Shown here: in pieces, positions 1 through 64,000 of the stretch
Numbering within the stretch: the stretch's first letter is position 1
How the letters are laid out: every line of letters begins with the position of its first letter
NCBI RefSeq assembly: GCF_000025325.1
Contig: NC_013743.1
Location: forward strand, 1,922,001-1,986,000
Length of the DNA: 64,000 bases
DNA from: Haloterrigena turkmenica DSM 5511
GTDB taxonomy: Archaea; Halobacteriota; Halobacteria; Halobacteriales; Natrialbaceae
Reading direction: 5' to 3'
Notes under the pieces: model-generated
Database searches by the model: none
Told to the model about the DNA's origin: nothing
The model's input: the letters and a program-made list of their open reading frames with translations, nothing else
Made by a program: the position numbers and the translations under genes

Positions 1-2
1 CC

Positions 3-143
3 GCCGTCGCCCCGCCCAAAGCGCGCAAACTCGAGTGGGCCGAGCGACTGCTCTACTGGCTCGAGTCGCGGCGTGCCGAGCGTTTCCCGGTGCTGGACGG
101 CCGGCGGGACGCGATCGACACGAGTGCCCTCCCCCTCGAGTGA
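3..143 (+). CDS. C-terminal end of an unknown protein (partial)
   Basis: Reading frame 3 is open from the window edge to a TGA at 141-143 and gives about 46 residues rich in Arg, Glu, Leu and Trp, ending in SALPLE. The acidic and basic mix and the strong GC third-position bias look coding, but no domain can be recognised in this fragment. The start and most of the protein lie outside the window. It ends 31 bases before the convergent end of a small zinc-finger gene on the minus strand. Confidence 0.45.
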   Translation, partial: AVAPPKARKLEWAERLLYWLESRRAERFPVLDGRRDAIDTSALPLE

Positions 144-173
144 CGGCTCGTTCGACGCGGTCGACCGCGTTCG

Positions 174-386
174 TCACTCGATTCGGTACCGCGCGACGCC
201 GTCGCAGCCACAGGTCGGACAGGACACGCCCTCTAACTCGCGGGTCGTCCCGCAGCGCCGACACTCCTCGATGACCCTTTGTCCGTCATCGCGCCCGAAA
301 ACGGTCTCGAGTACGATTCGCAGTCCCGTCGATGCCGACTCCCAATTCGGTCTCCCCTGACCTCGCATACCCATCGCTCCCATCAT
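174..386 (-). CDS. small double-CxxC zinc-finger protein
   Basis: A 70-residue protein with two CxxC knuckles, Cys42/Cys45 (ECRRCG) and Cys56/Cys59 (SCPTCG), the classic layout of a small haloarchaeal zinc ribbon. The N-terminal part (MMGAMGMRGQ) is poorly constrained and the true start may be the second or third ATG, a few codons downstream. Such proteins are abundant in haloarchaea and usually have no assigned function; nucleic acid or protein binding is the usual guess. It converges with the fragment at the window edge. Confidence 0.6.
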   Translation of the reverse strand: MMGAMGMRGQGRPNWESASTGLRIVLETVFGRDDGQRVIEECRRCGTTRELEGVSCPTCGCDGVARYRIE

Positions 387-653
387 ATCCGATTTCGTTA
401 TGGTCCTGTTACCGTGAATAACACGAATATTGATAGAAGTGTGGACCCAATACCCACGCTATCCGTTACGTAATGCGGCGCTTACCCCGTCGTACACCGC
501 CGAACGACGCCGATTCCTTTCGGTTTCGATTCGGTACGACGTTCCCCTCTCTCGAGTCGCCGATGTTCTCGGCTGCGTGTCACTGCGAGACGGCGCGAAC
601 CTATCGGAACGACGGTAATAACGGTTAAGACGAATAGGTCGCCATCGTAGTAC

Positions 654-1091
654 GTGGATCCCCGACTCATCGTCACGGTCCCGGTACTGACGTACTACGT
701 CATTGTAGGGTTGTTCGCCCTCGCCCAGTCGACGGTGGGCGCGACGTTTACGCAGGGCCAGCCCGCTTTTCTGCTGGTCGTCGGCGTCGTCGGCCCCCTG
801 GTCGCGCTCGGACTGATATGGCTGCGAAACTACATCTACGGAGCGCCGTTGCTCGTGGGCGCGTTGTTGCCGACCGCGTGGTTCGTCTGCTACTTCTTCT
901 TCGTCCACGACAACCCGGCGAACGTGTTCGCAGTCGGCGGCGACGGATCGACGGCGTATCTGGCGGCGACGTTCGGAATCGTCGCCACGTCGCTGATCGC
1001 CGCGGGCGTCAGTTGCTGGCTCTGGTATCAGGTGAGCCCGCAGTTCCGGACCGCGGTCGATCGGTTCATTCGTCCCGAGGCCGCCGAGTAG
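654..1091 (+). CDS. four-helix membrane protein of unknown function
   Basis: A 145-residue protein starting at GTG. Four hydrophobic segments are visible, roughly residues 5-25, 38-57, 64-84 and 103-125, with a short polar tail ending RPEAAE. No enzymatic motif is seen. It is transcribed alone, with an A/T-richer stretch (about 600-640) upstream that could hold its promoter. Haloarchaeal genomes carry many such small integral membrane proteins; I do not recognise a family. Confidence 0.6.
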   Translation: MDPRLIVTVPVLTYYVIVGLFALAQSTVGATFTQGQPAFLLVVGVVGPLVALGLIWLRNYIYGAPLLVGALLPTAWFVCYFFFVHDNPANVFAVGGDGSTAYLAATFGIVATSLIAAGVSCWLWYQVSPQFRTAVDRFIRPEAAE

Positions 1092-1262
1092 TCGGCCGGC
1101 ATCGCTCCGACGATGTCTCTCCGGACTCGAATTTCGTCAGACGCTCCTCGACGGCCGATTTCAGAACGGCGAAATACCGTCGTTTGATGGCTTCTAAAGG
1201 TGCTTTGTCACGTGGGTTTGAGAGCCGCTACGCTTATCGGGCCGTTCGATGTAGCGACGGCT

Positions 1263-1565
1263 ATGTCCGCTTCGTCCGACCCGTCGTCCGATGCGGTGGC
1301 ACCCAGCCAGGCCGTCATCGAGGCGATCGCCGCCCACGAAGGCGTCGACGTTACCGACGTCGAACCGCCGGCGTACGAGCCGCTGTACACGGTGGTCAAC
1401 CCCGAAGCGTTAGATCGACTGTTTCAGCCCGCTGCCGGTTCGACGACCGCCCGAGTCGTCCTCGAGTACGAGGGGTACGAGATCACGGTCTTCAGCGACG
1501 GGCGCGTCGACGTGAGCGACCGATCGGTCGCCGACGGCTCCATCGAGTTCTCGCTGGAAGACTAG
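1263..1565 (+). CDS. HalOD1 output-domain protein
   Basis: A 100-residue soluble acidic protein. The start at ATG 1263 is chosen because the typical domain begins soon after it; the longer frame from 1200 adds an unlikely extension. The pattern AVIEAIAAHEGVDVTDVEPPAYEPLYTVVNPEALDRLF is spread over residues about 18-58, followed by the beta part EYEGYEITVFSDGRVDV; together these are characteristic of HalOD1, a domain known from haloarchaeal signal-transduction proteins. Here it stands alone, as is common. A TATA-like CTTATC lies near 1232, about 30 bases upstream, fitting a leaderless transcript. The family is thought to act as a signalling output module; its partner is unknown. Confidence 0.8.
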   Translation: MSASSDPSSDAVAPSQAVIEAIAAHEGVDVTDVEPPAYEPLYTVVNPEALDRLFQPAAGSTTARVVLEYEGYEITVFSDGRVDVSDRSVADGSIEFSLED

Positions 1566-1595
1566 GCACGCACTCGAGACTCGGGGACCGCCCTC

Positions 1596-2564
1596 CTAGT
1601 CGGCCCAGTAGGCCTCGCCCGGCTCGGTCTCGAAGATCGCTCGCTCGAGCAGGTCGACAGCCTTCTCTAAGCCCTCCCGGGAACTGGTCAGCGAGTCCTC
1701 GTGCTCGATCGAGAGGGCGCCGTCGTAGCCGACCATCCGCAGCGTCGAGACGATGTCCTTCCAGTGGCCCTCGCCGTGGCCGTAGCCGACCGAGCGGAAG
1801 AGCCACGAGCGGTTCGGCTCGTCGTCGTAAGCCGTCGTGTCCAACACGCCCTTCTCGCGAGCCTGCGCGTCGTAGATCTTGGTGTCCTTGGCGTGGACGT
1901 GGTGGATCGCGTCCCGCTCGCCCAGATAGCGGATCGCGTCGGTGATCGTGATCCCCTGCCAGTAGAGGTGCGATGGATCGAAGTTCGCGCCGATACGCTC
2001 GCCCGTCTCCTCGCGCAGCCGAGCCATCCCGTGGGGTTCGTAGACCAGCATGTTCGGATGCATCTCGATCGCGACATCGACGCCGTGCTCGTCGGCGTAG
2101 TCGTTGATGTCGCTCCAGTAGGGTATCGCTTGCTCCCACTGGTACTCGAGGGCCTCTTCGTGTTCCGGCGGCCAGGGGGCCGTGATCCAGTTGGGGACCT
2201 CGTCGTTCGGTCCCCCGGCGGGGAGGCCGGAGAAGCAGGTGACGGCGTCGACGTCGAGCTGGCCGGCCAGTTCGATCGCCTCGCGCAGTTCCGTGTCCGC
2301 CCGCTCGGCTCTCTCGTCGTTCGGATGCAGCGGATTGTTGTGCGTCGCGAGCGCGCTGATCCGCATATCGTACTCCTCGAGGAGGTTTCGCACCTGCTGT
2401 TGTTCGGCGTCGTTGTCGAGGTACTCGGCCCGCGAGAGGTGGTCCTCTCCCGGATGGCCGCCGACGCCCGGTTCGATCGCGCTCACGCCGAGGCCGTCGA
2501 GGTACGAGAGGGCCCCCTCGAGCGATTCGTCCGCCAGCGGCGGGGTGTGTACGCCGATGTCCAT
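1596..2564 (-). CDS. sugar phosphate isomerase/epimerase (xylose-isomerase-like TIM barrel)
   Basis: A 322-residue protein with the features of the xylose-isomerase-like TIM-barrel superfamily: the N-terminal MDIGVHT strand, the metal-site glutamate in VAIEMHPN, NFDPSHLYWQG, the HHVHAKDTKI strand and the late SIEHED glutamate. These Glu/His/Asp residues sit where the divalent-metal ligands of the family are found. ATG at 2564 is preferred to the upstream TTG at 2576. It is the last gene of a minus-strand block with a sugar ABC transporter and a Gfo/Idh/MocA dehydrogenase, a pairing typical of catabolism of inositol-like or uncommon sugars. The substrate cannot be read from sequence. Confidence 0.85.
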   Translation of the reverse strand: MDIGVHTPPLADESLEGALSYLDGLGVSAIEPGVGGHPGEDHLSRAEYLDNDAEQQQVRNLLEEYDMRISALATHNNPLHPNDERAERADTELREAIELAGQLDVDAVTCFSGLPAGGPNDEVPNWITAPWPPEHEEALEYQWEQAIPYWSDINDYADEHGVDVAIEMHPNMLVYEPHGMARLREETGERIGANFDPSHLYWQGITITDAIRYLGERDAIHHVHAKDTKIYDAQAREKGVLDTTAYDDEPNRSWLFRSVGYGHGEGHWKDIVSTLRMVGYDGALSIEHEDSLTSSREGLEKAVDLLERAIFETEPGEAYWAD

Positions 2565-2732
2565 ATCGACCACCAACTACGGCGGGAGAGATAAAACGCG
2601 GGCCAGCAACGCGGGGTCTCGATTACCGGGATTATCGCGGCCACCGGAGGGAGTTCGATCCGTCTCCGGCGGAGCGAGACGACGCTGTTCGGTTCGTTCA
2701 GTTCTCTGTCTGGCACGCTACCGGGTGGCGTG

Positions 2733-3050
2733 CTATCTCGTCGGCGGACCGACCCGCCGCGGCCGCCGGTCCGTCGTCGACCGCGGGATCGCGCGGACGA
2801 GCGTCGACGCCGATCGGTAGCGGACCCGTTCGGTCGGCGACTTGGTCGCGACGAGTTTCCAGAAGCCGGGCGAGCGAAACGCGATCTCACACCGGCCGCG
2901 GCCGTCCGTTTGCTTTCGCTTCGAGCCGGCCTCGACGAGCGCCCCCTCGATCGGGTTGTTCCCCTTGTCGCGGACACGGACGGTGATCGGCCGTCCGACG
3001 GGCACCTCGTGGCGGCTGATCTCGAGCACGAGGGATCGTTCGATCTGCAT
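2733..3050 (-). CDS. small Ig/CNA-B-like beta-rich protein
   Basis: From ATG 3050 this gives 105 residues: MQIERSLVLEISRHEVPVG followed by PITVRVRDKGNNPIEGALVEA and a DGRGRCEIAFRSPGFWKLVATK segment. The VRVRDKGNNPIEGALVEA ... TDGRGRCEIAF pattern is what carboxypeptidase-regulatory-like or bacterial-Ig beta-sandwich folds show. No signal peptide is visible, so it probably acts in the cytoplasm. The basic C-terminal tail (RSTTDRRPRRVGPPTR) may be poorly ordered. It lies between the isomerase-like gene and the Gfo/Idh/MocA oxidoreductase and may be co-transcribed; a role in sugar use is only an inference from position. Confidence 0.6.
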   Translation of the reverse strand: MQIERSLVLEISRHEVPVGRPITVRVRDKGNNPIEGALVEAGSKRKQTDGRGRCEIAFRSPGFWKLVATKSPTERVRYRSASTLVRAIPRSTTDRRPRRVGPPTR

Positions 3051-3121
3051 GCGAGTTACTACCACGAGTGCGGAGAAAACGGCGTATCTGCAATCGCAGG
3101 CACCGGCGTCGACGCCGCAGT

Positions 3122-4189
3122 TCACTCCTCGATCGTGATCGTGTGGCCGTCGTCGCTGGACCGGTAGATCGCGTCGATGATCCGCTGGACGGAGAGCCCG
3201 TGTTCGACGCTTCTGTCGTCGGGATCGTCCCGGAGGATCCGATCATAGAACTCCTCCTGTTCCGCCGAGTGCGTGTCGTTCTCCCGCGTCTCGATGGACG
3301 TGTTCTCGAGGTGGTCGGGCCCGGCGGTGCTCGCCGAGTGGATGGTCAAATCGCCCTCGAGCAGGTCGAACCGCGCGGCCGCCTCGGTGCCTCGAACGAC
3401 GAACTCGTGGTTCGCCGGCCGGTTGGTCGCCCACGCGACTTCCAGCGAGATGGTCCGGTCGCCCCTACACCGGATGAACGCGCTGGCGGAGTCGTCGACG
3501 TCGAAGCCGGCCGGACCGGCGTCCTCGCCCCACATGTCGAGGTAGGCGTACTCCTCGTCGGACCCGAACTCGCCGCGGGCGACGCCGGTTACCTCCGAGA
3601 CGGGAGGGAACTCCAGCAGGTAGAGGGCCAGATCGATGGCGTGGACGCCGAGGTCGATGAGCGACCCGCCGCCGGCGATCTGTCGGCGAGTGAACCACGA
3701 GCCTCGCCCCGGTATGCCTCGGCGTCGGACGTAGTTGGCTTCGACGTGGGTTACCTCGCCCAGGTCGCCGCGTTCGATCCGGTTGCGGACGATCCGGACC
3801 GTGTTCGAGAACCGATTGTTGAAGCCGACCATCGCGTGGCCGTCCGAGTTGGCGGCGGCGTCGGCGATCCGTTCGGCGCTCTCGAGGGAGTGTGCGAGGG
3901 GCTTTTCCAGCAGGACGTGCAGATCGCGCTCGAAGGCGTCGACGGCGTACTCCTCGTGGTACTTGTTCGGCGTCGTGATGACGACGGCGTCGACGGTATC
4001 GTACAGTTCGTGGTGGTCTTCGTACACGTCGACGTCGTAGCGCCGGGCGAACCGCGACCGCGCTTCGGCGGCGACGTCCATCCCTCCCACGAGCGGCACG
4101 TCCAGTTCGATGAGACGTTCCGCGTGATACTGGCCGATGTTCCCCAAGCCAACGATTCCCGTTTTGATGTCGCTTCGATCTGTTGTCAT
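3122..4189 (-). CDS. Gfo/Idh/MocA family NAD(P)-dependent oxidoreductase
   Basis: A 355-residue protein with an N-terminal Rossmann fold (KTGIVGLGNIGQYHAERL) and the family signature EKPLAHS with its conserved Lys, followed by the C-terminal alpha/beta domain containing GGGSLIDLGVHAIDLALYLL, where the GGG...D.G.H catalytic motif of the family is intact. ATG 4189 is chosen because residues before it are not conserved-looking. Members oxidise or reduce sugars and sugar derivatives such as inositol or glucose with NAD(P). Its place between an ABC sugar transporter and an isomerase-like protein suggests a catabolic step on the imported sugar. The exact substrate is unknown. Confidence 0.9.
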   Translation of the reverse strand: MTTDRSDIKTGIVGLGNIGQYHAERLIELDVPLVGGMDVAAEARSRFARRYDVDVYEDHHELYDTVDAVVITTPNKYHEEYAVDAFERDLHVLLEKPLAHSLESAERIADAAANSDGHAMVGFNNRFSNTVRIVRNRIERGDLGEVTHVEANYVRRRGIPGRGSWFTRRQIAGGGSLIDLGVHAIDLALYLLEFPPVSEVTGVARGEFGSDEEYAYLDMWGEDAGPAGFDVDDSASAFIRCRGDRTISLEVAWATNRPANHEFVVRGTEAAARFDLLEGDLTIHSASTAGPDHLENTSIETRENDTHSAEQEEFYDRILRDDPDDRSVEHGLSVQRIIDAIYRSSDDGHTITIEE

Positions 4190-4339
4190 CGGAGTGTCGA
4201 TAGCTGCAGTCTGTTCTCGGACTGATACACCCAATACCGTGATATTGAACCTTTGTACTCGAACGTCTTCTGTCCGTTGCCAAACGGCAGCGGCTGATAC
4301 GCCGATCGGCGATCGCTCGCCGCTGACGGTCGAGGCGGG

Positions 4340-5527
4340 TCAGCTATCGGCTTCCGTCGGCGTCGTCCCGGGCTCTCGTTCCGAGCGGTCGGTCAGGCCG
4401 TGGAGCAAGGCGTCACCGGTCGCGGTGTCGAAGAGGTGAATCTTCGATCGATCGAGCACGACGTCGACGTCCTGGCCCGCCTCGATCTCCGTATCGGGGG
4501 TGACGCTCATCAGCAACTGGTTCGGCGACGTGGCGGGATCCTGATCCATCGAGCCCGTCGCCGCTTCGGAGAGCAGCAGATAGACGAAGACCTCGTCGCC
4601 CATCGGCTCCAGGACGTCGGTCCGGGCGTCGATGGGATCCGTCGCCGCGGCCAGCGAGTCCGCGTACTGGGTCAGGTGGACGTCCTCCGGTCTGACCCCG
4701 AGGGTGACCTCGTCGCCGATCGACACGCCCGAAAGCCGGCCCGGATCGAGGTCGATGATAAAGTTGTTCGTCTCGAGCCCGCCCTCGATGAGCGTCCCCT
4801 CGACGAAGTTCATCGACGGCGAGCCGATGAAGCCCGCGACGAAGAGGTTCGTGGGTTCGTTGTAGCAGACGAGCGGCGGCGCGATCTGCTGGAGTTTCCC
4901 GTCGTTCAAGACGGCGATGCGGTTGGACATCGTCATCGCCTCGGCCTGATCGTGGGTGACGTAGATGACCGTCGCGTCCAGCTCCCGGTGGAGCCGCTGG
5001 AGCTCCGTCCGCATGTGGACCCGGAGTTTCGCGTCTAAGTTCGCCAGCGGCTCGTCCATCAGGAACACGTCCGGGTTGCGAACGATCGCGCGGGCGATGC
5101 CGACGCGCTGTTGCTGGCCGCCGGACATCTCCGCCGGCATCCGATCGAGCATGCCCTCGAGCTGGACGATGTCGGCGGCCTCCTCGACGCGCTGACGGAT
5201 CTCCTCGTCGCTGTACTTGCGCAGTCTGAGGCCGAAGGAGATGTTCTCGTAGACGTCCATGTGGGGGAACAGCGCGATGTTCTGGAAGACCATCGCGACC
5301 CCGCGATCCTTGGGGGCGAGGCCGGTGACCTCGTCGTCGCCGATGTAGACCCGACCCTCGGTGGGCTGGGTCAGCCCCGCGACCGTCTCCATCGTCGTCG
5401 ACTTCCCGCAGCCCGAGGGGCCGACGAAGGTGACGAACTCGCCGTCCTCGACCTCCAGACTGATGTCGTCCACTGCCGTTTCGTTTCCGTATCGTTTCGT
5501 GATGTTCTCGAGTCGTACTCGTGCCAT
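4340..5527 (-). CDS. sugar ABC transporter ATP-binding protein (MalK/UgpC type)
   Basis: A 395-residue ATPase with Walker A GPSGCGKST at residues 36-44, Q-loop near FQNIALFP, signature MSGGQQQR at about 134-141, Walker B VFLMDEP at 154-160 and the H-loop in YVTHDQAEAMT. The C-terminal 150 residues hold the TOBE-like beta domain seen in MalK and UgpC, with LGVRPEDVHL. It powers the two permeases encoded just upstream; its ATG lies five bases after the stop of the second permease gene. The length is slightly over the usual 370 owing to an acidic C-terminal tail. This is the energising subunit of a CUT1-type importer, membrane-associated on the cytoplasmic face. Confidence 0.93.
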   Translation of the reverse strand: MARVRLENITKRYGNETAVDDISLEVEDGEFVTFVGPSGCGKSTTMETVAGLTQPTEGRVYIGDDEVTGLAPKDRGVAMVFQNIALFPHMDVYENISFGLRLRKYSDEEIRQRVEEAADIVQLEGMLDRMPAEMSGGQQQRVGIARAIVRNPDVFLMDEPLANLDAKLRVHMRTELQRLHRELDATVIYVTHDQAEAMTMSNRIAVLNDGKLQQIAPPLVCYNEPTNLFVAGFIGSPSMNFVEGTLIEGGLETNNFIIDLDPGRLSGVSIGDEVTLGVRPEDVHLTQYADSLAAATDPIDARTDVLEPMGDEVFVYLLLSEAATGSMDQDPATSPNQLLMSVTPDTEIEAGQDVDVVLDRSKIHLFDTATGDALLHGLTDRSEREPGTTPTEADS

Positions 5528-5531
5528 TGTG

Positions 5532-6569
5532 TTACTCCTTGAGTGCTCCTGCGGTGAGTCCGCTAACGATCTTCTCCTGTGCGATGACCACGAGTATCGC
5601 GACCGGAATCACTCCGATGATACTCGCGGCGGCCATCAGATGGTACAGCACCTCGTACTGGCCCTGGTAGGCCAGGATCCCGTCGAGGATCGGCGCCCAG
5701 TTCTGGGGCTGGCCGTCGGTCATCAGGAACGAGAAGAAGAACTCGTTGTAGACTGCGATGAACGTCAGCACGCCCGCCGTCGCGACGCCGGGGGCCGACA
5801 GCGGGATGATGACCCGGAACAGCGCACCGAGTCGGGTCGTTCCCTCGACGCGGGCGGCGTCCTCGAGCCCGTCGGGGATCTGCGAGTAGAAGGTCGTGAG
5901 GATGAATATCGCGAGCGGCATGAAGATCGCCGACAGCGGCGTCACCAGTGCGAAGGGAGTGTTGTAGAGCGTCCCGTCGCCGGTGATCGGCTCGAGGAAG
6001 AAAAACGACGTGTTGAACAGGTCGTTCAGCGGGATAAAGAACGCCGCCGGCGGGAAGAAGGAAATGATCAGCACCAGCAGCATGAGCGGCGTCCGACCGG
6101 TGAACTCGAGGCGACCGAAGGCGTACCCCGCGAGGCTGGCGACGACGAGGACGACGGCCGTCGAGGCCAGCGCGATCACGAAGCTGTTGAACATGTAGAC
6201 GTGGAACGGGATGACCTCGAAGACCTCGATGAAGGCGCCGGGGTTGAACCCGTTCGGCGTGAAGACGATGTCCTGGAGCTGTCCTTCGGGCGTCAGCGCG
6301 ACCATGAGCAGCCAGTAGAACGGGAACAGCGTCGTAAAGAGGAAGAAGATCGCCGCGACGTAGAACAGCGCCCGGTAGACTCGTTCGGGGTTCTCGATGG
6401 AGTTGGCGGCCCACTGCTGGAGCGGGCCGCGGTCGAGCTCCGCGTCGCGGCCCTCCTTGAGGACGTTCCTGCCCCCGTCGGGGCGGCGGAGCGTCGGATC
6501 TCTCGGTCGGTCACCGTCGTCGGTACCTCTGGCGTCGTTCGGATCGGTGGGTTCGTTCGGATCGGACAT
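5532..6569 (-). CDS. sugar ABC transporter permease (MalG type)
   Basis: A 345-residue inner permease. A polar N-terminal tail of about 60 residues (MSDPNEPTDPNDARGT) precedes six hydrophobic segments; the EAA loop is visible as LEDAARVEGTTRLGALFRVIIPLS, the site that contacts the ATPase. The ATG at 6569 overlaps the TGA of the first permease gene by one base (TGATG), so translation is probably coupled. The C-terminal ending VSGLTAGALKE is typical of MalG-like subunits. An open frame continues far upstream to 7112 but that part is antisense to or overlaps the first permease and is not coding. Confidence 0.93.
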   Translation of the reverse strand: MSDPNEPTDPNDARGTDDGDRPRDPTLRRPDGGRNVLKEGRDAELDRGPLQQWAANSIENPERVYRALFYVAAIFFLFTTLFPFYWLLMVALTPEGQLQDIVFTPNGFNPGAFIEVFEVIPFHVYMFNSFVIALASTAVVLVVASLAGYAFGRLEFTGRTPLMLLVLIISFFPPAAFFIPLNDLFNTSFFFLEPITGDGTLYNTPFALVTPLSAIFMPLAIFILTTFYSQIPDGLEDAARVEGTTRLGALFRVIIPLSAPGVATAGVLTFIAVYNEFFFSFLMTDGQPQNWAPILDGILAYQGQYEVLYHLMAAASIIGVIPVAILVVIAQEKIVSGLTAGALKE

Positions 6570-7612
6570 CAGTACATCCCTCCTTCGGTGTCGCGGAAGA
6601 GCACGACGTAGCCGCCGATGATCAGGCCGATGACCAGCGCCGTCGAGAAGGCGACGGCGGCGGCCGTCGCGTAGATTCGCGTGCCGCCGAACATCGCCTC
6701 GACGACGAGGCAGGTCAGCGACGGCACGGTCGTACAGCCGGCGGTCGACTCGATCAGTCCGAAGACGCGCATCGCGTCCATGGTTCGGAACAGCATCGCG
6801 ACCAGCAGCGCCGGCATCACCAGCGGAAGCGTGATCAGTTTGAACCGCTGCCACGGCGAGGCCCCGGCCACGCGGGCGACGTCGTACAGACTCCGGTCGA
6901 CGCTCTGGAGTCCCGCGAGGATCAGCAGGGCCATGAACGCCGACGACTTCCAGATGTCTGCCACGAGGATGATGACGAACGCGTCCCGGCTGTTGGCCAG
7001 CGGCGTCGAACTGAAGAGCCCGATGCTCTGCATGAGATCGGAGCCGAACCCGACCGTCGGCTGGAACATCAGGAAGAAGATCATCCCCTGGATGACGATC
7101 GGCACCGCCCACGGGAGGATGATCGCGACGCGGACCCAGCGGCGCCCCGTGAAGTCCTGATCGAGCACGTAGGCCTGTCCGAACCCGATCAGCGTCTCCA
7201 CGATGACGCTGATGATCGCGAACGCGAGCGTGACGAACAGTGCCTGCTGGAAGAACGGCGTCCCGAGTTCGATAAAGGGGAACGAACCGGTCAGCCCGAC
7301 GTCGAGGAACTGCCGAGCCAGCCGCGCGTTCCCGGTGAGGATGTCGACGTAGTTCTCGATGCCGACGAACCCGCCGAGCGGGTCCATGCCCCGCGTCTGG
7401 TCGGCCTGGAGCGACATGACGAACGTCCGAATCATCGGATAGAACGCGACGAGCGTCAACAGCGCGAACGCCGGCAGCAACAACAGGTACGCGTAGGCCC
7501 CCTCGCTCAGGCCCTCCATCCAGTTGATGACCGCATTGCCGGTCCGCTCTCGATCCTGGCTCCGTCCGGATTCACCGCCGGTCAACACGTCCGTGTCGGT
7601 ATCAGTTGCCAT
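6569..7612 (-). CDS. sugar ABC transporter permease (MalF type)
   Basis: A 347-residue permease with six predicted membrane segments after a short polar N-terminus. The EAA motif appears as YDVARVAGASPWQRFKLITLPL near residue 250. The MalF-like N-terminal segment YAYLLLLPAFALLTLVAFYP is typical of CUT1 transporters. The ATG at 7612 lies inside the end of the binding-protein gene (11-base overlap), and its stop overlaps the next permease start. It forms the heterodimeric channel with the MalG-type protein. Substrate is probably a mono- or oligosaccharide, inferred from family and neighbours only. Confidence 0.93.
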   Translation of the reverse strand: MATDTDTDVLTGGESGRSQDRERTGNAVINWMEGLSEGAYAYLLLLPAFALLTLVAFYPMIRTFVMSLQADQTRGMDPLGGFVGIENYVDILTGNARLARQFLDVGLTGSFPFIELGTPFFQQALFVTLAFAIISVIVETLIGFGQAYVLDQDFTGRRWVRVAIILPWAVPIVIQGMIFFLMFQPTVGFGSDLMQSIGLFSSTPLANSRDAFVIILVADIWKSSAFMALLILAGLQSVDRSLYDVARVAGASPWQRFKLITLPLVMPALLVAMLFRTMDAMRVFGLIESTAGCTTVPSLTCLVVEAMFGGTRIYATAAAVAFSTALVIGLIIGGYVVLFRDTEGGMY

Positions 7613-9071
7613 TCGTTTGCACCTCCGATTCGCTCTGCTGGAGTTCTTCCGCGAGATCGTTCATCGCCGCCTCTGGCGCATTTGCGCCGCGGTAGGCCGA
7701 ATTGACCGACTGATAGATCAGCGCCGACTGCTCGGGCCAGAGGTCGGTCGCCGGCCGCGGAATCGCGTTGTCGCTGGCCGCCTGCACGACGTCGCCGTAG
7801 CGGGCGACCGGGCCGACGTCGTCCGGGCTGGCCTCCGCGACCAGGTCGAGATTCGGCGGGAGGTATCCCCCGAGTTCGAAGATCGTGAGCATCACCTCTT
7901 CGTTGGCGAACGCCTCGAGGACCTGCAGCGCTTCCTCCTTGCGATCCGAGAACGGGCTCACGACCAGGTTCCAGCCGCCGAGCGCCGCGGCGGTGCCGCC
8001 GGTGCCTTCGAACTCGGCTTCCTCCTCGGGGACCCCGACCGGACTCGTCGTGACGCCGAGGTCCTCACCGAAGGCCTCCTCCGCGCCGGTCTGGGCGATC
8101 GCGAACGACCAGTTCCGGTTCGAGACGGCGTTGCCGGCGTCGAACGGGCTGAGCGACTCCTGTTCGGTCCACTGGACGATCGGCGACGGACTGATCTGGG
8201 CGTAGCCGTCGAGAGTGTTCTGATTCTCGCCCTCGATGAACGAGCGCATCATTCGAATCGCGTCGATGACCGGCTGTTCGTTGACGGTGACCGGGCGGTC
8301 GCCCGCGGTGAAGAGGTTGTCCACGCCGCCGTAGTACGCTCCGCCCCAGCTCGTCATCACCTCGTTGAACGTACAGCAGGACAGCCCCTCGTAGGCGGCC
8401 GCCTGCGTCGTGTACCCGTAGTTGAGGTCGGCCTGGTCTCTCGCGTCGCTGACCGCGTTCGCGAACTCTTCCCACTGCGGCGGGTCCGTCCCCCAACTAC
8501 TGGTGTCGTAGCCGGCGTCCTCGATCAGGTCCTGTCTGTAGAGAGTGAACCCGAGGTCCGGGAACAGCGGCAGCCCGTGGAGGTCGCCGGACTCGGGGTG
8601 GCGAGCCGTCTCGAGGATCGCGTCGAGGTAGTTCTCGTTGACGAACGAGACCGTCTCCTCGGGGAGCTCTTCGGTCAGGTTGACCGTCTGATTGCGCAGA
8701 ACGAACGGGACCGTCCAGCCGCTGTCCATCATGTGGATGTCCGGCGGGGCGCGACCCGCCTCGAGGGCCGACTGGGCCGTCTGCATCCGCGACGCGGAGT
8801 CGCTGACGACGGTCTGAATCTCGAGGCTGATGTCGTCGTCGAGACCGGCGTCCCAGAGCGCCTGCTGGACCGAGGGCCCGTCCCCGTCGCTGTGTATGAT
8901 CCCCTCGACACCCGAGTCTGCGGTCATTACCACTGTCCCCGGTTTTCGACCCCGGCCGAGACAGCCGGCAACGGCGACCGTTCCGGCCGCAGCGGACGCT
9001 GAGGCGGTCTTCAGGAACGATCGCCGCCCGAGCCGATCCCGGCCGTTGCGACCGGCAGTATCACGTCCCAT
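7602..9071 (-). CDS. extracellular sugar-binding lipoprotein of the ABC transporter (Tat-exported)
   Basis: From ATG 9071 this is a 489-residue secreted protein. The N-terminus carries a twin-arginine signal (RRSFLKTAS) and a lipobox-like AVAGC, so the Cys should be lipid-modified and anchor the protein outside the cell, as is usual for haloarchaeal binding proteins. The rest has the layout of a family 1 solute-binding protein, with VMTADSG early, a central WTVPFVLRNQT segment, and a C-terminal ALGGWNLVVSPFSDRKEEAL stretch. A frame extends upstream to a TTG at 9113, but the Tat signal fixes the start at 9071. A TTTATT box near 9112-9117 on the minus strand could be its promoter. Confidence 0.92.
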   Translation of the reverse strand: MGRDTAGRNGRDRLGRRSFLKTASASAAAGTVAVAGCLGRGRKPGTVVMTADSGVEGIIHSDGDGPSVQQALWDAGLDDDISLEIQTVVSDSASRMQTAQSALEAGRAPPDIHMMDSGWTVPFVLRNQTVNLTEELPEETVSFVNENYLDAILETARHPESGDLHGLPLFPDLGFTLYRQDLIEDAGYDTSSWGTDPPQWEEFANAVSDARDQADLNYGYTTQAAAYEGLSCCTFNEVMTSWGGAYYGGVDNLFTAGDRPVTVNEQPVIDAIRMMRSFIEGENQNTLDGYAQISPSPIVQWTEQESLSPFDAGNAVSNRNWSFAIAQTGAEEAFGEDLGVTTSPVGVPEEEAEFEGTGGTAAALGGWNLVVSPFSDRKEEALQVLEAFANEEVMLTIFELGGYLPPNLDLVAEASPDDVGPVARYGDVVQAASDNAIPRPATDLWPEQSALIYQSVNSAYRGANAPEAAMNDLAEELQQSESEVQTNGN

Positions 9072-9403
9072 GACCTGTGGGCCGTCCACGGTTGGTAACT
9101 TAGCTGTTGGCAATAAATGACATACTAAGGAGTGAGAGTCCGGTTCGCGGCTCCATTACGCCCTCCTTGTCAGTAACGACGAACCGAGGGATGTAGGTGG
9201 GTAAGTTAGACAACAGTACCGCACCGTCGCCCAATCAGCCATTGCCGACTGACAGTCGGCAGATGCCGGCCGTCGAGCGATGTACTAGCCGAATGACACC
9301 GGTCGGGTCAGTTCCGTCTCGAGAATCAACGACGAATTCGAATTCGAACCGCCCGTGACGGAAGCGAACCGTCGACGATGTGGGCCGTCGACGGCGCCGA
9401 CGA
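9072..9403. promoter_or_regulatory. intergenic control region between the TrmB regulator and the sugar transporter
   Basis: This 332-base stretch has no convincing gene. It lies downstream of the regulator gene and upstream of the binding-protein gene, so it should hold the operon promoter. It is locally A/T-richer than the genes, with an ATTTATTG box close to the transporter start, and it contains the strong palindrome described separately at 9243-9261. Confidence 0.5.
9243..9261. promoter_or_regulatory. 19-base palindrome, possible operator
   Basis: TGCCGACTG, one central A, then CAGTCGGCA: two perfect 9-base arms around a single base. It lies about 170 bases upstream of the binding-protein ATG. 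Sugar-responsive regulators of the TrmB family bind dyad sites, but the published haloarchaeal TrmB motif is different, and the distance from the gene is long, so the assignment to the neighbouring regulator is a guess. It could also form a small RNA hairpin at the end of the TrmB transcript. Confidence 0.4.
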
Positions 9404-10468
9404 TCAGCCCTCGAGCGTCGGGGGCTCGTTGCGGCCGATGTGGATCTCGTGGGCTTCGACGTCCTCTAAGGCGGCGACGCGACCGCCGACGGTGACCTCC
9501 TCGCCCTCCTCGGTCTCCAGGGTGAGGCTGGCGACCTCCTCGCTGACCTCGAAAGAGACGTCGAGGATGCGGCCGCGGACGACACACGGACCACCGACGT
9601 CGACGTCTCGGCCCTCGATCGTCGCGTAGAACTCGCCGCCGGCCTCCATGATGTCCTTGACGCAGCGACGGATCGTTGCGTACTTGCGCGGGTACGTCCG
9701 CGAGCTGCCGTCCTCGCCCAGGGTCCGTTCGGCGGTCGTCCAGAGGACGGTTCCGAAGAAGCCGGAGACGAGAAAGCCCAGCGCCGAGCGGTTGAAGATG
9801 ACGCCGTAGCGGTCCTGATCGTCGCGCAGGGCGTCCTGGGTCGCGTAGATCGAGTAGTTACCGTCGGCGACGGCGATCACCGGCGTCGTGATCCCGCGTC
9901 GCGCGCGGGCGGTCGTCGCGATCTCGCGGTAGTCGAACTCGGCCGGATCGGGCGCCTCGCTGGCCGGCGTCACGATCAGGTCGACGCTGACGCCCGCCTC
10001 GACGGCCGCCTTCAACTCGTCCTCGAATCGGGTCAGCAGATCCGGCGTCAGCGACAGGGAGAGTTCGTAGTCGGCGGCGTCGATGACCTCCTCGAGGTAG
10101 CGCAGGATCGTCGAGCGCGATTTGACCAGCGAGACGGCCTCCGTGTCGCGGGCGGGCGCGGTGTACCGGGCCTCGAGTTCGTCGATCATCTCCGAGAGGG
10201 ACTGCTGGACGTTCTCGAAGGCCTCCTCGGGATCGATCGCGACGACTTTCATCGGGCGGGACTCGCGGAGTTCGACGAGCCCGCGGTCGCTGAGACTGCG
10301 GACGGTGTCGTAGACCCGCGGCTGCGGGATGTCGGTCCGATCCGCGATTTCGCTCGCGGTGAGCTGTCCCTGCTCGAGAACGGTGAGATAAGCGTCGATC
10401 TCGTACTCGCCGAGATTGAATCGCTCGCCGACCCCTTCGACGGTCGAGCGGAGCTCGTCTGGTGCCAT
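9404..10468 (-). CDS. TrmB family transcriptional regulator
   Basis: A 354-residue protein with an N-terminal winged helix (residues about 10-75, including [32 protein letters not shown]) followed by a coiled linker and a C-terminal effector-binding region with PLD-like and beta-barrel parts (residues about 105-350), the architecture of TrmB-type sugar-sensing regulators. Such proteins sense sugars and control transport and metabolic genes in Archaea. It lies just upstream of the sugar ABC transporter on the same strand, so local control of that operon is likely. Minus-strand A/T-rich sequence around 10490-10505 (ATAATAAATC) is a good candidate promoter. Confidence 0.9.
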
Positions 10469-10626
10469 ACGAGCCCCTACGCTCCCGACGGATATATGAT
10501 TTATTATAACCCGAGTAGCACCTGTTTTCGAAATCGGGTAGTTTCGGTCAGTGAGAGGCGTTCTCAGTTGGCAAGGTGTCCGTGACAGTCAGAACTCTTA
10601 ACCACAGCGGTCCAGAGTGTGCTGCT

Positions 10627-11664
10627 ATGCGCGGGGTGTTACAGGGAAACGAGAGCGAGGCCAGCGAAGCGGCCGAGGGAATACGAGGTATGTTGCCGTT
10701 CTCCGTCTCGCAAACCACGGTCAATATCGTCCTCTCGCTTCTCGTGGTCGTCGCCGGCTGGTACCTTTCGAAGTACGTCGTTCGGATCGCCGGACGGACA
10801 GTCGCTCGCCGGATCGAACGCCCCAGCGTCACTCGGACCGTCCTTCGCGCCGTCAGACTCTCCGTGCTGTTGTTCTCCCTGTTCATCGCCGCGGCCATCC
10901 TCGGCGTCGGCGACACGCAGATCCTCCTCTCGGTGACCGTCATCTCGGCGGTCGTCGCCGTCGTCCTCGCGCCGCTGGTCGGCAGCCTGATCAACGGTTT
11001 CTTCGTGCTCGCCGATCGCCCCTACGAGATCGGCGATATGATCGAAATTCCCGATCAGGGCCACCGCGGGTTCGTCGAGGACATCACGATCCGGTACACC
11101 AAGATCTTCACCCTCCAGAACACGTTCATCGTGATCCCGAACTCCGCGATTCAGGAACGGGACGTAATCAACTACTCCGCGGAAGACGAGCGAACGCGGA
11201 TCTCGCTCTCGTTCGAGGTCACCTACGGGAGCGATATCGAGGCCGCGCGCCGACAGGCCGAACGAGCCGCCAGAGCCGTTGGAACGGTTATCTCCGGTGG
11301 GCCGGACATCCGAATCGGTAGCGCGCGGTACGGCGCGGCGCCCCTCTGTAACATCGAGGAGTTCGCCGATCACGGCGTCGTCCTCGAGCTCTTCTTCTGG
11401 GTCAAAAACCCCTACAAGCTAAACGTCGCCCGGTCGGCAGTACAGACGGAGCTCCGTGAGCGGTTCGCGGACATCGACGCCGAGTTCGCCTACCCGCGGC
11501 GCCATCACGTCTTCGACGAGACGAGCGGCGTCGCTCGCATGTCCATCGAGGAACGGGGCGTCGAGCGGCCGGCGCCCGAGTCGTCGGTCGAACGGGGCCC
11601 GCAATCCGAGGGTGAGGGCAAAGGGGGTGACGGGGCCGACGTCGGCGAACCGGCCGATCAGTGA
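10627..11664 (+). CDS. MscS family mechanosensitive channel
   Basis: A 345-residue protein from ATG 10627. Three membrane segments (about residues 25-50, 70-95 and 100-125) precede the MscS beta domain; the pore-lining helix is followed by the diagnostic RPYEIGDMIEI and VEDITIRYTKIFTLQNTFIVIPNS. The C-terminus is an acidic, Glu/Gly-rich tail. These channels open on membrane tension and release osmolytes after hypo-osmotic shock, a clear need for a halophile. The frame is open upstream to 10576 but ATG 10627 gives a more typical N-terminus. Confidence 0.9.
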   Translation: MRGVLQGNESEASEAAEGIRGMLPFSVSQTTVNIVLSLLVVVAGWYLSKYVVRIAGRTVARRIERPSVTRTVLRAVRLSVLLFSLFIAAAILGVGDTQILLSVTVISAVVAVVLAPLVGSLINGFFVLADRPYEIGDMIEIPDQGHRGFVEDITIRYTKIFTLQNTFIVIPNSAIQERDVINYSAEDERTRISLSFEVTYGSDIEAARRQAERAARAVGTVISGGPDIRIGSARYGAAPLCNIEEFADHGVVLELFFWVKNPYKLNVARSAVQTELRERFADIDAEFAYPRRHHVFDETSGVARMSIEERGVERPAPESSVERGPQSEGEGKGGDGADVGEPADQ

Positions 11665-11770
11665 CGCCGGACCGATCACCCGCACCGTCCATCTGGTGAG
11701 AAACTACCGCCGCGGGAGAACTGTGACCGTCTTTTATCCGGGTTCCCGTCTAAGTCTGCGGTAGCCGACG

Positions 11771-12214
11771 ATGTACGACGACATCCTCATTCCGACCGAC
11801 GGGAGCGAGACGATCGCCGAGACGCTGGCCCACGGCCTGCCGATCGCCGAGCACAACGACGCGACGGTCCACTCGCTGTACGTGGTCGACAGCCGCGTCA
11901 CCGCCGCGGCGACCGACGAGACGGGGGCCGAACTCGAGTCCTCCCTCGAGGACGAGGGTCGCGAGGCCGTCGCTGACGTCGCCGAGCGGGCCGAACACCG
12001 GGGACTCGAGGCCGCCACCGACGTCCGGAAGGGGACGCCGTCGAAGGCGATCCTCGAGTACGCCGACGAGCACGGCATCGACCTCATCGTCATCGGGACG
12101 CGGGGGAAAAGTCCGCGGGAGAAGATCGCCTCGCTGGGCAGCGTCTCCGAGCGGGTCGTCGACAACGCCGAGATTCCGGTGTTCGTCGTCCGCGATGCGG
12201 GCGGGACCGACTAA
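11771..12214 (+). CDS. universal stress protein (UspA family)
   Basis: A 147-residue single Usp domain. It starts MYDDILIPTDGSE and ends in the nucleotide-binding signature: DLIVIGTRGKSPREKIASLGSVSERVVDNAEIPVFVV, where GTRGKS and the later GS-S match the ATP-binding G-2x-G-9x-G(S/T) pattern. Such proteins bind ATP or AMP and are induced by stress. A TTTTAT box at about 11731-11737 lies 35-40 bases upstream. It converges with a divergent Usp-like gene on the other strand, their stop codons about 80 bases apart. Confidence 0.92.
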   Translation: MYDDILIPTDGSETIAETLAHGLPIAEHNDATVHSLYVVDSRVTAAATDETGAELESSLEDEGREAVADVAERAEHRGLEAATDVRKGTPSKAILEYADEHGIDLIVIGTRGKSPREKIASLGSVSERVVDNAEIPVFVVRDAGGTD

Positions 12215-12293
12215 CGGACCGTCCGGACGATAACAGTCAGCAGTAACGCGAGAACCGATGGAGAAGAACCGCGACGCGGTCGAGTCGCCGTCG

Positions 12294-12704
12294 CTACGCG
12301 CGGGCGCCTTCGATCGTAATGACCTCGCACTCGAGGTGACTCCGCAGGTACTGGTCGATATCCGGGTTGTCGGTAAAGCGCCGGAAGAGCCGGCGGAGTC
12401 GGCTCGCCTGCTGGCTGCCGATGACGACCGCGTCGGCGTCCTCCGCCGCCACCTCGTCGAGGATGCTCTCCTCGACGAGGAAGCCCGTCCGTACGACGTA
12501 GCGAGCGTTCTCGAGGTGGCCGAACGTCCGCTCGACGGCGGTCTTCAGGTCCACCCGCGTCACTTTCCGTCCGTTCTGATAGAGATCGACGTGGAGGACC
12601 GTCAGCGCCGCCTCCCGCTCGCGAGCGATCTCGATGGCTCGCTCGAGCGTGCGTTTGGAGCGTTTCGACAGGGGATACCGAACGGGGACGACGACCAGCG
12701 ACAT
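12294..12704 (-). CDS. universal stress protein-like protein
   Basis: A 136-residue protein with Usp-fold elements: MSLVVVPVRYPLSKRSKRTLERAIEIAREREAALTVLHVDLYQ at the N-terminus, DADAVVIGSQQASRLRRLFRRF, and a last strand CEVITIEG. The usual ATP-binding GxxGxS pattern is altered (GSQQAS), so it may not bind ATP. Basic residues are more frequent than in the neighbouring Usp. It is convergent with the canonical UspA gene at 11771-12214. Confidence 0.8.
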   Translation of the reverse strand: MSLVVVPVRYPLSKRSKRTLERAIEIAREREAALTVLHVDLYQNGRKVTRVDLKTAVERTFGHLENARYVVRTGFLVEESILDEVAAEDADAVVIGSQQASRLRRLFRRFTDNPDIDQYLRSHLECEVITIEGARA

Positions 12705-12828
12705 TACTCAAGCGAACGGCACCCGCCCGGGTAAACCTTTCAGTTAGGACAATCACGACTGTGAATGTATATCACGATCGGTCGCGACCGCTCTCGGAGT
12801 TCCGAGCGCGGAAGACGGAAGGACAGTC

Positions 12829-12835
12829 ATTTATC
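12829..12835 (+). promoter_or_regulatory. TATA box for the zinc-ribbon gene at 12858
   Basis: ATTTATC lies 23-29 bases upstream of ATG 12858, the spacing expected in Archaea when transcription starts at the start codon (leaderless mRNA). Confidence 0.55.
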
Positions 12836-12857
12836 TCGAGCGACGATAGCTGGTGGT

Positions 12858-13097
12858 ATGCAATCACGGTCCACTACGGACGGGACGACCGTCTACGTGA
12901 CGGAGACCGAGGGCGACCGCGGCTCGAAGGGACCGTTCCTCGTCGCCTACGAGTCTCCCGACGCCGACCGACGGTACGGCTGGTTCTGTACCAACTGCGA
13001 GAGTTTCGACAACGCGATGGATTCGATGGGGCGGATCAAGTGCAACCAGTGTGGTAACTTCCGGAAGCCGACCGAGTGGGACGCCGCCCACGAGTAA
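12858..13097 (+). CDS. small zinc-ribbon protein (DUF5816-like)
   Basis: A 79-residue protein from ATG 12858. Two CxxC pairs, Cys44/Cys47 (WFCTNCESF) and Cys62/Cys65 (IKCNQCGNF), form a zinc ribbon; the N-terminal half is a short beta-rich part (TVYVTETEGDRGSKGPFLVAYES). The start is chosen because a TATA box sits just upstream and the earlier codons have unlikely composition. It resembles the haloarchaeal DUF5816 family as I remember it; no function is known. Single gene, followed by a 270-base gap without clear content. Confidence 0.75.
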   Translation: MQSRSTTDGTTVYVTETEGDRGSKGPFLVAYESPDADRRYGWFCTNCESFDNAMDSMGRIKCNQCGNFRKPTEWDAAHE

Positions 13098-13336
13098 CGA
13101 CTGTCTCGCGCACGTACCGTTCGGCGGCCGTCGTCCGGACGTCAGTGGACGACGCGGACGACGGCAAGCGACGGCCGATCGAACGCGACTGCCCGCGACC
13201 CGTCGATTCACCACGTTTCTGTAGAGTTGGTCGGTTTCCGACCACTGATCGGCGAAATACTGTAGCGCTTATCGTCAGTTAGACACACGAGGCACTGTTC
13301 GTTGGAGAATCGCGCACCCCTTGGTACGGACTAACA

Positions 13337-13343
13337 TTTATGG
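13337..13343 (+). promoter_or_regulatory. TATA box for the gene at 13369
   Basis: TTTATGG lies 26-32 bases upstream of ATG 13369, a spacing that suggests a leaderless or nearly leaderless mRNA. Confidence 0.5.
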
Positions 13344-13368
13344 TGGGGGCCGTCGTATACGGTAGTGA

Positions 13369-13689
13369 ATGGGTCCTGTTAACATGCGACTCGTCGAGCA
13401 GGCCAGGTCGATCTTCGCAGAGCTCGGTTACACCGTCGAAGGAACCGGCCCGACGTTCCGCGCCGAACGCGAGTGGAAAGTCGTCCACGTAAACACCGTC
13501 CTCGAGACAGGGGAGTTGCCGTCCGAATCGGGGCAGTTCCACTGTTTCGTCGCTGAACCCGAGGACGCGGACGACCTCGAGAACAAGCTCCGGAGCCGGA
13601 ACCCGGACTACGAGTGGGCTATCATCGTCGTCGACGGGGAAGACTATCAGGTCGAACGAGCCCCGCCAGGACCGCGCGTCACCGCGTAA
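13369..13689 (+). CDS. conserved haloarchaeal small protein of unknown function
   Basis: A 106-residue acidic protein: MRLVEQARSIFAELGYTVE, a central strand pair WKVVHVNTV, a FHCFVAEPEDADDLENKLRSRNPDYEWAIIVVD stretch and a Pro-rich end. The pattern is that of a small alpha/beta haloarchaeal domain of unknown function (possibly the DUF7116 group, from memory). No metal-binding or catalytic motif is obvious; the conserved Cys at FHCFV is worth noting. It stands alone, convergent with the aminotransferase gene downstream. Confidence 0.7.
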   Translation: MGPVNMRLVEQARSIFAELGYTVEGTGPTFRAEREWKVVHVNTVLETGELPSESGQFHCFVAEPEDADDLENKLRSRNPDYEWAIIVVDGEDYQVERAPPGPRVTA

Positions 13690-13725
13690 CGACGCAGACG
13701 AGAATCCGAACCGCTTTTTTCGCCG

Positions 13726-14931
13726 CTACAGCGCGTCTCGAGTCGCCGACACGCCGGCGCCGGGATCGACGTCCGCACCCATCGACTCGAGAACGTCGCC
13801 CAGCGCCGTCACGACGTAGATGACGTTCTCCGGGCACGCGGAGTGACCCATACAGCCGATGCGGAAGATCTCGCCGTCCAGATCGCCCAGCCCGCTGGCG
13901 ATCTCGAGATCGTACTGCTCGAGCAAGGCGTCACAGACCGCGCTGTCATCGATGCCGTCGGGGACGCGGACGGCGTTTAAGCTGGGCAGCCAGTACTCGT
14001 CGGGGGCGTTCATCTCGAGGCCCATCGCCTCGACGCCGGCTTTCAGCGCACCGGCCAGCCGCTCGTGGCGCGCCCAGCGCTCCTCGATTCCCTCTTCGGC
14101 GACCAGCCGGAGCGCCTCCCGGAGCGCATAGACGTTCGTGATCGGCGCCGTGTGGTGATAGGATCGCTCGTCGCCCCAGTAGCCCTCGAGCAGGGAGAGG
14201 TCGAGGTACCACGAGCGGGGCTCTTCGTCGCGCGCGAGAACCTTCTCCATGGCCTCGTCCGAGAGCGTGAGGGGGCTGGCGCCGGGCGGACAGGAGAGAC
14301 ACTTCTGAGGCCCCGAGTAGGCGACGTCGATATCCCACTCGTCGACCCGTAGCTCCACTCCCCCCAGGGAGGTGACGGTGTCGGCGATGACGAGCGCGTC
14401 GTGATCGTGGGCCGCTGCCGTCAGTTCGGGGACATCGGGCTGGAGGACGCCCGTGCTCGTCTCCGCGTGGACGAACCCGAAGACGTCGGGATCGTGCTCG
14501 GCCAGTGCGTCCGCGACGTCGTCGGGATCGAGGGGCTCTCCCCACGGCGCGTCGACTTCGACGACCTCGCCGCCGGCTCGGCGGGCCATCGACGCCATGC
14601 GGCCACCGAAGTAGCCGTTCGTGGGCACCAGCATGGTGTCGCCCGGCTCGACGACGTTGCCGATCGCGGCCTCCATGGCCGCCGACCCGGTCCCCGAGAC
14701 CGGGATCGTCCACTGGTTGTCGGTGCGGAACGTGTAGCGCAGCAACTCTTGAACCTCGTCCATGATCTCGACGAACGACGGATCGAGGTGGCCCACGAGC
14801 GGCGTGCTCATCGCCCGGAGCACGCGCGGATTCACGTCGCTCGGTCCGGGCCCCATCAGCGTGCGATCCGGAGGAGTGAGTTCGCCGACGGACGGCGCGC
14901 GAGCCGACTCGTTCAACGGAGTCTGAGCCAT
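13726..14931 (-). CDS. class V pyridoxal-phosphate aminotransferase (alanine-glyoxylate / serine-pyruvate type)
   Basis: A 401-residue protein of the class V fold. MGPGPSDVNPRVLRAM near residues 26-41, the cofactor-contacting SGTGSAAMEAAIGN (79-92), the DTVTSLGGVE segment with the PLP-ring Asp184, and the Schiff-base Lys210 in YSGPQKCLSCPPG are all present. This matches alanine-glyoxylate and serine-pyruvate aminotransferases. In haloarchaea the family takes part in serine and glycine metabolism, and substrate preference cannot be told from sequence. It is monocistronic, divergent from a DUF457-type membrane hydrolase gene. Confidence 0.92.
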   Translation of the reverse strand: MAQTPLNESARAPSVGELTPPDRTLMGPGPSDVNPRVLRAMSTPLVGHLDPSFVEIMDEVQELLRYTFRTDNQWTIPVSGTGSAAMEAAIGNVVEPGDTMLVPTNGYFGGRMASMARRAGGEVVEVDAPWGEPLDPDDVADALAEHDPDVFGFVHAETSTGVLQPDVPELTAAAHDHDALVIADTVTSLGGVELRVDEWDIDVAYSGPQKCLSCPPGASPLTLSDEAMEKVLARDEEPRSWYLDLSLLEGYWGDERSYHHTAPITNVYALREALRLVAEEGIEERWARHERLAGALKAGVEAMGLEMNAPDEYWLPSLNAVRVPDGIDDSAVCDALLEQYDLEIASGLGDLDGEIFRIGCMGHSACPENVIYVVTALGDVLESMGADVDPGAGVSATRDAL

Positions 14932-15124
14932 ATGGACGTGTGCTCGAGTGCCACTCGCAAAGGCCTACCGGCATCGGAAGTTCTGGACGCCGGACGGCGA
15001 ATCCCGTCTACTCCCGGCTATACCCCGATCGAGCGAGCGTTGCGGGGGCTCGAGAACTGCGGGACGGTAGCACAGTTCGCGGCTGCGAGCCGTTTAAGAC
15101 GACTCGACACATAATCGAGCCATT

Positions 15125-16123
15125 GTGTTCGTCGGTCACGCCCTCCTCGCGTTCGCCGTCGCAGCGCTGGTCGCCGACTGGCGAGGCTGGGAGCGTAGAC
15201 CGGCGCTGGTCGTCGGCGTCGTTGCCGGCGCATTCGCCGCGATTCCCGACGTCGACGTCGCGTACGCGTTCGTCGGTCTCCTCCGGTGGCAGGTCGCCGA
15301 CGGTGTCCTCGGTGCGTCAACGGCCTTCTGGGACGCGAGCCGGGTCGTCCACCGCTCGGCCACCCACTCGCTGGTCGTCGGCGCCGTCGCCGCGCCGGCG
15401 TTCGGACTGCTCGCCGTTCGCGGCCGCTCCGATCGCGCTCGAGTCGCGTATCTAAGTGCGCTCGCCGTCCTTACGGCGCTCGTCGCGGTCGCGCTTCTCG
15501 CCGACGGCCCCCTGGCCGCGGTCGTCGTGGTCCTGTTCGCGGTCAGCGGCGCTCTCGTCGCCCGCGGCGTCGCTCGACGGACGACGCTCTCTCCGTCGAC
15601 GGTCGCCATCGCCGCGCTCTGGGGTCTCTGGTCGCATCCGTGGGGTGACCTCGTTACCGGCTCGCCACCCGACTGGTTCTTCCCCTTCGATTCCCCCATG
15701 CTCGAGTCGCGGGTCGTCCTGCACCCGGACCCGACGCTTCACCTGCTCGGCGCGTTCGCGATCGAACTCGCGACGATCTGGCTCGCCGTCGCGGTCATCT
15801 GTCGGCTCACCGATCGGGCCATCCTCGCGTCCGTCGATCGGCGTGCCGGCGTCGGTGCGGCCTACGGCCTCGCCGCGCTCGCGGTCACGCCGCCGACCCT
15901 CGACGTCTCCTACCACTTCGTCTTCTCGATTCTCGGTGTCGGCCTGCTCTGTGGCGCCGTTCGGGGGACGCGCTCGATACCCGTCCGTCGCCCGCGACGC
16001 CGACGACTGCCGCGACCTCGGGCGGAGTCGACCCTCGAGGTCGCGCTCACGGCACTGGCCGCCGTGACTATCGCGCTCGCGGCGTACGCCGCAGTGTACT
16101 TCTTCGTCACGCCGGTCGGGTAG
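15125..16123 (+). CDS. membrane-bound metal-dependent hydrolase (DUF457/YdjM-like)
   Basis: A 332-residue multi-span protein starting at GTG 15125. MFVGHALLAFAVAALVADW with its early His, the AAIPDVDVAYAF Asp pair and VVHRSATHSLVVGAV with two His residues make the putative metal site seen in the DUF457 (YdjM/LexA-regulated membrane hydrolase) family. Later hydrophobic segments give about eight membrane helices. Substrate unknown; in bacteria relatives are tied to envelope stress. A second, shorter protein of the same type lies at 20660-21286. Confidence 0.8.
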   Translation: MFVGHALLAFAVAALVADWRGWERRPALVVGVVAGAFAAIPDVDVAYAFVGLLRWQVADGVLGASTAFWDASRVVHRSATHSLVVGAVAAPAFGLLAVRGRSDRARVAYLSALAVLTALVAVALLADGPLAAVVVVLFAVSGALVARGVARRTTLSPSTVAIAALWGLWSHPWGDLVTGSPPDWFFPFDSPMLESRVVLHPDPTLHLLGAFAIELATIWLAVAVICRLTDRAILASVDRRAGVGAAYGLAALAVTPPTLDVSYHFVFSILGVGLLCGAVRGTRSIPVRRPRRRRLPRPRAESTLEVALTALAAVTIALAAYAAVYFFVTPVG

Positions 16124-16205
16124 CGACGGAGCGTCCCCCGCGCCGTCCGCTCCTTTCAATCCAAGCCGAAATACGCTTTTGTGAGAACGGTCTGTACCAG
16201 TCACT

Positions 16206-16823
16206 GTGTCTCAAACTCCACTCGAGGAACTGCTCGCTGACGGCCGCACCAACGCGGTGATCGCGTGGACGCTGGTCGTCGCGATCGCGGTCGTCGGCAT
16301 CAGCGAACTGGTGACCGGCGGGTTCCTGTGGGCGACGTTCGCGGCGGTGCTCGTCGCGCTGGCAGTTCTTCCTCCGGCCACCTATCGATCGTCACTCGTG
16401 ATGCTCCCCTGGGAAGTCTTGCTCATGGCGGCGCTGCCCGTGCTCGGAATGGCGATCGGTGCGGAGCGGTTGACCGGCCACTTCGCGTCCTACCTCTCGG
16501 TCGCGGCTATCGCACTCGTTCTCGCCGTCGAACTCCAGTCGTTTACGACCGTCCGGATGACCTCCGGCTTCGCCGTCGTCTTCGTCACCGTGACGACGAT
16601 GGCCGCGGCGGGGCTGTGGGCGCTGCTCCGGTGGAGCGCCGCCCAGACGCTCGGTATCCCGTTTACGGCGGACCACGACGCGGTCATGTGGGAGTTCGTC
16701 TACTCCGCCGTCGCCGGACTCGGCGCCGGCGTCGTCTTCGAGCTGTACTTCAGGCGGTACGCTCGCCCGGAACGGCGCGTTCCGGCGACGGTCCAGCCGA
16801 TCGCGGAGGGTGACGATGCGTAA
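16206..16823 (+). CDS. six-helix membrane protein of unknown function
   Basis: A 205-residue hydrophobic protein starting at GTG 16206. Membrane segments are seen at about residues 20-36, 40-55, 66-82, 94-110, 117-138 and 160-178. No catalytic motif is recognised. Its end overlaps the start of the next gene by 8 bases (or 14 if GTG 16810 is used), so the two are probably translated together and may form one complex. Confidence 0.75.
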   Translation: MSQTPLEELLADGRTNAVIAWTLVVAIAVVGISELVTGGFLWATFAAVLVALAVLPPATYRSSLVMLPWEVLLMAALPVLGMAIGAERLTGHFASYLSVAAIALVLAVELQSFTTVRMTSGFAVVFVTVTTMAAAGLWALLRWSAAQTLGIPFTADHDAVMWEFVYSAVAGLGAGVVFELYFRRYARPERRVPATVQPIAEGDDA

Positions 16824-17475
16824 TCTCGTCCGCGAACTCTCGTCTCAGCGCCGCCAGCGCCAACTCACCTACCTCATGGAGATCGGGCTGATCGGCATGC
16901 TGTTCGTCGGTATCGAGCGCGGCAACGGCGGGATCGTGATCAATACCGGCGTGGCACTGATCGTCACCCAGCTTCCCCCGCTGCTCGAGCGCGACTACGA
17001 GATTCCGATGGACCCGCGACTCACGCTGTGGATCACCGCCGCCGTCTTCCTCCACGCCTTCGGGACCGTCGGGCTGCCGGGCGCTACCGTCACGCTCTAC
17101 AGCCAGATCTGGTGGTGGGACCACATGACCCACGCGCTGTCGGCTTCGCTGGTCGCCGGCGCGGGCTACGCCACCGTCCGCGCGCTCCACGAGCACGCCG
17201 ACGGGATCCACTTCCCCCGGCGGTTCGTCGCCGTCTTTATCCTGCTATTCGTCCTCGCGTTCGGCGTCCTCTGGGAGATCCTCGAGTTCGCCATCGCACT
17301 GGCGGCGCAGGCGCTGGGGACCAGAGCCGTGCTCACGCAGTACGGCCTCGAGGACACGATGCTCGACTTCGTCTTCAACTCGATGGGTGCGATCGTCGTC
17401 GCGTTATGGGGCGGCGCCTACCTCGCGGACGTCTCCGGGGCGATCCGCGAGCGACTCGAGGCGCGGGCCGACTGA
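16816..17475 (+). CDS. membrane protein related to the DUF2238/YjdF group
   Basis: A 219-residue protein with about six membrane segments. The WWWDHMTHALSASLVAGAGYA stretch, with the D-H-x-x-H pattern, and the later FGVLWEILEF and DTMLDFVFNSMGAIV match the DUF2238 (YjdF-like) pattern of membrane proteins as I remember it, where acidic and His residues line the membrane. Start: ATG 16816 or GTG 16810, two codons earlier. It is in one operon with the preceding membrane protein. No function is established. Confidence 0.72.
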   Translation: MRNLVRELSSQRRQRQLTYLMEIGLIGMLFVGIERGNGGIVINTGVALIVTQLPPLLERDYEIPMDPRLTLWITAAVFLHAFGTVGLPGATVTLYSQIWWWDHMTHALSASLVAGAGYATVRALHEHADGIHFPRRFVAVFILLFVLAFGVLWEILEFAIALAAQALGTRAVLTQYGLEDTMLDFVFNSMGAIVVALWGGAYLADVSGAIRERLEARAD

Positions 17476-17559
17476 CGGCGGGCCGATATCTCGGGCCCGA
17501 TTCACGTGCCGAAACTGACGACCAGCTTTACGTCCGCGTACGGTGTAGCGATCCGGGCC

Positions 17560-17760
17560 ATGGTCTTCAAAAAGATCACCCTGATCGGCACGAGCACGGA
17601 GAGCTTCGACGACGCGGCCGACAACGCGATCGATCGCGCGGAGGACACCCTCCAGAACCTCTACTGGATCGAAGTCGACGAACTCGGCGTCGAACTCGCC
17701 AGCGTCGAGGATCGACAGTACCAAGCGGAAGTCACCGTCGCGTTCGAACTCGAGGAGTAG
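17560..17760 (+). CDS. dodecin, flavin-binding dodecamer
   Basis: A 66-residue protein, the usual dodecin length. [58 protein letters not shown] shows the alpha-beta-beta fold, with the aromatic residue (Trp36 in NLYWIEV) and Gln of RQYQAEV in the flavin-binding positions known from the halophilic dodecin structure. The protein binds riboflavin or its derivatives in a hollow twelve-mer and is thought to protect or buffer flavins. ATG 17560 is clearly the start; the 18 extra codons upstream do not fit the family. It is a single gene. Confidence 0.95.
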
Positions 17761-17956
17761 TCGTCGACCTGCCGGTGCCCACGCAGCTGTCGCGTCCGGT
17801 CGGTAACGCACCGGCACACCGGCCAGCGTAGCCCGTCCGAGCGACAGCCGGTATCGACGGACGGCCGCTTTCGACCGACGGCCTCCCGCGGCGGTCCCGC
17901 CGCTGGTCGAGCGTGCGAGACCGCAGCGAACGGACGGCGAGAAGCGTCGACCGGCG

Positions 17957-18331
17957 TTACGTTCGGAACGATTCGCCGCAGCCGCACTCGCTGACGACGT
18001 TCGGATTCTCGACGTGGAACCCCTCGGCCTGCAGGCCGTCCTCGTAGTCGAGGACGCTGCCCTCGATGTACTTCAGGCTGGCCGGATCGACGAACACCCG
18101 CAGGTCGTGGTGTTCGTAGATCGTGTCGTCCTCGTCGGGCGCGTCGTCGAAGCGCATCCCGTAGGACAGTCCCGCACACCCGCCCTGCTGGACGAACAGG
18201 CGCAGCCCGGCTTCGCCGTCGTCGAGCCCTTCTCCCTCGAGCAGCGACAGTGCCTGCTCGGCCGCGTCTTCGGTCACTTCGATCTCGGGACGCGTCTCCG
18301 TCTCCCCGCCATCCATGCTGTCCGTGCTCAT
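17957..18331 (-). CDS. iron-sulfur cluster assembly protein (HesB/IscA/ErpA family)
   Basis: A 124-residue A-type carrier. The three conserved cysteines are present: Cys52 (GGCAGLSYGM) and the C-terminal pair Cys116 and Cys118 (SECGCGESF). These bind or transfer an Fe-S cluster. The first about 18 residues are an acidic extension typical of halophiles. It is on its own, between the dodecin gene (convergent) and an unknown small gene. Confidence 0.93.
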   Translation of the reverse strand: MSTDSMDGGETETRPEIEVTEDAAEQALSLLEGEGLDDGEAGLRLFVQQGGCAGLSYGMRFDDAPDEDDTIYEHHDLRVFVDPASLKYIEGSVLDYEDGLQAEGFHVENPNVVSECGCGESFRT

Positions 18332-18481
18332 GTGTATTCCGTACCGGCGCTACGATGTTAACTGTGACGCCACCGGTACCGCTCCTCGACCTGTGATCGT
18401 CCGGAGAGACATTCGATACAGCCCGCCTCGAGTGTGGTCGTCGGGTCGGGGTCGGTGACGGACGCCGCGGGGCTACTCGCC

Positions 18482-18727
18482 TTAGCCGTTCGCGTGTCGT
18501 TTCACTGTCCGATAGTACGTCCCGAACTGCCGTTCGTCGTTGCGCGACAGTTCGATGTCGTGTTCCGCCAGTAGCTCGAGCATTCGCTTTGGCTCGCAGT
18601 CGTACCACATCGACAGGAGCCGGACGTTCTTCTGCGCGTAGTCGTAGTTCCGCTCGAGCACGCGTCCGTCGGTCGGATCGACCACCGACTCGCGATCGGG
18701 CTTACGGTCGCGCTCACGCCGTGCCAT
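18482..18727 (-). CDS. small haloarchaeal protein of unknown function
   Basis: An 81-residue charged protein: MARRERDRKPDRESV then NYDYAQKNVRLLSMWYDCEPKRMLELLAEHDIELSRNDERQFGTYYRTVKRHANG. It is helical and basic toward the end, unlike most neighbours. ATG 18727 is favoured over the upstream codon at 18754. No motif of known function is seen. It ends a short distance from hisD, on the same strand. Confidence 0.6.
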   Translation of the reverse strand: MARRERDRKPDRESVVDPTDGRVLERNYDYAQKNVRLLSMWYDCEPKRMLELLAEHDIELSRNDERQFGTYYRTVKRHANG

Positions 18728-18808
18728 CTCGACTCGTACTTGCGGATCCAGCACCGTAAAAACTCGGTTGGACGTTCCCAGAACTCGGGCGGCGGCTGTA
18801 ACTGCTGC

Positions 18809-20107
18809 TTACGCCCCGTCGCCCTCGCGATCTTCGAGTCGCTGTCGAACGCTTTCGGCGTGGGCCTCGAGCCCTTCGGCGTCGGCCAGCGTCGTGATCG
18901 TGTCGCCGATGTCGGCCAGTCCCTCGGCGGACAGCCGCTGGACCGTCGTCGACCGGAGGAACGTCTCGATCGAGAGGCCACCGGTCACGCGCGCGCCGCC
19001 GTTGGTCGGCAGGACGTGGTTCGTTCCGCTGGCGTAGTCGCCCGCGGCGACCGGCGTGTTCGGCCCGAGGAAGACGCTGCCCGCGCTGTCGATTCGCTCG
19101 AGGATCGACTCCTCGTCGTCGGCGATAATCGAGAGGTGTTCGGGGGCGTACTCCTCGGTGAACAGGATCGCCTCGCTCATCGACCGGGCGAGCAAGACGC
19201 CGCTCGCGTCGTTCTCGAACGCACCGCGTATCACGTCCTCTCGCTTGCGCGCTTCGGTCTGCCCGTCGACGGCCGCGGCAACGGCATCGGCGGTCTCCGC
19301 GTCGTCGGTGACGGCGACCACGGACGCGTTCGGGTCGTGCTCGGCCTGTGCGACCAGTTCCGCCGCGACGAGGTCCGGATCGGCGGTCTCGTCAGCGACG
19401 ACGACCACTTCACTGGGCCCCGCGAGGAAGTCGATCTCGACGTCGCCCCGAACGGCCGCTTTCGCGGCCGTCACCCACTTGTTGCCCGGACCGACGATTT
19501 TCTGAACCCGCGTGATCGTCTCGGTGCCGTAGGCCAGCCCGGCGATCGCCTGCGCGCCGCCGACGCTGTAGACCGCGTCCGCGCCCGCGACGTGGATCGC
19601 CGCCAGCGTGACGGGGTTCAGTTCGTCGGCCGGCGGCGTGACGACCGCGACGTGGTCGACGCCCGCGACGACCGCCGGGACGACGCCCATGATCGCACTC
19701 GAGGGGTACGCTGCCGACCCGCCAGGCACGTAGACTCCGACCCGCTCGATCGGCCGAAACCGCCGGCCGAGTTCCCGTCCGGGACCGAACTCGCGGCGCC
19801 AGTCCTCGGGGAGTTGGGCCTCGTGGAACTCCCTGACGTTGTCCGCGGCCGTCTCGATCGCCTCCCGAACATCGCCCTCGAGATCCTCGTACGCGCGCTC
19901 GCACGCGTCAGTGATATCGATGTTGCCCAGCTCGACGTCGTCGAACTCGCTCGTAAACTCGCGAACCGCGACGTCGCCTTCCTCGTGTACGCGGTCGACG
20001 ATCTCCCGTACGTCGTCGCTGATCGCGTCGATACCGGCGTCACGGTCGAAGAACGCGGTCCGATCGGCCGGTCCGAGGTCGGCGAGTTCCCGTACGTCCA
20101 CAGTCAT
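18809..20107 (-). CDS. hisD: histidinol dehydrogenase
   Basis: A 432-residue protein of the expected HisD length. Family signatures are visible: YVPGGSAAYPSSAIMGVVPA (with the G-G-A/S-Y-P-S motif), IVGPGNKWVTAAKAAV, IDFLAGPSEVVVVAD, EEYAPEHLSII with the catalytic His-Glu area, and FLGPNTPVAAGDYASGTNHVLPT. The enzyme oxidises L-histidinol to L-histidine with two NAD+, the last step of histidine synthesis, with a zinc ion at the active site. It is not in a full his operon here; hisC is elsewhere in this window (53962). Confidence 0.96.
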   Translation of the reverse strand: MTVDVRELADLGPADRTAFFDRDAGIDAISDDVREIVDRVHEEGDVAVREFTSEFDDVELGNIDITDACERAYEDLEGDVREAIETAADNVREFHEAQLPEDWRREFGPGRELGRRFRPIERVGVYVPGGSAAYPSSAIMGVVPAVVAGVDHVAVVTPPADELNPVTLAAIHVAGADAVYSVGGAQAIAGLAYGTETITRVQKIVGPGNKWVTAAKAAVRGDVEIDFLAGPSEVVVVADETADPDLVAAELVAQAEHDPNASVVAVTDDAETADAVAAAVDGQTEARKREDVIRGAFENDASGVLLARSMSEAILFTEEYAPEHLSIIADDEESILERIDSAGSVFLGPNTPVAAGDYASGTNHVLPTNGGARVTGGLSIETFLRSTTVQRLSAEGLADIGDTITTLADAEGLEAHAESVRQRLEDREGDGA

Positions 20108-20155
20108 ACCATCCGATTCGTGGGGTGGCGGAAAAACGGTTTCCTTAGTCCCGCC

Positions 20156-20377
20156 TCAGGCCTCATCGTTCTCGACCGTCCAGACGCCGACCGCGTCCAG
20201 CGTCGCCCGGACGAACAGGTAGACGACGATGAGAAAGCCGACGACCGCGAACGGCGCCTGGAGCAGTTCCGCGACGTCGCGGCCGAGGACCAGCTGGCCG
20301 AACCCGCGGACGAAGAAACTCAGGACGACCAGTCCGATCCCGGCGACCGCGAGTTTGACGAACCCCGATCGATCCAT
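20156..20377 (-). CDS. small two-helix membrane protein
   Basis: A 73-residue protein with two hydrophobic helices, about residues 6-26 and 40-62, separated by the polar GRDVAELLQ loop. It has no recognised motif. It lies upstream of hisD, on the same strand (48-base gap), and might be co-transcribed, but the relation to histidine synthesis is not evident. Confidence 0.6.
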   Translation of the reverse strand: MDRSGFVKLAVAGIGLVVLSFFVRGFGQLVLGRDVAELLQAPFAVVGFLIVVYLFVRATLDAVGVWTVENDEA

Positions 20378-20659
20378 ACGCGAGCATACGACGCCGATCG
20401 GTAAATCGTATCGATTAGCCGGAGTCCAGTTCGACTGCCCCGCGTTCCATCACCCATATGAGTCCGTGACGCGTTCAGTTGCTCCGTACAGCCCGAATCG
20501 CATCTCCGAGCGCGGTAAATCGACCGTTTCGAACGGCAGTACGGTATCGCGATCGTCCCAGCCAGCGATACGTTTCCTCCGACCGATAGCGCGCGGACAG
20601 TCGGCCGCGCGGTCAACAGGCGCTGCATAACTATTCACTCCCCACCGCACCGCCCTCGT

Positions 20660-21286
20660 ATGTGGCCGTGGGAACACGCGATCGTCGCCTACCTCGCCTA
20701 CTCGACGTTTTGTCACGCGATCTATCGGGACTCGCCCTCCGGACTCGAGGCGATCGCCGTCGTCTTCGCGTCGGTCTTCCCGGATCTCGTTGATAAACTG
20801 CTGGCCTGGGAATTCGGCGTCTTCGACGCCGGCTACGCGATCGGTCACTCCGTTTTCGCCGCCGTTCCGATTTCGATCGGTATCGGCCTTGCGGCTCGCT
20901 CGGTCGGTCGCTCTCGAGCGGGAATCGCGTTCGGGCTCGGCTACCTCCTGCACCTGCCCGCGGACGTGCTCGATTCGTACGTCCGCGAGGGGATCTTTCA
21001 GCCGGAACTGATGTTCTGGCCCGTGGTCGTCGTCCAGGGTCACGGTGCGAACCAGGGGTTCGTCGAGCAGTTCCTGCTGTTTTTCTCCCGGTATCGGGAC
21101 GAACTGCTCGCGGGGAACCTCACGACGTACCGCTGGCTCCAGATCGCCCTCGCCGTCTTCACCGCCCTCCTGTGGCTCTACGACGGCGCACCCGTACTGC
21201 GGGACTTCCTCCGTGGCTGTCGTCGGCTGCTCCTCGGAGCGATCGGCTCGAGTCGCCGACTCGATGAGTCCACTGGCCGCCGCTAG
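20660..21286 (+). CDS. membrane-bound metal-dependent hydrolase, DUF457-like (short form)
   Basis: A 208-residue membrane protein. The N-terminal MWPWEHAIVAYLAYS with an early His, the ASVFPDLVDKLL Asp pair, and AIGHSVFAAVP with a His are the metal-site-like motifs of the DUF457 family, in the same order as in the longer protein at 15125-16123. About five membrane helices are visible. Function unknown. It stands just upstream of the rRNA leader and its stop codon lies about 85 bases before the first rRNA promoter element. Confidence 0.8.
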   Translation: MWPWEHAIVAYLAYSTFCHAIYRDSPSGLEAIAVVFASVFPDLVDKLLAWEFGVFDAGYAIGHSVFAAVPISIGIGLAARSVGRSRAGIAFGLGYLLHLPADVLDSYVREGIFQPELMFWPVVVVQGHGANQGFVEQFLLFFSRYRDELLAGNLTTYRWLQIALAVFTALLWLYDGAPVLRDFLRGCRRLLLGAIGSSRRLDESTGRR

Positions 21287-21370
21287 CGTCTCCAGACCGT
21301 ACCCCGGCCCCGACAGTTTCGTCCTCCTGACAGTCCCTCGGTACTGATCAACGTACGACAGACGTCTCTC

Positions 21371-21388
21371 GAGACGACGGCCTTATAT
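21371..21388 (+). promoter_or_regulatory. rRNA promoter element, copy 1
   Basis: GAGACGACGGCCTTATAT, with the TATA box TTATAT at its end, about 605 bases before the 16S start. Identical to copy 2. Confidence 0.75.
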
Positions 21389-21569
21389 ATGTCCCCGGCT
21401 TCCGTCACTAATGCGAACGACGTGGCCCACGCCGCCACGTCCCCTCCGGCCGTATTCCGGCGCGGAGGTAGGCACAATATCCCACCTCTCGTCGCGAGCC
21501 ATCGATTCGATCGATTGGTTCGCTCGAGGGCACGCGGATCACTTCGCGATCGACGCCGACCGGCGTCGT

Positions 21570-21587
21570 GAGACGACGGCCTTATAT
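21570..21587 (+). promoter_or_regulatory. rRNA promoter element, copy 2
   Basis: The same GAGACGACGGCCTTATAT, exactly 199 bases after copy 1. A CGACGCC/GGCGTCG inverted repeat lies directly upstream (21551-21568). Confidence 0.75.
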
Positions 21588-21842
21588 GGGCTGGCGTCGT
21601 ACACTGAAGTACGCGAAACCCGATGCCGGATGTGGTTTCCGGGGTTAGGTTGATCCGATGCCCTTAAGTGTATGAGGGCGTTGGGATATGAACGCAAACG
21701 CGTGATCGACGAGACGTTCAACTCGTCCCGTCATCCCGGGCCACTCGAGTCCGAAGGGGTTAAGTACCCTTCGTGGCTTACGAGTAGGTCCGAAGGAGAT
21801 GAGGATTCCACCCCTGCGGTCCGCCGTACAGATGGGATCTGA

Positions 21843-21876
21843 TGTTAGCCTTGGTAGTTCGGTGACGCCCGATCGG
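21843..21876 (+). other. 5' arm of the pre-16S processing stem (bulge-helix-bulge)
   Basis: TGTTAGCCTTGGTAGTT at 21843-21859 is the exact reverse complement of 23554-23570 after the 16S gene; further in, CGCCCGATCGG pairs with CCGATCGGGC at 23537-23546. The two helices, separated by unpaired bases, form the bulge-helix-bulge cut by the archaeal splicing endonuclease to release pre-16S RNA. Confidence 0.85.
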
Positions 21877-21975
21877 TCGGCGATCTGTGGTCACCGAACG
21901 TGGACCCATGTGTGAGTGTGTATCTTAACATTCACCGCCAACAAACCCTCCCCAACATTGGGGAGAACATATAGC

Positions 21976-23447
<1,472 letters not shown>

Positions 23448-23536
23448 CCACAGACCGAGACCAGGCCGTCGTGCCTGGCTCACCACGCGTGGCGCGTTGC
23501 GCCACGCACTCCACGTTCGATCGACCATCCGTTTGG

Positions 23537-23570
23537 CCGATCGGGCACCTTAGAACTACCAAGGCTAACA
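23537..23570 (+). other. 3' arm of the pre-16S processing stem
   Basis: CCGATCGGGC followed, after seven bases, by AACTACCAAGGCTAACA, complementary to the arm at 21843-21876. Confidence 0.85.
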
Positions 23571-23604
23571 CTTTCGCGCTCTGTCCACCCTCCGGGGTGG
23601 ACGT

Positions 23605-23676
23605 GGGCCCATAGCTCAGTGGTAGAGTGCCTCCTTTGCAAGGAGGATGCCCAGGGTTCGAATCCCTGTGGGTCCA
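23605..23676 (+). tRNA. tRNA-Ala (anticodon UGC)
   Basis: A 72-base cloverleaf in the 16S-23S spacer. Acceptor GGGCCCA pairs with TGGGTCC, the D arm is AGCTCAGTGGTAGAGT, the anticodon stem CCTCC/GGAGG closes the loop TTTGCAA with anticodon TGC, and the T arm carries GGTTCGAATCC. The discriminator is A and no CCA is encoded, which is added after transcription. Its position in the spacer is the archaeal rule. Confidence 0.98.
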
Positions 23677-23824
23677 TGACTCGGAGCGGATCGAGACCGT
23701 GTCCCTTAAGTGGGACAGGCGTCTTCGATCTAATCCGAACGAAAACCGATGCACCAGCCCGTGTAAACGTGGCTGGGAAGGGTTAATGCATGCCGCGTCT
23801 ACGGCGTGCAGATGAGACCGTGTG

Positions 23825-23857
23825 TACGTGTAGTCCAGGCGTCCACTGGACCCGTTC
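23825..23857 (+). other. 5' arm of the pre-23S processing stem (bulge-helix-bulge)
   Basis: TACGTGTAGTCCAG at 23825-23838 is the exact reverse complement of 26873-26886; GCGTCC and GGACCCGTTC just after it pair with GAACGGGTCCGGACGC at 26854-26869, with a three-base bulge. Together they make the splice-endonuclease site for pre-23S release. Confidence 0.85.
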
Positions 23858-23903
23858 CCGGGTCACATACCATTGCACTCTGTGCAATGCCGATCCGATG
23901 AAC

Positions 23904-26820
<2,917 letters not shown>

Positions 26821-26853
26821 ATAACTACAATCGCATTGGATCCGTGACGCGGT

Positions 26854-26886
26854 GAACGGGTCCGGACGCAAACTGGACTACACGTA
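26854..26886 (+). other. 3' arm of the pre-23S processing stem
   Basis: GAACGGGTCCGGACGC then AAA then CTGGACTACACGTA, complementary to 23825-23857. Confidence 0.85.
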
Positions 26887-26945
26887 TACTACGGTCGACC
26901 ACCACCGATATTGGCATGATCACGGTTCGATTCCGTGAATCGGCG

Positions 26946-27067
26946 TTCGGCGGCCACAGCGGCGGGGAACCACCCGTACCCATCCCGAACACGGACGTTA
27001 AGCCCGCCTGCGTTTCGGCGAGTACTGGAGTGCGCGAGCCTCTGGGAGAGCTGATTCGCCGCCACCA
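26946..27067 (+). rRNA. 5S ribosomal RNA
   Basis: A 122-base 5S gene. The terminal helix TTCGGCGGC pairs with the 3' end GCCGCCACC; CCCGTACCCATCCCGAACAC and GGAGTGCGCGAGCCTCTGGG are the conserved internal segments of haloarchaeal 5S. It follows the 23S by about 125 bases. Confidence 0.96.
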
Positions 27068-27085
27068 CTCATACTTCATCATCAG

Positions 27086-27113
27086 GCCCCACACAGCCGC
27101 TGCTGTGTGGGGC
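27086..27113 (+). terminator. hairpin after the rRNA operon, terminator candidate
   Basis: GCCCCACACAGC, loop CGCT, then GCTGTGTGGGGC: a perfect 12-base-pair stem 18 bases after 5S. It is followed by TACTCGTATTTACC, not a run of T, so it may stop transcription or protect the 3' end. Confidence 0.55.
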
Positions 27114-27257
27114 TACTCGTATTTACCCCAGTAGTGGCATCACTATCAATCGAGGAGATCGTGTTTGTCTCTAGCTCTGGGAACGATGGTCGCCGTACAA
27201 TCGTACCAAATATTTTTGGAACGGGGCTTATTCGGATGTGTGAAAAACTGGGTGAAT

Positions 27258-27668
27258 ATGAAAACAGAACGTCCTTCCTTGGACGCCGTATACGGACTTC
27301 TCTCCGAGTCGCGCTGTCGATACCTCCTGTACTACTTTTTAAAGAGCAATCACGCGAACATCGAGAGCGTTTCCTTACAGATCGCTGCTTGGGAGCAGGG
27401 TGAGTCGATCGAAGCCGTCACCGAGGCGCAAAAACAACGTGTGACGACATCGCTGGTCCACAGCCACCTTCCGAAACTCGAGGACCACGGTCTCATCGAG
27501 CACGACAGTCGGACGGGTGACGTGATCGTTAGCAGCGAGTTCGACGAGGTCAGCGAGACCGTTCGTCAGGCGCGGGCAAGCGAAGACGAGATCACGATAA
27601 CAGGATCATCGATGGAGTCGTTCCTGTACAGCGAATCGGTTCCCTCGTCAAACAGAGAGCGACAGTAG
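27258..27668 (+). CDS. DUF7344 winged-helix-like protein
   Basis: A 136-residue protein from ATG 27258: MKTERPSLDAVYGLLSESRCRYLLYYFLKS, then IAAWEQG, TTSLVHSHLPKLEDHGLIEHDSRTGDVIV. The pattern of helix, HLPKLxxxGLI and short beta wing is that of DUF7344, a haloarchaeal helix-turn-helix-like domain, probably DNA-binding. The gene is less GC-rich than most of its neighbours, with AT-rich sequence upstream (CAAATATTTTTGG near 27206-27218 as promoter). It is the first protein gene after the rRNA operon. Relation to a second DUF7344 protein at 40115-40576 is by family only. Confidence 0.8.
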   Translation: MKTERPSLDAVYGLLSESRCRYLLYYFLKSNHANIESVSLQIAAWEQGESIEAVTEAQKQRVTTSLVHSHLPKLEDHGLIEHDSRTGDVIVSSEFDEVSETVRQARASEDEITITGSSMESFLYSESVPSSNRERQ

Positions 27669-28111
27669 CGCACGGGTGACTCGGTTTGCGGTCGAAAACC
27701 GTGAGTGTCCACCACGAGTCGGGCGGCGGAGACGGTTGTCCAAGGGAAATGGAGCGTGTGGGTGTGTTACCCACAGTGATGAATGTTAACACACAGGGTA
27801 TTACACGTTTTCTCGACTTGCAGCGGATGAAAGCAGAGCTGCTGGTCGAAATCGGTATCGCCCGGAACACTAACGTCCAGCCTCATCCCGTGGCGGCGTG
27901 CCGCGTCGGCTGGCTAACCCTCGTGCCGGGCGGAGGTGCAATCGTGCTCCTCGAACGGGTGGGCGAGGCCCACCGAATATCGCGTGCCCGGGTTCGCCGT
28001 GCTGTCATCGCACCCGGATGGGTAGACTCGGACGGGGACTAAAGGCACGCACTCGCCCTATGAGGTCGTCCGGTTTAACTCTTCCACCGTCCGATCGATA
28101 TCGGATCCGTC
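27669..28111. other. intergenic stretch of unclear content
   Basis: About 440 bases between the DUF7344 gene and the convergent end of coxB. Open frames exist (for example 27686-28042 on plus) but their predicted proteins are rich in Arg, Val and Gly without the acidic bias of real genes here, and I do not believe them. A small inverted repeat TGTGGGT/ACCCACA occurs at about 27757-27775. No tRNA or known structured RNA was recognised. Confidence 0.4.
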
Positions 28112-28882
28112 TCAGTCGGGATCCGGCGCTTCGGCGACGGTCCCCTCGTTTTCCGAAAGCCATTGGTCGTAGGTTTCGGAGTCGACGACCACGATCTCAC
28201 CTTGCATCCGTGAGTGGCCGGCGCCGCAGAACTCCGCACAGACCACGTCGTAGCGGCCGGGTTCGTCGACGATGGTCCGTGCGCGAGTGTAGTCGCCGGG
28301 GAACGCGTCCTGTTTGACGCCCAGATCCGGGACGAAAAGCGAGTGGATGACGTCGTCACTAGTCAGCCAGAACGTCACGTCCTCATTGGCGGGGATCACG
28401 ATCTGATTTTCCGTCGTGACGTTAGCCTCGGGATAGGTCGCTTGCCACTCCCACTGATAGCCGCGGACGTGGACCTCCTCGTCGCCGGTATCGGGAAGGT
28501 CCTCGAAGGAGTCAAACCCCTCCTGACTTTGGTTGTCGGTATCGAGCGCCTGCGACGGCGAGATATAGGGATTGACGAGAACGGAGTAGCCGGAGAGGCC
28601 GACGAACAGCAGGATAATCGCCGTCGCGGCGGTCCAGGTGATCTCGAGCGAGGGATCCTCGGTCGTCGGCTGCGGATCGTCGTTGTCGTGGAACTTGACG
28701 GCCGCGTAGATCAGGATCATCAGGACGAACAGCGTCAGCGGCAGCGCTGCGTAGAGCAACTGATACTCGAGGCCGTCGATGAGTTCGCGGTTGGGTGATT
28801 GCGCCGCAACTGTGCCGGTCAGCGCGAGGAGCGTCGAGAGCGCCGCGGCGGTGAACGCGACGGTCGTGCGACGACTGCTCAT
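28112..28882 (-). CDS. coxB: cytochrome c oxidase subunit II
   Basis: A 256-residue protein with a secretion-type N-terminus (TVAFTAAALSTLLALTGTVAAQS), two membrane helices (about 42-62 and 84-102), and a periplasm-facing cupredoxin domain. The full CuA site is present: His180 and the cluster Cys215, Glu217, Cys219, His223 and Met226 (CAEFCGAGHSRM). WEWQATYPE is the aromatic electron-entry region. It accepts electrons from a small redox carrier and passes them to subunit I. It is divergent from coxA. A TATA box lies 26-31 bases upstream of the start. Confidence 0.95.
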   Translation of the reverse strand: MSSRRTTVAFTAAALSTLLALTGTVAAQSPNRELIDGLEYQLLYAALPLTLFVLMILIYAAVKFHDNDDPQPTTEDPSLEITWTAATAIILLFVGLSGYSVLVNPYISPSQALDTDNQSQEGFDSFEDLPDTGDEEVHVRGYQWEWQATYPEANVTTENQIVIPANEDVTFWLTSDDVIHSLFVPDLGVKQDAFPGDYTRARTIVDEPGRYDVVCAEFCGAGHSRMQGEIVVVDSETYDQWLSENEGTVAEAPDPD

Positions 28883-28907
28883 TGACGGCGGTTCAACGAC
28901 CGGTGTG

Positions 28908-28913
28908 ATATAT
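28908..28913 (-). promoter_or_regulatory. TATA box of coxB
   Basis: ATATAT (minus strand) lies 26-31 bases upstream of the coxB ATG at 28882, fitting a leaderless transcript. Confidence 0.6.
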
Positions 28914-29018
28914 GTCGTTCATCGTTCCGTGAACAGTCACTGTTTCGGACAGTTTTGAACGGATACTGGAGTTCGAAGGAATGTCAAAATCGACGACAGT
29001 CACTCTCTCATCAGTTCA

Positions 29019-29028
29019 TATTTATTGG
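29019..29028 (+). promoter_or_regulatory. likely TATA box of coxA
   Basis: The A/T-rich block TATTTATTGG in the coxB/coxA divergent gap lies about 70-80 bases upstream of the coxA ATG at 29098 and would give a short leader. Confidence 0.4.
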
Positions 29029-29097
29029 GATCGGTGGTGAGCCTACCGCTATGTACGGCGACGAGCGGTGCGGTCGGATCGGCGGTGGTGGGCGTCG

Positions 29098-31377
29098 ATG
29101 AATCGCGCGCTCACGGAGGTCTCGTTGTTCGCTGTCGTCGTCGTCGGCTGTCTCCTGACGATCGTCCTGGCGCGGCGAGCTCGAGGCGAGCCGTCACCGG
29201 ACGGAGGGTACGCGACGGGCCACCGTCGCGAACTGAGTCTGGCCGAGGCGAAGGCAGCCGCGGTTCGCTGGACGACGACGACGAATCACCGCGAAATCGG
29301 GCTGCTTTATATCGCCTTTGGCACCGTCGCGGCGATCTGGGGCGGAATCGACGCGATGATGATTCGGACGCATCTGTTGACGCCGGAGGCGAACCTCTGG
29401 ACGGAACAGACGTACAACGAACTGTTTACGATGCACGGGCTGACGATGCTGATCTTCTTCGTCACGCCGGTGTTCTTCGGGATCGGGAACTACTTCCTGC
29501 CGCTGCTGATCGGCGCCGACGATATGGCGTTCCCGCGGCTCAACGCCATCGGCTTCTGGCTCCTCCCGCCGTCGCTGTTGCTCGCCCGACTGGGAATCGT
29601 CGCCGAAGTCACGGGAGCGATGCTCGCGGTCGTCGTTCCGGGCGAATGGCTGTCGGTTCTGCTGGCGTTCCAGGAGCCGGCGATCGGGTGGACGATGTAT
29701 CCGCCTCTGTCGCTGGCGCCAAATCCCCAGACGAACTTCCTCCTGTTGGGCCTCCACCTGAGTGGAATCGCGACCACGATCGGCGGGATCAATTTCATCG
29801 CGACGGTCGTCTACGAACGCGACGAGTCGATCGGCTGGGCGAACCTCGACATCTTCTCGTGGAACATGCTCATCACGAGCGCGATCGTCATCTTCGCGTT
29901 CCCGCTGCTCGGGACCGCGTTGCTCATGTTGTTGCTCGACCGCAACTTCGGGACGACGTTCTTCACGGTCGAGGGCGGCGGGCCCATCCTCTGGCAGCAC
30001 CTGCTGTGGTTCTGGGGCCATCCCGAAGTGTACATCATTTTCCTCCCGGCGACCGGCCTGATGAGCCTCATACTCCCGAAGTTCGTCGGCCGGAAGCTGT
30101 TCGGGTTCAAGTTCATCGTCTACTCGACGATCGCGATCGGCGTCCTCTCGTTCGGCGTCTGGGCCCACCACATGTTCGTGACCGGCGTCGATCCCCGAAT
30201 CCGGGCGAGTTTCATGGCGACGTCGATCGCGATCGCCGTCCCCAGCGCGATCAAGGTGTTCAACTGGATCACGACGATGTGGAACGGCGATGTCCGGCTG
30301 GCCGCGCCGCTGATCCTCTGTGTCGGCTCCGTCGGCCTGTTTATCGTCGGCGGCGTGACCGGTATCTTCCTCGCGGTCATCCCCGTTGACGTCATCTACC
30401 ACGGCACCTACTACGTCGTCGGTCACTTCCACCTCATCATCATGGGGATCATCCCGTTCATGATGTTCGCGGCCAGTTACTACTGGTACCCCCTGATTAC
30501 CGGTCGGATGTACGACCGTCGGCTCGCGATCTTTCAGTCGTCACTGCTGGTCATCGGCTCCGGACTCACGTTCATGACGCTGATGGCGCTCGGCTTCCTC
30601 GAGCACCCCCGTCGGTACGCGACCTACCCGGCGGAGTACTCGGGGCTGCACGTCGTCGCGACCGTCGGTTCGTTCATCATCGGAATCAGCGTCCTCATGT
30701 GGCTTTATAACATGCTCTGGTCGTACTTTCAGGGGACGCCGGTCGAGACCGCGGACCCGTGGGAGCTGAAGGCGACCCAGCAGTTCACGCCCGAGTGGCA
30801 GTGGTTCGAGGACCGACTCGAGCGCAAGCACGGGATTCCGCCGAGCGAACCCGAGGAAGTCCGGCCGTCGTACGTGCCCGCCCAGGAGGAGCGGCCGCCG
30901 TCGCTGTACGGTCGGATCGTGCCGGTCGCTCGACGCGCCCTGAGCGACGCGGGCGCGGGCGCGGCCGGCGGTTTCGTCGGCACGGTACTGATGACCGGCG
31001 TCCTCCTCGTCGCGGTCGCGCTGGGCGTCTTCGACCCCGAGTCGTTCGCGAACCTCGCGACGCTGGTCGGACTACCGGCGAACCTCGCGCTCGGCTACAG
31101 CCTGTTCCTCTTCGCTGGAATGACGGTCTGGCCCCTGCTGTTCCTCTCGCTCGGGGAGTACCTGCCGGGCGAACTCACGTTCATCACTGGGCTGTGGTAC
31201 GCGACGGTCATCGCCTCGGGGTTCGTCATCGCCTTCTACACCGGCCAGACCGGGCTCGAGCTGGTGACCTACCTCGTCTTCGCACTGCTCGCCCACTGGA
31301 TCTACGGGCTGGGACTCGCCGGGATGATCACGTATCTCGGCGGTCGTCGACCGACGTCGTCGGAGGGGCCGCGATGA
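29098..31377 (+). CDS. coxA: cytochrome c oxidase subunit I with an extra C-terminal membrane domain
   Basis: A 759-residue protein, much longer than the usual 530-590. The first 560 residues are heme-copper oxidase subunit I: heme-a ligand His113 (MHGLTMLIFF), CuB ligands His308 with cross-linked Tyr312 (HPEVY) and His357/His358 (HHMF), heme a3 and a ligands His443 and His445 (HFHLIIMG). After a soluble linker (WQWFEDRLERKHGIPPSEP) residues about 615-740 form four more membrane helices (GAGAAGGFVGTVLMTGVLLV to LVFALLAHWIYGLGLAGMI), resembling the DUF6789 type of membrane domain. The fusion probably anchors or stabilises the complex. The next gene overlaps by 4 bases (ATGA). Confidence 0.95.
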   Translation: MNRALTEVSLFAVVVVGCLLTIVLARRARGEPSPDGGYATGHRRELSLAEAKAAAVRWTTTTNHREIGLLYIAFGTVAAIWGGIDAMMIRTHLLTPEANLWTEQTYNELFTMHGLTMLIFFVTPVFFGIGNYFLPLLIGADDMAFPRLNAIGFWLLPPSLLLARLGIVAEVTGAMLAVVVPGEWLSVLLAFQEPAIGWTMYPPLSLAPNPQTNFLLLGLHLSGIATTIGGINFIATVVYERDESIGWANLDIFSWNMLITSAIVIFAFPLLGTALLMLLLDRNFGTTFFTVEGGGPILWQHLLWFWGHPEVYIIFLPATGLMSLILPKFVGRKLFGFKFIVYSTIAIGVLSFGVWAHHMFVTGVDPRIRASFMATSIAIAVPSAIKVFNWITTMWNGDVRLAAPLILCVGSVGLFIVGGVTGIFLAVIPVDVIYHGTYYVVGHFHLIIMGIIPFMMFAASYYWYPLITGRMYDRRLAIFQSSLLVIGSGLTFMTLMALGFLEHPRRYATYPAEYSGLHVVATVGSFIIGISVLMWLYNMLWSYFQGTPVETADPWELKATQQFTPEWQWFEDRLERKHGIPPSEPEEVRPSYVPAQEERPPSLYGRIVPVARRALSDAGAGAAGGFVGTVLMTGVLLVAVALGVFDPESFANLATLVGLPANLALGYSLFLFAGMTVWPLLFLSLGEYLPGELTFITGLWYATVIASGFVIAFYTGQTGLELVTYLVFALLAHWIYGLGLAGMITYLGGRRPTSSEGPR

Positions 31378-31943
31378 GCGACGACGCCTCGCCGTCCGAC
31401 GCGGACGAGCCGTCGGCCACCGACAGCACCGGACCGGTCGAGCCGACCGCGTCGTCGGAGTCGCTCGTGTTGACCTACGCCGCCCCCTTTCTCGGGGTCC
31501 TCCTGATCTCCGTCGGTCTCCCGCTCTCGATCGTCGGCGGCTACGTGGTCGTCCAGGACGGCCTCGGGCTGTGCGGCGAGCCGGCGATCACGGCGACGCC
31601 CGCCGACGAGTACGACGACTCGCTGGCGACCATCGAAGAGATCCCCGCCGAGCAGCTTTCGTCGGCCGAACGGGAGGCGCTCGAGGAAGCGATCGACAGC
31701 CCTCTACAGGAGGGACGAGTTTCGGGCGAGCTCGAGAACCGGGCAGCGTTGCTCGAGGGGGTCGTCGTCGAGTATGAGGGGACGCATTACTACGTCCAGA
31801 TCACGTCCCAGAACTCCTGTCTCGAGGTGCAGCCGTTGCTGTTCCCGATCGGTGCGGTGGCAATCCTCATGGGGATCGGCGGCGTGTTGACGCCGCCGAT
31901 CTACCGAAAACTGGCTGGTTTCGAGGAACGGATGCGGCGATAG
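31374..31943 (+). CDS. membrane protein co-encoded with the oxidase
   Basis: A 189-residue protein whose ATG overlaps the coxA stop. An acidic Ser/Asp-rich N-terminus of about 30 residues precedes a membrane helix (LTYAAPFLGVLLISVGLPLSIVGGYVVV), a soluble acidic middle part, and a second helix near the end (LFPIGAVAILMGIGGVLTPPIY). Cys residues at GLGLCGEP and QNSCLEV could form a disulfide on the outside. Its translational coupling with coxA suggests an oxidase subunit or assembly partner, but I do not recognise a family. Confidence 0.75.
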   Translation: MSDDASPSDADEPSATDSTGPVEPTASSESLVLTYAAPFLGVLLISVGLPLSIVGGYVVVQDGLGLCGEPAITATPADEYDDSLATIEEIPAEQLSSAEREALEEAIDSPLQEGRVSGELENRAALLEGVVVEYEGTHYYVQITSQNSCLEVQPLLFPIGAVAILMGIGGVLTPPIYRKLAGFEERMRR

Positions 31944-32023
31944 CGCGGACGATCGGCGGTCCTCGTCGCTGCGGTCGCGGAGACGCTTCGACAGGGGCCG
32001 CGTGACGGTTGGTCGCGCTCGGC

Positions 32024-32935
32024 TTACTGGTTCGAGTCGGTCGCGTTCCCGTCGGACGAACTCGAGTCGCTCGTCTCCGAGATGCCGGTCGCGTTCGAAT
32101 CGCTGGCGGCGGACTCGTCGGGCCGGTTCGGCGTGTCGTTCGTCATCGGGCTCGGTTGCGGGGCGATGACTTCTCCGTCACCCGGCTGCTCGGGGAGATA
32201 GGAGAACTGCCCCTTGCCGTCCGGCGACTCGCCCTGCGTCCAGGGGTAGCTGGGGTCGGGCTGCTGTTCACGTCGGGTCGACATGAACGCGTAGTTGAAC
32301 TCCTGGTTTTCCTGTTCCTGCGGGAAGCTCGCGGGCACCGGCACCGGGTCGTCGAGCGACTCGAGGGCCTCGAGCCACTGGTTCTGGTGCATTGTGTCCC
32401 GGGCGATGAGATAGGAGAGCATGTCCTTCATGCCGGGATCGTCGGTGTACTCCCAGAGTCGCGTCGCGAGGGTGCGACCGGTCGCCTCGGACATCACGTT
32501 CGCGTAGAGGTCGCCCGCGAGGTTGCCGGACGCGACGATGTAGTTGCCGGTGAAGGGGACGCCGTTGCTGTCGACGGGCATCGCCGACTCGCCCGCCGAG
32601 AGGAACTGGCGGGGATTCTGCCCGGTCATCGCCGCGGCTGTCGCCGCGGTCTCCTCGGCCTCGTCGCTCATCTGCTTGGCCGAGCCGCGGAGGTTCTTGG
32701 TGACCGCGGTGGCGAGCATTTCGATGTGACCGAGTTCCTCCGCTGCGGTCTCCATCAGGAGGTTCCGATACTCCTCGTAGCCTTCGGGGAGCGCCCACGC
32801 CTGGAACATGTACTGCATCGCGACGCGCATCTCACCTTCCTGTCCGCCGATCGCCTGCTGGAGAAGTTTCGCGAAGTGCGGATCTGGTTCTTCGACGGTA
32901 ACCTCGTACTGGAGTTCCGGTTCTTGGAAGAACAT
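32024..32935 (-). CDS. manganese catalase
   Basis: A 303-residue protein of the di-manganese catalase family. ATG 32935 gives the typical N-terminus MFFQEPELQYEVTVEE. The ligands of the known enzyme have counterparts: Glu35 (GQEGEMR), Glu67 and His70 (AEELGHIE), Glu150 (SEATGR) and His183 (RDTMHQNQ), with the same 3- and 33-residue spacings. It breaks hydrogen peroxide into water and oxygen. The C-terminus is a long Ser/Asp/Pro-rich tail (DESAASDSNATG). It is convergent with the gene downstream of coxA; oxidase and catalase side by side fit handling of oxygen by-products. Confidence 0.92.
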   Translation of the reverse strand: MFFQEPELQYEVTVEEPDPHFAKLLQQAIGGQEGEMRVAMQYMFQAWALPEGYEEYRNLLMETAAEELGHIEMLATAVTKNLRGSAKQMSDEAEETAATAAAMTGQNPRQFLSAGESAMPVDSNGVPFTGNYIVASGNLAGDLYANVMSEATGRTLATRLWEYTDDPGMKDMLSYLIARDTMHQNQWLEALESLDDPVPVPASFPQEQENQEFNYAFMSTRREQQPDPSYPWTQGESPDGKGQFSYLPEQPGDGEVIAPQPSPMTNDTPNRPDESAASDSNATGISETSDSSSSDGNATDSNQ

Positions 32936-33050
32936 CCGGGGATCACTGGCCAGAGCCACTGAAATAATGCTGTCACTTGCCAGTGCGTCGTTGTGTCAGC
33001 ATGGGAAACAATTATCCCATCGTCGATGGTCGAGAGCACGGAGCGTACTC

Positions 33051-33536
33051 ATGCGTCAGGATACGTCAGGATCGACGACGCGGCGAACGTTCGTCAAGTG
33101 TGGTCTCCTGTCGAGCGGAGCGCTCGTCGGCACCTCGAGTACGGGGACGGCCGACGGGTCGCGGACCGAGTCGACCGAGAGCGCGGTGCGACCGATCGAG
33201 CAGGGAGTGATGCGTTCGTACCAGCACATACCCAACAGCGCGGTCACGGTCGGAGAGGCCGTCGACTGGCGGCCCCAGGGACTCGACGAGGCGGCCGGTC
33301 GTGTGGTCTCGTACGACGCCGCACCCTCCTTCCGCGCGCTCCTGTTTACGACCGCCGGCGGTGGCGGCGACGGCGACGACGGCAATGACAACGACGGCGG
33401 ATCCGGTCCTGATCTCCTCCAGCCGGGCGGTTCGCTCTCACTGGGTTCCGTCCGCGGGTCGCCGGAGACGGCGACCTCGCAGTACGTCACCGTCGACCTC
33501 GAGGTCGACGAGACCGTCGGTTCGACCGCCGACTGA
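33051..33536 (+). CDS. Tat-exported protein of unknown function
   Basis: A 161-residue protein starting at ATG 33051 with a twin-arginine signal (TTRRTFVKCGLLSSGALVGTSS). The mature part has Ser/Thr-rich segments, a motif VDWRPQGLDEAAGRVV, and a Gly/Asp-rich stretch (GGGGDGDDGNDNDGG) typical of disordered halophilic linkers. No enzymatic motif. A long frame upstream to 32808 is antisense to the catalase gene and is not coding. It may be a surface protein; no neighbour clarifies it. Confidence 0.7.
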   Translation: MRQDTSGSTTRRTFVKCGLLSSGALVGTSSTGTADGSRTESTESAVRPIEQGVMRSYQHIPNSAVTVGEAVDWRPQGLDEAAGRVVSYDAAPSFRALLFTTAGGGGDGDDGNDNDGGSGPDLLQPGGSLSLGSVRGSPETATSQYVTVDLEVDETVGSTAD

Positions 33537-33629
33537 CCGTCGACGAGCGATTTGATCCCGCACCCGCGGCGGCCGGGCCACCGGGGTTTTTCCACACTGG
33601 CCCTCGTACGCGGACTCGAGGTGATATCA

Positions 33630-33815
33630 GTGGTCGAACACGACGAGCGGCGGCGTGCCGCGGCGAAGTGTGCGGGCTGTGGTCGGATCGGGATCGTCCA
33701 CGTCTGGCCCGACGGCACGCATAAACCGCTCGGGCAGACGACCTTCTGTGACTGTCCCGACCCGACGCTCCGACTCTTAGAGGAAGAGCGCGAGGCGGGC
33801 GACGACCTCCCGTAG
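33630..33815 (+). CDS. small cysteine-rich protein, possible zinc finger
   Basis: A 61-residue protein from GTG 33630 (GTG 33621 is an alternative). Two Cys pairs, Cys14/Cys17 (KCAGCGR) and Cys40/Cys42 (FCDCPD), could hold a zinc ion, with the unusual CxC second pair. The middle HVWPDGTHKPLGQTT is a short beta hairpin. The function is unknown. It lies before the coxC gene, in convergent orientation. Confidence 0.55.
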   Translation: MVEHDERRRAAAKCAGCGRIGIVHVWPDGTHKPLGQTTFCDCPDPTLRLLEEEREAGDDLP

Positions 33816-33893
33816 CGACGGAGACGCCCGTCGGGGACACGAGGTAGCGCGACGGTGGTAGCGAGTGCATCCTCGCGCGACCGAGTTCGCCGG

Positions 33894-34853
33894 TCAAACG
33901 GTCGCGCCCACGTAGAGGACGAGCACGAGGAACACCCAGACGAAATCGACGAAGTGCCAGTACAGCGAGACGGTCGCGACAGAGGTGTCCCGATCGGGGC
34001 CGTAGTGGCCGCGGAGCGCGCGCCAGCACAGCACGGCGATCCCGCCGACGCCGAGCGCGACGTGAAAGCCGTGGAGCCCGGTCAGCCCGTAGAAGGCCGT
34101 CCCGAAGACGCCGCTGGTGATCGAGAACCCCTCGTGGGCGACGAACTCGTAGTACTCGTAGACCTGGCCGCCGAGGAAGACGATCCCGAGGACCAGCGTC
34201 GTCCCGAGCAGTCCGAGGAAACGGCGGTGGTTCCCGTCCTCGAGCGCTTCGTGTGCGTAGTGGAACGTGACGCTGCTGGCGAGCAGGATCGCGGTGTTGA
34301 CGATCACGAGCGATCCCAGTAGCGGCGGTAACTCCTCGGGAGGCCACGTGCCGATTCTGACGAAGAAGTAGTAGATGAACAGCGCGCCGAACGTCGAGAC
34401 GTCGGTCGTCAGAAAGAGCAGCGTCGTCCAGACGTACGACTCTCGAGACGACCCGCCGACGGCTCCCTCACGCGCGGGCGCGAGAAAGACCTCGTCGACC
34501 CAGCCGGCGATGCCGGCCAGCAGGACGATCGTCCCGACGACGGCGAGACCGACGCCCACGAGCGGCGGTAGCAGGCCCGTTTCGTTCCTGAGGATGGCGA
34601 TCGCGGCGCCGCCGTAGAGACCGCCGGCGCCGACGGCGGCGACGAGCGGCCAGCGGCTGCGGTGTTCATGCTCGTCGTGGTCGATGTCGGGTTGATGGGG
34701 GCTATCGGGGCCGACGGGCCCGTCCGGATCGTGCCCGGCCGTCGAGCCGTCGCTCGAGACGCCGTGGCTACCGCCGTCGGTTCGAACCGGAGCCGTCTCG
34801 AGCGACGCGGCGACGTCGTCGCCCGAATCACTCGCGTCGGTGCGCCAAGTCAT
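33894..34853 (-). CDS. coxC: cytochrome c oxidase subunit III
   Basis: A 319-residue protein. A Gly/Asp/His-rich soluble N-terminus of about 65 residues, with a run of His and Asp (DIDHDEHEHRS), precedes seven membrane helices. Family signatures: FGALFIYYFF, TFHYAHEAL, VFLGGQVYEYYEF, FGTAFYGLTGLHGFHV and WHFVDFVWVFLVLVLYV. Subunit III stabilises the oxidase and holds lipids near the oxygen path. The long His-rich extension is unusual and could bind metal. It completes the oxidase set in this region (coxB, coxA, coxC). Confidence 0.93.
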   Translation of the reverse strand: MTWRTDASDSGDDVAASLETAPVRTDGGSHGVSSDGSTAGHDPDGPVGPDSPHQPDIDHDEHEHRSRWPLVAAVGAGGLYGGAAIAILRNETGLLPPLVGVGLAVVGTIVLLAGIAGWVDEVFLAPAREGAVGGSSRESYVWTTLLFLTTDVSTFGALFIYYFFVRIGTWPPEELPPLLGSLVIVNTAILLASSVTFHYAHEALEDGNHRRFLGLLGTTLVLGIVFLGGQVYEYYEFVAHEGFSITSGVFGTAFYGLTGLHGFHVALGVGGIAVLCWRALRGHYGPDRDTSVATVSLYWHFVDFVWVFLVLVLYVGATV

Positions 34854-34983
34854 ACCCGAAGTTCTAACGTCGAGCCGGAAAAAGGATCGCCGCTTACGCG
34901 CCGGTAGGGTGTTCGTATAGTCCCACGAGTGTTTGCGATTCGGACATCCCTCGAATAGCCGTCACACGTCCGTTCCTCGAGCG

Positions 34984-36639
34984 TCAGTCGGTGCGGGGGT
35001 TCGATTCTCGGTCCGTCGTCCCGCGGTCGTCCGTCGCGGCGGGGAGCGTAAACGAGAACGTCGTCCCCGCGCCGGGTTCGGAGTCGACCCATATCTCGCC
35101 GCCGTGGCGCTCGACGATGTGCTGACAGAGCGCCAGGCCGATCCCGGTCCCCGACTGGTCCTCGGTCGCGTGCAGCCGTTCGAAGATCCGGAAGATGCGA
35201 TCGGCGTCGTCCGGATCGATCCCGATCCCCTCGTCCGCGACCGAAATCACCCATTCTTGGCCGTCGCCGCTCGGTCCCGTGGCGTCCGCGGGCGCGCCTC
35301 GCGTGGCTACCGGATCGCGAGAATCGTGCTGTGGTTCTCGAGCGCGTGTCGACCCCCGTCTCTCGGCGGAAACGCGGATGCGGGGCGGTTCGTCGCCGCT
35401 GTACTCGATCGCGTTCTCCAGCAGGTTCTGGAACACCTGCCGCAGCTGGCTGGCGTCGCCCTCGACCCGCGGGAGGTCGCCGACGGCGAGATCGGCGTCC
35501 CGCTCCTCGAGTTTCACCTGCAGGTCCTCGCGGACGTCCGCCAGGACGGCGTTCAGGTCGATCGGGTCCAACGAGTCGCCCTGGGTCTCGACGCGCGAGT
35601 ACTCGAGCAGTCCCTCGATCATCTCGCGCATGCGGTCGGCGCCGTCGACGGCGTAGTCGATGAACTCCTCGCCATCCGCGTCGAGGCCGTCGGCGTACCG
35701 ATCCTCGATCAACTCGAGGTAGCTCGAGACCATCCGTAACGGTTCCTGCAGGTCGTGGGAGACTGCGTAGGCGAACTGCTCTAAGCGCTCGTTCGAGGCC
35801 TCGAGCCGTCGCTGGTACGTGATGAGTTCAGTGATGTCTTGGCACATCAGGAGGCCGGCGAACACCTCGCCGCGGTCGTCCGTGACGGGGATCGTCCGAA
35901 CGAGCCAGTGTCGGCCCGCACACTCGATATCCACCCGTTCCCTGTTGCCGTCCAGTGCGGCCTGAAGGGCCGGTTCCACCGCCTTGGCGACCTCCGCTCG
36001 GAACACCTGATGCGGAGCTTTCCCGTCGAGGTCGGCGGGATCGAGCGGCAATTGATCGAACGCCTCTCCCGCCGAGAGGTAGAACGTCGGCTGCTCGTCG
36101 AACAGGGCGACGATCCCGTCGGGGAACCGCTCCGCGAGCGTCCGGTATCTGCGTTCGGACTCCGAGACCCGGTCGTACATCCGCTGGAGCTCTCGTTCCC
36201 GCGCCCGGAGCTCGTCGGTGTGTCGCTGTCGGCTGGCGTTGTAAACGCCGACCCCGAACGCGGCGACCACCCCGAAGAGGACTCCGTTGAGCGCGAGCAC
36301 GTACGGCTTCGGCTCCTGCATGACGCGAAGCTGGATGGCGACGATCCACAGGAACAGCGCCGCGATCCCCCCACCGACGAGGAGGTTCCACTTGGCGACG
36401 GTCACGACGTACTTGCTCTCCCAGTCCAGCCGGACGATCCACACGCCCGCGAGCACGAGTCCGCTCGCGAGCACGAGCAGCGCGCTGTTCTCGAGCAGCG
36501 TCCAGAGCAGTCCCCACGAGAGATTTCTGAGGTCGTCCCAGATATCGTAGAGGGGAACGAGCAGGATGAGGAGCCCGAGTCCGGAGACGCACGCGCCGGA
36601 GAGATACCGACGAGTGCGGTCGCTGTCGATAGCTAGCAC
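34984..36639 (-). CDS. sensor histidine kinase (membrane, PAS, HisKA, HATPase)
   Basis: A 551-residue protein starting at GTG 36639. About four N-terminal membrane helices (residues 12-30, 47-70, 86-104, 113-133), then a PAS domain (about 155-275), a HisKA helix with the phospho-accepting His295 (YAVSHDLQEPLRMV) and a HATPase with N box QNLLENAIEYS, G1 DEGIGI and G2 GTGIGLALCQ. An insert of about 35 Arg/Asp/Pro-rich residues interrupts the ATPase. No response regulator is adjacent, so it probably signals to a partner elsewhere, as is common in haloarchaea. The signal is unknown. Confidence 0.92.
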   Translation of the reverse strand: MLAIDSDRTRRYLSGACVSGLGLLILLVPLYDIWDDLRNLSWGLLWTLLENSALLVLASGLVLAGVWIVRLDWESKYVVTVAKWNLLVGGGIAALFLWIVAIQLRVMQEPKPYVLALNGVLFGVVAAFGVGVYNASRQRHTDELRARERELQRMYDRVSESERRYRTLAERFPDGIVALFDEQPTFYLSAGEAFDQLPLDPADLDGKAPHQVFRAEVAKAVEPALQAALDGNRERVDIECAGRHWLVRTIPVTDDRGEVFAGLLMCQDITELITYQRRLEASNERLEQFAYAVSHDLQEPLRMVSSYLELIEDRYADGLDADGEEFIDYAVDGADRMREMIEGLLEYSRVETQGDSLDPIDLNAVLADVREDLQVKLEERDADLAVGDLPRVEGDASQLRQVFQNLLENAIEYSGDEPPRIRVSAERRGSTRAREPQHDSRDPVATRGAPADATGPSGDGQEWVISVADEGIGIDPDDADRIFRIFERLHATEDQSGTGIGLALCQHIVERHGGEIWVDSEPGAGTTFSFTLPAATDDRGTTDRESNPRTD

Positions 36640-36738
36640 GTGTCCCCATACGATCCGCCTCCCCCTAAGTGCTGGTTTCCCTACAACTGGCTGGGAACAC
36701 GAAATCGCGGGCGAACCGAGGCGAGCGGAACGCGAGAC

Positions 36739-38127
36739 TCAGTAGAAGTACTCGTCCTCGCGCAACTGGACGTAGCCGCCGTCGCGGTAGGCGAACTTCC
36801 GGCGCTTGTACTCGAGAAGGACTTTCGAAGCGCCCAGCCCGGCGGAGTAGCCGCGGCTGACCAGGCCCTCGACGTCGTCACCCTGCATTCGGTTGACGAT
36901 CTCGAACGTGCGGTCCCAGTCGGCGGGCTCGTACTCCTCGACGATGTCGGCGAAGGCGACGTTGCGCAGGATCTCGTCGCCGATGGCTCCCTTCCAGACG
37001 TCGTTGTAGTTCGCAAGCGAGTCGGTTGCGGCGAGTCGGCCGGCGATCTTCCCGGTGCGGACGGCGACGTGGTAGCCGCCCTCGTGGAAGGCAGAGGTGG
37101 TACCCATCGCGCCGCCGGCGACGGCGATGTTGGCGCCGACGGGTGACTCGATCGGTCGCGTCGAGGAGATCGGGTACGTTTCGGTCCCCTTCGACTTCCC
37201 GCGGTCCTCGACGCGCGGGATGTCTTCCGCGATGTCGTACTTGTCGCCGTACTCGCGCTCGAGCAGGCGCCGGATGTACTCCGCGCCCGAGGGGAGCTTA
37301 TCGTCGTCGGGCTCGAGCAAGGCGTAGGCGGCGGGGTTTTGGACGTCCTCGAGTTCCATCCCGATGGGCATGGTCAGTCCGACGCGGGCGACCGTGCCGT
37401 CGTTGGGGAAGACCCACGGATAGGCGGTCTCGCCGGGCATGTACCCCCACCAGAACTTGAGGGTGTCCTCGAACTCCTCGAACAGTTCCTCCGGGAACTC
37501 TCGGTACTCCTGGTAGGCGATGTGGTTCGCCTCTGGGGGCGAGAGGTAGTCCGAGACGCTTCGGCCGGGCGCGGTGAACTGGTCGAGCGCGTCCAGCGTG
37601 ATTCGTCGCTGCGGGCCGTCCGCGAGGACGACGTACTGGGCCTCGAGTTCGTCGCCGTTCGAGAGGGCCAGCGTGTGAGTCGGTCCCTTCGGGCTCGAGG
37701 CGCGGAGGTCGGTCTCTACGTCCTTGACACCCGTGCCGACCCTGAGGTCGGCGCCGGCGTCCTCGGCGCGCTCGTAGAGCCAGTCGTCCATGCGCGCGCG
37801 GTGGAAGGTGTAGCCGAAGTTGGGGTAGCTGGCCTCCATCCCCGTACTCGTCAGTTCGACCGACGTCGATGGGCCGACGAACTCGGTGGACTCGAGCTCT
37901 CGGAGGATGACGTCGTCGGGAATCTCCCGGTAGTCGAACTCCATGATATCGATCCAGTAGTCGAGCATGCCGGCGGCGTCGGTCGAGTCCGGCCCGAGGC
38001 CGTCGCGGTCCTCCCGCGGGACGCCCTGTTCGAAGAGGACGGTCTCGGCGCCGTGTGCCGCGGCCCGTTCGGCCGCGGAGGCCCCGGCGGGTCCGCCACC
38101 GACGATCGCGACGTCTACGCGTTCCAT
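36739..38127 (-). CDS. geranylgeranyl reductase family FAD-dependent oxidoreductase
   Basis: A 462-residue flavoprotein. The FAD-binding GGGPAGASAAE is at residues 10-20 and the second motif appears as AVAGGAMGTTSAFHEGGYHVAVRTGKIAG. This is the pattern of archaeal geranylgeranyl reductases, which saturate isoprenoid chains of membrane lipids; distant relatives act on other hydrophobic substrates. The central YPWVFPNDGTVARVGLTMP is also typical. Whether this paralog acts on lipids or carotenoid-like compounds cannot be said. It is transcribed alone; upstream (38128-38416) lies the hairpin-rich gap. Confidence 0.85.
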   Translation of the reverse strand: MERVDVAIVGGGPAGASAAERAAAHGAETVLFEQGVPREDRDGLGPDSTDAAGMLDYWIDIMEFDYREIPDDVILRELESTEFVGPSTSVELTSTGMEASYPNFGYTFHRARMDDWLYERAEDAGADLRVGTGVKDVETDLRASSPKGPTHTLALSNGDELEAQYVVLADGPQRRITLDALDQFTAPGRSVSDYLSPPEANHIAYQEYREFPEELFEEFEDTLKFWWGYMPGETAYPWVFPNDGTVARVGLTMPIGMELEDVQNPAAYALLEPDDDKLPSGAEYIRRLLEREYGDKYDIAEDIPRVEDRGKSKGTETYPISSTRPIESPVGANIAVAGGAMGTTSAFHEGGYHVAVRTGKIAGRLAATDSLANYNDVWKGAIGDEILRNVAFADIVEEYEPADWDRTFEIVNRMQGDDVEGLVSRGYSAGLGASKVLLEYKRRKFAYRDGGYVQLREDEYFY

Positions 38128-38196
38128 ACTTCGTTGGGACTCAACGGCCCATTATTAAATTGCCTGAACGTCCCGCTGATTGGAACGGCTCTCGAG

Positions 38197-38314
38197 GCCG
38201 CGCTCCGCGGCTTCGCAGTCTTCTCGCGGGCTGGGGGACGGCGAAGCCGTCCCGTTCGAGGCGGCAAAGCCGCCTCGCAGCCCGCTCGAACGGTACGTGG
38301 AGCGTTGCTCCACG
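38197..38314. repeat. cluster of short hairpins with an outer stem
   Basis: Four perfect inverted repeats with three-base loops: 38197-38211 (GCCGCG-CTC-CGCGGC), 38235-38253 (GGGACGGC-GAA-GCCGTCCC), 38258-38276 (GAGGCGGC-AAA-GCCGCCTC) and 38296-38314 (CGTGGAGC-GTT-GCTCCACG). The middle two are enclosed by an outer 8-base stem, GCGGGCTG 38226-38233 with CAGCCCGC 38278-38285, giving a three-way or cruciform shape. Function unknown; see findings. Confidence 0.8.
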
Positions 38315-38416
38315 CAACTCCGCCTCGAGATCCTGCGGACCTCGCACCGCTCGCGGGCTGTCACAGTGCGTTCCGGGAGACGAACGCTTTTGGGACCGCT
38401 AACCGACGCCACGGAT

Positions 38417-39394
38417 ATGAGCGACAGCGACACCAACCAGCCGGACGTACTCGTCCTCCGGAAAGGAACTCACGGGATGCCGGTCGAACAGTACGCGGAC
38501 GCGCTCCGTGGGCGACTCCCCGATCGAACGGTCGAACTCGCCCGCACGCCGACGGCGGAGCGCGACCGTATTCGAGACGCCCGCTTCGTCACCGGGATGA
38601 CCCTCGAGGACGAACTGCTCGAGGCCGCCGAGAACCTCGAGGTCTTCGCCTGTGCCTACGCGGGGACCGGCCACCTGCCCCTCGAGGAACTCGAGGCCCG
38701 CGGCGTCGCCGTGACGAACGCCTCGGGCGTCCACGGCCCCAACATCGGCGAGCACGTGCTGGGCGCGATCCTCCGCTTTACCCGCCGGTTCCACGTCGGC
38801 GCGCGCCAGCAGCGCCGTCAGAAGTGGCGCCACTATCAGGCCGAGGAACTGCAGGGGTCGACGGTGACGATCGTTGGCCTGGGCGCGATCGGCGAGTCGG
38901 TCGCCGACCGCCTCGAGCCCTTCGGCGTTGAGACGATCGGCGTCCGATACACGCCCGAGAAGGGCGGCCCGACCGACGAGGTGGTCGGCTTCGAGGGCGA
39001 GGGGTTCGAGGACGCCCTGGCGCGGACCGACTATCTCGTACTCGCGTGTCCGCTCACGGAGACCACGCGGGGGCTGATCGACCGCGAGGCGTTCGTGACG
39101 ATGGATCCCGGCGCGGTCCTCGTCAACGTCGCCCGCGGGCCGGTCGTCGACGCCGACGCGCTCGTCGAGGCCCTGCGCTCGAGTTGGATCCGCGGCGCAT
39201 CGCTGGACGTCACCGATCCCGAACCGCTGCCGGAGGACCACCCGCTGTGGACCTTCGAGAACGTCCAGATCACGCCCCACAACGCCGGCCACACCCCCGA
39301 GTACTACGAGCGACTCGCCGATATCGTGGCCGGGAACGTCCGCCGGTTCGCCGACGACCCCGACGCGGCCCTCGAGAATCAGGTCCGGCCCTGA
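38417..39394 (+). CDS. D-2-hydroxyacid dehydrogenase
   Basis: A 325-residue protein. The Rossmann motif GLGAIGESVADRL, the arginine in NVARGPVVDADALVEAL, the glutamate in LDVTDPEPLPEDHPLW, and the His of ITPHNAGHTPEYYER, the four residues that define D-isomer-specific 2-hydroxyacid dehydrogenases, are present. The enzyme reduces 2-keto acids with NAD(P)H, or the reverse. A long frame extends upstream across the hairpin cluster but the natural start is ATG 38417. Substrate unknown. Transcribed alone, followed by a Usp gene. Confidence 0.92.
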   Translation: MSDSDTNQPDVLVLRKGTHGMPVEQYADALRGRLPDRTVELARTPTAERDRIRDARFVTGMTLEDELLEAAENLEVFACAYAGTGHLPLEELEARGVAVTNASGVHGPNIGEHVLGAILRFTRRFHVGARQQRRQKWRHYQAEELQGSTVTIVGLGAIGESVADRLEPFGVETIGVRYTPEKGGPTDEVVGFEGEGFEDALARTDYLVLACPLTETTRGLIDREAFVTMDPGAVLVNVARGPVVDADALVEALRSSWIRGASLDVTDPEPLPEDHPLWTFENVQITPHNAGHTPEYYERLADIVAGNVRRFADDPDAALENQVRP

Positions 39395-39547
39395 ACGCCC
39401 GGGGTCCCGACCCGTCTGCGGTCTGCAGTTTTTTCACGTCACCGTCCGAACTCCAGGTATGGAACCGACAGTCACCGGCCGGTCCCGTCGTCGTCTCCCC
39501 GATCGACCGTCACCTCGTGCGAAGCGCGATCGAACGGGTGGTGGCCG

Positions 39548-39979
39548 ATGACGCTGTCGTTCGACGGACCGATCCTCGTCCCCGTCGCGACCCCCGAAGA
39601 CGGCGAGCGGACGGCCGCGGCGCTCGCCCCGTATCTCACCGACTCGAGTCGGGCGATCGTCGTCAACGTGATCGAGAAGGCCGGCGGCGCGCCCGACAAG
39701 GCCGGCGTCGAACAGCGCGAGGAGTACGCCGAGGAGATCTTCGACCGCGCACGGGGGCCGCTCGAGGCGACCGACGCGACCATCGAGACGGAGGTCCTCT
39801 ACGGCACCGACGTCGTCGAGCGGATCTTCGCCGAAGCGGAGGACCGCGAGGTCGACGCCGTCGTCTTCGCGGCTCGAAAGGGGAACCGGCTTGCGGAGCT
39901 ACTGACCGGCGACGTGGCGCGACGGATGGTCAAGGAGGCGGCCATCCCGGTCGTCGCCTTACCCCACGACGAATCCTGA
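39548..39979 (+). CDS. universal stress protein (UspA-like)
   Basis: A 143-residue Usp domain: GPILVPVATPEDGERTAAALAPYL and AVVFAARKGNRLAELLTGDVARRMVKEAAIPVVAL. The GxxGxS nucleotide pattern is altered (ARKGNR), so ATP binding is doubtful. The start ATG 39548 lies in a clear GC-rich context. It is a single gene between the dehydrogenase and a convergent DUF7344 protein. Confidence 0.85.
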   Translation: MTLSFDGPILVPVATPEDGERTAAALAPYLTDSSRAIVVNVIEKAGGAPDKAGVEQREEYAEEIFDRARGPLEATDATIETEVLYGTDVVERIFAEAEDREVDAVVFAARKGNRLAELLTGDVARRMVKEAAIPVVALPHDES

Positions 39980-40114
39980 CCGGGAACGGACCCGTCGGCT
40001 GCTCGGCGGGAAGCAGACGTGCGTAGATAGCCGTCCGTCCGTGATTGTCAGCGGACGGCCGAACAACGGTAGCAGTACCAGCGGAAGCGGACGTTCGCGT
40101 TCCGATCTCTCGAG

Positions 40115-40576
40115 TTACGGCGCCGTCGTTTCGGCGACCCGGTCGGCTGGTTTCGCATCGGTTTCGGCGTCGTCGTCGGCGTCCTCGCCGCTTCCGTCGA
40201 TCGTCTCGGCTCGAGCGAGCAACCGCTCACCGCGCTCGGTCAGCGCGACGGTGTTGGTCTCGTGGTCGAACGCGACGGCCCCGGCGTCCGCCAGCTTCGG
40301 CACGTGGCTGTGTCGGAGCGTGATCGCAACGCGTCGCCGCGTCCCGAACAGGGCGTCGCCGCAACTGGCCAGCGCGCCGCCGTCGCCCGCGTCGGCCTCG
40401 AGCACGAGGTGATCCGCGAGGTCGGACAGCGAGACGGACCCCTCGTCGCGGGCGTCCAGATATCGGAGGACGGCCCGGCGACGCCGATCCGCGAGCGCGT
40501 CGAACTGCGGGCCGTCGCCGGCGGCCTCGCCGGTAACGGGAGTCAGCGACGCGGGATCGGAGATGACTGGGAGCAT
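40115..40576 (-). CDS. DUF7344 winged-helix-like regulator
   Basis: A 153-residue protein with FDALADRRRRAVLRYLDARDEGSVSLSDLADHLV, RRRVAITLRHSHVPKLADAGAVAFDHETNTVALTE: the DUF7344 helix-turn-helix-like pattern with the HxHVPKL helix and wing. An acidic tail (DGSGEDADDDAETDAK) follows. Probably a DNA-binding regulator. Its nearest neighbours are a Usp gene (convergent) and the aspartate-semialdehyde dehydrogenase gene on the same strand downstream in orientation terms; no target is evident. Confidence 0.8.
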   Translation of the reverse strand: MLPVISDPASLTPVTGEAAGDGPQFDALADRRRRAVLRYLDARDEGSVSLSDLADHLVLEADAGDGGALASCGDALFGTRRRVAITLRHSHVPKLADAGAVAFDHETNTVALTERGERLLARAETIDGSGEDADDDAETDAKPADRVAETTAP

Positions 40577-40686
40577 ACCCGTCGTAGGGGTCGTCCCTAC
40601 TTGTGCCCCCCGCCAAATCAGTCAGGTATTCTCGCGAACGGACCGATCGAAAAGTCGGAGCTCTGCGGGCGAACAGCGCTGGCGGG

Positions 40687-41721
40687 TTAGATGTAACCCT
40701 GCTCGAGCAGCAGTTCGCCGTTCAGGACGCTCGCGCCCGCGGCACCGCGGATGGTGTTGTGCGCGAGGCAGTTGTACTGGAGCCCGAAGGGCGTCTCCTG
40801 GAGGCCGCCCGCGGCGATGGCCATCCCGTCGCCGAGCGTGCGGTCCATCCGGGGCTGGGGCCGATCGGGTTCCTCGAAGACGTGGATGAGCGGCTCGGGC
40901 GAAGAGCGCAGGTCCAGCGAGGGGTACTCGCGCATGGCCTCGGCGGCCGCGTCGACGGTCAGTTCCTCTTCGGTCTCGACCCAGACGTTCTCGAGGTGGC
41001 CGTCGATCGTCGGAATGCGGTTACAGGAGGCCGAGACCGCCATGCTGTTGTGGCTCAGTTCGGCGCCGTCGAACTCGCCGAGGAGCTTGCGGGACTCGGT
41101 CTCGAGCTTGTCCTCCTCGCTGCCGATGTAAGGGATGGCGTTGTCGATGATCTCCATCGAACTGACGCCGTCGTAGCCCGCGCCGGAGACGGCCTGCAGC
41201 GTCGAGACGTGGACCTTCTCGAGGCCGAAGTCGGTCAGCGCGGCCAGCGTGGGGACGAAAGTGATCGTCGAGCAGTTGGGGTTCTTGACCATCGCGCCGT
41301 CCCAGCCGCGCTCGTCGCGCTGGACTTCCAGCAGGTCGATGTGCTCGGGGTTGACCTCCGGGATCACGAGCGGGATGTCGTCGTCCATCCGCCCGTTCGA
41401 GGAGTTCGAAGAGACGACGTAGCCTGCCTCACAGAACGGCGGTTCGACCTCCGCGCCGACGCTCGAGGGGAGCGACGAGAAGATCAGGTCGACGTCGTCG
41501 GGGACCTCGTCGGGGTCGGTCGCCACGACGGTCATGTCGGCGACGTCGTCGGGGATGGGGCTGTCGACGCGCCACTTCGCGGCCTGCCGGTAGCTCTTGC
41601 CGGCGCTGGATTCGCTTGCGGTCAGTGCTGCGATCTCGAAGTCGGGGTGGGGATCGAGAAGCTGGATTAGTCGTTGTCCCACGGCACCGGTCGCGCCGAG
41701 GACGCCTACTCGTACTGCCAT
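40687..41721 (-). CDS. asd: aspartate-semialdehyde dehydrogenase
   Basis: A 344-residue enzyme starting at ATG 41721, since the NADP-binding GVLGATGAVGQRLI follows at once. The catalytic Cys150 lies in KNPNCSTITFVPTLAAL. The later AVSGAGYDGVSSMEII and ELSHNSMAVSASCNRIPTIDGHLEN, with the conserved His, match the archaeal/fungal type. It reduces aspartyl phosphate to aspartate semialdehyde for lysine, threonine and methionine. Transcribed alone; about 165 bases upstream is a divergent small membrane protein. Confidence 0.94.
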   Translation of the reverse strand: MAVRVGVLGATGAVGQRLIQLLDPHPDFEIAALTASESSAGKSYRQAAKWRVDSPIPDDVADMTVVATDPDEVPDDVDLIFSSLPSSVGAEVEPPFCEAGYVVSSNSSNGRMDDDIPLVIPEVNPEHIDLLEVQRDERGWDGAMVKNPNCSTITFVPTLAALTDFGLEKVHVSTLQAVSGAGYDGVSSMEIIDNAIPYIGSEEDKLETESRKLLGEFDGAELSHNSMAVSASCNRIPTIDGHLENVWVETEEELTVDAAAEAMREYPSLDLRSSPEPLIHVFEEPDRPQPRMDRTLGDGMAIAAGGLQETPFGLQYNCLAHNTIRGAAGASVLNGELLLEQGYI

Positions 41722-41886
41722 TTTCCCGCACTCAGTTGCGTGTCCGCAAAACCGTTTGGGTTTTCGTCGCGCGCGAGCGGCGACCGAGCGACGACGCGCA
41801 TAGAAGACGTTAAGAAAACGGAGTGAAATTGATTCACCGATGCACACGCAATACGTTCGATCCGGCTCGGACGCGGGGTGGTCCCG

Positions 41887-42144
41887 ATGACGAGTTCGAC
41901 CGCGAACTCGAGCGGCGTCGGCCCGTTCGACGGCGGGTTCCAGGTCGGAGCCGCAGTCGTCTCGGCGGTCCTATTCCTCGTCGCCATCGTGTTCGCCTGG
42001 ACGGGGTTTCAGGGCATGCAACTGTTCGTCGTCGGCACGCAGATGGACATCATCACCGGCGCGGTCGGGTTCATGCTGACCATGTTCTTCGCCATCGGCG
42101 CGCTCATCGTCGCCCTCTTCATGGACTCCGGCTTCGACCACTGA
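41887..42144 (+). CDS. small two-helix membrane protein
   Basis: An 85-residue protein from ATG 41887 (GTG 41878 possible). A Ser-rich start is followed by two hydrophobic helices, GAAVVSAVLFLVAIVFAWTGF and FMLTMFFAIGALIVALFM, joined by a short loop with Gln. Probably an integral membrane protein with a paired-helix hairpin; family not recognised. Confidence 0.65.
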   Translation: MTSSTANSSGVGPFDGGFQVGAAVVSAVLFLVAIVFAWTGFQGMQLFVVGTQMDIITGAVGFMLTMFFAIGALIVALFMDSGFDH

Positions 42145-42291
42145 CCGTTCTGCCGACTCGAACTCGACGCACCGTCCGTTCGTCGACGGCGCCCGACCGC
42201 CGTCCCTCTCTCTATTGACGTCATCCGTTCCTGGTGAGTCATCGCGATACCGGCGGCTCGCGGCCGCGAAACTCGAGAGAAGACGCTCCGA

Positions 42292-42486
42292 TTACGCTGC
42301 GGCTGCCTGCGAACTCTTCTTGCGGGTGACGTAGCCCGCGATGCGGTTGCGAACGCCCTTGGATTCGACGTTCGTGAGCTTCTCGACGCTTTCCTTGTTC
42401 TGCTCGAAGTCGGTCGTGAACGCGTCCGGGTACCGCTCCAGGAGGATGGTCCCGGTCTTCTTGACGTAGGCCGGTTTGATTGCCAT
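42292..42486 (-). CDS. rps17e: 30S ribosomal protein S17e
   Basis: A 64-residue protein: [56 protein letters not shown]. This is the archaeal/eukaryotic S17e, with the usual length and basic end despite the acidic proteome. It binds the small ribosomal subunit. The short C-terminal tail is SSQAAAA. It is a single gene, between an unknown small membrane protein and DUF447. Confidence 0.97.
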
Positions 42487-42588
42487 GTAGGAAGGTTCCG
42501 TCCAGAGGCTCTTAATGCCTTTCTCTTTCGCTGTCGGTCGAGGAGGGAACCGCGGGTCGACGACGACCGTCTCGCGGAGCAGTCGATC

Positions 42589-43272
42589 TCACCACGATGA
42601 ATGCTCGCGCACGCGCTCGAGCGCCTCGCGCTCGCGCGGGTCGCCCGCCCGGTCGACGACCGAGGCGTAGTACTCGAGGCGCTGGCGGAGTTTCGCGTCA
42701 TCGTAGCCGGCGACGCCCAGCCGCGAGGCGGCGACGGTGGCCTCGACGACGGCGCCGAACCCGCGGTCGATCGTCGGCACCGTCGTCGATTCGATGGCGG
42801 TCTCGACGGGCCGGAGGGCCCACCGTTCCCACTCGGTTCCCTCGTCGACGCCCGTCTCGAGGGACTCGACGGAAACACGGGCCCACGCGTTCGCGGCGTC
42901 CGGGACCGGTCCCTCGCGCTCGACGATCGAGAGCGCGGCGTCGGCGAAGAGGACGGGATCGTCGACGAACAGGACGTATCCTTCGCCCTGCCGGCGGAAG
43001 TTGCCGCGAGTGCGGGTGGAACCCCACGTGCGCGCGGTGACGGGATTATCGCCACTGCCGTCACCGTTCGATTCGCCGTCCGAATCCGGCGCGAACAGGC
43101 CGAGCGCGGCGAGGTTCCACAGTTCGTTCGGCCCGCGCGTGGCGACGATAGTCTCGGTAACCCCCGATAGCGAGACGGGCCACTCGACGATGTCGGCATC
43201 CCCACCGCTCGTCTCGAGCGCGTCGGACGCCTGCTCTGGCTCCCGCTTTCGTCCCCGCTCGTCGCCGGTCAT
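42589..43272 (-). CDS. DUF447 family protein
   Basis: A 227-residue protein, start ATG 43272, overlapping the end of the preceding CitG-like gene by 4 bases (ATGA). Features: VEWPVSLSGVTETIVATRGPNELWNLAALGLFAP, an RTWGSTRTRGNFRRQGEGYVLFVDDPVLFADAALSI stretch, and a helical end. DUF447 has a split-barrel, flavin-reductase-like fold. In methylotrophic bacteria and methanogens, DUF447 genes sit with CitG-like genes in tetrahydromethanopterin (H4MPT) clusters, so a role in an H4MPT-like coenzyme is a reasonable inference. The frame open further upstream is antisense or unrelated and not coding. Confidence 0.85.
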   Translation of the reverse strand: MTGDERGRKREPEQASDALETSGGDADIVEWPVSLSGVTETIVATRGPNELWNLAALGLFAPDSDGESNGDGSGDNPVTARTWGSTRTRGNFRRQGEGYVLFVDDPVLFADAALSIVEREGPVPDAANAWARVSVESLETGVDEGTEWERWALRPVETAIESTTVPTIDRGFGAVVEATVAASRLGVAGYDDAKLRQRLEYYASVVDRAGDPREREALERVREHSSW

Positions 43273-44120
43273 ACGTCGATCGCCTCGTGCTCGAGGGCGA
43301 CGAACAGCCCCGCAGCCGCAATGTCGGCGGTCGTCCCCGGGTTGACGCCGCGAGCGACGAGCTCCTCGGCGAAGACCTCGACAGCTTCGGGGTCGGTCTC
43401 GAGCGCGTCGCGCTTGACTAGCTCGGCCGCGCGGTCGGTGACCTCCCGCGCGACGGCCTCGCCGCTGCGGTTCGCGACGAGCGTGTCCGGCCGCTCGGCG
43501 AGTTCGGAGAGAAAGACGGCCGCGGTTCGGTCGCCCAGCGGGCCGTCGGCCGCGGCGAGGCGTTCGGCGGCCCGGAAGGTGCGCTCGAAGCCCTCGACCC
43601 ACTCGCGCGCGACGTCGTCGCCCGGGACGCTCCGGCTCATGATATCCAGCAGCGTCAGGCCGCGTTCCTCGAGGACGGGGACGGCGTCGCTTCCGCGGCG
43701 GACGTCCAGCGGCTCCATGTCCGCGGGCGGATCGTCCACGAAGACGTCGACGTGGTCGAACGCTCGGTAGAAGTCCGCCGCGTCGGCGACGGTAGTGTCC
43801 TCGCAGACGGCCTCGACGACGGGCCCGGAGAGGTCCTCGCGGGCCGCGCGTACGAGCGGGACGAGCAACAGCAGCGAGCCGAACTGGGTGTTGCCGCCGC
43901 GCTGGCCGGCCATTCCCGCCACGGCGCGCTCGAAGGCCGCGCCGACCGCGCCGCCGTTCGCCGCCGTCTCGAGGCCGTCGCGGGCGCCGACGGCCCCCGC
44001 GAGGAAGTGTTCGAATCGCAGGTCCTCGAGGTCCCGGTGCCGGTCGACGTTGCCGGGTTTCGGCGTGCCCGCGACCTCGAGGAGGAGAGCCAGTTGTGCG
44101 TTTGCGGCTGGCGTTTGCAT
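43269..44120 (-). CDS. triphosphoribosyl-dephospho-CoA synthase-like (CitG-like) protein
   Basis: A 283-residue protein. LLLEVAGTPKPGNVDRHRDLEDLRFEHFLAGAV holds the CitG-family KPGNVxR motif, and GQRGGNTQFGSLLLLVPL and RSVPGDDVAREWVEGFERTF follow as in the family. The well-known CitG makes the citrate-lyase prosthetic group, but no citrate lyase is here; homologs encoded beside DUF447 are part of H4MPT biosynthesis in methylotrophs, so that is the more likely role. Translation is coupled to the DUF447 gene. Confidence 0.87.
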   Translation of the reverse strand: MQTPAANAQLALLLEVAGTPKPGNVDRHRDLEDLRFEHFLAGAVGARDGLETAANGGAVGAAFERAVAGMAGQRGGNTQFGSLLLLVPLVRAAREDLSGPVVEAVCEDTTVADAADFYRAFDHVDVFVDDPPADMEPLDVRRGSDAVPVLEERGLTLLDIMSRSVPGDDVAREWVEGFERTFRAAERLAAADGPLGDRTAAVFLSELAERPDTLVANRSGEAVAREVTDRAAELVKRDALETDPEAVEVFAEELVARGVNPGTTADIAAAGLFVALEHEAIDV

Positions 44121-44506
44121 ACGTCTCGCTACGTACGGGGAGGGTTTATGGATGCGCTTCTTCGGCCGGATTTCTGCGGCTGACCGTCCTCGGTGGCACG
44201 GATGGCCGTCTGTCTCGGAACTGAAACTGACTGTAGAGCGGGAACCGAATCTAAGGCGTGCCGCTCACGCTGACGGTTAGGGATCTCCACGTCCTCCCCA
44301 ACCGACTCGTTCGCTATCCGCGGCGCAAAGCGCCGCGCTCTCGCTCACTCGTCCCTCGCACAATTTCGGCGTCACACGCTCGTAGATATTCGGGTGCGAC
44401 GCCAGCGCGCGCCACCACAGATGGTTTACCGATTCAGAGTCGTACTTCGCTCGTCCCGGTAGTCCTAGAAGAGCACGACTCGAGACGCCCACCGGAGAAC
44501 GCGCGA
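44121..44506. other. gap with a short hairpin; no gene seen
   Basis: About 385 bases between the CitG-like gene and a zinc-ribbon gene. The open frames give unbelievable proteins. The hairpin CGCGGCGC-AAA-GCGCCGCG at 44319-44337, of the same size class as those at 38197-38314, is the only clear feature. The segment GGATCTCCACGTCCTCCCC at 44281 might be the end of something older, but no mobile element is visible. Confidence 0.5.
44319..44337. repeat. short perfect hairpin
   Basis: CGCGGCGC, loop AAA, GCGCCGCG. Same arm length and loop as the third hairpin at 38258-38276; likely the same class of intergenic repeat. Confidence 0.7.
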
Positions 44507-44728
44507 TTATCGGTAGATGTTCTGGTAGGCTTCGCGATACTCCCGGAGCGCGATCCGCGCCCGCCGCCGCGAGGAGAAGCCGAATCCGGCCGACGGACAG
44601 TCCTCGGTGGGACACGCCCAGAGGAACGTCTCCGAACCGGCATCCCTGGTGACCGGTACGTCCGCATCGCAGCGGGGACACTGCCAGCCCCACCGCAGGT
44701 CGCCTGCGTAGTCGTTCGGACGGCCCAT
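44507..44728 (-). CDS. small zinc-ribbon protein
   Basis: A 73-residue protein with Cys17/Cys20 (QCPRCDADV) and Cys39/Cys44 (WACPTEDCPSAGFGF), a zinc ribbon with a long second loop. The C-terminus SSRRRARIALREYREAYQNIYR is a basic helix, which suggests binding of nucleic acid. Haloarchaeal small zinc-ribbon of unknown role. Confidence 0.7.
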   Translation of the reverse strand: MGRPNDYAGDLRWGWQCPRCDADVPVTRDAGSETFLWACPTEDCPSAGFGFSSRRRARIALREYREAYQNIYR

Positions 44729-44806
44729 ATGGTACTACGTCGAGATTGTACCGATACCTGAAAAGGGGCCGTCTACACGGATCGCCGTTTTATAAGCCGG
44801 ATCGCG

Positions 44807-45559
44807 TTACCGCGACGGGGGTTCCTCGAGAGCGAGGTGTCGATCCACGGCCTCGCGGACGCGCTCGAGGACGACCGGGTTGTCGCTGGGGCGGCCGACG
44901 CTGACCGCGTCGGCGCCGTAGTCGACGTACTCGCGGACGGTCGCGTCGTCGCGGACGCCGTTGTTGGCGACGACGAACAGGTCGGTGGCCGCGGCGATCT
45001 CGCGGACGATCGACTCGGAATCCATCGCGTCGACGTGGAGGTAGTCGGCGCCCGCGGTCTCGATCGCGGCCGCGAGCGCGGGGAGGTCGACGCCGGGGAC
45101 TTCGGCGCGGACCTTCACGCCGACGGTGGCGCCGGTGTCGGCGGCCCGCCGGACGTAGTCGCACAACCGCTCGCGGTCCCGCAGGAGCGTCTCGCCGCAG
45201 CCGGCCGCGCAGAGTTCGTCCTGTCGGCAGTGGGCGTTGATCTCGAGAAAGGCGTCCCGGTCCCGACAGACGCGAGCGGCGTCTGGGATCGGATCTGGCG
45301 TCGCGCTCCGGACGTTGAACGCCGGCTGGATCGGAACGTCCTCGAGGGCGGCGAGCTGTCGGTCGATGAAGGCGATGGGGTCGTCGGGGAGGAACTCGGT
45401 TCGGTCGCGCGCGACGAGTTCCCGCGCGGCTGCGCGGGACTCCGCGTCGATGGCGATGCCGCCGAGCACGGCGGCGCCCGCGTAGTCGGCGCCCGCTCGA
45501 GCCCACTCGGCGTCGGCTTCCCCGCTGAGGCTGGCCAGAGCGAGCGGCGGCGTGAACAT
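44807..45559 (-). CDS. TIM-barrel protein related to dihydroorotate dehydrogenase / dihydrouridine synthase
   Basis: A 250-residue protein. It starts MFTPPLALASLSGEADAEWARAGADYAGAAVLGGI and later has DAFLEINAHCRQDELCAAGCGETLLRD, VGVKVRAEVPGVDLPALAA, ADYLHVDAMD, VVANNGVRDDATVREYVDYGADAVSVGRP, all typical of FMN-binding TIM barrels in the dihydroorotate-dehydrogenase/Dus superfamily. It is shorter than either (usual 310+). The closest annotated archaeal class is a DHOD/dihydropyrimidine-dehydrogenase-like protein. It sits 92 bases after cofD on the same strand, and near the CitG-like and DUF447 genes, so a role in cofactor synthesis is an inference. Confidence 0.75.
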   Translation of the reverse strand: MFTPPLALASLSGEADAEWARAGADYAGAAVLGGIAIDAESRAAARELVARDRTEFLPDDPIAFIDRQLAALEDVPIQPAFNVRSATPDPIPDAARVCRDRDAFLEINAHCRQDELCAAGCGETLLRDRERLCDYVRRAADTGATVGVKVRAEVPGVDLPALAAAIETAGADYLHVDAMDSESIVREIAAATDLFVVANNGVRDDATVREYVDYGADAVSVGRPSDNPVVLERVREAVDRHLALEEPPSR

Positions 45560-45651
45560 ACTCGAGCGTCGGCACCGAGGGCCCTTGAACGTAGTCGTTC
45601 GTGGCTAGCGGTCGACTGCGATCGGTCGGGAAGCTGCGACGAGGTCGACGC

Positions 45652-46644
45652 TCAGTCGACGATGTCGATCGCTTCCTCGACCGTCCGGGCGACTCGCGCG
45701 GCGTCGTCCGAGGAGTCGATCCTGATGTCGGTCTGGATCGTCGGCCGGTCGAACTCGGCGTCGTCGTCCTCGTCGATGACGAAGGCGTCGGCGAACGGAT
45801 ACGCCGTCGCGAGCCCCTCGGTGCTGGGGTCGGCGTTGACCGCCGACATGAGATCGCCTGCCGGCCCGGAGAACGCGTCGTCACCGAGGAACGGCGAGAC
45901 CGCGACGACCGTCGACTGGTTGAGCGCGTCGGCGACCCCCGGCAGCGTCAGCATCGGTCCGATGCTCGTGACGGGGTTCGAGGGACCGATGACGACAGTG
46001 TCCTCGAGCGCGTCGATGACGCCCGGCGCGGGGTCGGCCTTCGACGAGCCCCGGAACTCGACGGTCTCGACGGTCGGCTCGCCGCGTCGGGCCACCCAGT
46101 ACTCCTGGAAGTGCATCATCCCCTCGTCGGTGTGGACCAGACTCGCGACGGGATCGTCGCTCATCGGCAGGACGTCGATCGTCAGCCCGAAGGCGTCCGC
46201 GAGTCGCGTGGTCGCCTCGCTCAGCGTGTAGCCCTCGTCAAGCAGGCTCGTCCGTGTGATGTGGACGGCCCGGTCGCGGTCGCCGATCGTCATGAACTCG
46301 GCGACGCCCGAGAAGCGCCGCCAGTCGGCGAGGTCGCGTCCCTCGGTCTGTCGCTCCTCCGAGAGGTACTGCGGGCCGTCGGGCAGTCCCGCGGCCGCGG
46401 CGATATCCGACAGCGCGGCGTTGGTCCGGTGCGTGTCGCCGTCGATTCCCCACCACGTCTCGCGGTCGAGCACCCCGCCGCCCTGGAACAGCAGCGTATC
46501 GACGTCCGGCGAGACGAACAGCCCACCGATCTCGATGTCGTCGCCCGTGTTGGCGACGACGGTGGTCTCCTCCGGCGAGAACGCGGCGGCGGCACCGTCT
46601 AACAGCTTCGGCGTTCCGGTGCCCCCGGAGAGGAAAGTTACCAT
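45652..46644 (-). CDS. cofD: 2-phospho-L-lactate transferase (F420 biosynthesis)
   Basis: A 330-residue protein from ATG 46644, with the CofD start [22 protein letters not shown] and later [47 protein letters not shown], and [15 protein letters not shown], all hallmark segments. CofD transfers a phospholactyl (or phosphoenolpyruvyl) group to the deazaflavin F0, giving F420-0. Haloarchaea contain F420. The genes for F0 synthesis and glutamylation are not in this window. Confidence 0.95.
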
Positions 46645-46735
46645 ACCCAACACTCTCGAGCGTGAATACTTAATCACTTGTGGCTGGTTCCGAGGCGATC
46701 TGGCGCCGCGCTGGGGCGGTTGCGCCGAAATCGCG

Positions 46736-48232
46736 TCAGTCGTCGCCGACGCTCCCGCTGCTCTCGGCGCCGACCGCGGCGCCGGTTTCGACCGACGCCG
46801 AATCGAGCCAGTCGCCCCAGTTGAACCAGGCGTAGGCGATCACGCCGCCGATCACGGTCGAGACCGCGAATGCGGCCCAGACGCCGTTCGAGCCGACGGC
46901 TTGGGCTCCGAACCACGCGAGCGGGAAGCGGATCACGCCGAGAGTGAGCACGGAAATCGCCGCGGCGATAAGCGTCTTGCCGGCCCCGCGGAATCCGCCG
47001 CTATAGGCCCGCATCACGCCCATAAAGCCGAACGTCAGGGCCGTATAGCGGAGAAAGGTCGCGCCCTCGGCGACGACCGCGGCGTCGGTCGTGAACACCG
47101 AGACGATCGGCGCGGCGGCCAGGAAGACCACGGCGCCGAGGCCCGTGAGCGTGACCAGCATGACCTTCGCGCCGAAGTGGTTCGTCCGCTCGGCGCGCTC
47201 CCGTTTCCCGGCGCCGATGTTCTGGCCGGTCATCGTCTCGATTCCCTGAGAGAAGGCGATCGCGGGGAGGAAGATCACCGAGAACACGCGGGTCCCGATC
47301 CCGAAGGCGGCGACGACCGTCTCGGGGAACATCGCGATGATGACCAACAGCAGGTTGATCGAGAGGGCCCGTGCGGTCCCCTCGACCGACGCCGGCGTCC
47401 CGATCTCGACGAGTTTCCGCGCGTACTCGAGGTCGGGTTTCATCTGCGAGAGGCGGATCCGGACGCCGTGCGTGCCCCGGAACATGATCGCGAGGCCGAC
47501 GGCGAAGGCCAGCGCCCGCGAGAAGACGGTCGCGATCGCGGCGCCCTCGATCCCCGACCCGGCGTAGCCGGTGGCGGCGAGCAGCTCGCCCTCGAGGCCG
47601 CGGAGACCGAGGTAGCCGAACAGCGGGTTGCCCTCGAACCCGAAGATGAGGAACGGGTCGAGGACGATGTTGAGTACGACCGAGCCGAACATGACGAGCA
47701 TCGGCGTGACGGTGTCGCCGTACCCCCGCATGAGCGCGAGGAAGACGAGGAAGCCGAAGACGGCCACCAGCCCGACGGAGTAGACCTCCATGTAGGCGGT
47801 GACCAGCGGCTCGATGTCGGCCTCGGCGCCGAACAACGCGAGGATGTCTCCGGCGAAGACGTAGCCGACGGCGCCGAGCGCGAGCGACGCGAGGATCGCG
47901 TACATGATCGTCTGTGAGGCGGCGTACTCCGCTCGCTCAGGGTTGTCCGCGCCGGTGTGCTGGGCGACGAGGACGCTCCCGGCGACGGAGACGCCCAGCG
48001 CCAGCGCGATGAGGAAAAAGACCATCGGGAACGCGAAGCTGATCGCCGCCAGCGACGTCGTGCTGTGCTGGCCGAGCCAGAACGTGTCCGCGAGGTTGTA
48101 CGTGACCTGCAACACGTTCGTGATGATCAGCGGAATCGAGAGGTAGATCAGCGGCCGCGCGATCCCGCCCTCGGTCAGGTCGAGTTCGTCGGCCGATTTG
48201 AAGATCGCCTCGAGGTGATCGCGCACCGTCAC
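46736..48232 (-). CDS. MATE family efflux transporter
   Basis: A 498-residue protein with twelve membrane segments, in two related halves of six. Motifs such as [63 protein letters not shown] are those of MatE (NorM-like) drug/sodium antiporters. The GTG start at 48232 overlaps the TetR stop by 4 bases, so regulator and pump form one transcript. It most likely exports cationic toxic compounds using the sodium or proton gradient. Confidence 0.93.
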
Positions 48233-48843
48233 TCGAACTGTGCCTCCGGATCGTCGGTATCGTCTGCGACTAGTTCGCGGCGGACGTAGGTCTCGAGCGC
48301 GTTCCGGGTCCGCTCGAGCGGGTGATCGACGGCCACGTGGCGCGTCTGGGCGCCGTTCAACACGGTGACGATGAACTCGGCGGTCTCGTCGGGGTCGACG
48401 TCCGACCGGAAGATGCCTTCGTCGCGGCCGTCCTCGATCAGCGATCGGATCCGTCCGCGGAGCATCCGGTCGAACTCGGCGAGTTCGGCCCGAAAGCGGT
48501 CGTCGTACGGCCCTTGGGCTTTGATCTCGAGCAGCGCGGTCCGGAACTCGGGAAGCGAATCGTCCGCGGCGGGCTCGAGGTAGCTGTCGACGAGCGCCAG
48601 AATCTGTTCGGCCGCCGTCTCGCCCTCGAGGGTCTCGATCTGCTCGGCGAACGAATCGGTGAGATAGTCCAACAGCGCGTAGAGGAGGTTCTGCTTGCTC
48701 TCGTAGTGGTAGTGGAGAGTGGCCTTGCTCTTGGATGATTCGGCGGCGATGTCTCGCATCCGGAGCGACGCGTAGCCGTGCTTGCAGAGCGCGGCGTAGG
48801 TCGCCTCCATGAGTTCGTCGGTAGTTGCTGTCGTCTCAGTCAT
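48229..48843 (-). CDS. TetR/AcrR family transcriptional regulator
   Basis: A 204-residue protein. The N-terminal HTH spans about residues 8-50 (LMEATYAALCKHGYASLRMRDIAAESSKSKATLHYHYESKQNLLYALL), the TetR hallmark. The C-terminal helical part binds a ligand. It precedes and overlaps the MATE pump gene, so it probably represses this operon until a toxic compound binds. The 16-base palindrome at 48883-48898, just upstream, is a very good operator for autorepression. Confidence 0.92.
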   Translation of the reverse strand: MTETTATTDELMEATYAALCKHGYASLRMRDIAAESSKSKATLHYHYESKQNLLYALLDYLTDSFAEQIETLEGETAAEQILALVDSYLEPAADDSLPEFRTALLEIKAQGPYDDRFRAELAEFDRMLRGRIRSLIEDGRDEGIFRSDVDPDETAEFIVTVLNGAQTRHVAVDHPLERTRNALETYVRRELVADDTDDPEAQFE

Positions 48844-49150
48844 TAGAATCCTCGGGTCCGAAGGCAGTTGTTCTCGTCGTAACTGACTGGCCAGTCAGGG
48901 AAGTATTTTGGGGTTCGAATTCGGCCACCGAGCGGGCTGCGAGCGCTTCTCACGGCTGATTCGCCGACTGGAAGGAGGGGCGATGAGCGTTCGGCGCCGC
49001 CGGCCGTTCGAGCCGAGTCACGCGACCGAAGCAACGAATCGCCCGCTTCGAGACGGGTCGAAGAACTACCGGATCGAGATCGTTCCGAGAAACTGCCGGA
49101 AACGAGACGGTCTCGAGGTCTCGACGGACGTGGCCGATCTCGAGACCCGA
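48844..49150. other. gap between the regulator and the GCS2-family gene
   Basis: About 305 bases, holding the TetR promoter and operator at its left end. The remaining part, about 48920-49150, has open frames on both strands with improbable Arg/Ser-rich products and I see no gene in it. Confidence 0.5.
48883..48898. promoter_or_regulatory. 16-base palindrome, probable TetR operator
   Basis: CTGACTGGCCAGTCAG is a perfect palindrome 40-55 bases upstream of the TetR start at 48843. The AAAATACTT box next to it (48901-48909 on the minus strand) would be the TATA box, so a bound repressor would block the start site. Confidence 0.7.
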
Positions 49151-50704
49151 CTAGTCGCCGATCCAGTCGGCGAAACTTCCGTCGAGGAGCGTCTCCGACT
49201 GTCGGTGGATGTACGCCTGCTGCATCGCCTCGATCGCCGCGTCGAGGTCGGCGCCGTCCGCGAGCGCCGACCGAACCCGCTCGCGTTTCCAGCTGGCGGG
49301 CGTCACCGTCTGCCGGACCCGTCGTCGGAGCGGATAGAGGTACTTCGCGGCCTCTTCCTCGCTCAGGCCGCGGTTCGTCAGCCCGTCCTCGGCGTGGGCC
49401 AGCAAGTCCTCGTAGAGCGCGAGCGTATCCGAGGTCTCCTTGCCGTCGTTGGTGATCCAGTTCAACTCGGCCTCGAGGCCGTCGACCATCGCCGCGTAGA
49501 AGTTCTCCCGAGCGCGCTGCCAGTCGAGTTCGAGGACGGGGTGCTCGAGGCGGGTCAGGCTCTCCATCAGGCCGGCGAAGGCGGCGAGGAAGGCCACGGA
49601 GTCCCGGACCGTCGGCTGGGCGGGGATGGGACGGAACTCGATGCGGGCGTTGGCGGCCGAGCGCGTCGGCCCGCCGAACACCGGTCGAATCCACCGCCAG
49701 TAGGTGCCGTGTTTGCGGCTGAAGTGGGGAAACTGGTCGTCGAAGCGCTCGCCGGCTTCGATAGGCATCGGGACGATGGTGTCGTCGTCGGCGATCCGAT
49801 CGATCGCCTCCTCGACGGTCCCCAGATCGCGGGGGAAGCGGACCTTCCCTTCACCGGTCGTGGGATCGTTGAGCACGGTCTCGAAGACGCTAATCCGGTG
49901 TTCCATCCAGCCGTCCCGGAGGATCTCCTCGGGGGTCGCCTCGTCGTCGTAGAGGTCGGCCGGGAAGAACGGCGAGTTGACGCCGAGCGCGAGCAACGGC
50001 CCCGCGATGCGCAGCGCGTAGTTGAAGTAGTCCGGGAGATCCGGCGCGTGGGCCACCTGATAGTGGGGCTGGATCGAGGTGATGAGGCTCTCCGGCATGA
50101 CGGTGTCGGCCTGGAGCGACACGTGGGGGGCCTGAATGCACATGCCGGCGGACTCGGCCTGATCCGTGTTAGCCATCGCGTGGTAGCGCGCGGAGTCGCT
50201 CATGTTCGTCGCGATGCGAAACGAGCGCTCGGTGCCGTCGTCGTCGGTCGTCGTCCGCTCGACGCTGTCGGTGAGGTACGTCGTCGCGTCCTCGCCCTCC
50301 GGCGGCAGCGTCCAGAGCGCGTCGCTGACCAGCCGCATCCGCTCGGACTGGGTGACGTTCAGCGCCGTCTGCAGTCGCGCCTTCACTTCCGACTCCTGGG
50401 CCGCCAGCCCGTGGGCGTTCATCGGCTGCGGACTGGTCGTCATCTCCGCGTTGTGCAACCCGAGTTCTTTCTCGAACCCGATCAGCTCGAGCAACCGGCG
50501 GGGAACCCGCCGCAGCGCGCAGTCGTCGTTCTTGACCGCGTAGAACTCGTACTCGAGGCCGACGATCGCCTGCGGGTTATCGAAGACGCCCTCGTCGACG
50601 GCCTCTTTGATCACCTCGGCGTCCGCCTGGGCCTGCTCGCGAAACCCCGCGGCGTCGACGGTCAGCACGTCGGCGACTCGCTCGGCGAGCTCCTCCTCTG
50701 GCAT
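49151..50704 (-). CDS. glutamate-cysteine ligase family (GCS2-type) protein
   Basis: A 517-residue protein from ATG 50704. VGLEYEFYAVKNDDCALRRVP holds the glutamate-rich N-terminal motif of the GCS2 carboxylate-amine ligases, and LHNAEMTTSPQPMNAHGL, FRIATNMSDSARYHAMANTDQAESAGMCIQAPHVSLQ, and NARIEFRPIPAQPTVRDSVAFLAAFAGLMESL follow. Haloarchaea use gamma-glutamylcysteine as main thiol, made by such an enzyme, but this paralog is longer than the bacterial type (about 370), so the exact amine substrate is unsure. It is divergent from the DNA ligase gene. Confidence 0.82.
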   Translation of the reverse strand: MPEEELAERVADVLTVDAAGFREQAQADAEVIKEAVDEGVFDNPQAIVGLEYEFYAVKNDDCALRRVPRRLLELIGFEKELGLHNAEMTTSPQPMNAHGLAAQESEVKARLQTALNVTQSERMRLVSDALWTLPPEGEDATTYLTDSVERTTTDDDGTERSFRIATNMSDSARYHAMANTDQAESAGMCIQAPHVSLQADTVMPESLITSIQPHYQVAHAPDLPDYFNYALRIAGPLLALGVNSPFFPADLYDDEATPEEILRDGWMEHRISVFETVLNDPTTGEGKVRFPRDLGTVEEAIDRIADDDTIVPMPIEAGERFDDQFPHFSRKHGTYWRWIRPVFGGPTRSAANARIEFRPIPAQPTVRDSVAFLAAFAGLMESLTRLEHPVLELDWQRARENFYAAMVDGLEAELNWITNDGKETSDTLALYEDLLAHAEDGLTNRGLSEEEAAKYLYPLRRRVRQTVTPASWKRERVRSALADGADLDAAIEAMQQAYIHRQSETLLDGSFADWIGD

Positions 50705-50826
50705 ACCTCCGAGTGCGAGCGCGATTGTCTTTAAAGCACAGCCTCGCGCCCGCACCGCGGCGCTCGGGACCCGTCACTCGAGCGGTCTCAGAACCGTTTT
50801 ACTCCCGCCGCCGGTACACTCCGCCG

Positions 50827-52605
50827 ATGGAGTTCGCCACGTTCGCCGACCGCGCCGCCGCGATCGAAGCCGAGCCGGCCGACCTCGAGATCGTCGCTCG
50901 AACCAGCGAGTTGCTCGCGGACGCGGGCGACGACAGCGAGGACCGACGCTCCGCTGGCTCTGCGGTAGACCCGCAGACCCTCGAGGTCGTCGCCCGGTTC
51001 GTCCAGGGACGTGTCTTCCCGGCCTGGGACTCGACGAAACTCGACATCGGCCCGACGACGTGCTACGAGGCGATCGCCCGCGCGGCGGGGACGAACGTGG
51101 GAAGCGACGACGTCGAGGAGCGACTGGCCGAGGTCGGCGAGATCGGCGAGGTGGCCGCGAGCTACGACTTCGGCGGCCAGCAGGGACTCGGCGCGTTTAC
51201 GGGCGGCGGTGGCGGAAACGGTGCCGGCGGCGCCGCCGGGAACGATCTCACGGTCCGCGAGGTCTACGAGACGCTCGCCGACCTCGCCGCCGCGGAGGGA
51301 TCGGGGAGCCAGGACCGCAAGATCGACCTGCTGTTCGGTCTCTTCAATCGCTGCTCGAGCGAGGAGGCCCGCTACCTCGCGCGACTCGTCCTCTCGGAGA
51401 TGCGCATCGGCGTCGGCGAGGGCTCCGTCCGGGACGCGATCAGCGAGGCGTTCGACGTACCCGTCGAGCATGTCGAGCGCGCCCTGCAGGTCTCGAACGA
51501 CTACGGGCAGGTCGCCCGAGTCGCCCGCGACGAGGGCCGCGAGGGGCTCGACGCGATGGATCTCGAGGTCGGCCGGCCGGTCCAGGCGATGCTCGCTCAG
51601 GCGGGAACGGTGACCGACGCGCTCGAGGAGTGGGACGAAGCCGCCGTCGAATGGAAGTACGACGGCGCTCGCGTGCAATTGCATCATCGGATCGGCGATG
51701 ACGGAACTACCGAGACCTGCGTCTTCTCGAGAAACATGGAGGAGGTCACCGACGCCTTCCCCGAGGTCGTCGAGTTCGCCGACGAAACGCTCGAGGAGCC
51801 GGCAATCCTCGACGGCGAGGTCGTCGCGATCGACGAAGACGACGAGCCGCTGCCGTTCCAAGAGGTACTCAAGCGCTTCCGCCGGAAACACGACGTCGCG
51901 AAGGCCCGCGAGGACGTGACGGTTCGGCCGGTGTTCTTCGACTGTCTGCACGCCGGCGGCGAGGACTTACTCGAGGAGCCGCTGACGACGCGCCACGAGC
52001 GGTTGCGGGCGGTGCTGGCCGATGCCGACGATAGCAGCGACGCGACCGTCGAGGACGAGCGCGACATCGAGGCCCTCTCGCTGCTCTGGACGACCGACGA
52101 TCCCGACGAGATCGAGGCGATCGACGCCGAGGCCCTCGAGGCGGGACACGAGGGGATCATGCTCAAAGACCCCGACTCGGCGTACTCGCCGGGCCGGCGG
52201 GGCAAACACTGGCGCAAGCGCAAACCCGACGTGGAGACGCTGGACTGCGTGGTGACCGGCGCGGAGTGGGGCGAGGGCCGGCGCGCGACGTTCCTCGGCA
52301 CCTTCGAACTCTCCGTGCGCGCGGGCGACGACTTGGAGACCGTCGGCAAGGTCGCGACGGGAATCACCGACGAGAAACTCGAGGAGCTCACGGCGTTGCT
52401 CGAGCCCCACATCGCCACCGAGGAGGGCCAGGCGGTGGACATAGAGCCCGCGGTCGTCTTCGAGGTCGGCTACGAGGAGATCCAGAGCTCGCCGACCTAC
52501 TCGTCGGGCTACGCGCTTCGCTTCCCGCGGTTCCTCGGCGTTCGCTCCGACAAGGACCCCGACGACGCGGACACGCTCGAGCGCGTCGAACGGCTGCGAG
52601 CGTAG
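50827..52605 (+). CDS. lig: ATP-dependent DNA ligase
   Basis: A 592-residue protein with all three domains. N-terminal DNA-binding domain (residues about 1-230) with KIDLLFGLFNRCSSEEARYLARLVLSEMRIGVGEGSVRDA; nucleotidyltransferase domain with the adenylated Lys277 in EWKYDGARVQLH; motif III FFDCLHAGG, motif IV EGIMLKD and motif V WRKRKPDVETLD; then the OB fold. A Gly/Ala-rich insert near 115-139 (GGQQGLGAFTGGGGGNGAGG) is typical of haloarchaeal ligases. It seals nicks in replication and repair. Start ATG 50827 shares a 120-base promoter gap with the GCS2 gene. Confidence 0.95.
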   Translation: MEFATFADRAAAIEAEPADLEIVARTSELLADAGDDSEDRRSAGSAVDPQTLEVVARFVQGRVFPAWDSTKLDIGPTTCYEAIARAAGTNVGSDDVEERLAEVGEIGEVAASYDFGGQQGLGAFTGGGGGNGAGGAAGNDLTVREVYETLADLAAAEGSGSQDRKIDLLFGLFNRCSSEEARYLARLVLSEMRIGVGEGSVRDAISEAFDVPVEHVERALQVSNDYGQVARVARDEGREGLDAMDLEVGRPVQAMLAQAGTVTDALEEWDEAAVEWKYDGARVQLHHRIGDDGTTETCVFSRNMEEVTDAFPEVVEFADETLEEPAILDGEVVAIDEDDEPLPFQEVLKRFRRKHDVAKAREDVTVRPVFFDCLHAGGEDLLEEPLTTRHERLRAVLADADDSSDATVEDERDIEALSLLWTTDDPDEIEAIDAEALEAGHEGIMLKDPDSAYSPGRRGKHWRKRKPDVETLDCVVTGAEWGEGRRATFLGTFELSVRAGDDLETVGKVATGITDEKLEELTALLEPHIATEEGQAVDIEPAVVFEVGYEEIQSSPTYSSGYALRFPRFLGVRSDKDPDDADTLERVERLRA

Positions 52606-52699
52606 CGAGCGATAGGGGAGGCATCGTCGAGGACGACCCAGAGAACTAGTGTACTGACACTTCCGCTTTCGGAACGCTTGAGAGCGACTGTCGGAAAGC

Positions 52700-53863
52700 G
52701 TGACCGTGTCCCGCACCCGACTCTTCGCGTCTCTCTGCGGTCTCGTCTTCCTCCTCAATCTCGCCAGAATCGTCTTCGCTCCGCTGCTGGACGTCTTCAT
52801 CGCTGAGTTCGCGATCGGCGAGGCGACGGCGGGACTCATCGTGACCCTCGTGTGGGTCGGGAGCGCCTCTCCGCGACTCCCCACCGGCTGGCTGCTCACG
52901 AAAGTCCCGAGACATCAGGTCGCGATCGGCTCCGGATCGGTTCTCGCGGGCTCCTCGGCGCTCGCCGCGACCGCGACGACCGTTCGACACCTGATGGTCG
53001 GCGCCTTCCTCATGGGCATCGCCTCCGGCGTCTACTTCGTCGCGGCGAACCCGCTGCTGAGCGAACTGTTTCCGTCGCGGGTCGGTCGCGCGATGGGGAT
53101 CCACGGCGCCGCCGCTCAGATCGGCGCGGTGGCCGCCGCCCCGTTCGTCGCGCTCACGCTGGTGGTCGACTGGCGACTCTCGCTGTGGACGATCGCCGCC
53201 GGCGCGGCGCTGCTGACGGCCGTCACGTGGGCCGCCGCGCGCCGGACCGAGATGCCGACCGCGGGCGAGGCCGACCGCGACTTCGTCGCCGGCGCGCTCT
53301 CGGAATGGAAACTCATCGTCACGGCGCTGGCGATCGTCGGCGCGGCCTCGTTCGTCTGGCAGGGGCTGTTCAACTTCTACGAACTCTATATGCAGTCGAA
53401 GGGTCTCTCGGCCGGCACGGCGGGGACGCTGCTCACGATCGTCTTCGCCGCCGGCGTCCCCGCGTTCTTCTTCAGCGGTGATCTGGCCGATCGGTTCCCC
53501 CACGTGCCGTACCTGCTCGGCGTCGTGGGGACGTTCGCCGCGACGTTGCTCCTGTTGACGGCGGTCGAGGGCTTCCTCGCGCTGGCCGTCCTCAGTGCTG
53601 CCGTCGGGATCGTCATCCACGCGCTGTTCCCGGCCACCGACGCGTACCTCCTCGATACGCTCCCGGACTCGACGCGGAGCAGCGCCTACGCCGTGTTCAG
53701 CTCCGCCTGGATGCTCACGCAGGCGCTGGGCTCGTCCGCCCTGGGGTGGGTCCTCGAGCGTGGCTACACCTACGACGGCGTGTTCGCCGGCGCCGCGCTC
53801 CTCCTCGGGGCCATGGCCGTCGTCCTCCTAGGTCTCGAGCGAATCGGGCGGCTTCCGAACTGA
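52700..53863 (+). CDS. MFS transporter
   Basis: A 387-residue protein starting at GTG 52700, with about twelve membrane helices. PTGWLLTKVPRHQVA is the MFS loop motif between helices 2 and 3, and FFFSGDLADRFPHVPYL the equivalent in the second half. A single, unlinked gene; the substrate is unknown. The unusual start LFASLCGLVFLLNLARIVFAPL is similar to many haloarchaeal MFS proteins, often with an unidentified export role. Confidence 0.88.
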   Translation: MTVSRTRLFASLCGLVFLLNLARIVFAPLLDVFIAEFAIGEATAGLIVTLVWVGSASPRLPTGWLLTKVPRHQVAIGSGSVLAGSSALAATATTVRHLMVGAFLMGIASGVYFVAANPLLSELFPSRVGRAMGIHGAAAQIGAVAAAPFVALTLVVDWRLSLWTIAAGAALLTAVTWAAARRTEMPTAGEADRDFVAGALSEWKLIVTALAIVGAASFVWQGLFNFYELYMQSKGLSAGTAGTLLTIVFAAGVPAFFFSGDLADRFPHVPYLLGVVGTFAATLLLLTAVEGFLALAVLSAAVGIVIHALFPATDAYLLDTLPDSTRSSAYAVFSSAWMLTQALGSSALGWVLERGYTYDGVFAGAALLLGAMAVVLLGLERIGRLPN

Positions 53864-53961
53864 ACCGGCGCCGTTCGGGGGCCTCGGCCACCGGGACGGG
53901 GAACTCCCCGTCTCGGGGACAGGTAAGCACCCTTAAGACCCACGCCCGACAGGATGCTCGT

Positions 53962-55125
53962 ATGCAACCGCGCGACCTGTCCGATCACGTCGCCTACGAG
54001 GCGGGTCGAGGCATCGAGGAAGTCGCCCGCGAACTCGGGCGTGACCCCTCGGAATTCGTCAAACTCGCCTCCAACGAGAACCCGCACGGCCCCTCCCCCG
54101 CGGCCGCCGTGGCGCTTCGCGACGCCGCCTCGAGCGTCAGTTCCTACCCGAAAGCCGCCCACGCCGACCTGACCGCCGCTGTCGCCGACCGCTGGAACGT
54201 CGGCGACGAGCAGATCTGGCTGGCCAACGGCGGCGACGGGGCGATCGACTATCTCCACCGGGCGACCCTCGAGCCCGGCGACACCGTCTGCGTCCCGACG
54301 CCGGGCTTCGCCTACTACGGGATGAGCGCCCGCTACCACCACGGCGAGGTCCGGGAGTACGCCATCGAACGCGAGACCGATTTCGAGCAGACCGCCGAGA
54401 CGGCCCTCGAATCCTACGATGGCGACCGCGTCGTCTGGGTCACCAGCCCGCACAACCCGACGGGGTCGACGATGCCACTGGCCGAAATCGAGCGACTCGC
54501 CGACGAGACCAACGACGAGACGCTGCTCGTCGTCGACGAGGCCTACGGCGAGTTCGCCGACCGCGACAGCGCCGTCGCCCTGATCGAGGGCCGCGAGGGG
54601 TACGACGCTCGCGACGATATCGCCGTCCTGCGGACGTTCTCCAAGGCCTACGGGCTGGCCGGCGTCCGCCTCGGCTACGCCGTCGTCCCCGAGGAGTGGA
54701 GCGAGGCCTACGCCCGGGTGAACACCCCCTTCGCGGCCAGCGAACTCGCCTGCCGGGCCGGCCTCGCGGCCGTCGACGACGAGGAACACGTCGAGCGAAC
54801 CGTCGAGACCGCCCGCGAATCCCGCGAATACATGCGTGAGACCATCGACGCCCACGTCTGGGAGAGCGAGGGCAACTTCGTCCTCGTCGACGTCGGCGAC
54901 GCCAGCGCGGTCGCCGAGGAGATGCAACGGCGCGGCGTCATCGTCCGCGACTGCTCGAGTTTCGGTCTCCCGGCCTGTATCCGCATCACCTGCGGCACCG
55001 ACGAGGAGACCGAGCGCGCCGTCGAGACGCTCAACGACGTGCTCGCGGATCTCGAAACCGACGGCGACACGGACGCCGACGGCGAACCCGCGATGGACCC
55101 GGAAGCGGAGGTGTCCGACACGTGA
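53962..55125 (+). CDS. hisC: histidinol-phosphate aminotransferase
   Basis: A 387-residue class I/II aminotransferase. KLASNENPHGPSPAAAVAL (35-53), SYPKAAHADLTAAVADRWNV, ANGGDGAIDYLHRATLEPGDTVCVP, VTSPHNPTGSTMP (160-172), VDEAYGEF and the PLP Lys228 (RTFSKAYGLAGVRLGY) define HisC. It converts imidazole-acetol phosphate to histidinol phosphate with glutamate. The acidic tail (EPAMDPEAEVSD) is a halophile extension. It overlaps the next gene by 4 bases, an operon with a nucleotide kinase and a lipid enzyme. Confidence 0.95.
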   Translation: MQPRDLSDHVAYEAGRGIEEVARELGRDPSEFVKLASNENPHGPSPAAAVALRDAASSVSSYPKAAHADLTAAVADRWNVGDEQIWLANGGDGAIDYLHRATLEPGDTVCVPTPGFAYYGMSARYHHGEVREYAIERETDFEQTAETALESYDGDRVVWVTSPHNPTGSTMPLAEIERLADETNDETLLVVDEAYGEFADRDSAVALIEGREGYDARDDIAVLRTFSKAYGLAGVRLGYAVVPEEWSEAYARVNTPFAASELACRAGLAAVDDEEHVERTVETARESREYMRETIDAHVWESEGNFVLVDVGDASAVAEEMQRRGVIVRDCSSFGLPACIRITCGTDEETERAVETLNDVLADLETDGDTDADGEPAMDPEAEVSDT

Positions 55126-55658
55126 GGATTGCCGTCACCGGGACCCCGGGCACCGGGAAGACCACCGCGACCGAACTGCTCGAGTCGCGGTTCGCGGACG
55201 ACGACGCGACGCCCGACCTCGACGTCGTCCACCTCAACCGCGTTCTCGAGGACGAGGGCCTCTACACCGAGGTCGACGCCGACCGCGAGAGCAAGATCGC
55301 GGACCTCGACGCACTCGCGGCCTGGCTCGAGGGCCGGGGCGACGTCGTGATCGAGTCCCATCTCGCCCACCGCTTCGCGGCCGACCGGGTCGCTGTCCTG
55401 CGGTGTGCGCCGGAGCAACTCGAGGCGCGACTCCGCGAGCGCGGCGAGACCGAGGCGAAGGCGACCGAAAATGCCGAGAGCGAGGCGCTGGACGTCATCC
55501 TCTCCGAATCGGTCGACGAACACGGCCTCGAGTCGGTCTACGAGATCGATACCACCGATCGCGATCCCGAGGCCGTCGCGGACGCCCTCGAGGCGGTCGC
55601 GACGGGCGAGCGAGAGCCGAGCGCCGGCGACGTCGACTACGTGGGGTACCTGGCATGA
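55122..55658 (+). CDS. adenylate kinase family protein (AK6/Fap7-like)
   Basis: A 178-residue protein starting at GTG 55122. Walker A GTPGTGKTT lies at residues 7-15, LNRVLEDEGLYTE is the AMP-site segment, VVIESHLAHRFAADRVAVLRC the core strand, and LRERGETEAKATENAESEALDVI the LID-like region. AK6 proteins act in ribosome maturation of the small subunit and have nucleotide kinase activity. It is translationally coupled with hisC upstream and followed by an overlapping phosphatidyltransferase gene. Confidence 0.92.
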   Translation: MRIAVTGTPGTGKTTATELLESRFADDDATPDLDVVHLNRVLEDEGLYTEVDADRESKIADLDALAAWLEGRGDVVIESHLAHRFAADRVAVLRCAPEQLEARLRERGETEAKATENAESEALDVILSESVDEHGLESVYEIDTTDRDPEAVADALEAVATGEREPSAGDVDYVGYLA

Positions 55659-56269
55659 CGCTGGACAAACTCAGACCGTACGTCTCCCGATTCTTAGATC
55701 CGTTCGTCAAAGGCTTCGACCGCGTCGGGCTGACTCCCGACGGCGTGAGCGTTCTGGCCTTCGGCATGGCCGTCCTCGCGGCGGCCGCGTTCATGCTGGG
55801 CGGTCGCGCCGATCCGATCTGGTACGTCGCGGCCGCGACGCTGGTCTTCCTCAACGGCTGGCTGGACATCATCGACGGCGCGCTCGCCCGCGAACAACAG
55901 GTCGCCTCCGCGGGCGGCGACCTCCTCGACCACGTCCTCGACCGCTACGCCGACATCGTCGTCATCGCCGGCCTCGCCGCGGGCGTCGACGACTACCTGC
56001 TCGGCTTCCTGGCCGTGACGGGGGTCGTGATGACCTCCTACCTCGGCACGCAGGCCCAGGCCGTCGGCCTCGACCGCGTCTACGGCGGTCTCGTCGGCCG
56101 CGCGGACCGGCTGGCGATCATCGGAATCGTCGGCTTCGTCGCTTACCCGCTGGCCGACCTCGAGGCGGGCGGGCTCACGGTGATCGGCTGGCTGCTCGTC
56201 TTCCTCGCGGTCGTCGGACATCTGACCGCGCTCCAGCGGTTCGCCTACTCCTGGGCGGCGCTGGACTGA
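55655..56269 (+). CDS. CDP-alcohol phosphatidyltransferase
   Basis: A 204-residue membrane protein. The catalytic motif D-x2-D-G-x2-A-R-x8-G-x3-D-x3-D is complete: DIIDGALAR then GDLLDHVLD. About five membrane helices follow. Such enzymes join a CDP-archaeol to an alcohol such as inositol phosphate or glycerol phosphate, to make polar membrane lipids. The exact alcohol cannot be read. It overlaps the AK6 stop by 4 bases. Confidence 0.92.
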   Translation: MTLDKLRPYVSRFLDPFVKGFDRVGLTPDGVSVLAFGMAVLAAAAFMLGGRADPIWYVAAATLVFLNGWLDIIDGALAREQQVASAGGDLLDHVLDRYADIVVIAGLAAGVDDYLLGFLAVTGVVMTSYLGTQAQAVGLDRVYGGLVGRADRLAIIGIVGFVAYPLADLEAGGLTVIGWLLVFLAVVGHLTALQRFAYSWAALD

Positions 56270-56427
56270 TTTCCGCGCTCTCGAGGCCGCGTTCCGCTTT
56301 TCGATGTCTCGTTTTCGTGCGTCTCGCTCGAGTTTGCAGTCGCTCTCGAGTCGCAAGCAGCGACCGACGCGTCACAGACTACTGAGTCACCAGTGTCAAC
56401 TCCAACCCATCGAGACCGCGCCGCATG

Positions 56428-56434
56428 GTTTATG
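56428..56434 (+). promoter_or_regulatory. TATA box for the MBF1 gene
   Basis: GTTTATG lies 25-31 bases upstream of ATG 56459, suggesting a leaderless mRNA. Confidence 0.55.
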
Positions 56435-56458
56435 ACTCGCCGGGATATACGTACCTCC

Positions 56459-57007
56459 ATGGTCCAGTGCGAGATGTGTGGCGCCGAGACGTCGTCTCCG
56501 AAGACAATCAAGGTCGAGGGCGCGAAGCTCGACGTGTGTTCAGACTGTACCGATTTCGGTACCGAGGTCAAGCAGACCTCCAGCTCGAGCTCCTCGACGA
56601 AGTACTCGACCGGCTCGAGTTCGTCGTCCAGCTCTGGGGGTAGTTCGGGTGGCTCTGCATCGAGTTCATCGTCCCGTTCGGGCGGCTCGAGTTCCCAGCG
56701 TCGGTCGGACATGTTCGACGACATGGACGAACTCGCGACCGACTACGACGACCGCGTCCGCAACGCCCGCGAGCAGAAGGGGCTCAGCCAGTCGGATCTG
56801 GCCAACGAACTCAACGAGAAGGCGAGCCTGATCCGCAAGATCGAACGCGGGGATACGCTTCCCAGCGACCGCGTCCAGTCGGAACTCGAGAGCTTCCTCG
56901 AGATCGACCTGAGCGCCGAGGGAAGCTCCGGCGACGATTCGGAGTGGTCGGGCGGGTCGGCCTCGGGCAGTTACACGCTCGGCGATGTCGTCAAGCGAAA
57001 GGACTGA
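56459..57007 (+). CDS. multiprotein bridging factor 1-type transcription factor (MBF1)
   Basis: A 182-residue protein from ATG 56459. An N-terminal zinc ribbon (VQCEMCGAET and VCSDCTDF) is followed by a very Ser/Gly-rich linker (about residues 40-85), and a C-terminal Cro-type HTH (VRNAREQKGLSQSDLANELNEKASLIRKIERGDTLPSDRV), the order typical of archaeal MBF1. MBF1 links transcription machinery and activators, or binds the ribosome in archaea. The Ser-rich linker, longer than usual, is a halophile speciality. Confidence 0.92.
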   Translation: MVQCEMCGAETSSPKTIKVEGAKLDVCSDCTDFGTEVKQTSSSSSSTKYSTGSSSSSSSGGSSGGSASSSSSRSGGSSSQRRSDMFDDMDELATDYDDRVRNAREQKGLSQSDLANELNEKASLIRKIERGDTLPSDRVQSELESFLEIDLSAEGSSGDDSEWSGGSASGSYTLGDVVKRKD

Positions 57008-57088
57008 CGGACGGCCGATCCGCGCGCCGACGCCGATTCGCGGCGACGACTCGCAAGCTATTTCTTTCGGGCGGCTGGCTGTGCTCGT

Positions 57089-57733
57089 ATGTTCGTTCTC
57101 GTTAACCTGAAGACGTATCCCTGTGATCCCGTCGCGGTCGCCGACGCCGTCCGCGACGTCGACGAATCGACCGACGCGCGCCTCGCGGTCGCGCCCCAGG
57201 CGGCCGACCTCGCACGCGTCGCCGAGACGGGCGTCGAGACGTGGGCCCAGCACGTCGACCCGATCGAGCACGGCAGCAACACCGGCCACACGCTCGCCGA
57301 GTCGGTCGCCGACGCGGGCGCGGTCGGGACGCTGATCAACCACTCCGAGCGGCGGCTGAAACTGGCCGACATCGACGGCTCCGTCCGCGCCGCCGAGCGC
57401 GCGGGCCTCGAGACGGTCGTCTGCGCGAACAACCCCGAGCAGATCGGCGCCGCGGCGGCGCTGGGTCCGGACGCGGTCGCCGTCGAGCCGCCGGAACTGA
57501 TCGGCACCGGAACGCCGGTCAGCCAGGCCGATCCCGATATCGTCGAGGACGCCGTCGAGGCGGCCGACAACGTCGATAGCGAGGTCTCGGTCCTCTGTGG
57601 CGCCGGCATCAGCACCGGCGACGACGTCGTCGCGGCCGGCGACCTCGGCGCCGAAGGCGTCCTGCTGGCCAGCGGCGTCGCGAAGGCCGACGATCCGCAG
57701 GCGGCGCTGGAGGACCTCGTCGACCCGCTCTGA
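57089..57733 (+). CDS. tpiA: triosephosphate isomerase
   Basis: A 214-residue archaeal-type TIM, shorter than the bacterial one. [10 protein letters not shown] carries the substrate Lys8, [11 protein letters not shown] the active-site His, [34 protein letters not shown] the catalytic Glu, and [33 protein letters not shown] the phosphate-binding loop. It interconverts glyceraldehyde-3-phosphate and dihydroxyacetone phosphate. The gene is on its own. Confidence 0.96.
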
Positions 57734-57806
57734 GCGGGTCCCGATCGATTCGGCGGCGACGGCTCCGAACCGACGACTTTTCCCCCTGGTCGCGGTATCA
57801 CCCAGC

Positions 57807-58292
57807 ATGACCGACGAGCGTCCTCTCGACGTCGCGCTCGAGAACCGCCTGATGGGGAAGGGAATCTACGTGACAGACTGCGAGTACCGCCCGTCCGACG
57901 GCGACGTGGACGATGCCGACTCGCCCGATAGCGACGCGGGCGACAACACGGATTCTCCCGACGCGGACGACGATCTCGAGCCGTCCGGCGACGGCGTCGT
58001 CACGCCGCCGGACGGCACCGGACTCGCCCTCGAGTACGAGACTGTCGCCGAGACCGATGCGATCGGCAGCGGCGAGGTCGGTACCGTCGTCCGGACGCTG
58101 CTCGACGTCGCCGCCGAGCGCGAGTGGGCGCCGGGCCGCCTCGAGGCGACGTCGCTGACGACCGACGGGGACGTTCGGGGCCGCTGGCACGTCGAACGGG
58201 ACTGGTTCGATCGGCTCGGCCTCGGGTTGGACGACCTCGAGTTCTCGCAGCGCGTTCTCGAGACGAGACAGCCGGAATCGGCCGACGAGTAG
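57807..58292 (+). CDS. acidic haloarchaeal protein of unknown function
   Basis: A 161-residue protein: PLDVALENRLMGKGIYVTDCEYRPSDG, then an Asp-rich low-complexity stretch of about 35 residues (ADSPDSDAGDNTDSPDADDD), then LALEYETVAETDAIGSGEVGTVVRTLLDVAAEREWAPGRLEATSLTTDGDVRGRWHVERDWFDRLGLGLDDLEFSQRVLET. The two ends seem to be one folded domain split by a disordered acidic insert. I do not recognise the family. Start ATG 57807. Confidence 0.65.
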   Translation: MTDERPLDVALENRLMGKGIYVTDCEYRPSDGDVDDADSPDSDAGDNTDSPDADDDLEPSGDGVVTPPDGTGLALEYETVAETDAIGSGEVGTVVRTLLDVAAEREWAPGRLEATSLTTDGDVRGRWHVERDWFDRLGLGLDDLEFSQRVLETRQPESADE

Positions 58293-58336
58293 ATAGATTA
58301 ATAATATCTCACACACCAGTCGTCGTCAATTCGCCG

Positions 58337-58948
58337 ATGACCGGAGAACAGATCTACGTCTCGCACGCGCCCGGCGACCTCGATCTCGTCCAAGAGCTGT
58401 TCTCGACGGTCAAGAACTTCCCATTCGGCGTCCACATCGCCCTCGAGGAGGTCGAATCCGGCCGCTCGCGGAAACGACTCGAGGGACGACTCGCGAACAG
58501 CGACGTCGTCGTCGCGGTGATCACCGACGACGCGGCGACCGACCGGTGGATCAACCAGGAGATCGGCTACGCGGTGGCCAAGGGGATTCCGGTGCTCCCG
58601 CTCTACGAGGACGAACGCCAGCGGGGCGGGTACGTAAGTGACATCGACGGCGTGACGATCGATCGGGAGAACCCGTCGTTTACGATCTTCAATCTGCTCA
58701 GTCGCCTCCGGAGCGAACTCGCGCCCCTTGGGGCGCTCTCGGTGCCCAACTGGTACATCCGGTTTCCCTGTACGATTCCCGACTGCGGTCACCCGGTCAC
58801 GCTGGATATCGAACAGGACCAGACGAAGCTGTGGAAACAGTACAACCACGGGAAGCTGTTGACGGCCTCGTGTGCGGACTGTCGCTCGACGTACTACTTC
58901 GATCCGGCGACGATCGGCTTCGTTCGCCGAGAGGAGCGGCCCCAATAG
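58337..58948 (+). CDS. TIR domain protein with a C-terminal zinc ribbon
   Basis: A 203-residue protein. The first 125 residues are a TIR domain: MTGEQIYVSHAPGDLDLVQEL, IALEEVESGRSRKRLEGRLANSDVVVAVITDDA, and WINQEIGYAVAKGIPVLPLYE, with Glu75 in the place of the catalytic NADase glutamate. The remaining part has Cys145/Cys150 and Cys179/Cys182, a zinc ribbon. Bacterial and archaeal TIR proteins often act in antiphage defence by breaking NAD+, but others are signalling adaptors. No typical defence partner is next to it; the neighbours are an unknown acidic protein and a hydrolase. Confidence 0.82.
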   Translation: MTGEQIYVSHAPGDLDLVQELFSTVKNFPFGVHIALEEVESGRSRKRLEGRLANSDVVVAVITDDAATDRWINQEIGYAVAKGIPVLPLYEDERQRGGYVSDIDGVTIDRENPSFTIFNLLSRLRSELAPLGALSVPNWYIRFPCTIPDCGHPVTLDIEQDQTKLWKQYNHGKLLTASCADCRSTYYFDPATIGFVRREERPQ

Positions 58949-58990
58949 CGGTCGTTGGGGTCGCCCGGAGCTCACCTCGCCCGGCTCGAG

Positions 58991-59890
58991 TCAGGTTCGA
59001 TCGACGAACTCGACGATGCGCTCGGCGATCTCCTCACCGGCGTCCTCCTGTAGGAAGTGGGCCGCGTCGTCGATCCAGACGTCGGGCTGCTCGGTCGCGG
59101 TCGGGATGTGGTGTCGGAGCGGATCGCGGTCGTGGGACGTGATCGGATCCTCCCTTCCGAACAGCACGAACGCCGGTTTCTCCCACTCGCCGAGGCGCTC
59201 CTGTGTTTCGGCCATCAGCTCCGCCCCGGGGTCGTCGGGCGATGTCGGGACGAGGCCGGGGAACGTCCGTGCAGCCGCCATATACCGCTCGTTCGGGAAC
59301 GGCGCGCGGTAGGCGTCGACCACTTCCTCAGAGAGCTCCCGATAACAGCCGTTCCGGACGAGTCTGCCGATGTCGAGGTCGTCGGCGGTCGCCACCATCT
59401 CGGCGAACTCGTGCCACCGGTCGCTCATCTCCTGGGTCCCGTCCGGAACGCCGGTGTTCATCGGGACGAGACGCGCGAACCGCTCGGGCCGGTGGACTGC
59501 GAGCGGGAGTCCGAGGACGCCGCCCCAGTCCTGGCAAACGAGCGTGACATTCGTCAGATCGAGTTCCTCGACGAACGTCTCGAGCGCGTCGTAGTGCATC
59601 TCGATCGAGTAGGCGTCGCGGTCCTCGTACCTGTCGGAGCGCCCGCAGCCGATCAGATCGGGGACGACGACACGACCGCGCTCGGCCAGGATCGGCATCA
59701 TCTTTCGATAGAGAAACGACCACGTCGGTTCGCCGTGGAGGCAGAGGAACGTCTCCTCGTCTCCGCCGTCGTCCCCGTTCCCGCCGGCTTCGACGTACGC
59801 CATTCGCAACTCGCCGACGTCGACGTACTTCGGCTCGTAGTCGAAATCGGGCACGTCGGCGAATCGTTCCTCCGAGACGCGAACTACCAT
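58991..59890 (-). CDS. alpha/beta hydrolase, haloalkane dehalogenase-like
   Basis: A 299-residue hydrolase. HGEPTWSFLYRKM (from residue 52) is the oxyanion hole, the nucleophile Asp121 and its partner Trp122 lie in CQDWGGVLGLPLAVHRPERFARLV, and the C-terminal His in DAAHFLQEDAGEEIAERIVEF. D-W-G-G is diagnostic of haloalkane dehalogenases and related epoxide-hydrolase-like enzymes. The start ATG 59890 is chosen over the frame at 59905. Its true substrate in a halophile is unknown. It is divergent from bioB. Confidence 0.87.
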   Translation of the reverse strand: MVVRVSEERFADVPDFDYEPKYVDVGELRMAYVEAGGNGDDGGDEETFLCLHGEPTWSFLYRKMMPILAERGRVVVPDLIGCGRSDRYEDRDAYSIEMHYDALETFVEELDLTNVTLVCQDWGGVLGLPLAVHRPERFARLVPMNTGVPDGTQEMSDRWHEFAEMVATADDLDIGRLVRNGCYRELSEEVVDAYRAPFPNERYMAAARTFPGLVPTSPDDPGAELMAETQERLGEWEKPAFVLFGREDPITSHDRDPLRHHIPTATEQPDVWIDDAAHFLQEDAGEEIAERIVEFVDRT

Positions 59891-60075
59891 GAACAGTGTG
59901 ACCACACAGCAATATTAAACGGTTGGGGAACCGACGTGAACGGGCTGCGCGTTGTCAACGCTCAAGCCCCCGAATCTCGAAACGGAACGCATTCGTACGG
60001 CGCTCTATGGGACGCAACCGACGCTTTCAGACGCTCGCTCCGTCCGTTTTCTCTCGAAGCGAACATCCAAAAACG

Positions 60076-60082
60076 TTATATT
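60076..60082 (+). promoter_or_regulatory. TATA box of the biotin operon
   Basis: TTATATT lies 23-29 bases upstream of the GTG start of bioB at 60105, so transcription probably starts at or near the start codon. Confidence 0.6.
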
Positions 60083-60104
60083 TTCGTTAACCACCTCTAG
60101 GAGT

Positions 60105-61217
60105 GTGGTTTACGAGACGAACAACCGGACGGTCGACGACGCGCTCGAGCGGGTACTGGCCGGCGAGCGGCTCGATCGCACCGACGGGCTGGCGCTGATG
60201 GCGCAACCGGTCGAACCGCTCGCCGAGGCCGGCGCCGTCGTGCGCGACCGCTTCGGCGACGGCACGGTCGACGCCTGCTCGATCGTCAACGCGAAGGCCG
60301 GCAACTGCGCCGAGGACTGCGGCTTCTGCGCCCAGTCAGTCCATTTCGACACCGGCATCGACACTTACGGCTTCCTCGGCCCCGAGAAGATCCTCGAGGC
60401 CGCCAAGCGAGCCGAGGCCGACGGCGCCCAGCGCTTCGGTATCGTCGTCGCCGAGAAGGGCGTCTCGAAGGAACACCGCCCCGAGGAGTGGGCGGAAGTC
60501 CTCGAGTCCATCCGGCTCGTTCGCGACGAGTGCGACCTCGAGGTCGATGCCTCTCTCGGAATTCTGACCGAAGAGGAGGCCGCGATCCTCGCTGACGAAG
60601 GGATCAACCACTACAATCACAACATCGAGACCTCGCCGCGGTACTTCCCCGAGATCGTCGACACCCACAGCTTCGAGGATCGGGTGGCGACCCTCGAGGT
60701 GGCGAAGGAAGCGGGGATGGACCTCTGTGCCGGCGTCATCCTCGGGATGGGCGAGACACCCACCGACCGCGTCGAGGCCGCGATCGCGCTCCAGGACATC
60801 GGGATCTCCTCGCTACCGGTGAACGTGTTGAACCCGGTCGAGGGGACGCCGCTGTACGAGCAGGGCGCCGACATCACGACCGAGGAGATCGTGAAGACGG
60901 TCGCGGTCTACAAACTGCTCCACCCCGAGTCGCGGGTGCGCCTGACCGGCGGGCGCGAGGCGAACCTCTCGCCCGAGGAGCAACACCTGCCGTTGGAGGC
61001 CGGCGCCGACGGCCTGCTGACGGGCGATTACCTGACCACGGAGGGCCAGTCGCCCGGCGACGACCTCGAGATCGTCGAACGGGCTGGACTCGAGCCCAAC
61101 ATGGAGGCCAACGAGTTCGATCCCGAGGCGGTCAAAGCGCGCCACAGTGACGCGGCGGAGTCGTCGACCGAGACGGCAGCGAGCACGAACGCGGGCACTG
61201 AACCGAGCGACGACTGA
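60105..61217 (+). CDS. bioB: biotin synthase
   Basis: A 370-residue radical-SAM enzyme. The 4Fe-4S motif CAEDCGFC (Cys68, Cys72, Cys75) follows CSIVNAKAGN, and NHYNHNIETSPRYFPEIV, HSFEDRVATLEVAKEAGMDLCAGVILGMGE, LPVNVLNPVEGTPLYEQ and VRLTGGREANLSPEEQ are diagnostic. It inserts sulfur into dethiobiotin. GTG 60105 is the start, preceded by a TATA box. An acidic tail of about 40 residues ends the protein. It opens the cluster bioB-bioU-bioF-bioD. Confidence 0.96.
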   Translation: MVYETNNRTVDDALERVLAGERLDRTDGLALMAQPVEPLAEAGAVVRDRFGDGTVDACSIVNAKAGNCAEDCGFCAQSVHFDTGIDTYGFLGPEKILEAAKRAEADGAQRFGIVVAEKGVSKEHRPEEWAEVLESIRLVRDECDLEVDASLGILTEEEAAILADEGINHYNHNIETSPRYFPEIVDTHSFEDRVATLEVAKEAGMDLCAGVILGMGETPTDRVEAAIALQDIGISSLPVNVLNPVEGTPLYEQGADITTEEIVKTVAVYKLLHPESRVRLTGGREANLSPEEQHLPLEAGADGLLTGDYLTTEGQSPGDDLEIVERAGLEPNMEANEFDPEAVKARHSDAAESSTETAASTNAGTEPSDD

Positions 61218-61238
61218 CGATTGCGAATTCAGACAACT

Positions 61239-62354
61239 ATGGACGAAGTCACGTTTGCAGTACTTGGCACGGGAGGTATCGGCCGACGAGCGCTCGAGGT
61301 CAGCCAGCACAAGGATCATCTGACGCCGGTCGCGGCCTGCGACCGTCACGGCACCGCGATCGACTTCGACGGGCTGGACGTCGACGAGCTCCTCGCTGCA
61401 ACTGAGGGCAACATCGACAACGAAGTCGCAACCGACGGCGGTGAGCGAACCGACGGTTCACGATCCTCGTCAGAGCTTCGATCTGACGGCGGATCCGGCG
61501 CGACGACCACCGAAAGCGGGGACGGCGTCAAACAACACGGCGAGGACAGGGGCGTCGTCGCCTCCGAACAGGCTCGGGCCAGCGACGATCCCATCCAGGA
61601 CGTCATCGATCACGGTGACGGGATCGACGCGGTCCTGCTCGCGCTGCCGAACTACGAGCACGACTTCATCCCGCGGGTCGCCGACCGCTTCCTCGAGGGC
61701 GGCTACTCGGGCGTGCTGATCGACGTCCTCAAGCGCTCGCGCGTGATCGACATGCTCGACGAGCGCAGCGAGGCGTTCGAGGACGCGGGAATAACCTTCA
61801 TCTGCGGCGCTGGCGCGACGCCCGGCCTCCTGACGGGCGCCGCGGCGCTCGCCGCCCAGTCGTTCGTCGAGGTCACGGACGTCGACATCTGGTGGGGCGT
61901 CGGCCTTAAGTCGGGCTACGAGGACAACCGCGGCACCGTCCGCGAGGACATCGCCCACCTCCCCGAGTACGACATCGAAACGGCCCGCGACCTCTCCGAC
62001 GCGGAGATCGAGGCGATCATCGACGAGCACGACGGCGTCATCGAGTTCGAGGACATGGAGCACGCCGACGACGTCCTGCTCGAGCGCGCCGGCGTCTGTG
62101 ACGCCGAGGACGTCACGGTGGGCGGAATTCTCGACGTGCAAAGCGACGAGAAGCCGACGACCACGACCGTCCGCGTGACTGGCCGAACGTTCGACGGCGA
62201 GACGGCGACGAACACGTTCCAGCTCGGCGACGAGACGAGCATGGAGGCCAACGTCAACGGGCCGGCGCTCGGCTATCTAAAGGCCGGGGTTCGTCGCAAT
62301 CGCGCGGGCGAGTACGGCGTCTTCGGCCCGGCCGAACTGATGCCCGGGTTCTGA
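61239..62354 (+). CDS. bioU: probable BioU, single-turnover DAPA synthase
   Basis: A 371-residue NAD(P)-binding protein. FAVLGTGGIGRRALEVSQ starts a Rossmann fold; the core has GVLIDVLKRSRVIDML, FICGAGATPGLLTGAAALAAQSFVEV and GRTFDGETATNTFQLGDETSMEANVNGPALGYLKAG. These segments match, from memory, cyanobacterial BioU, which uses the side chain of Lys124 as amino donor to turn 8-amino-7-oxononanoate into diaminononanoate and is consumed. Here Lys165 fits Lys124 once an acidic, disordered insert of about 45 residues (about 60-108) is removed. No bioA is in the cluster, and it lies between bioB and bioF. Older names: saccharopine dehydrogenase-like. Confidence 0.78.
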   Translation: MDEVTFAVLGTGGIGRRALEVSQHKDHLTPVAACDRHGTAIDFDGLDVDELLAATEGNIDNEVATDGGERTDGSRSSSELRSDGGSGATTTESGDGVKQHGEDRGVVASEQARASDDPIQDVIDHGDGIDAVLLALPNYEHDFIPRVADRFLEGGYSGVLIDVLKRSRVIDMLDERSEAFEDAGITFICGAGATPGLLTGAAALAAQSFVEVTDVDIWWGVGLKSGYEDNRGTVREDIAHLPEYDIETARDLSDAEIEAIIDEHDGVIEFEDMEHADDVLLERAGVCDAEDVTVGGILDVQSDEKPTTTTVRVTGRTFDGETATNTFQLGDETSMEANVNGPALGYLKAGVRRNRAGEYGVFGPAELMPGF

Positions 62355-62475
62355 ACCGTGGATCCGTACCGCCTTCGAGCTCGGACGCTGACACGTCAAG
62401 CGCACCGTTTGAGCGGCTGTATCCGTAGCGAGCGCCGGGAACGACCGCGCTGAACGGAACCGTGAGAGTCATACC

Positions 62476-63708
62476 ATGGCACTGTTACCCTTTAGCCGAA
62501 TGGAAGATCGCGGGTTCGACCTCGAGGGCCGACTCGACGACCTCGAGGACGCCGATCTGAAACGCACGCTGTCGCCCGTCGACCGGGTCGCCGAGCGGGG
62601 CTATTTCGCCCCGCCCTCGGGGAGCGAGCTACCGGTTCTCGACTCGACCGAAGCGCTGGTCTTTGCCTCGAACAATTACCTGGGGCTGACCGACGATCAG
62701 CGCGTCGAGAACGCCGCCCGACAGGCCGCCGCGACCGTCGGCACGGGCGCCGGTGCGAGTCGGCTGGTGACCGGCGATACGATGGTCCACCGGGACCTCG
62801 AGCGCCAGCTCGCCGAGACGAAAGGCGCCGAGCGCGCGCTCGCCTTCTCCTCGGGGTACGCCGCCAACGTCGGGACGATCACGGCCCTCGAGCCGGACGT
62901 GATCTTCTCCGACGAGTACAACCACGCGAGCATCATCGACGGCTGTCGGCTCGCGGACGCCGAGACGGTCGTCTACGACCACTGCGACGCCGCGGACCTG
63001 CGATCGAAACTCGAGGAGCGGGCCGACCGCGACGGCGCGAGCGAGGAGTCATGGCTGCTCGTCACCGACTCCGTGTTCAGCATGGACGGCACCGTCGCGC
63101 CTCTCGAAGCAATCTGCAACGCCGCCGAGGCCCACGGCGCGTGGGTGATGGTCGACGAGGCCCACGCGACCGGGCTCTACGCCAACGGCGGCGGGGTCGT
63201 CCAGGCGGAGGGTCTCGCGGATCGCATCCACATCCAGTTGGGGACGCTCTCGAAGGCGCTGGCGAGTCAGGGCGGCTACGTCGCGGGCAGCGAGGACCTG
63301 ATCGAGTGTCTCGTCAACGACGCCCGCTCGTTCGTCTTCTCGACCGGCCTCGCACCGCCGGCCGCCGCCGCCGCCAGCGAGGCGCTACACATCGCTCGCC
63401 ATAGCGACGTCCGCGAACGACTCTGGGAGAACGTCGCCCATCTCCGGGACGGCCTCGAGTCGATGGGCCTGGAGGTACTGGGCGACTCGCAGATCCTCCC
63501 CGTCATCGTCGGCGATCGAACCGATGCGCTCGCGCTCGCGGAGGGCGTGCGAGAACGAGACGTCGTCGCGCCCGCGATCAGGCCCCCCACCGTCCCCGAG
63601 GGGACCAGCCGCATCCGTGTCGCTCCGATGGCGACCCACGACCGCGACGACATCGTCGCCTGCCTCGAGGCGTTTCGGGCGACCGGGGACGAACTCGGAC
63701 TCCTATGA
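62476..63708 (+). CDS. bioF: 8-amino-7-oxononanoate synthase
   Basis: A 410-residue PLP enzyme (402 if ATG 62500 is used). FASNNYLGLTDD, GTGAGASRLVTGDTMVHRDLERQLA, FSDEYNHASIIDGCRLA, VTDSVFSMDGTVAPL, MVDEAHATGLYA, and the PLP Lys260 in GTLSKALASQGGY are all diagnostic of BioF. It joins pimeloyl-thioester and alanine to form the KAPA intermediate. The gene overlaps bioD by 4 bases. The source of the pimeloyl group in an archaeon without fatty-acid synthesis is not clear from the window. Confidence 0.95.
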   Translation: MALLPFSRMEDRGFDLEGRLDDLEDADLKRTLSPVDRVAERGYFAPPSGSELPVLDSTEALVFASNNYLGLTDDQRVENAARQAAATVGTGAGASRLVTGDTMVHRDLERQLAETKGAERALAFSSGYAANVGTITALEPDVIFSDEYNHASIIDGCRLADAETVVYDHCDAADLRSKLEERADRDGASEESWLLVTDSVFSMDGTVAPLEAICNAAEAHGAWVMVDEAHATGLYANGGGVVQAEGLADRIHIQLGTLSKALASQGGYVAGSEDLIECLVNDARSFVFSTGLAPPAAAAASEALHIARHSDVRERLWENVAHLRDGLESMGLEVLGDSQILPVIVGDRTDALALAEGVRERDVVAPAIRPPTVPEGTSRIRVAPMATHDRDDIVACLEAFRATGDELGLL

Positions 63709-64000
63709 CCGACCCCATCGCAGTCGTCGGCACCGGAACCGGAATCGGAAAGACCGTCGTCACCGCGGGGATCACCCGCTGGTTTCGCGAGCGAGGCGTC
63801 GACACCCGAGCGATCAAACCCGCCCAGACGGGGCATCCGCCGGACGACGACGCTGCGTTCGTCGCCGACGCCTGTGGGGACTCGGAGGCGGCGACCTGTC
63901 CCCGCTATCTCGAGCCCGCGCTGGCGCCGCGCGTGGCCGCCGAGGTGGACGATGCGGAACTCTCCTACGACGAAATTCGAACGGCCTGCGAGGACGCCGT
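63705..64000 (+). CDS. bioD: dethiobiotin synthase (partial, cut by window end)
   Basis: About 98 residues from ATG 63705 are visible, up to the end of the window. MTDPIAVVGTGTGIGKTVVTAGITRWF holds the P-loop GTGTGIGKT with the family-specific second Thr, and AIKPAQTG is the substrate-binding segment of BioD. It closes the ureido ring, using ATP and CO2. It starts inside the stop of bioF (ATGA overlap), so the two are translated together. Confidence 0.95.
   Translation, partial: MTDPIAVVGTGTGIGKTVVTAGITRWFRERGVDTRAIKPAQTGHPPDDDAAFVADACGDSEAATCPRYLEPALAPRVAAEVDDAELSYDEIRTACEDA

Follow-up and report, generated by a model that had tools for sequence, protein, structure and literature searches.

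The window analysed here, the whole 64,000-nucleotide stretch at positions 1,922,001-1,986,000 of a 3,889,038-bp contig, comes from Haloterrigena turkmenica (genome of 5,440,782 bp in seven contigs). The genome of H. turkmenica 4k consists of one chromosome and six plasmids (PMC3035258). A cluster of short hairpins lies in the window between an oxidoreductase gene and a dehydrogenase gene that diverge from it. Genes were called with a simple codon-usage caller. The copy of the element found at this position, its parts and its neighbours are as follows.

36739..38127, minus strand: left neighbour, FAD-dependent oxidoreductase (Pfam PF07992/PF01266), putatively geranylgeranyl-reductase-like by motif, transcribed away from the element
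38191..38366, minus strand: whole segment, probably transplanted, comprising the element and, at either end, a few codons of the methyltransferase gene (38191-38363 matches G002:C1:3573609-3573781 at 91%; alignment of all alleles)
38191..38202, minus strand: flank with the R-G-L-E codons of the methyltransferase; the G009 target locus has CTCGAG too (allele comparison)
38197..38211, minus strand: hairpin GCCGCG-CTC-CGCGGC (6 bp), partly made of methyltransferase flank (sequence and allele alignment)
38218..38322, minus strand: element core, consisting of hairpin A, an ACC linker and stem 2 with a GA/GA internal loop (covariance model R1)
38220..38233, minus strand: stem 2, 3' arm, CAGCCCGCGAGAAG (second helix of the family structure; sequence)
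38235..38253, minus strand: nested hairpin 2 in the stem-2 loop, 8 bp, plus-strand triloop GAA (sequence and allele alignment)
38257..38277, minus strand: nested hairpin 1 in the stem-2 loop, 9 bp, triloop AAA (absent from short-loop copies, e.g. L033 of G001)
38278..38291, minus strand: stem 2, 5' arm, GTTCGAGCGGGCTG, carrying half of the GA/GA mismatch (second helix of the family structure; sequence)
38296..38314, minus strand: hairpin A, 8 bp with a triloop, CGTGGAGC-AAC-GCTCCACG on the minus strand, plus-strand loop GTT (helix 1 of the covarying family structure)
38326..38344, minus strand: outer hairpin C, imperfect, 8 bp with one mismatch; perfect in the G002 copy (sequence and allele alignment)
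38350..38361, minus strand: flank with methyltransferase codons T-A-R-E (uninserted alleles read TAR[QE]^RG[FL]E)
38417..39394, plus strand: right neighbour, D-2-hydroxyacid dehydrogenase (Pfam PF02826/PF00389), transcribed away from the element

The first-pass annotation had described the cluster as four perfect hairpins of 6-8 bp with three-base loops, two of them enclosed by an outer 8-base stem, and had judged it rare by chance. All four triloop hairpins were present, with stems of 6, 8, 9 and 8 bp, so that the size range was wrong for the hairpin at 38257-38277. An 8-bp outer stem (38226-38233 with 38278-38285) does enclose the middle two. The rarity was borne out, since four hairpins within 118 bp occurred in 0/300 third-order Markov shuffles of the window; for the window as a whole, perfect triloop hairpins with stems of 6 bp or more numbered 56, as compared with 41.8 +/- 6.5 in such shuffles. 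In silico folding, proposed in the same annotation, gave z scores of -4.5 on the plus strand and -6.5 on the minus strand, equalled in 0/200 shuffles. Base composition as the cause of the hairpins was ruled out by the shuffles. The true unit exceeds the cluster first noted, extending from 38191 to 38366, and is best read on the minus strand.

The core of the element is 51-66 bp long and consists of two adjacent palindromes, hairpin A followed by a stem with a symmetric GA/GA mismatch. Weaker blast matches have in common a hairpin, ACC, RTKCGARCGGGY, a variable loop and RCCCGYGAGMAGA; the K/M and R/Y positions of this motif are stem-2 partners that flank the symmetric GA/GA internal loop. With its additions, among them two extra hairpins nested in the second loop, the window copy reaches 176 bp. 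An alignment of 49 short copies (set A1) was assessed for covariation in the 20 pairs of the two helices. Standard pairs occupied 97.5% of cells, a one-column slide of the partners lowered pairing to about 33%, and 103 cells were changed on both sides as compared with 25 in shuffles, such changes affecting 14/20 pairs. Judged from these alignments, the two palindromes keep their pairing through compensatory changes.

G.T pairs were found in 9/906 paired cells (1.0%), as compared with 8/118 (6.8%) in tRNA acceptor stems of the same loci (Fisher P 2e-4), a rough comparison in that the tRNA set is small. Triloops of the GNA/TNC type made up 66-71% of loops, as compared with 12.5% expected; cGNAg triloops are exceptionally stable in DNA. 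The rarity of G.T pairs and the predominance of GNA-type triloops suggest that the element acts as DNA and not as RNA, and we infer from them that DNA hairpins, rather than RNA, are selected or copied.

A genome-wide search for copies, also proposed in the first-pass annotation, was performed with covariance model R1, built from 49 other copies. The window copy scored 53.4 bits (cmsearch; E 1.2e-12 in the window and 9.9e-11 in the whole genome, both rough, as covariance-model E-values are). H. turkmenica carries 53 copies, all of them chromosomal and none on the six plasmids (P about 2e-8 by length), and genomes of the genus carry 29-54. In a sample of Halobacteria, the model matched 91/116 genomes and 37/46 genera. 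The exact core ACCRTKCGARCGGG occurred 15 times in the H. turkmenica genome and was present in 82/101 family genomes, several of the matches lacking the 3' arm, so that full elements are fewer than matches; the reversed reading of this core pattern was nearly absent. A pattern scan of the GTDB collection returned, among the matches listed, haloarchaeal records and one MAG labelled Euryarchaeota. Related copies were found in a plasmid collection, in other Natrialbaceae and in Halorientalis, and the absence from plasmids is thus a feature of H. turkmenica and not a rule. Spread by viruses was considered and set aside: a degenerate core pattern matched six IMG/VR viral contigs (L300-L305), by pattern match alone, and none of the phage records. 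At 44260-44345 of the window, on the minus strand, lies a decayed relative, in which a hairpin CGCGGCGC-AAA-GCGCCGCG stands beside the tail of a host repeat and stem 2 has been lost (R1 E 0.018).

Sites that are filled in some genomes and empty in others were found in several contexts. At IS605-type right ends, the point GAAGCCCCA^CCCTCA is empty in a TnpB element of H. turkmenica, whereas about a dozen other TnpB loci have the element at this point. In about a dozen TnpB loci it lies within the right-end palindrome CCCCACCCT...AGGGTGGGG, and at about a dozen loci 1-6 bp separate it from the 3' end of the tnpB match; in two of the filled loci the TnpB frame runs on through it. A second, longer haloarchaeal repeat carries the element exactly at GAGCG^AATCGG in 47 copies and 11 or 15 bp upstream of this point in 27, and 34 copies have no element within 40 bp, a ratio without meaning since the sample was drawn via the element. 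This longer repeat (GCGAGGGATGAGCGA ... GAGCG AATCGGYTGGGGAGGGYGTGGC ... GTTGCCACGATAGCAG) is a common intergenic host, seen at L315, L130, L111 and L128 and in about 100 other copies.

Protein genes provided two further sites. At FVPD^ in TrpB, H. turkmenica and G003 have about 17 extra codons where most relatives have none, and related inserts are present at the same point in G038, G031, G035 and G044. Uninserted methyltransferase alleles read TARQ^RGFE in G003 and TARE^RGLE in others; G002 carries a long insert, and shortened remnants remain in the H. turkmenica genome and in G005. Comparison of filled with empty TnpB ends and host repeats revealed no obvious target-site duplication. In the methyltransferase gene GAGCG stands on both sides of the insert, but it may belong to the element. 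As read from these alleles, the element has inserted precisely, and with no obvious target duplication, into sites unoccupied in relatives; its mobility is read from its sequence products and not from observed movement.

Outside transposons, the in-gene copies are distributed over about seventeen kinds of gene, and 20/20 have the same strand and codon phase; the three exceptions correspond to TnpB gene ends. Of the other frames of the element, most are open too; the frame used is the most hydrophilic and most acidic of the six and encodes a peptide like DSAExSSADxSSGxxPREE. H. turkmenica has 5/53 copies in genes, all in the shared orientation. With hosts named by Pfam and PDB comparisons, the insert was absent from the PDB homologues of four of them: TrpB (17 residues), DeoC (about 33), TrpA (about 40) and AroC (about 33). 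In the TrxR-like genes L008 and L170 hairpin A has a further hairpin in its loop, and the reading frame is maintained. In genes, selection would retain the element only in the orientation and frame from which a soluble, acidic peptide is made.

Among the readings offered in the first-pass annotation, that of a small mobile repeat is strongly supported by the dispersed copies, by the empty and filled sites and by a sister species that carries 38191-38363 at 91% in a non-orthologous position. We consider it highly probable that the cluster in the window represents a single copy of a small mobile repeat that is built of hairpins, lacks a transposase and is dispersed across the class Halobacteria. 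The element would move as DNA, and an enzyme acting in trans would recognize its hairpins, either single-stranded or as cruciforms; alternatively, it would spread by template switching at the hairpins.

A REP/REPIN-like element moved by a Y1 transposase (RAYT-type or IS605 TnpA), which would act on the hairpin that the mismatched stem forms in single-stranded DNA, is the best of the other readings, and we regard it as unlikely. It is in keeping with the conserved internal mismatch of the hairpin, the DNA-type triloops and the bias towards gene ends, and a Y1 tnpA match adjoins tnpB in two element-bearing IS copies (G072 and G016). However, the number of Y1 transposases showed no correlation with element copy number (rho -0.002), Y1 matches are entirely lacking in eight genomes that carry 9-36 copies, and H. 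turkmenica itself has only a fragment. That fragment, the sole Y1_Tnp match in the genome (G000:C1:1301393-1301506), is 38 amino acids long and contains a stop; some of the TnpB genes are intact.

The position of the element 1-6 bp from the 3' end of tnpB in about a dozen loci could also mean that PATE-like solo right ends, or omega-RNA modules left as orphans, remained after deletion of an IS605/TnpB transposon. This is improbable, since related TnpB elements, including the one in H. turkmenica, share the right end without the element, and no Rfam family matched, the haloarchaeal sotRNA families RF02656 and RF02657 (named in PMC12558985) included. As an identity for the element, an IS605 right end or omega-RNA module was rejected: the H. 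turkmenica TnpB shows an uninserted end, indicating insertion into the end.

Two other proposals of the first-pass annotation found no support. The strong predicted fold (z -4.5 and -6.5) and strong covariation are what a structured non-coding RNA transcribed between the divergent genes would display, but G.U pairs are rare, copies are read through as coding, the contexts are varied, and Rfam scans of the window region and nine loci yielded no family match and nothing credible, making such an RNA very improbable. Least probable of all is a transcription terminator or boundary element, for although gaps bearing the element are more often convergent (50/170 versus 58/382 without it), the window copy lies in a divergent gap, the least favoured place, with no gene end nearby, and efficient termination is hard to square with the copies within open reading frames, in frame in conserved genes.

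The history of the window copy, as a copy of the small mobile repeat, was traced by comparison with relatives. A blast of the spacer against congeners matched 38191-38363 at 91% identity in G002, in a different gene and at a non-orthologous place. Read in the family phase, the window copy gives VTARERCEVRRISRRSCVEQRSTYRSSGLRGGFAASNGTASPSPSPREDCEAAERGLES; this peptide aligns to the insert in the G002 methyltransferase and has TARE and RGLE at its ends. Because methyltransferase codons are present on both sides, the window copy was probably copied from an element within the methyltransferase gene, a few host codons being included; these flanks are short, about 10-12 bp each, and the CTCGAG side could be target-derived. 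The orthologous spacer of G009 keeps both outer parts and differs in the middle, and is not a clean empty site. In G001 and G005 (L064 and L063), the longer repeat replaces the element in the orthologous oxidoreductase-dehydrogenase spacer, in two inverted copies in G001. This spacer has thus been hit more than once and is a recurrent target.

In the stem-2 loop, the window copy and that of G002 share two extra hairpins, which the related copy L033 of G001 lacks. Acquisition of further hairpins by existing hairpin loops, gain rather than loss being the direction we infer, would explain the cruciform-like cluster. Intergenic copies avoid divergent gaps (20/170 versus 149/382 gaps; P 2e-10), and the window copy is therefore in an unusual place. 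It is probably a passive passenger between two promoters.

A search on archaeal palindromic and mobile repeats, mostly of open-access text, gave a Haloquadratum paper (PMC3119063) as the only relevant description, and no publication with the core sequences in a haloarchaeal context was found among the matches listed. An earlier description is possible; as far as the literature search reached, the family is undescribed so far. The SMR-A repeats of Haloquadratum walsbyi (HqIRS42/43/55), the mobilization of which has been called enigmatic, resemble the element in being short, transposase-less and multi-copy, in lacking a target duplication, and in entering near-terminal palindromes of IS605-type elements and other palindromic repeats (PMC3119063). 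SMR-A repeats are about 110 bp long with prominent terminal inverted repeats and have been described from one species (PMC3119063). Unlike them, the present element has a 51-66 bp core and no inverted ends, its ends TAG... and ...GAGCAGA not being inverted copies, and it is class-wide and in frame in genes, which sets it apart by description. We do not claim membership in SMR-A because SMR-A has terminal inverted repeats and the element has none.

The PATE of Haloquadratum are likewise haloarchaeal, non-coding, palindromic, free of target duplication and linked to IS605 (PMC3119063). Their near-terminal palindromes are those of IS605-type transposons, whereas here the element is inserted into such an end and uninserted ends lack it. 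Bacterial REP/REPIN/BIME sequences are similarly hairpin-forming, mostly extragenic and often clustered or mosaic (PMC3116915), but no link to a Y1 transposase and no paired inverted REP organization were seen here, and there are in-frame intragenic copies. MITEs differ in having terminal inverted repeats that match a resident transposon and, as a rule, a target duplication; neither inverted termini nor a duplication was seen at resolved sites.

The Rickettsia palindromic elements (RPE), described from Rickettsia and Wolbachia, share with the element both intergenic copies and in-frame copies in housekeeping genes that encode a conserved peptide (PMC3767692, PMC10969869). They are bacterial and 100-150 bp long; the present family, set apart by description, is archaeal with a core about half that length. 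Membership in RPE is also not claimed, because RPE are described from Rickettsia and Wolbachia; for RPE and WPE alike, the host here is haloarchaeal and not one of the Rickettsiales, and the family was found only in haloarchaea among the matches listed. We suggest, tentatively, that the family could be a class-wide archaeal counterpart of the RPE: a DNA-hairpin element, moved by something other than Y1 and free of target duplication, that prefers palindromes (hairpins into hairpins) and has repeatedly given in-frame peptide insertions to conserved archaeal proteins.

Frequent in-frame invasion of housekeeping genes by palindromes has been portrayed as an unusual trait that typifies Rickettsia (PMC10969869). 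Archaea now show the same outcome, class-wide, and empty sites allow comparison. For annotation, the odd insertions of about 17-40 residues in haloarchaeal TrpA, TrpB, DeoC and AroC are explained. The element also makes testable how transposase-less hairpin repeats move, the SMRs of Haloquadratum being a comparable case, and how proteins gain new peptide segments without loss of function.
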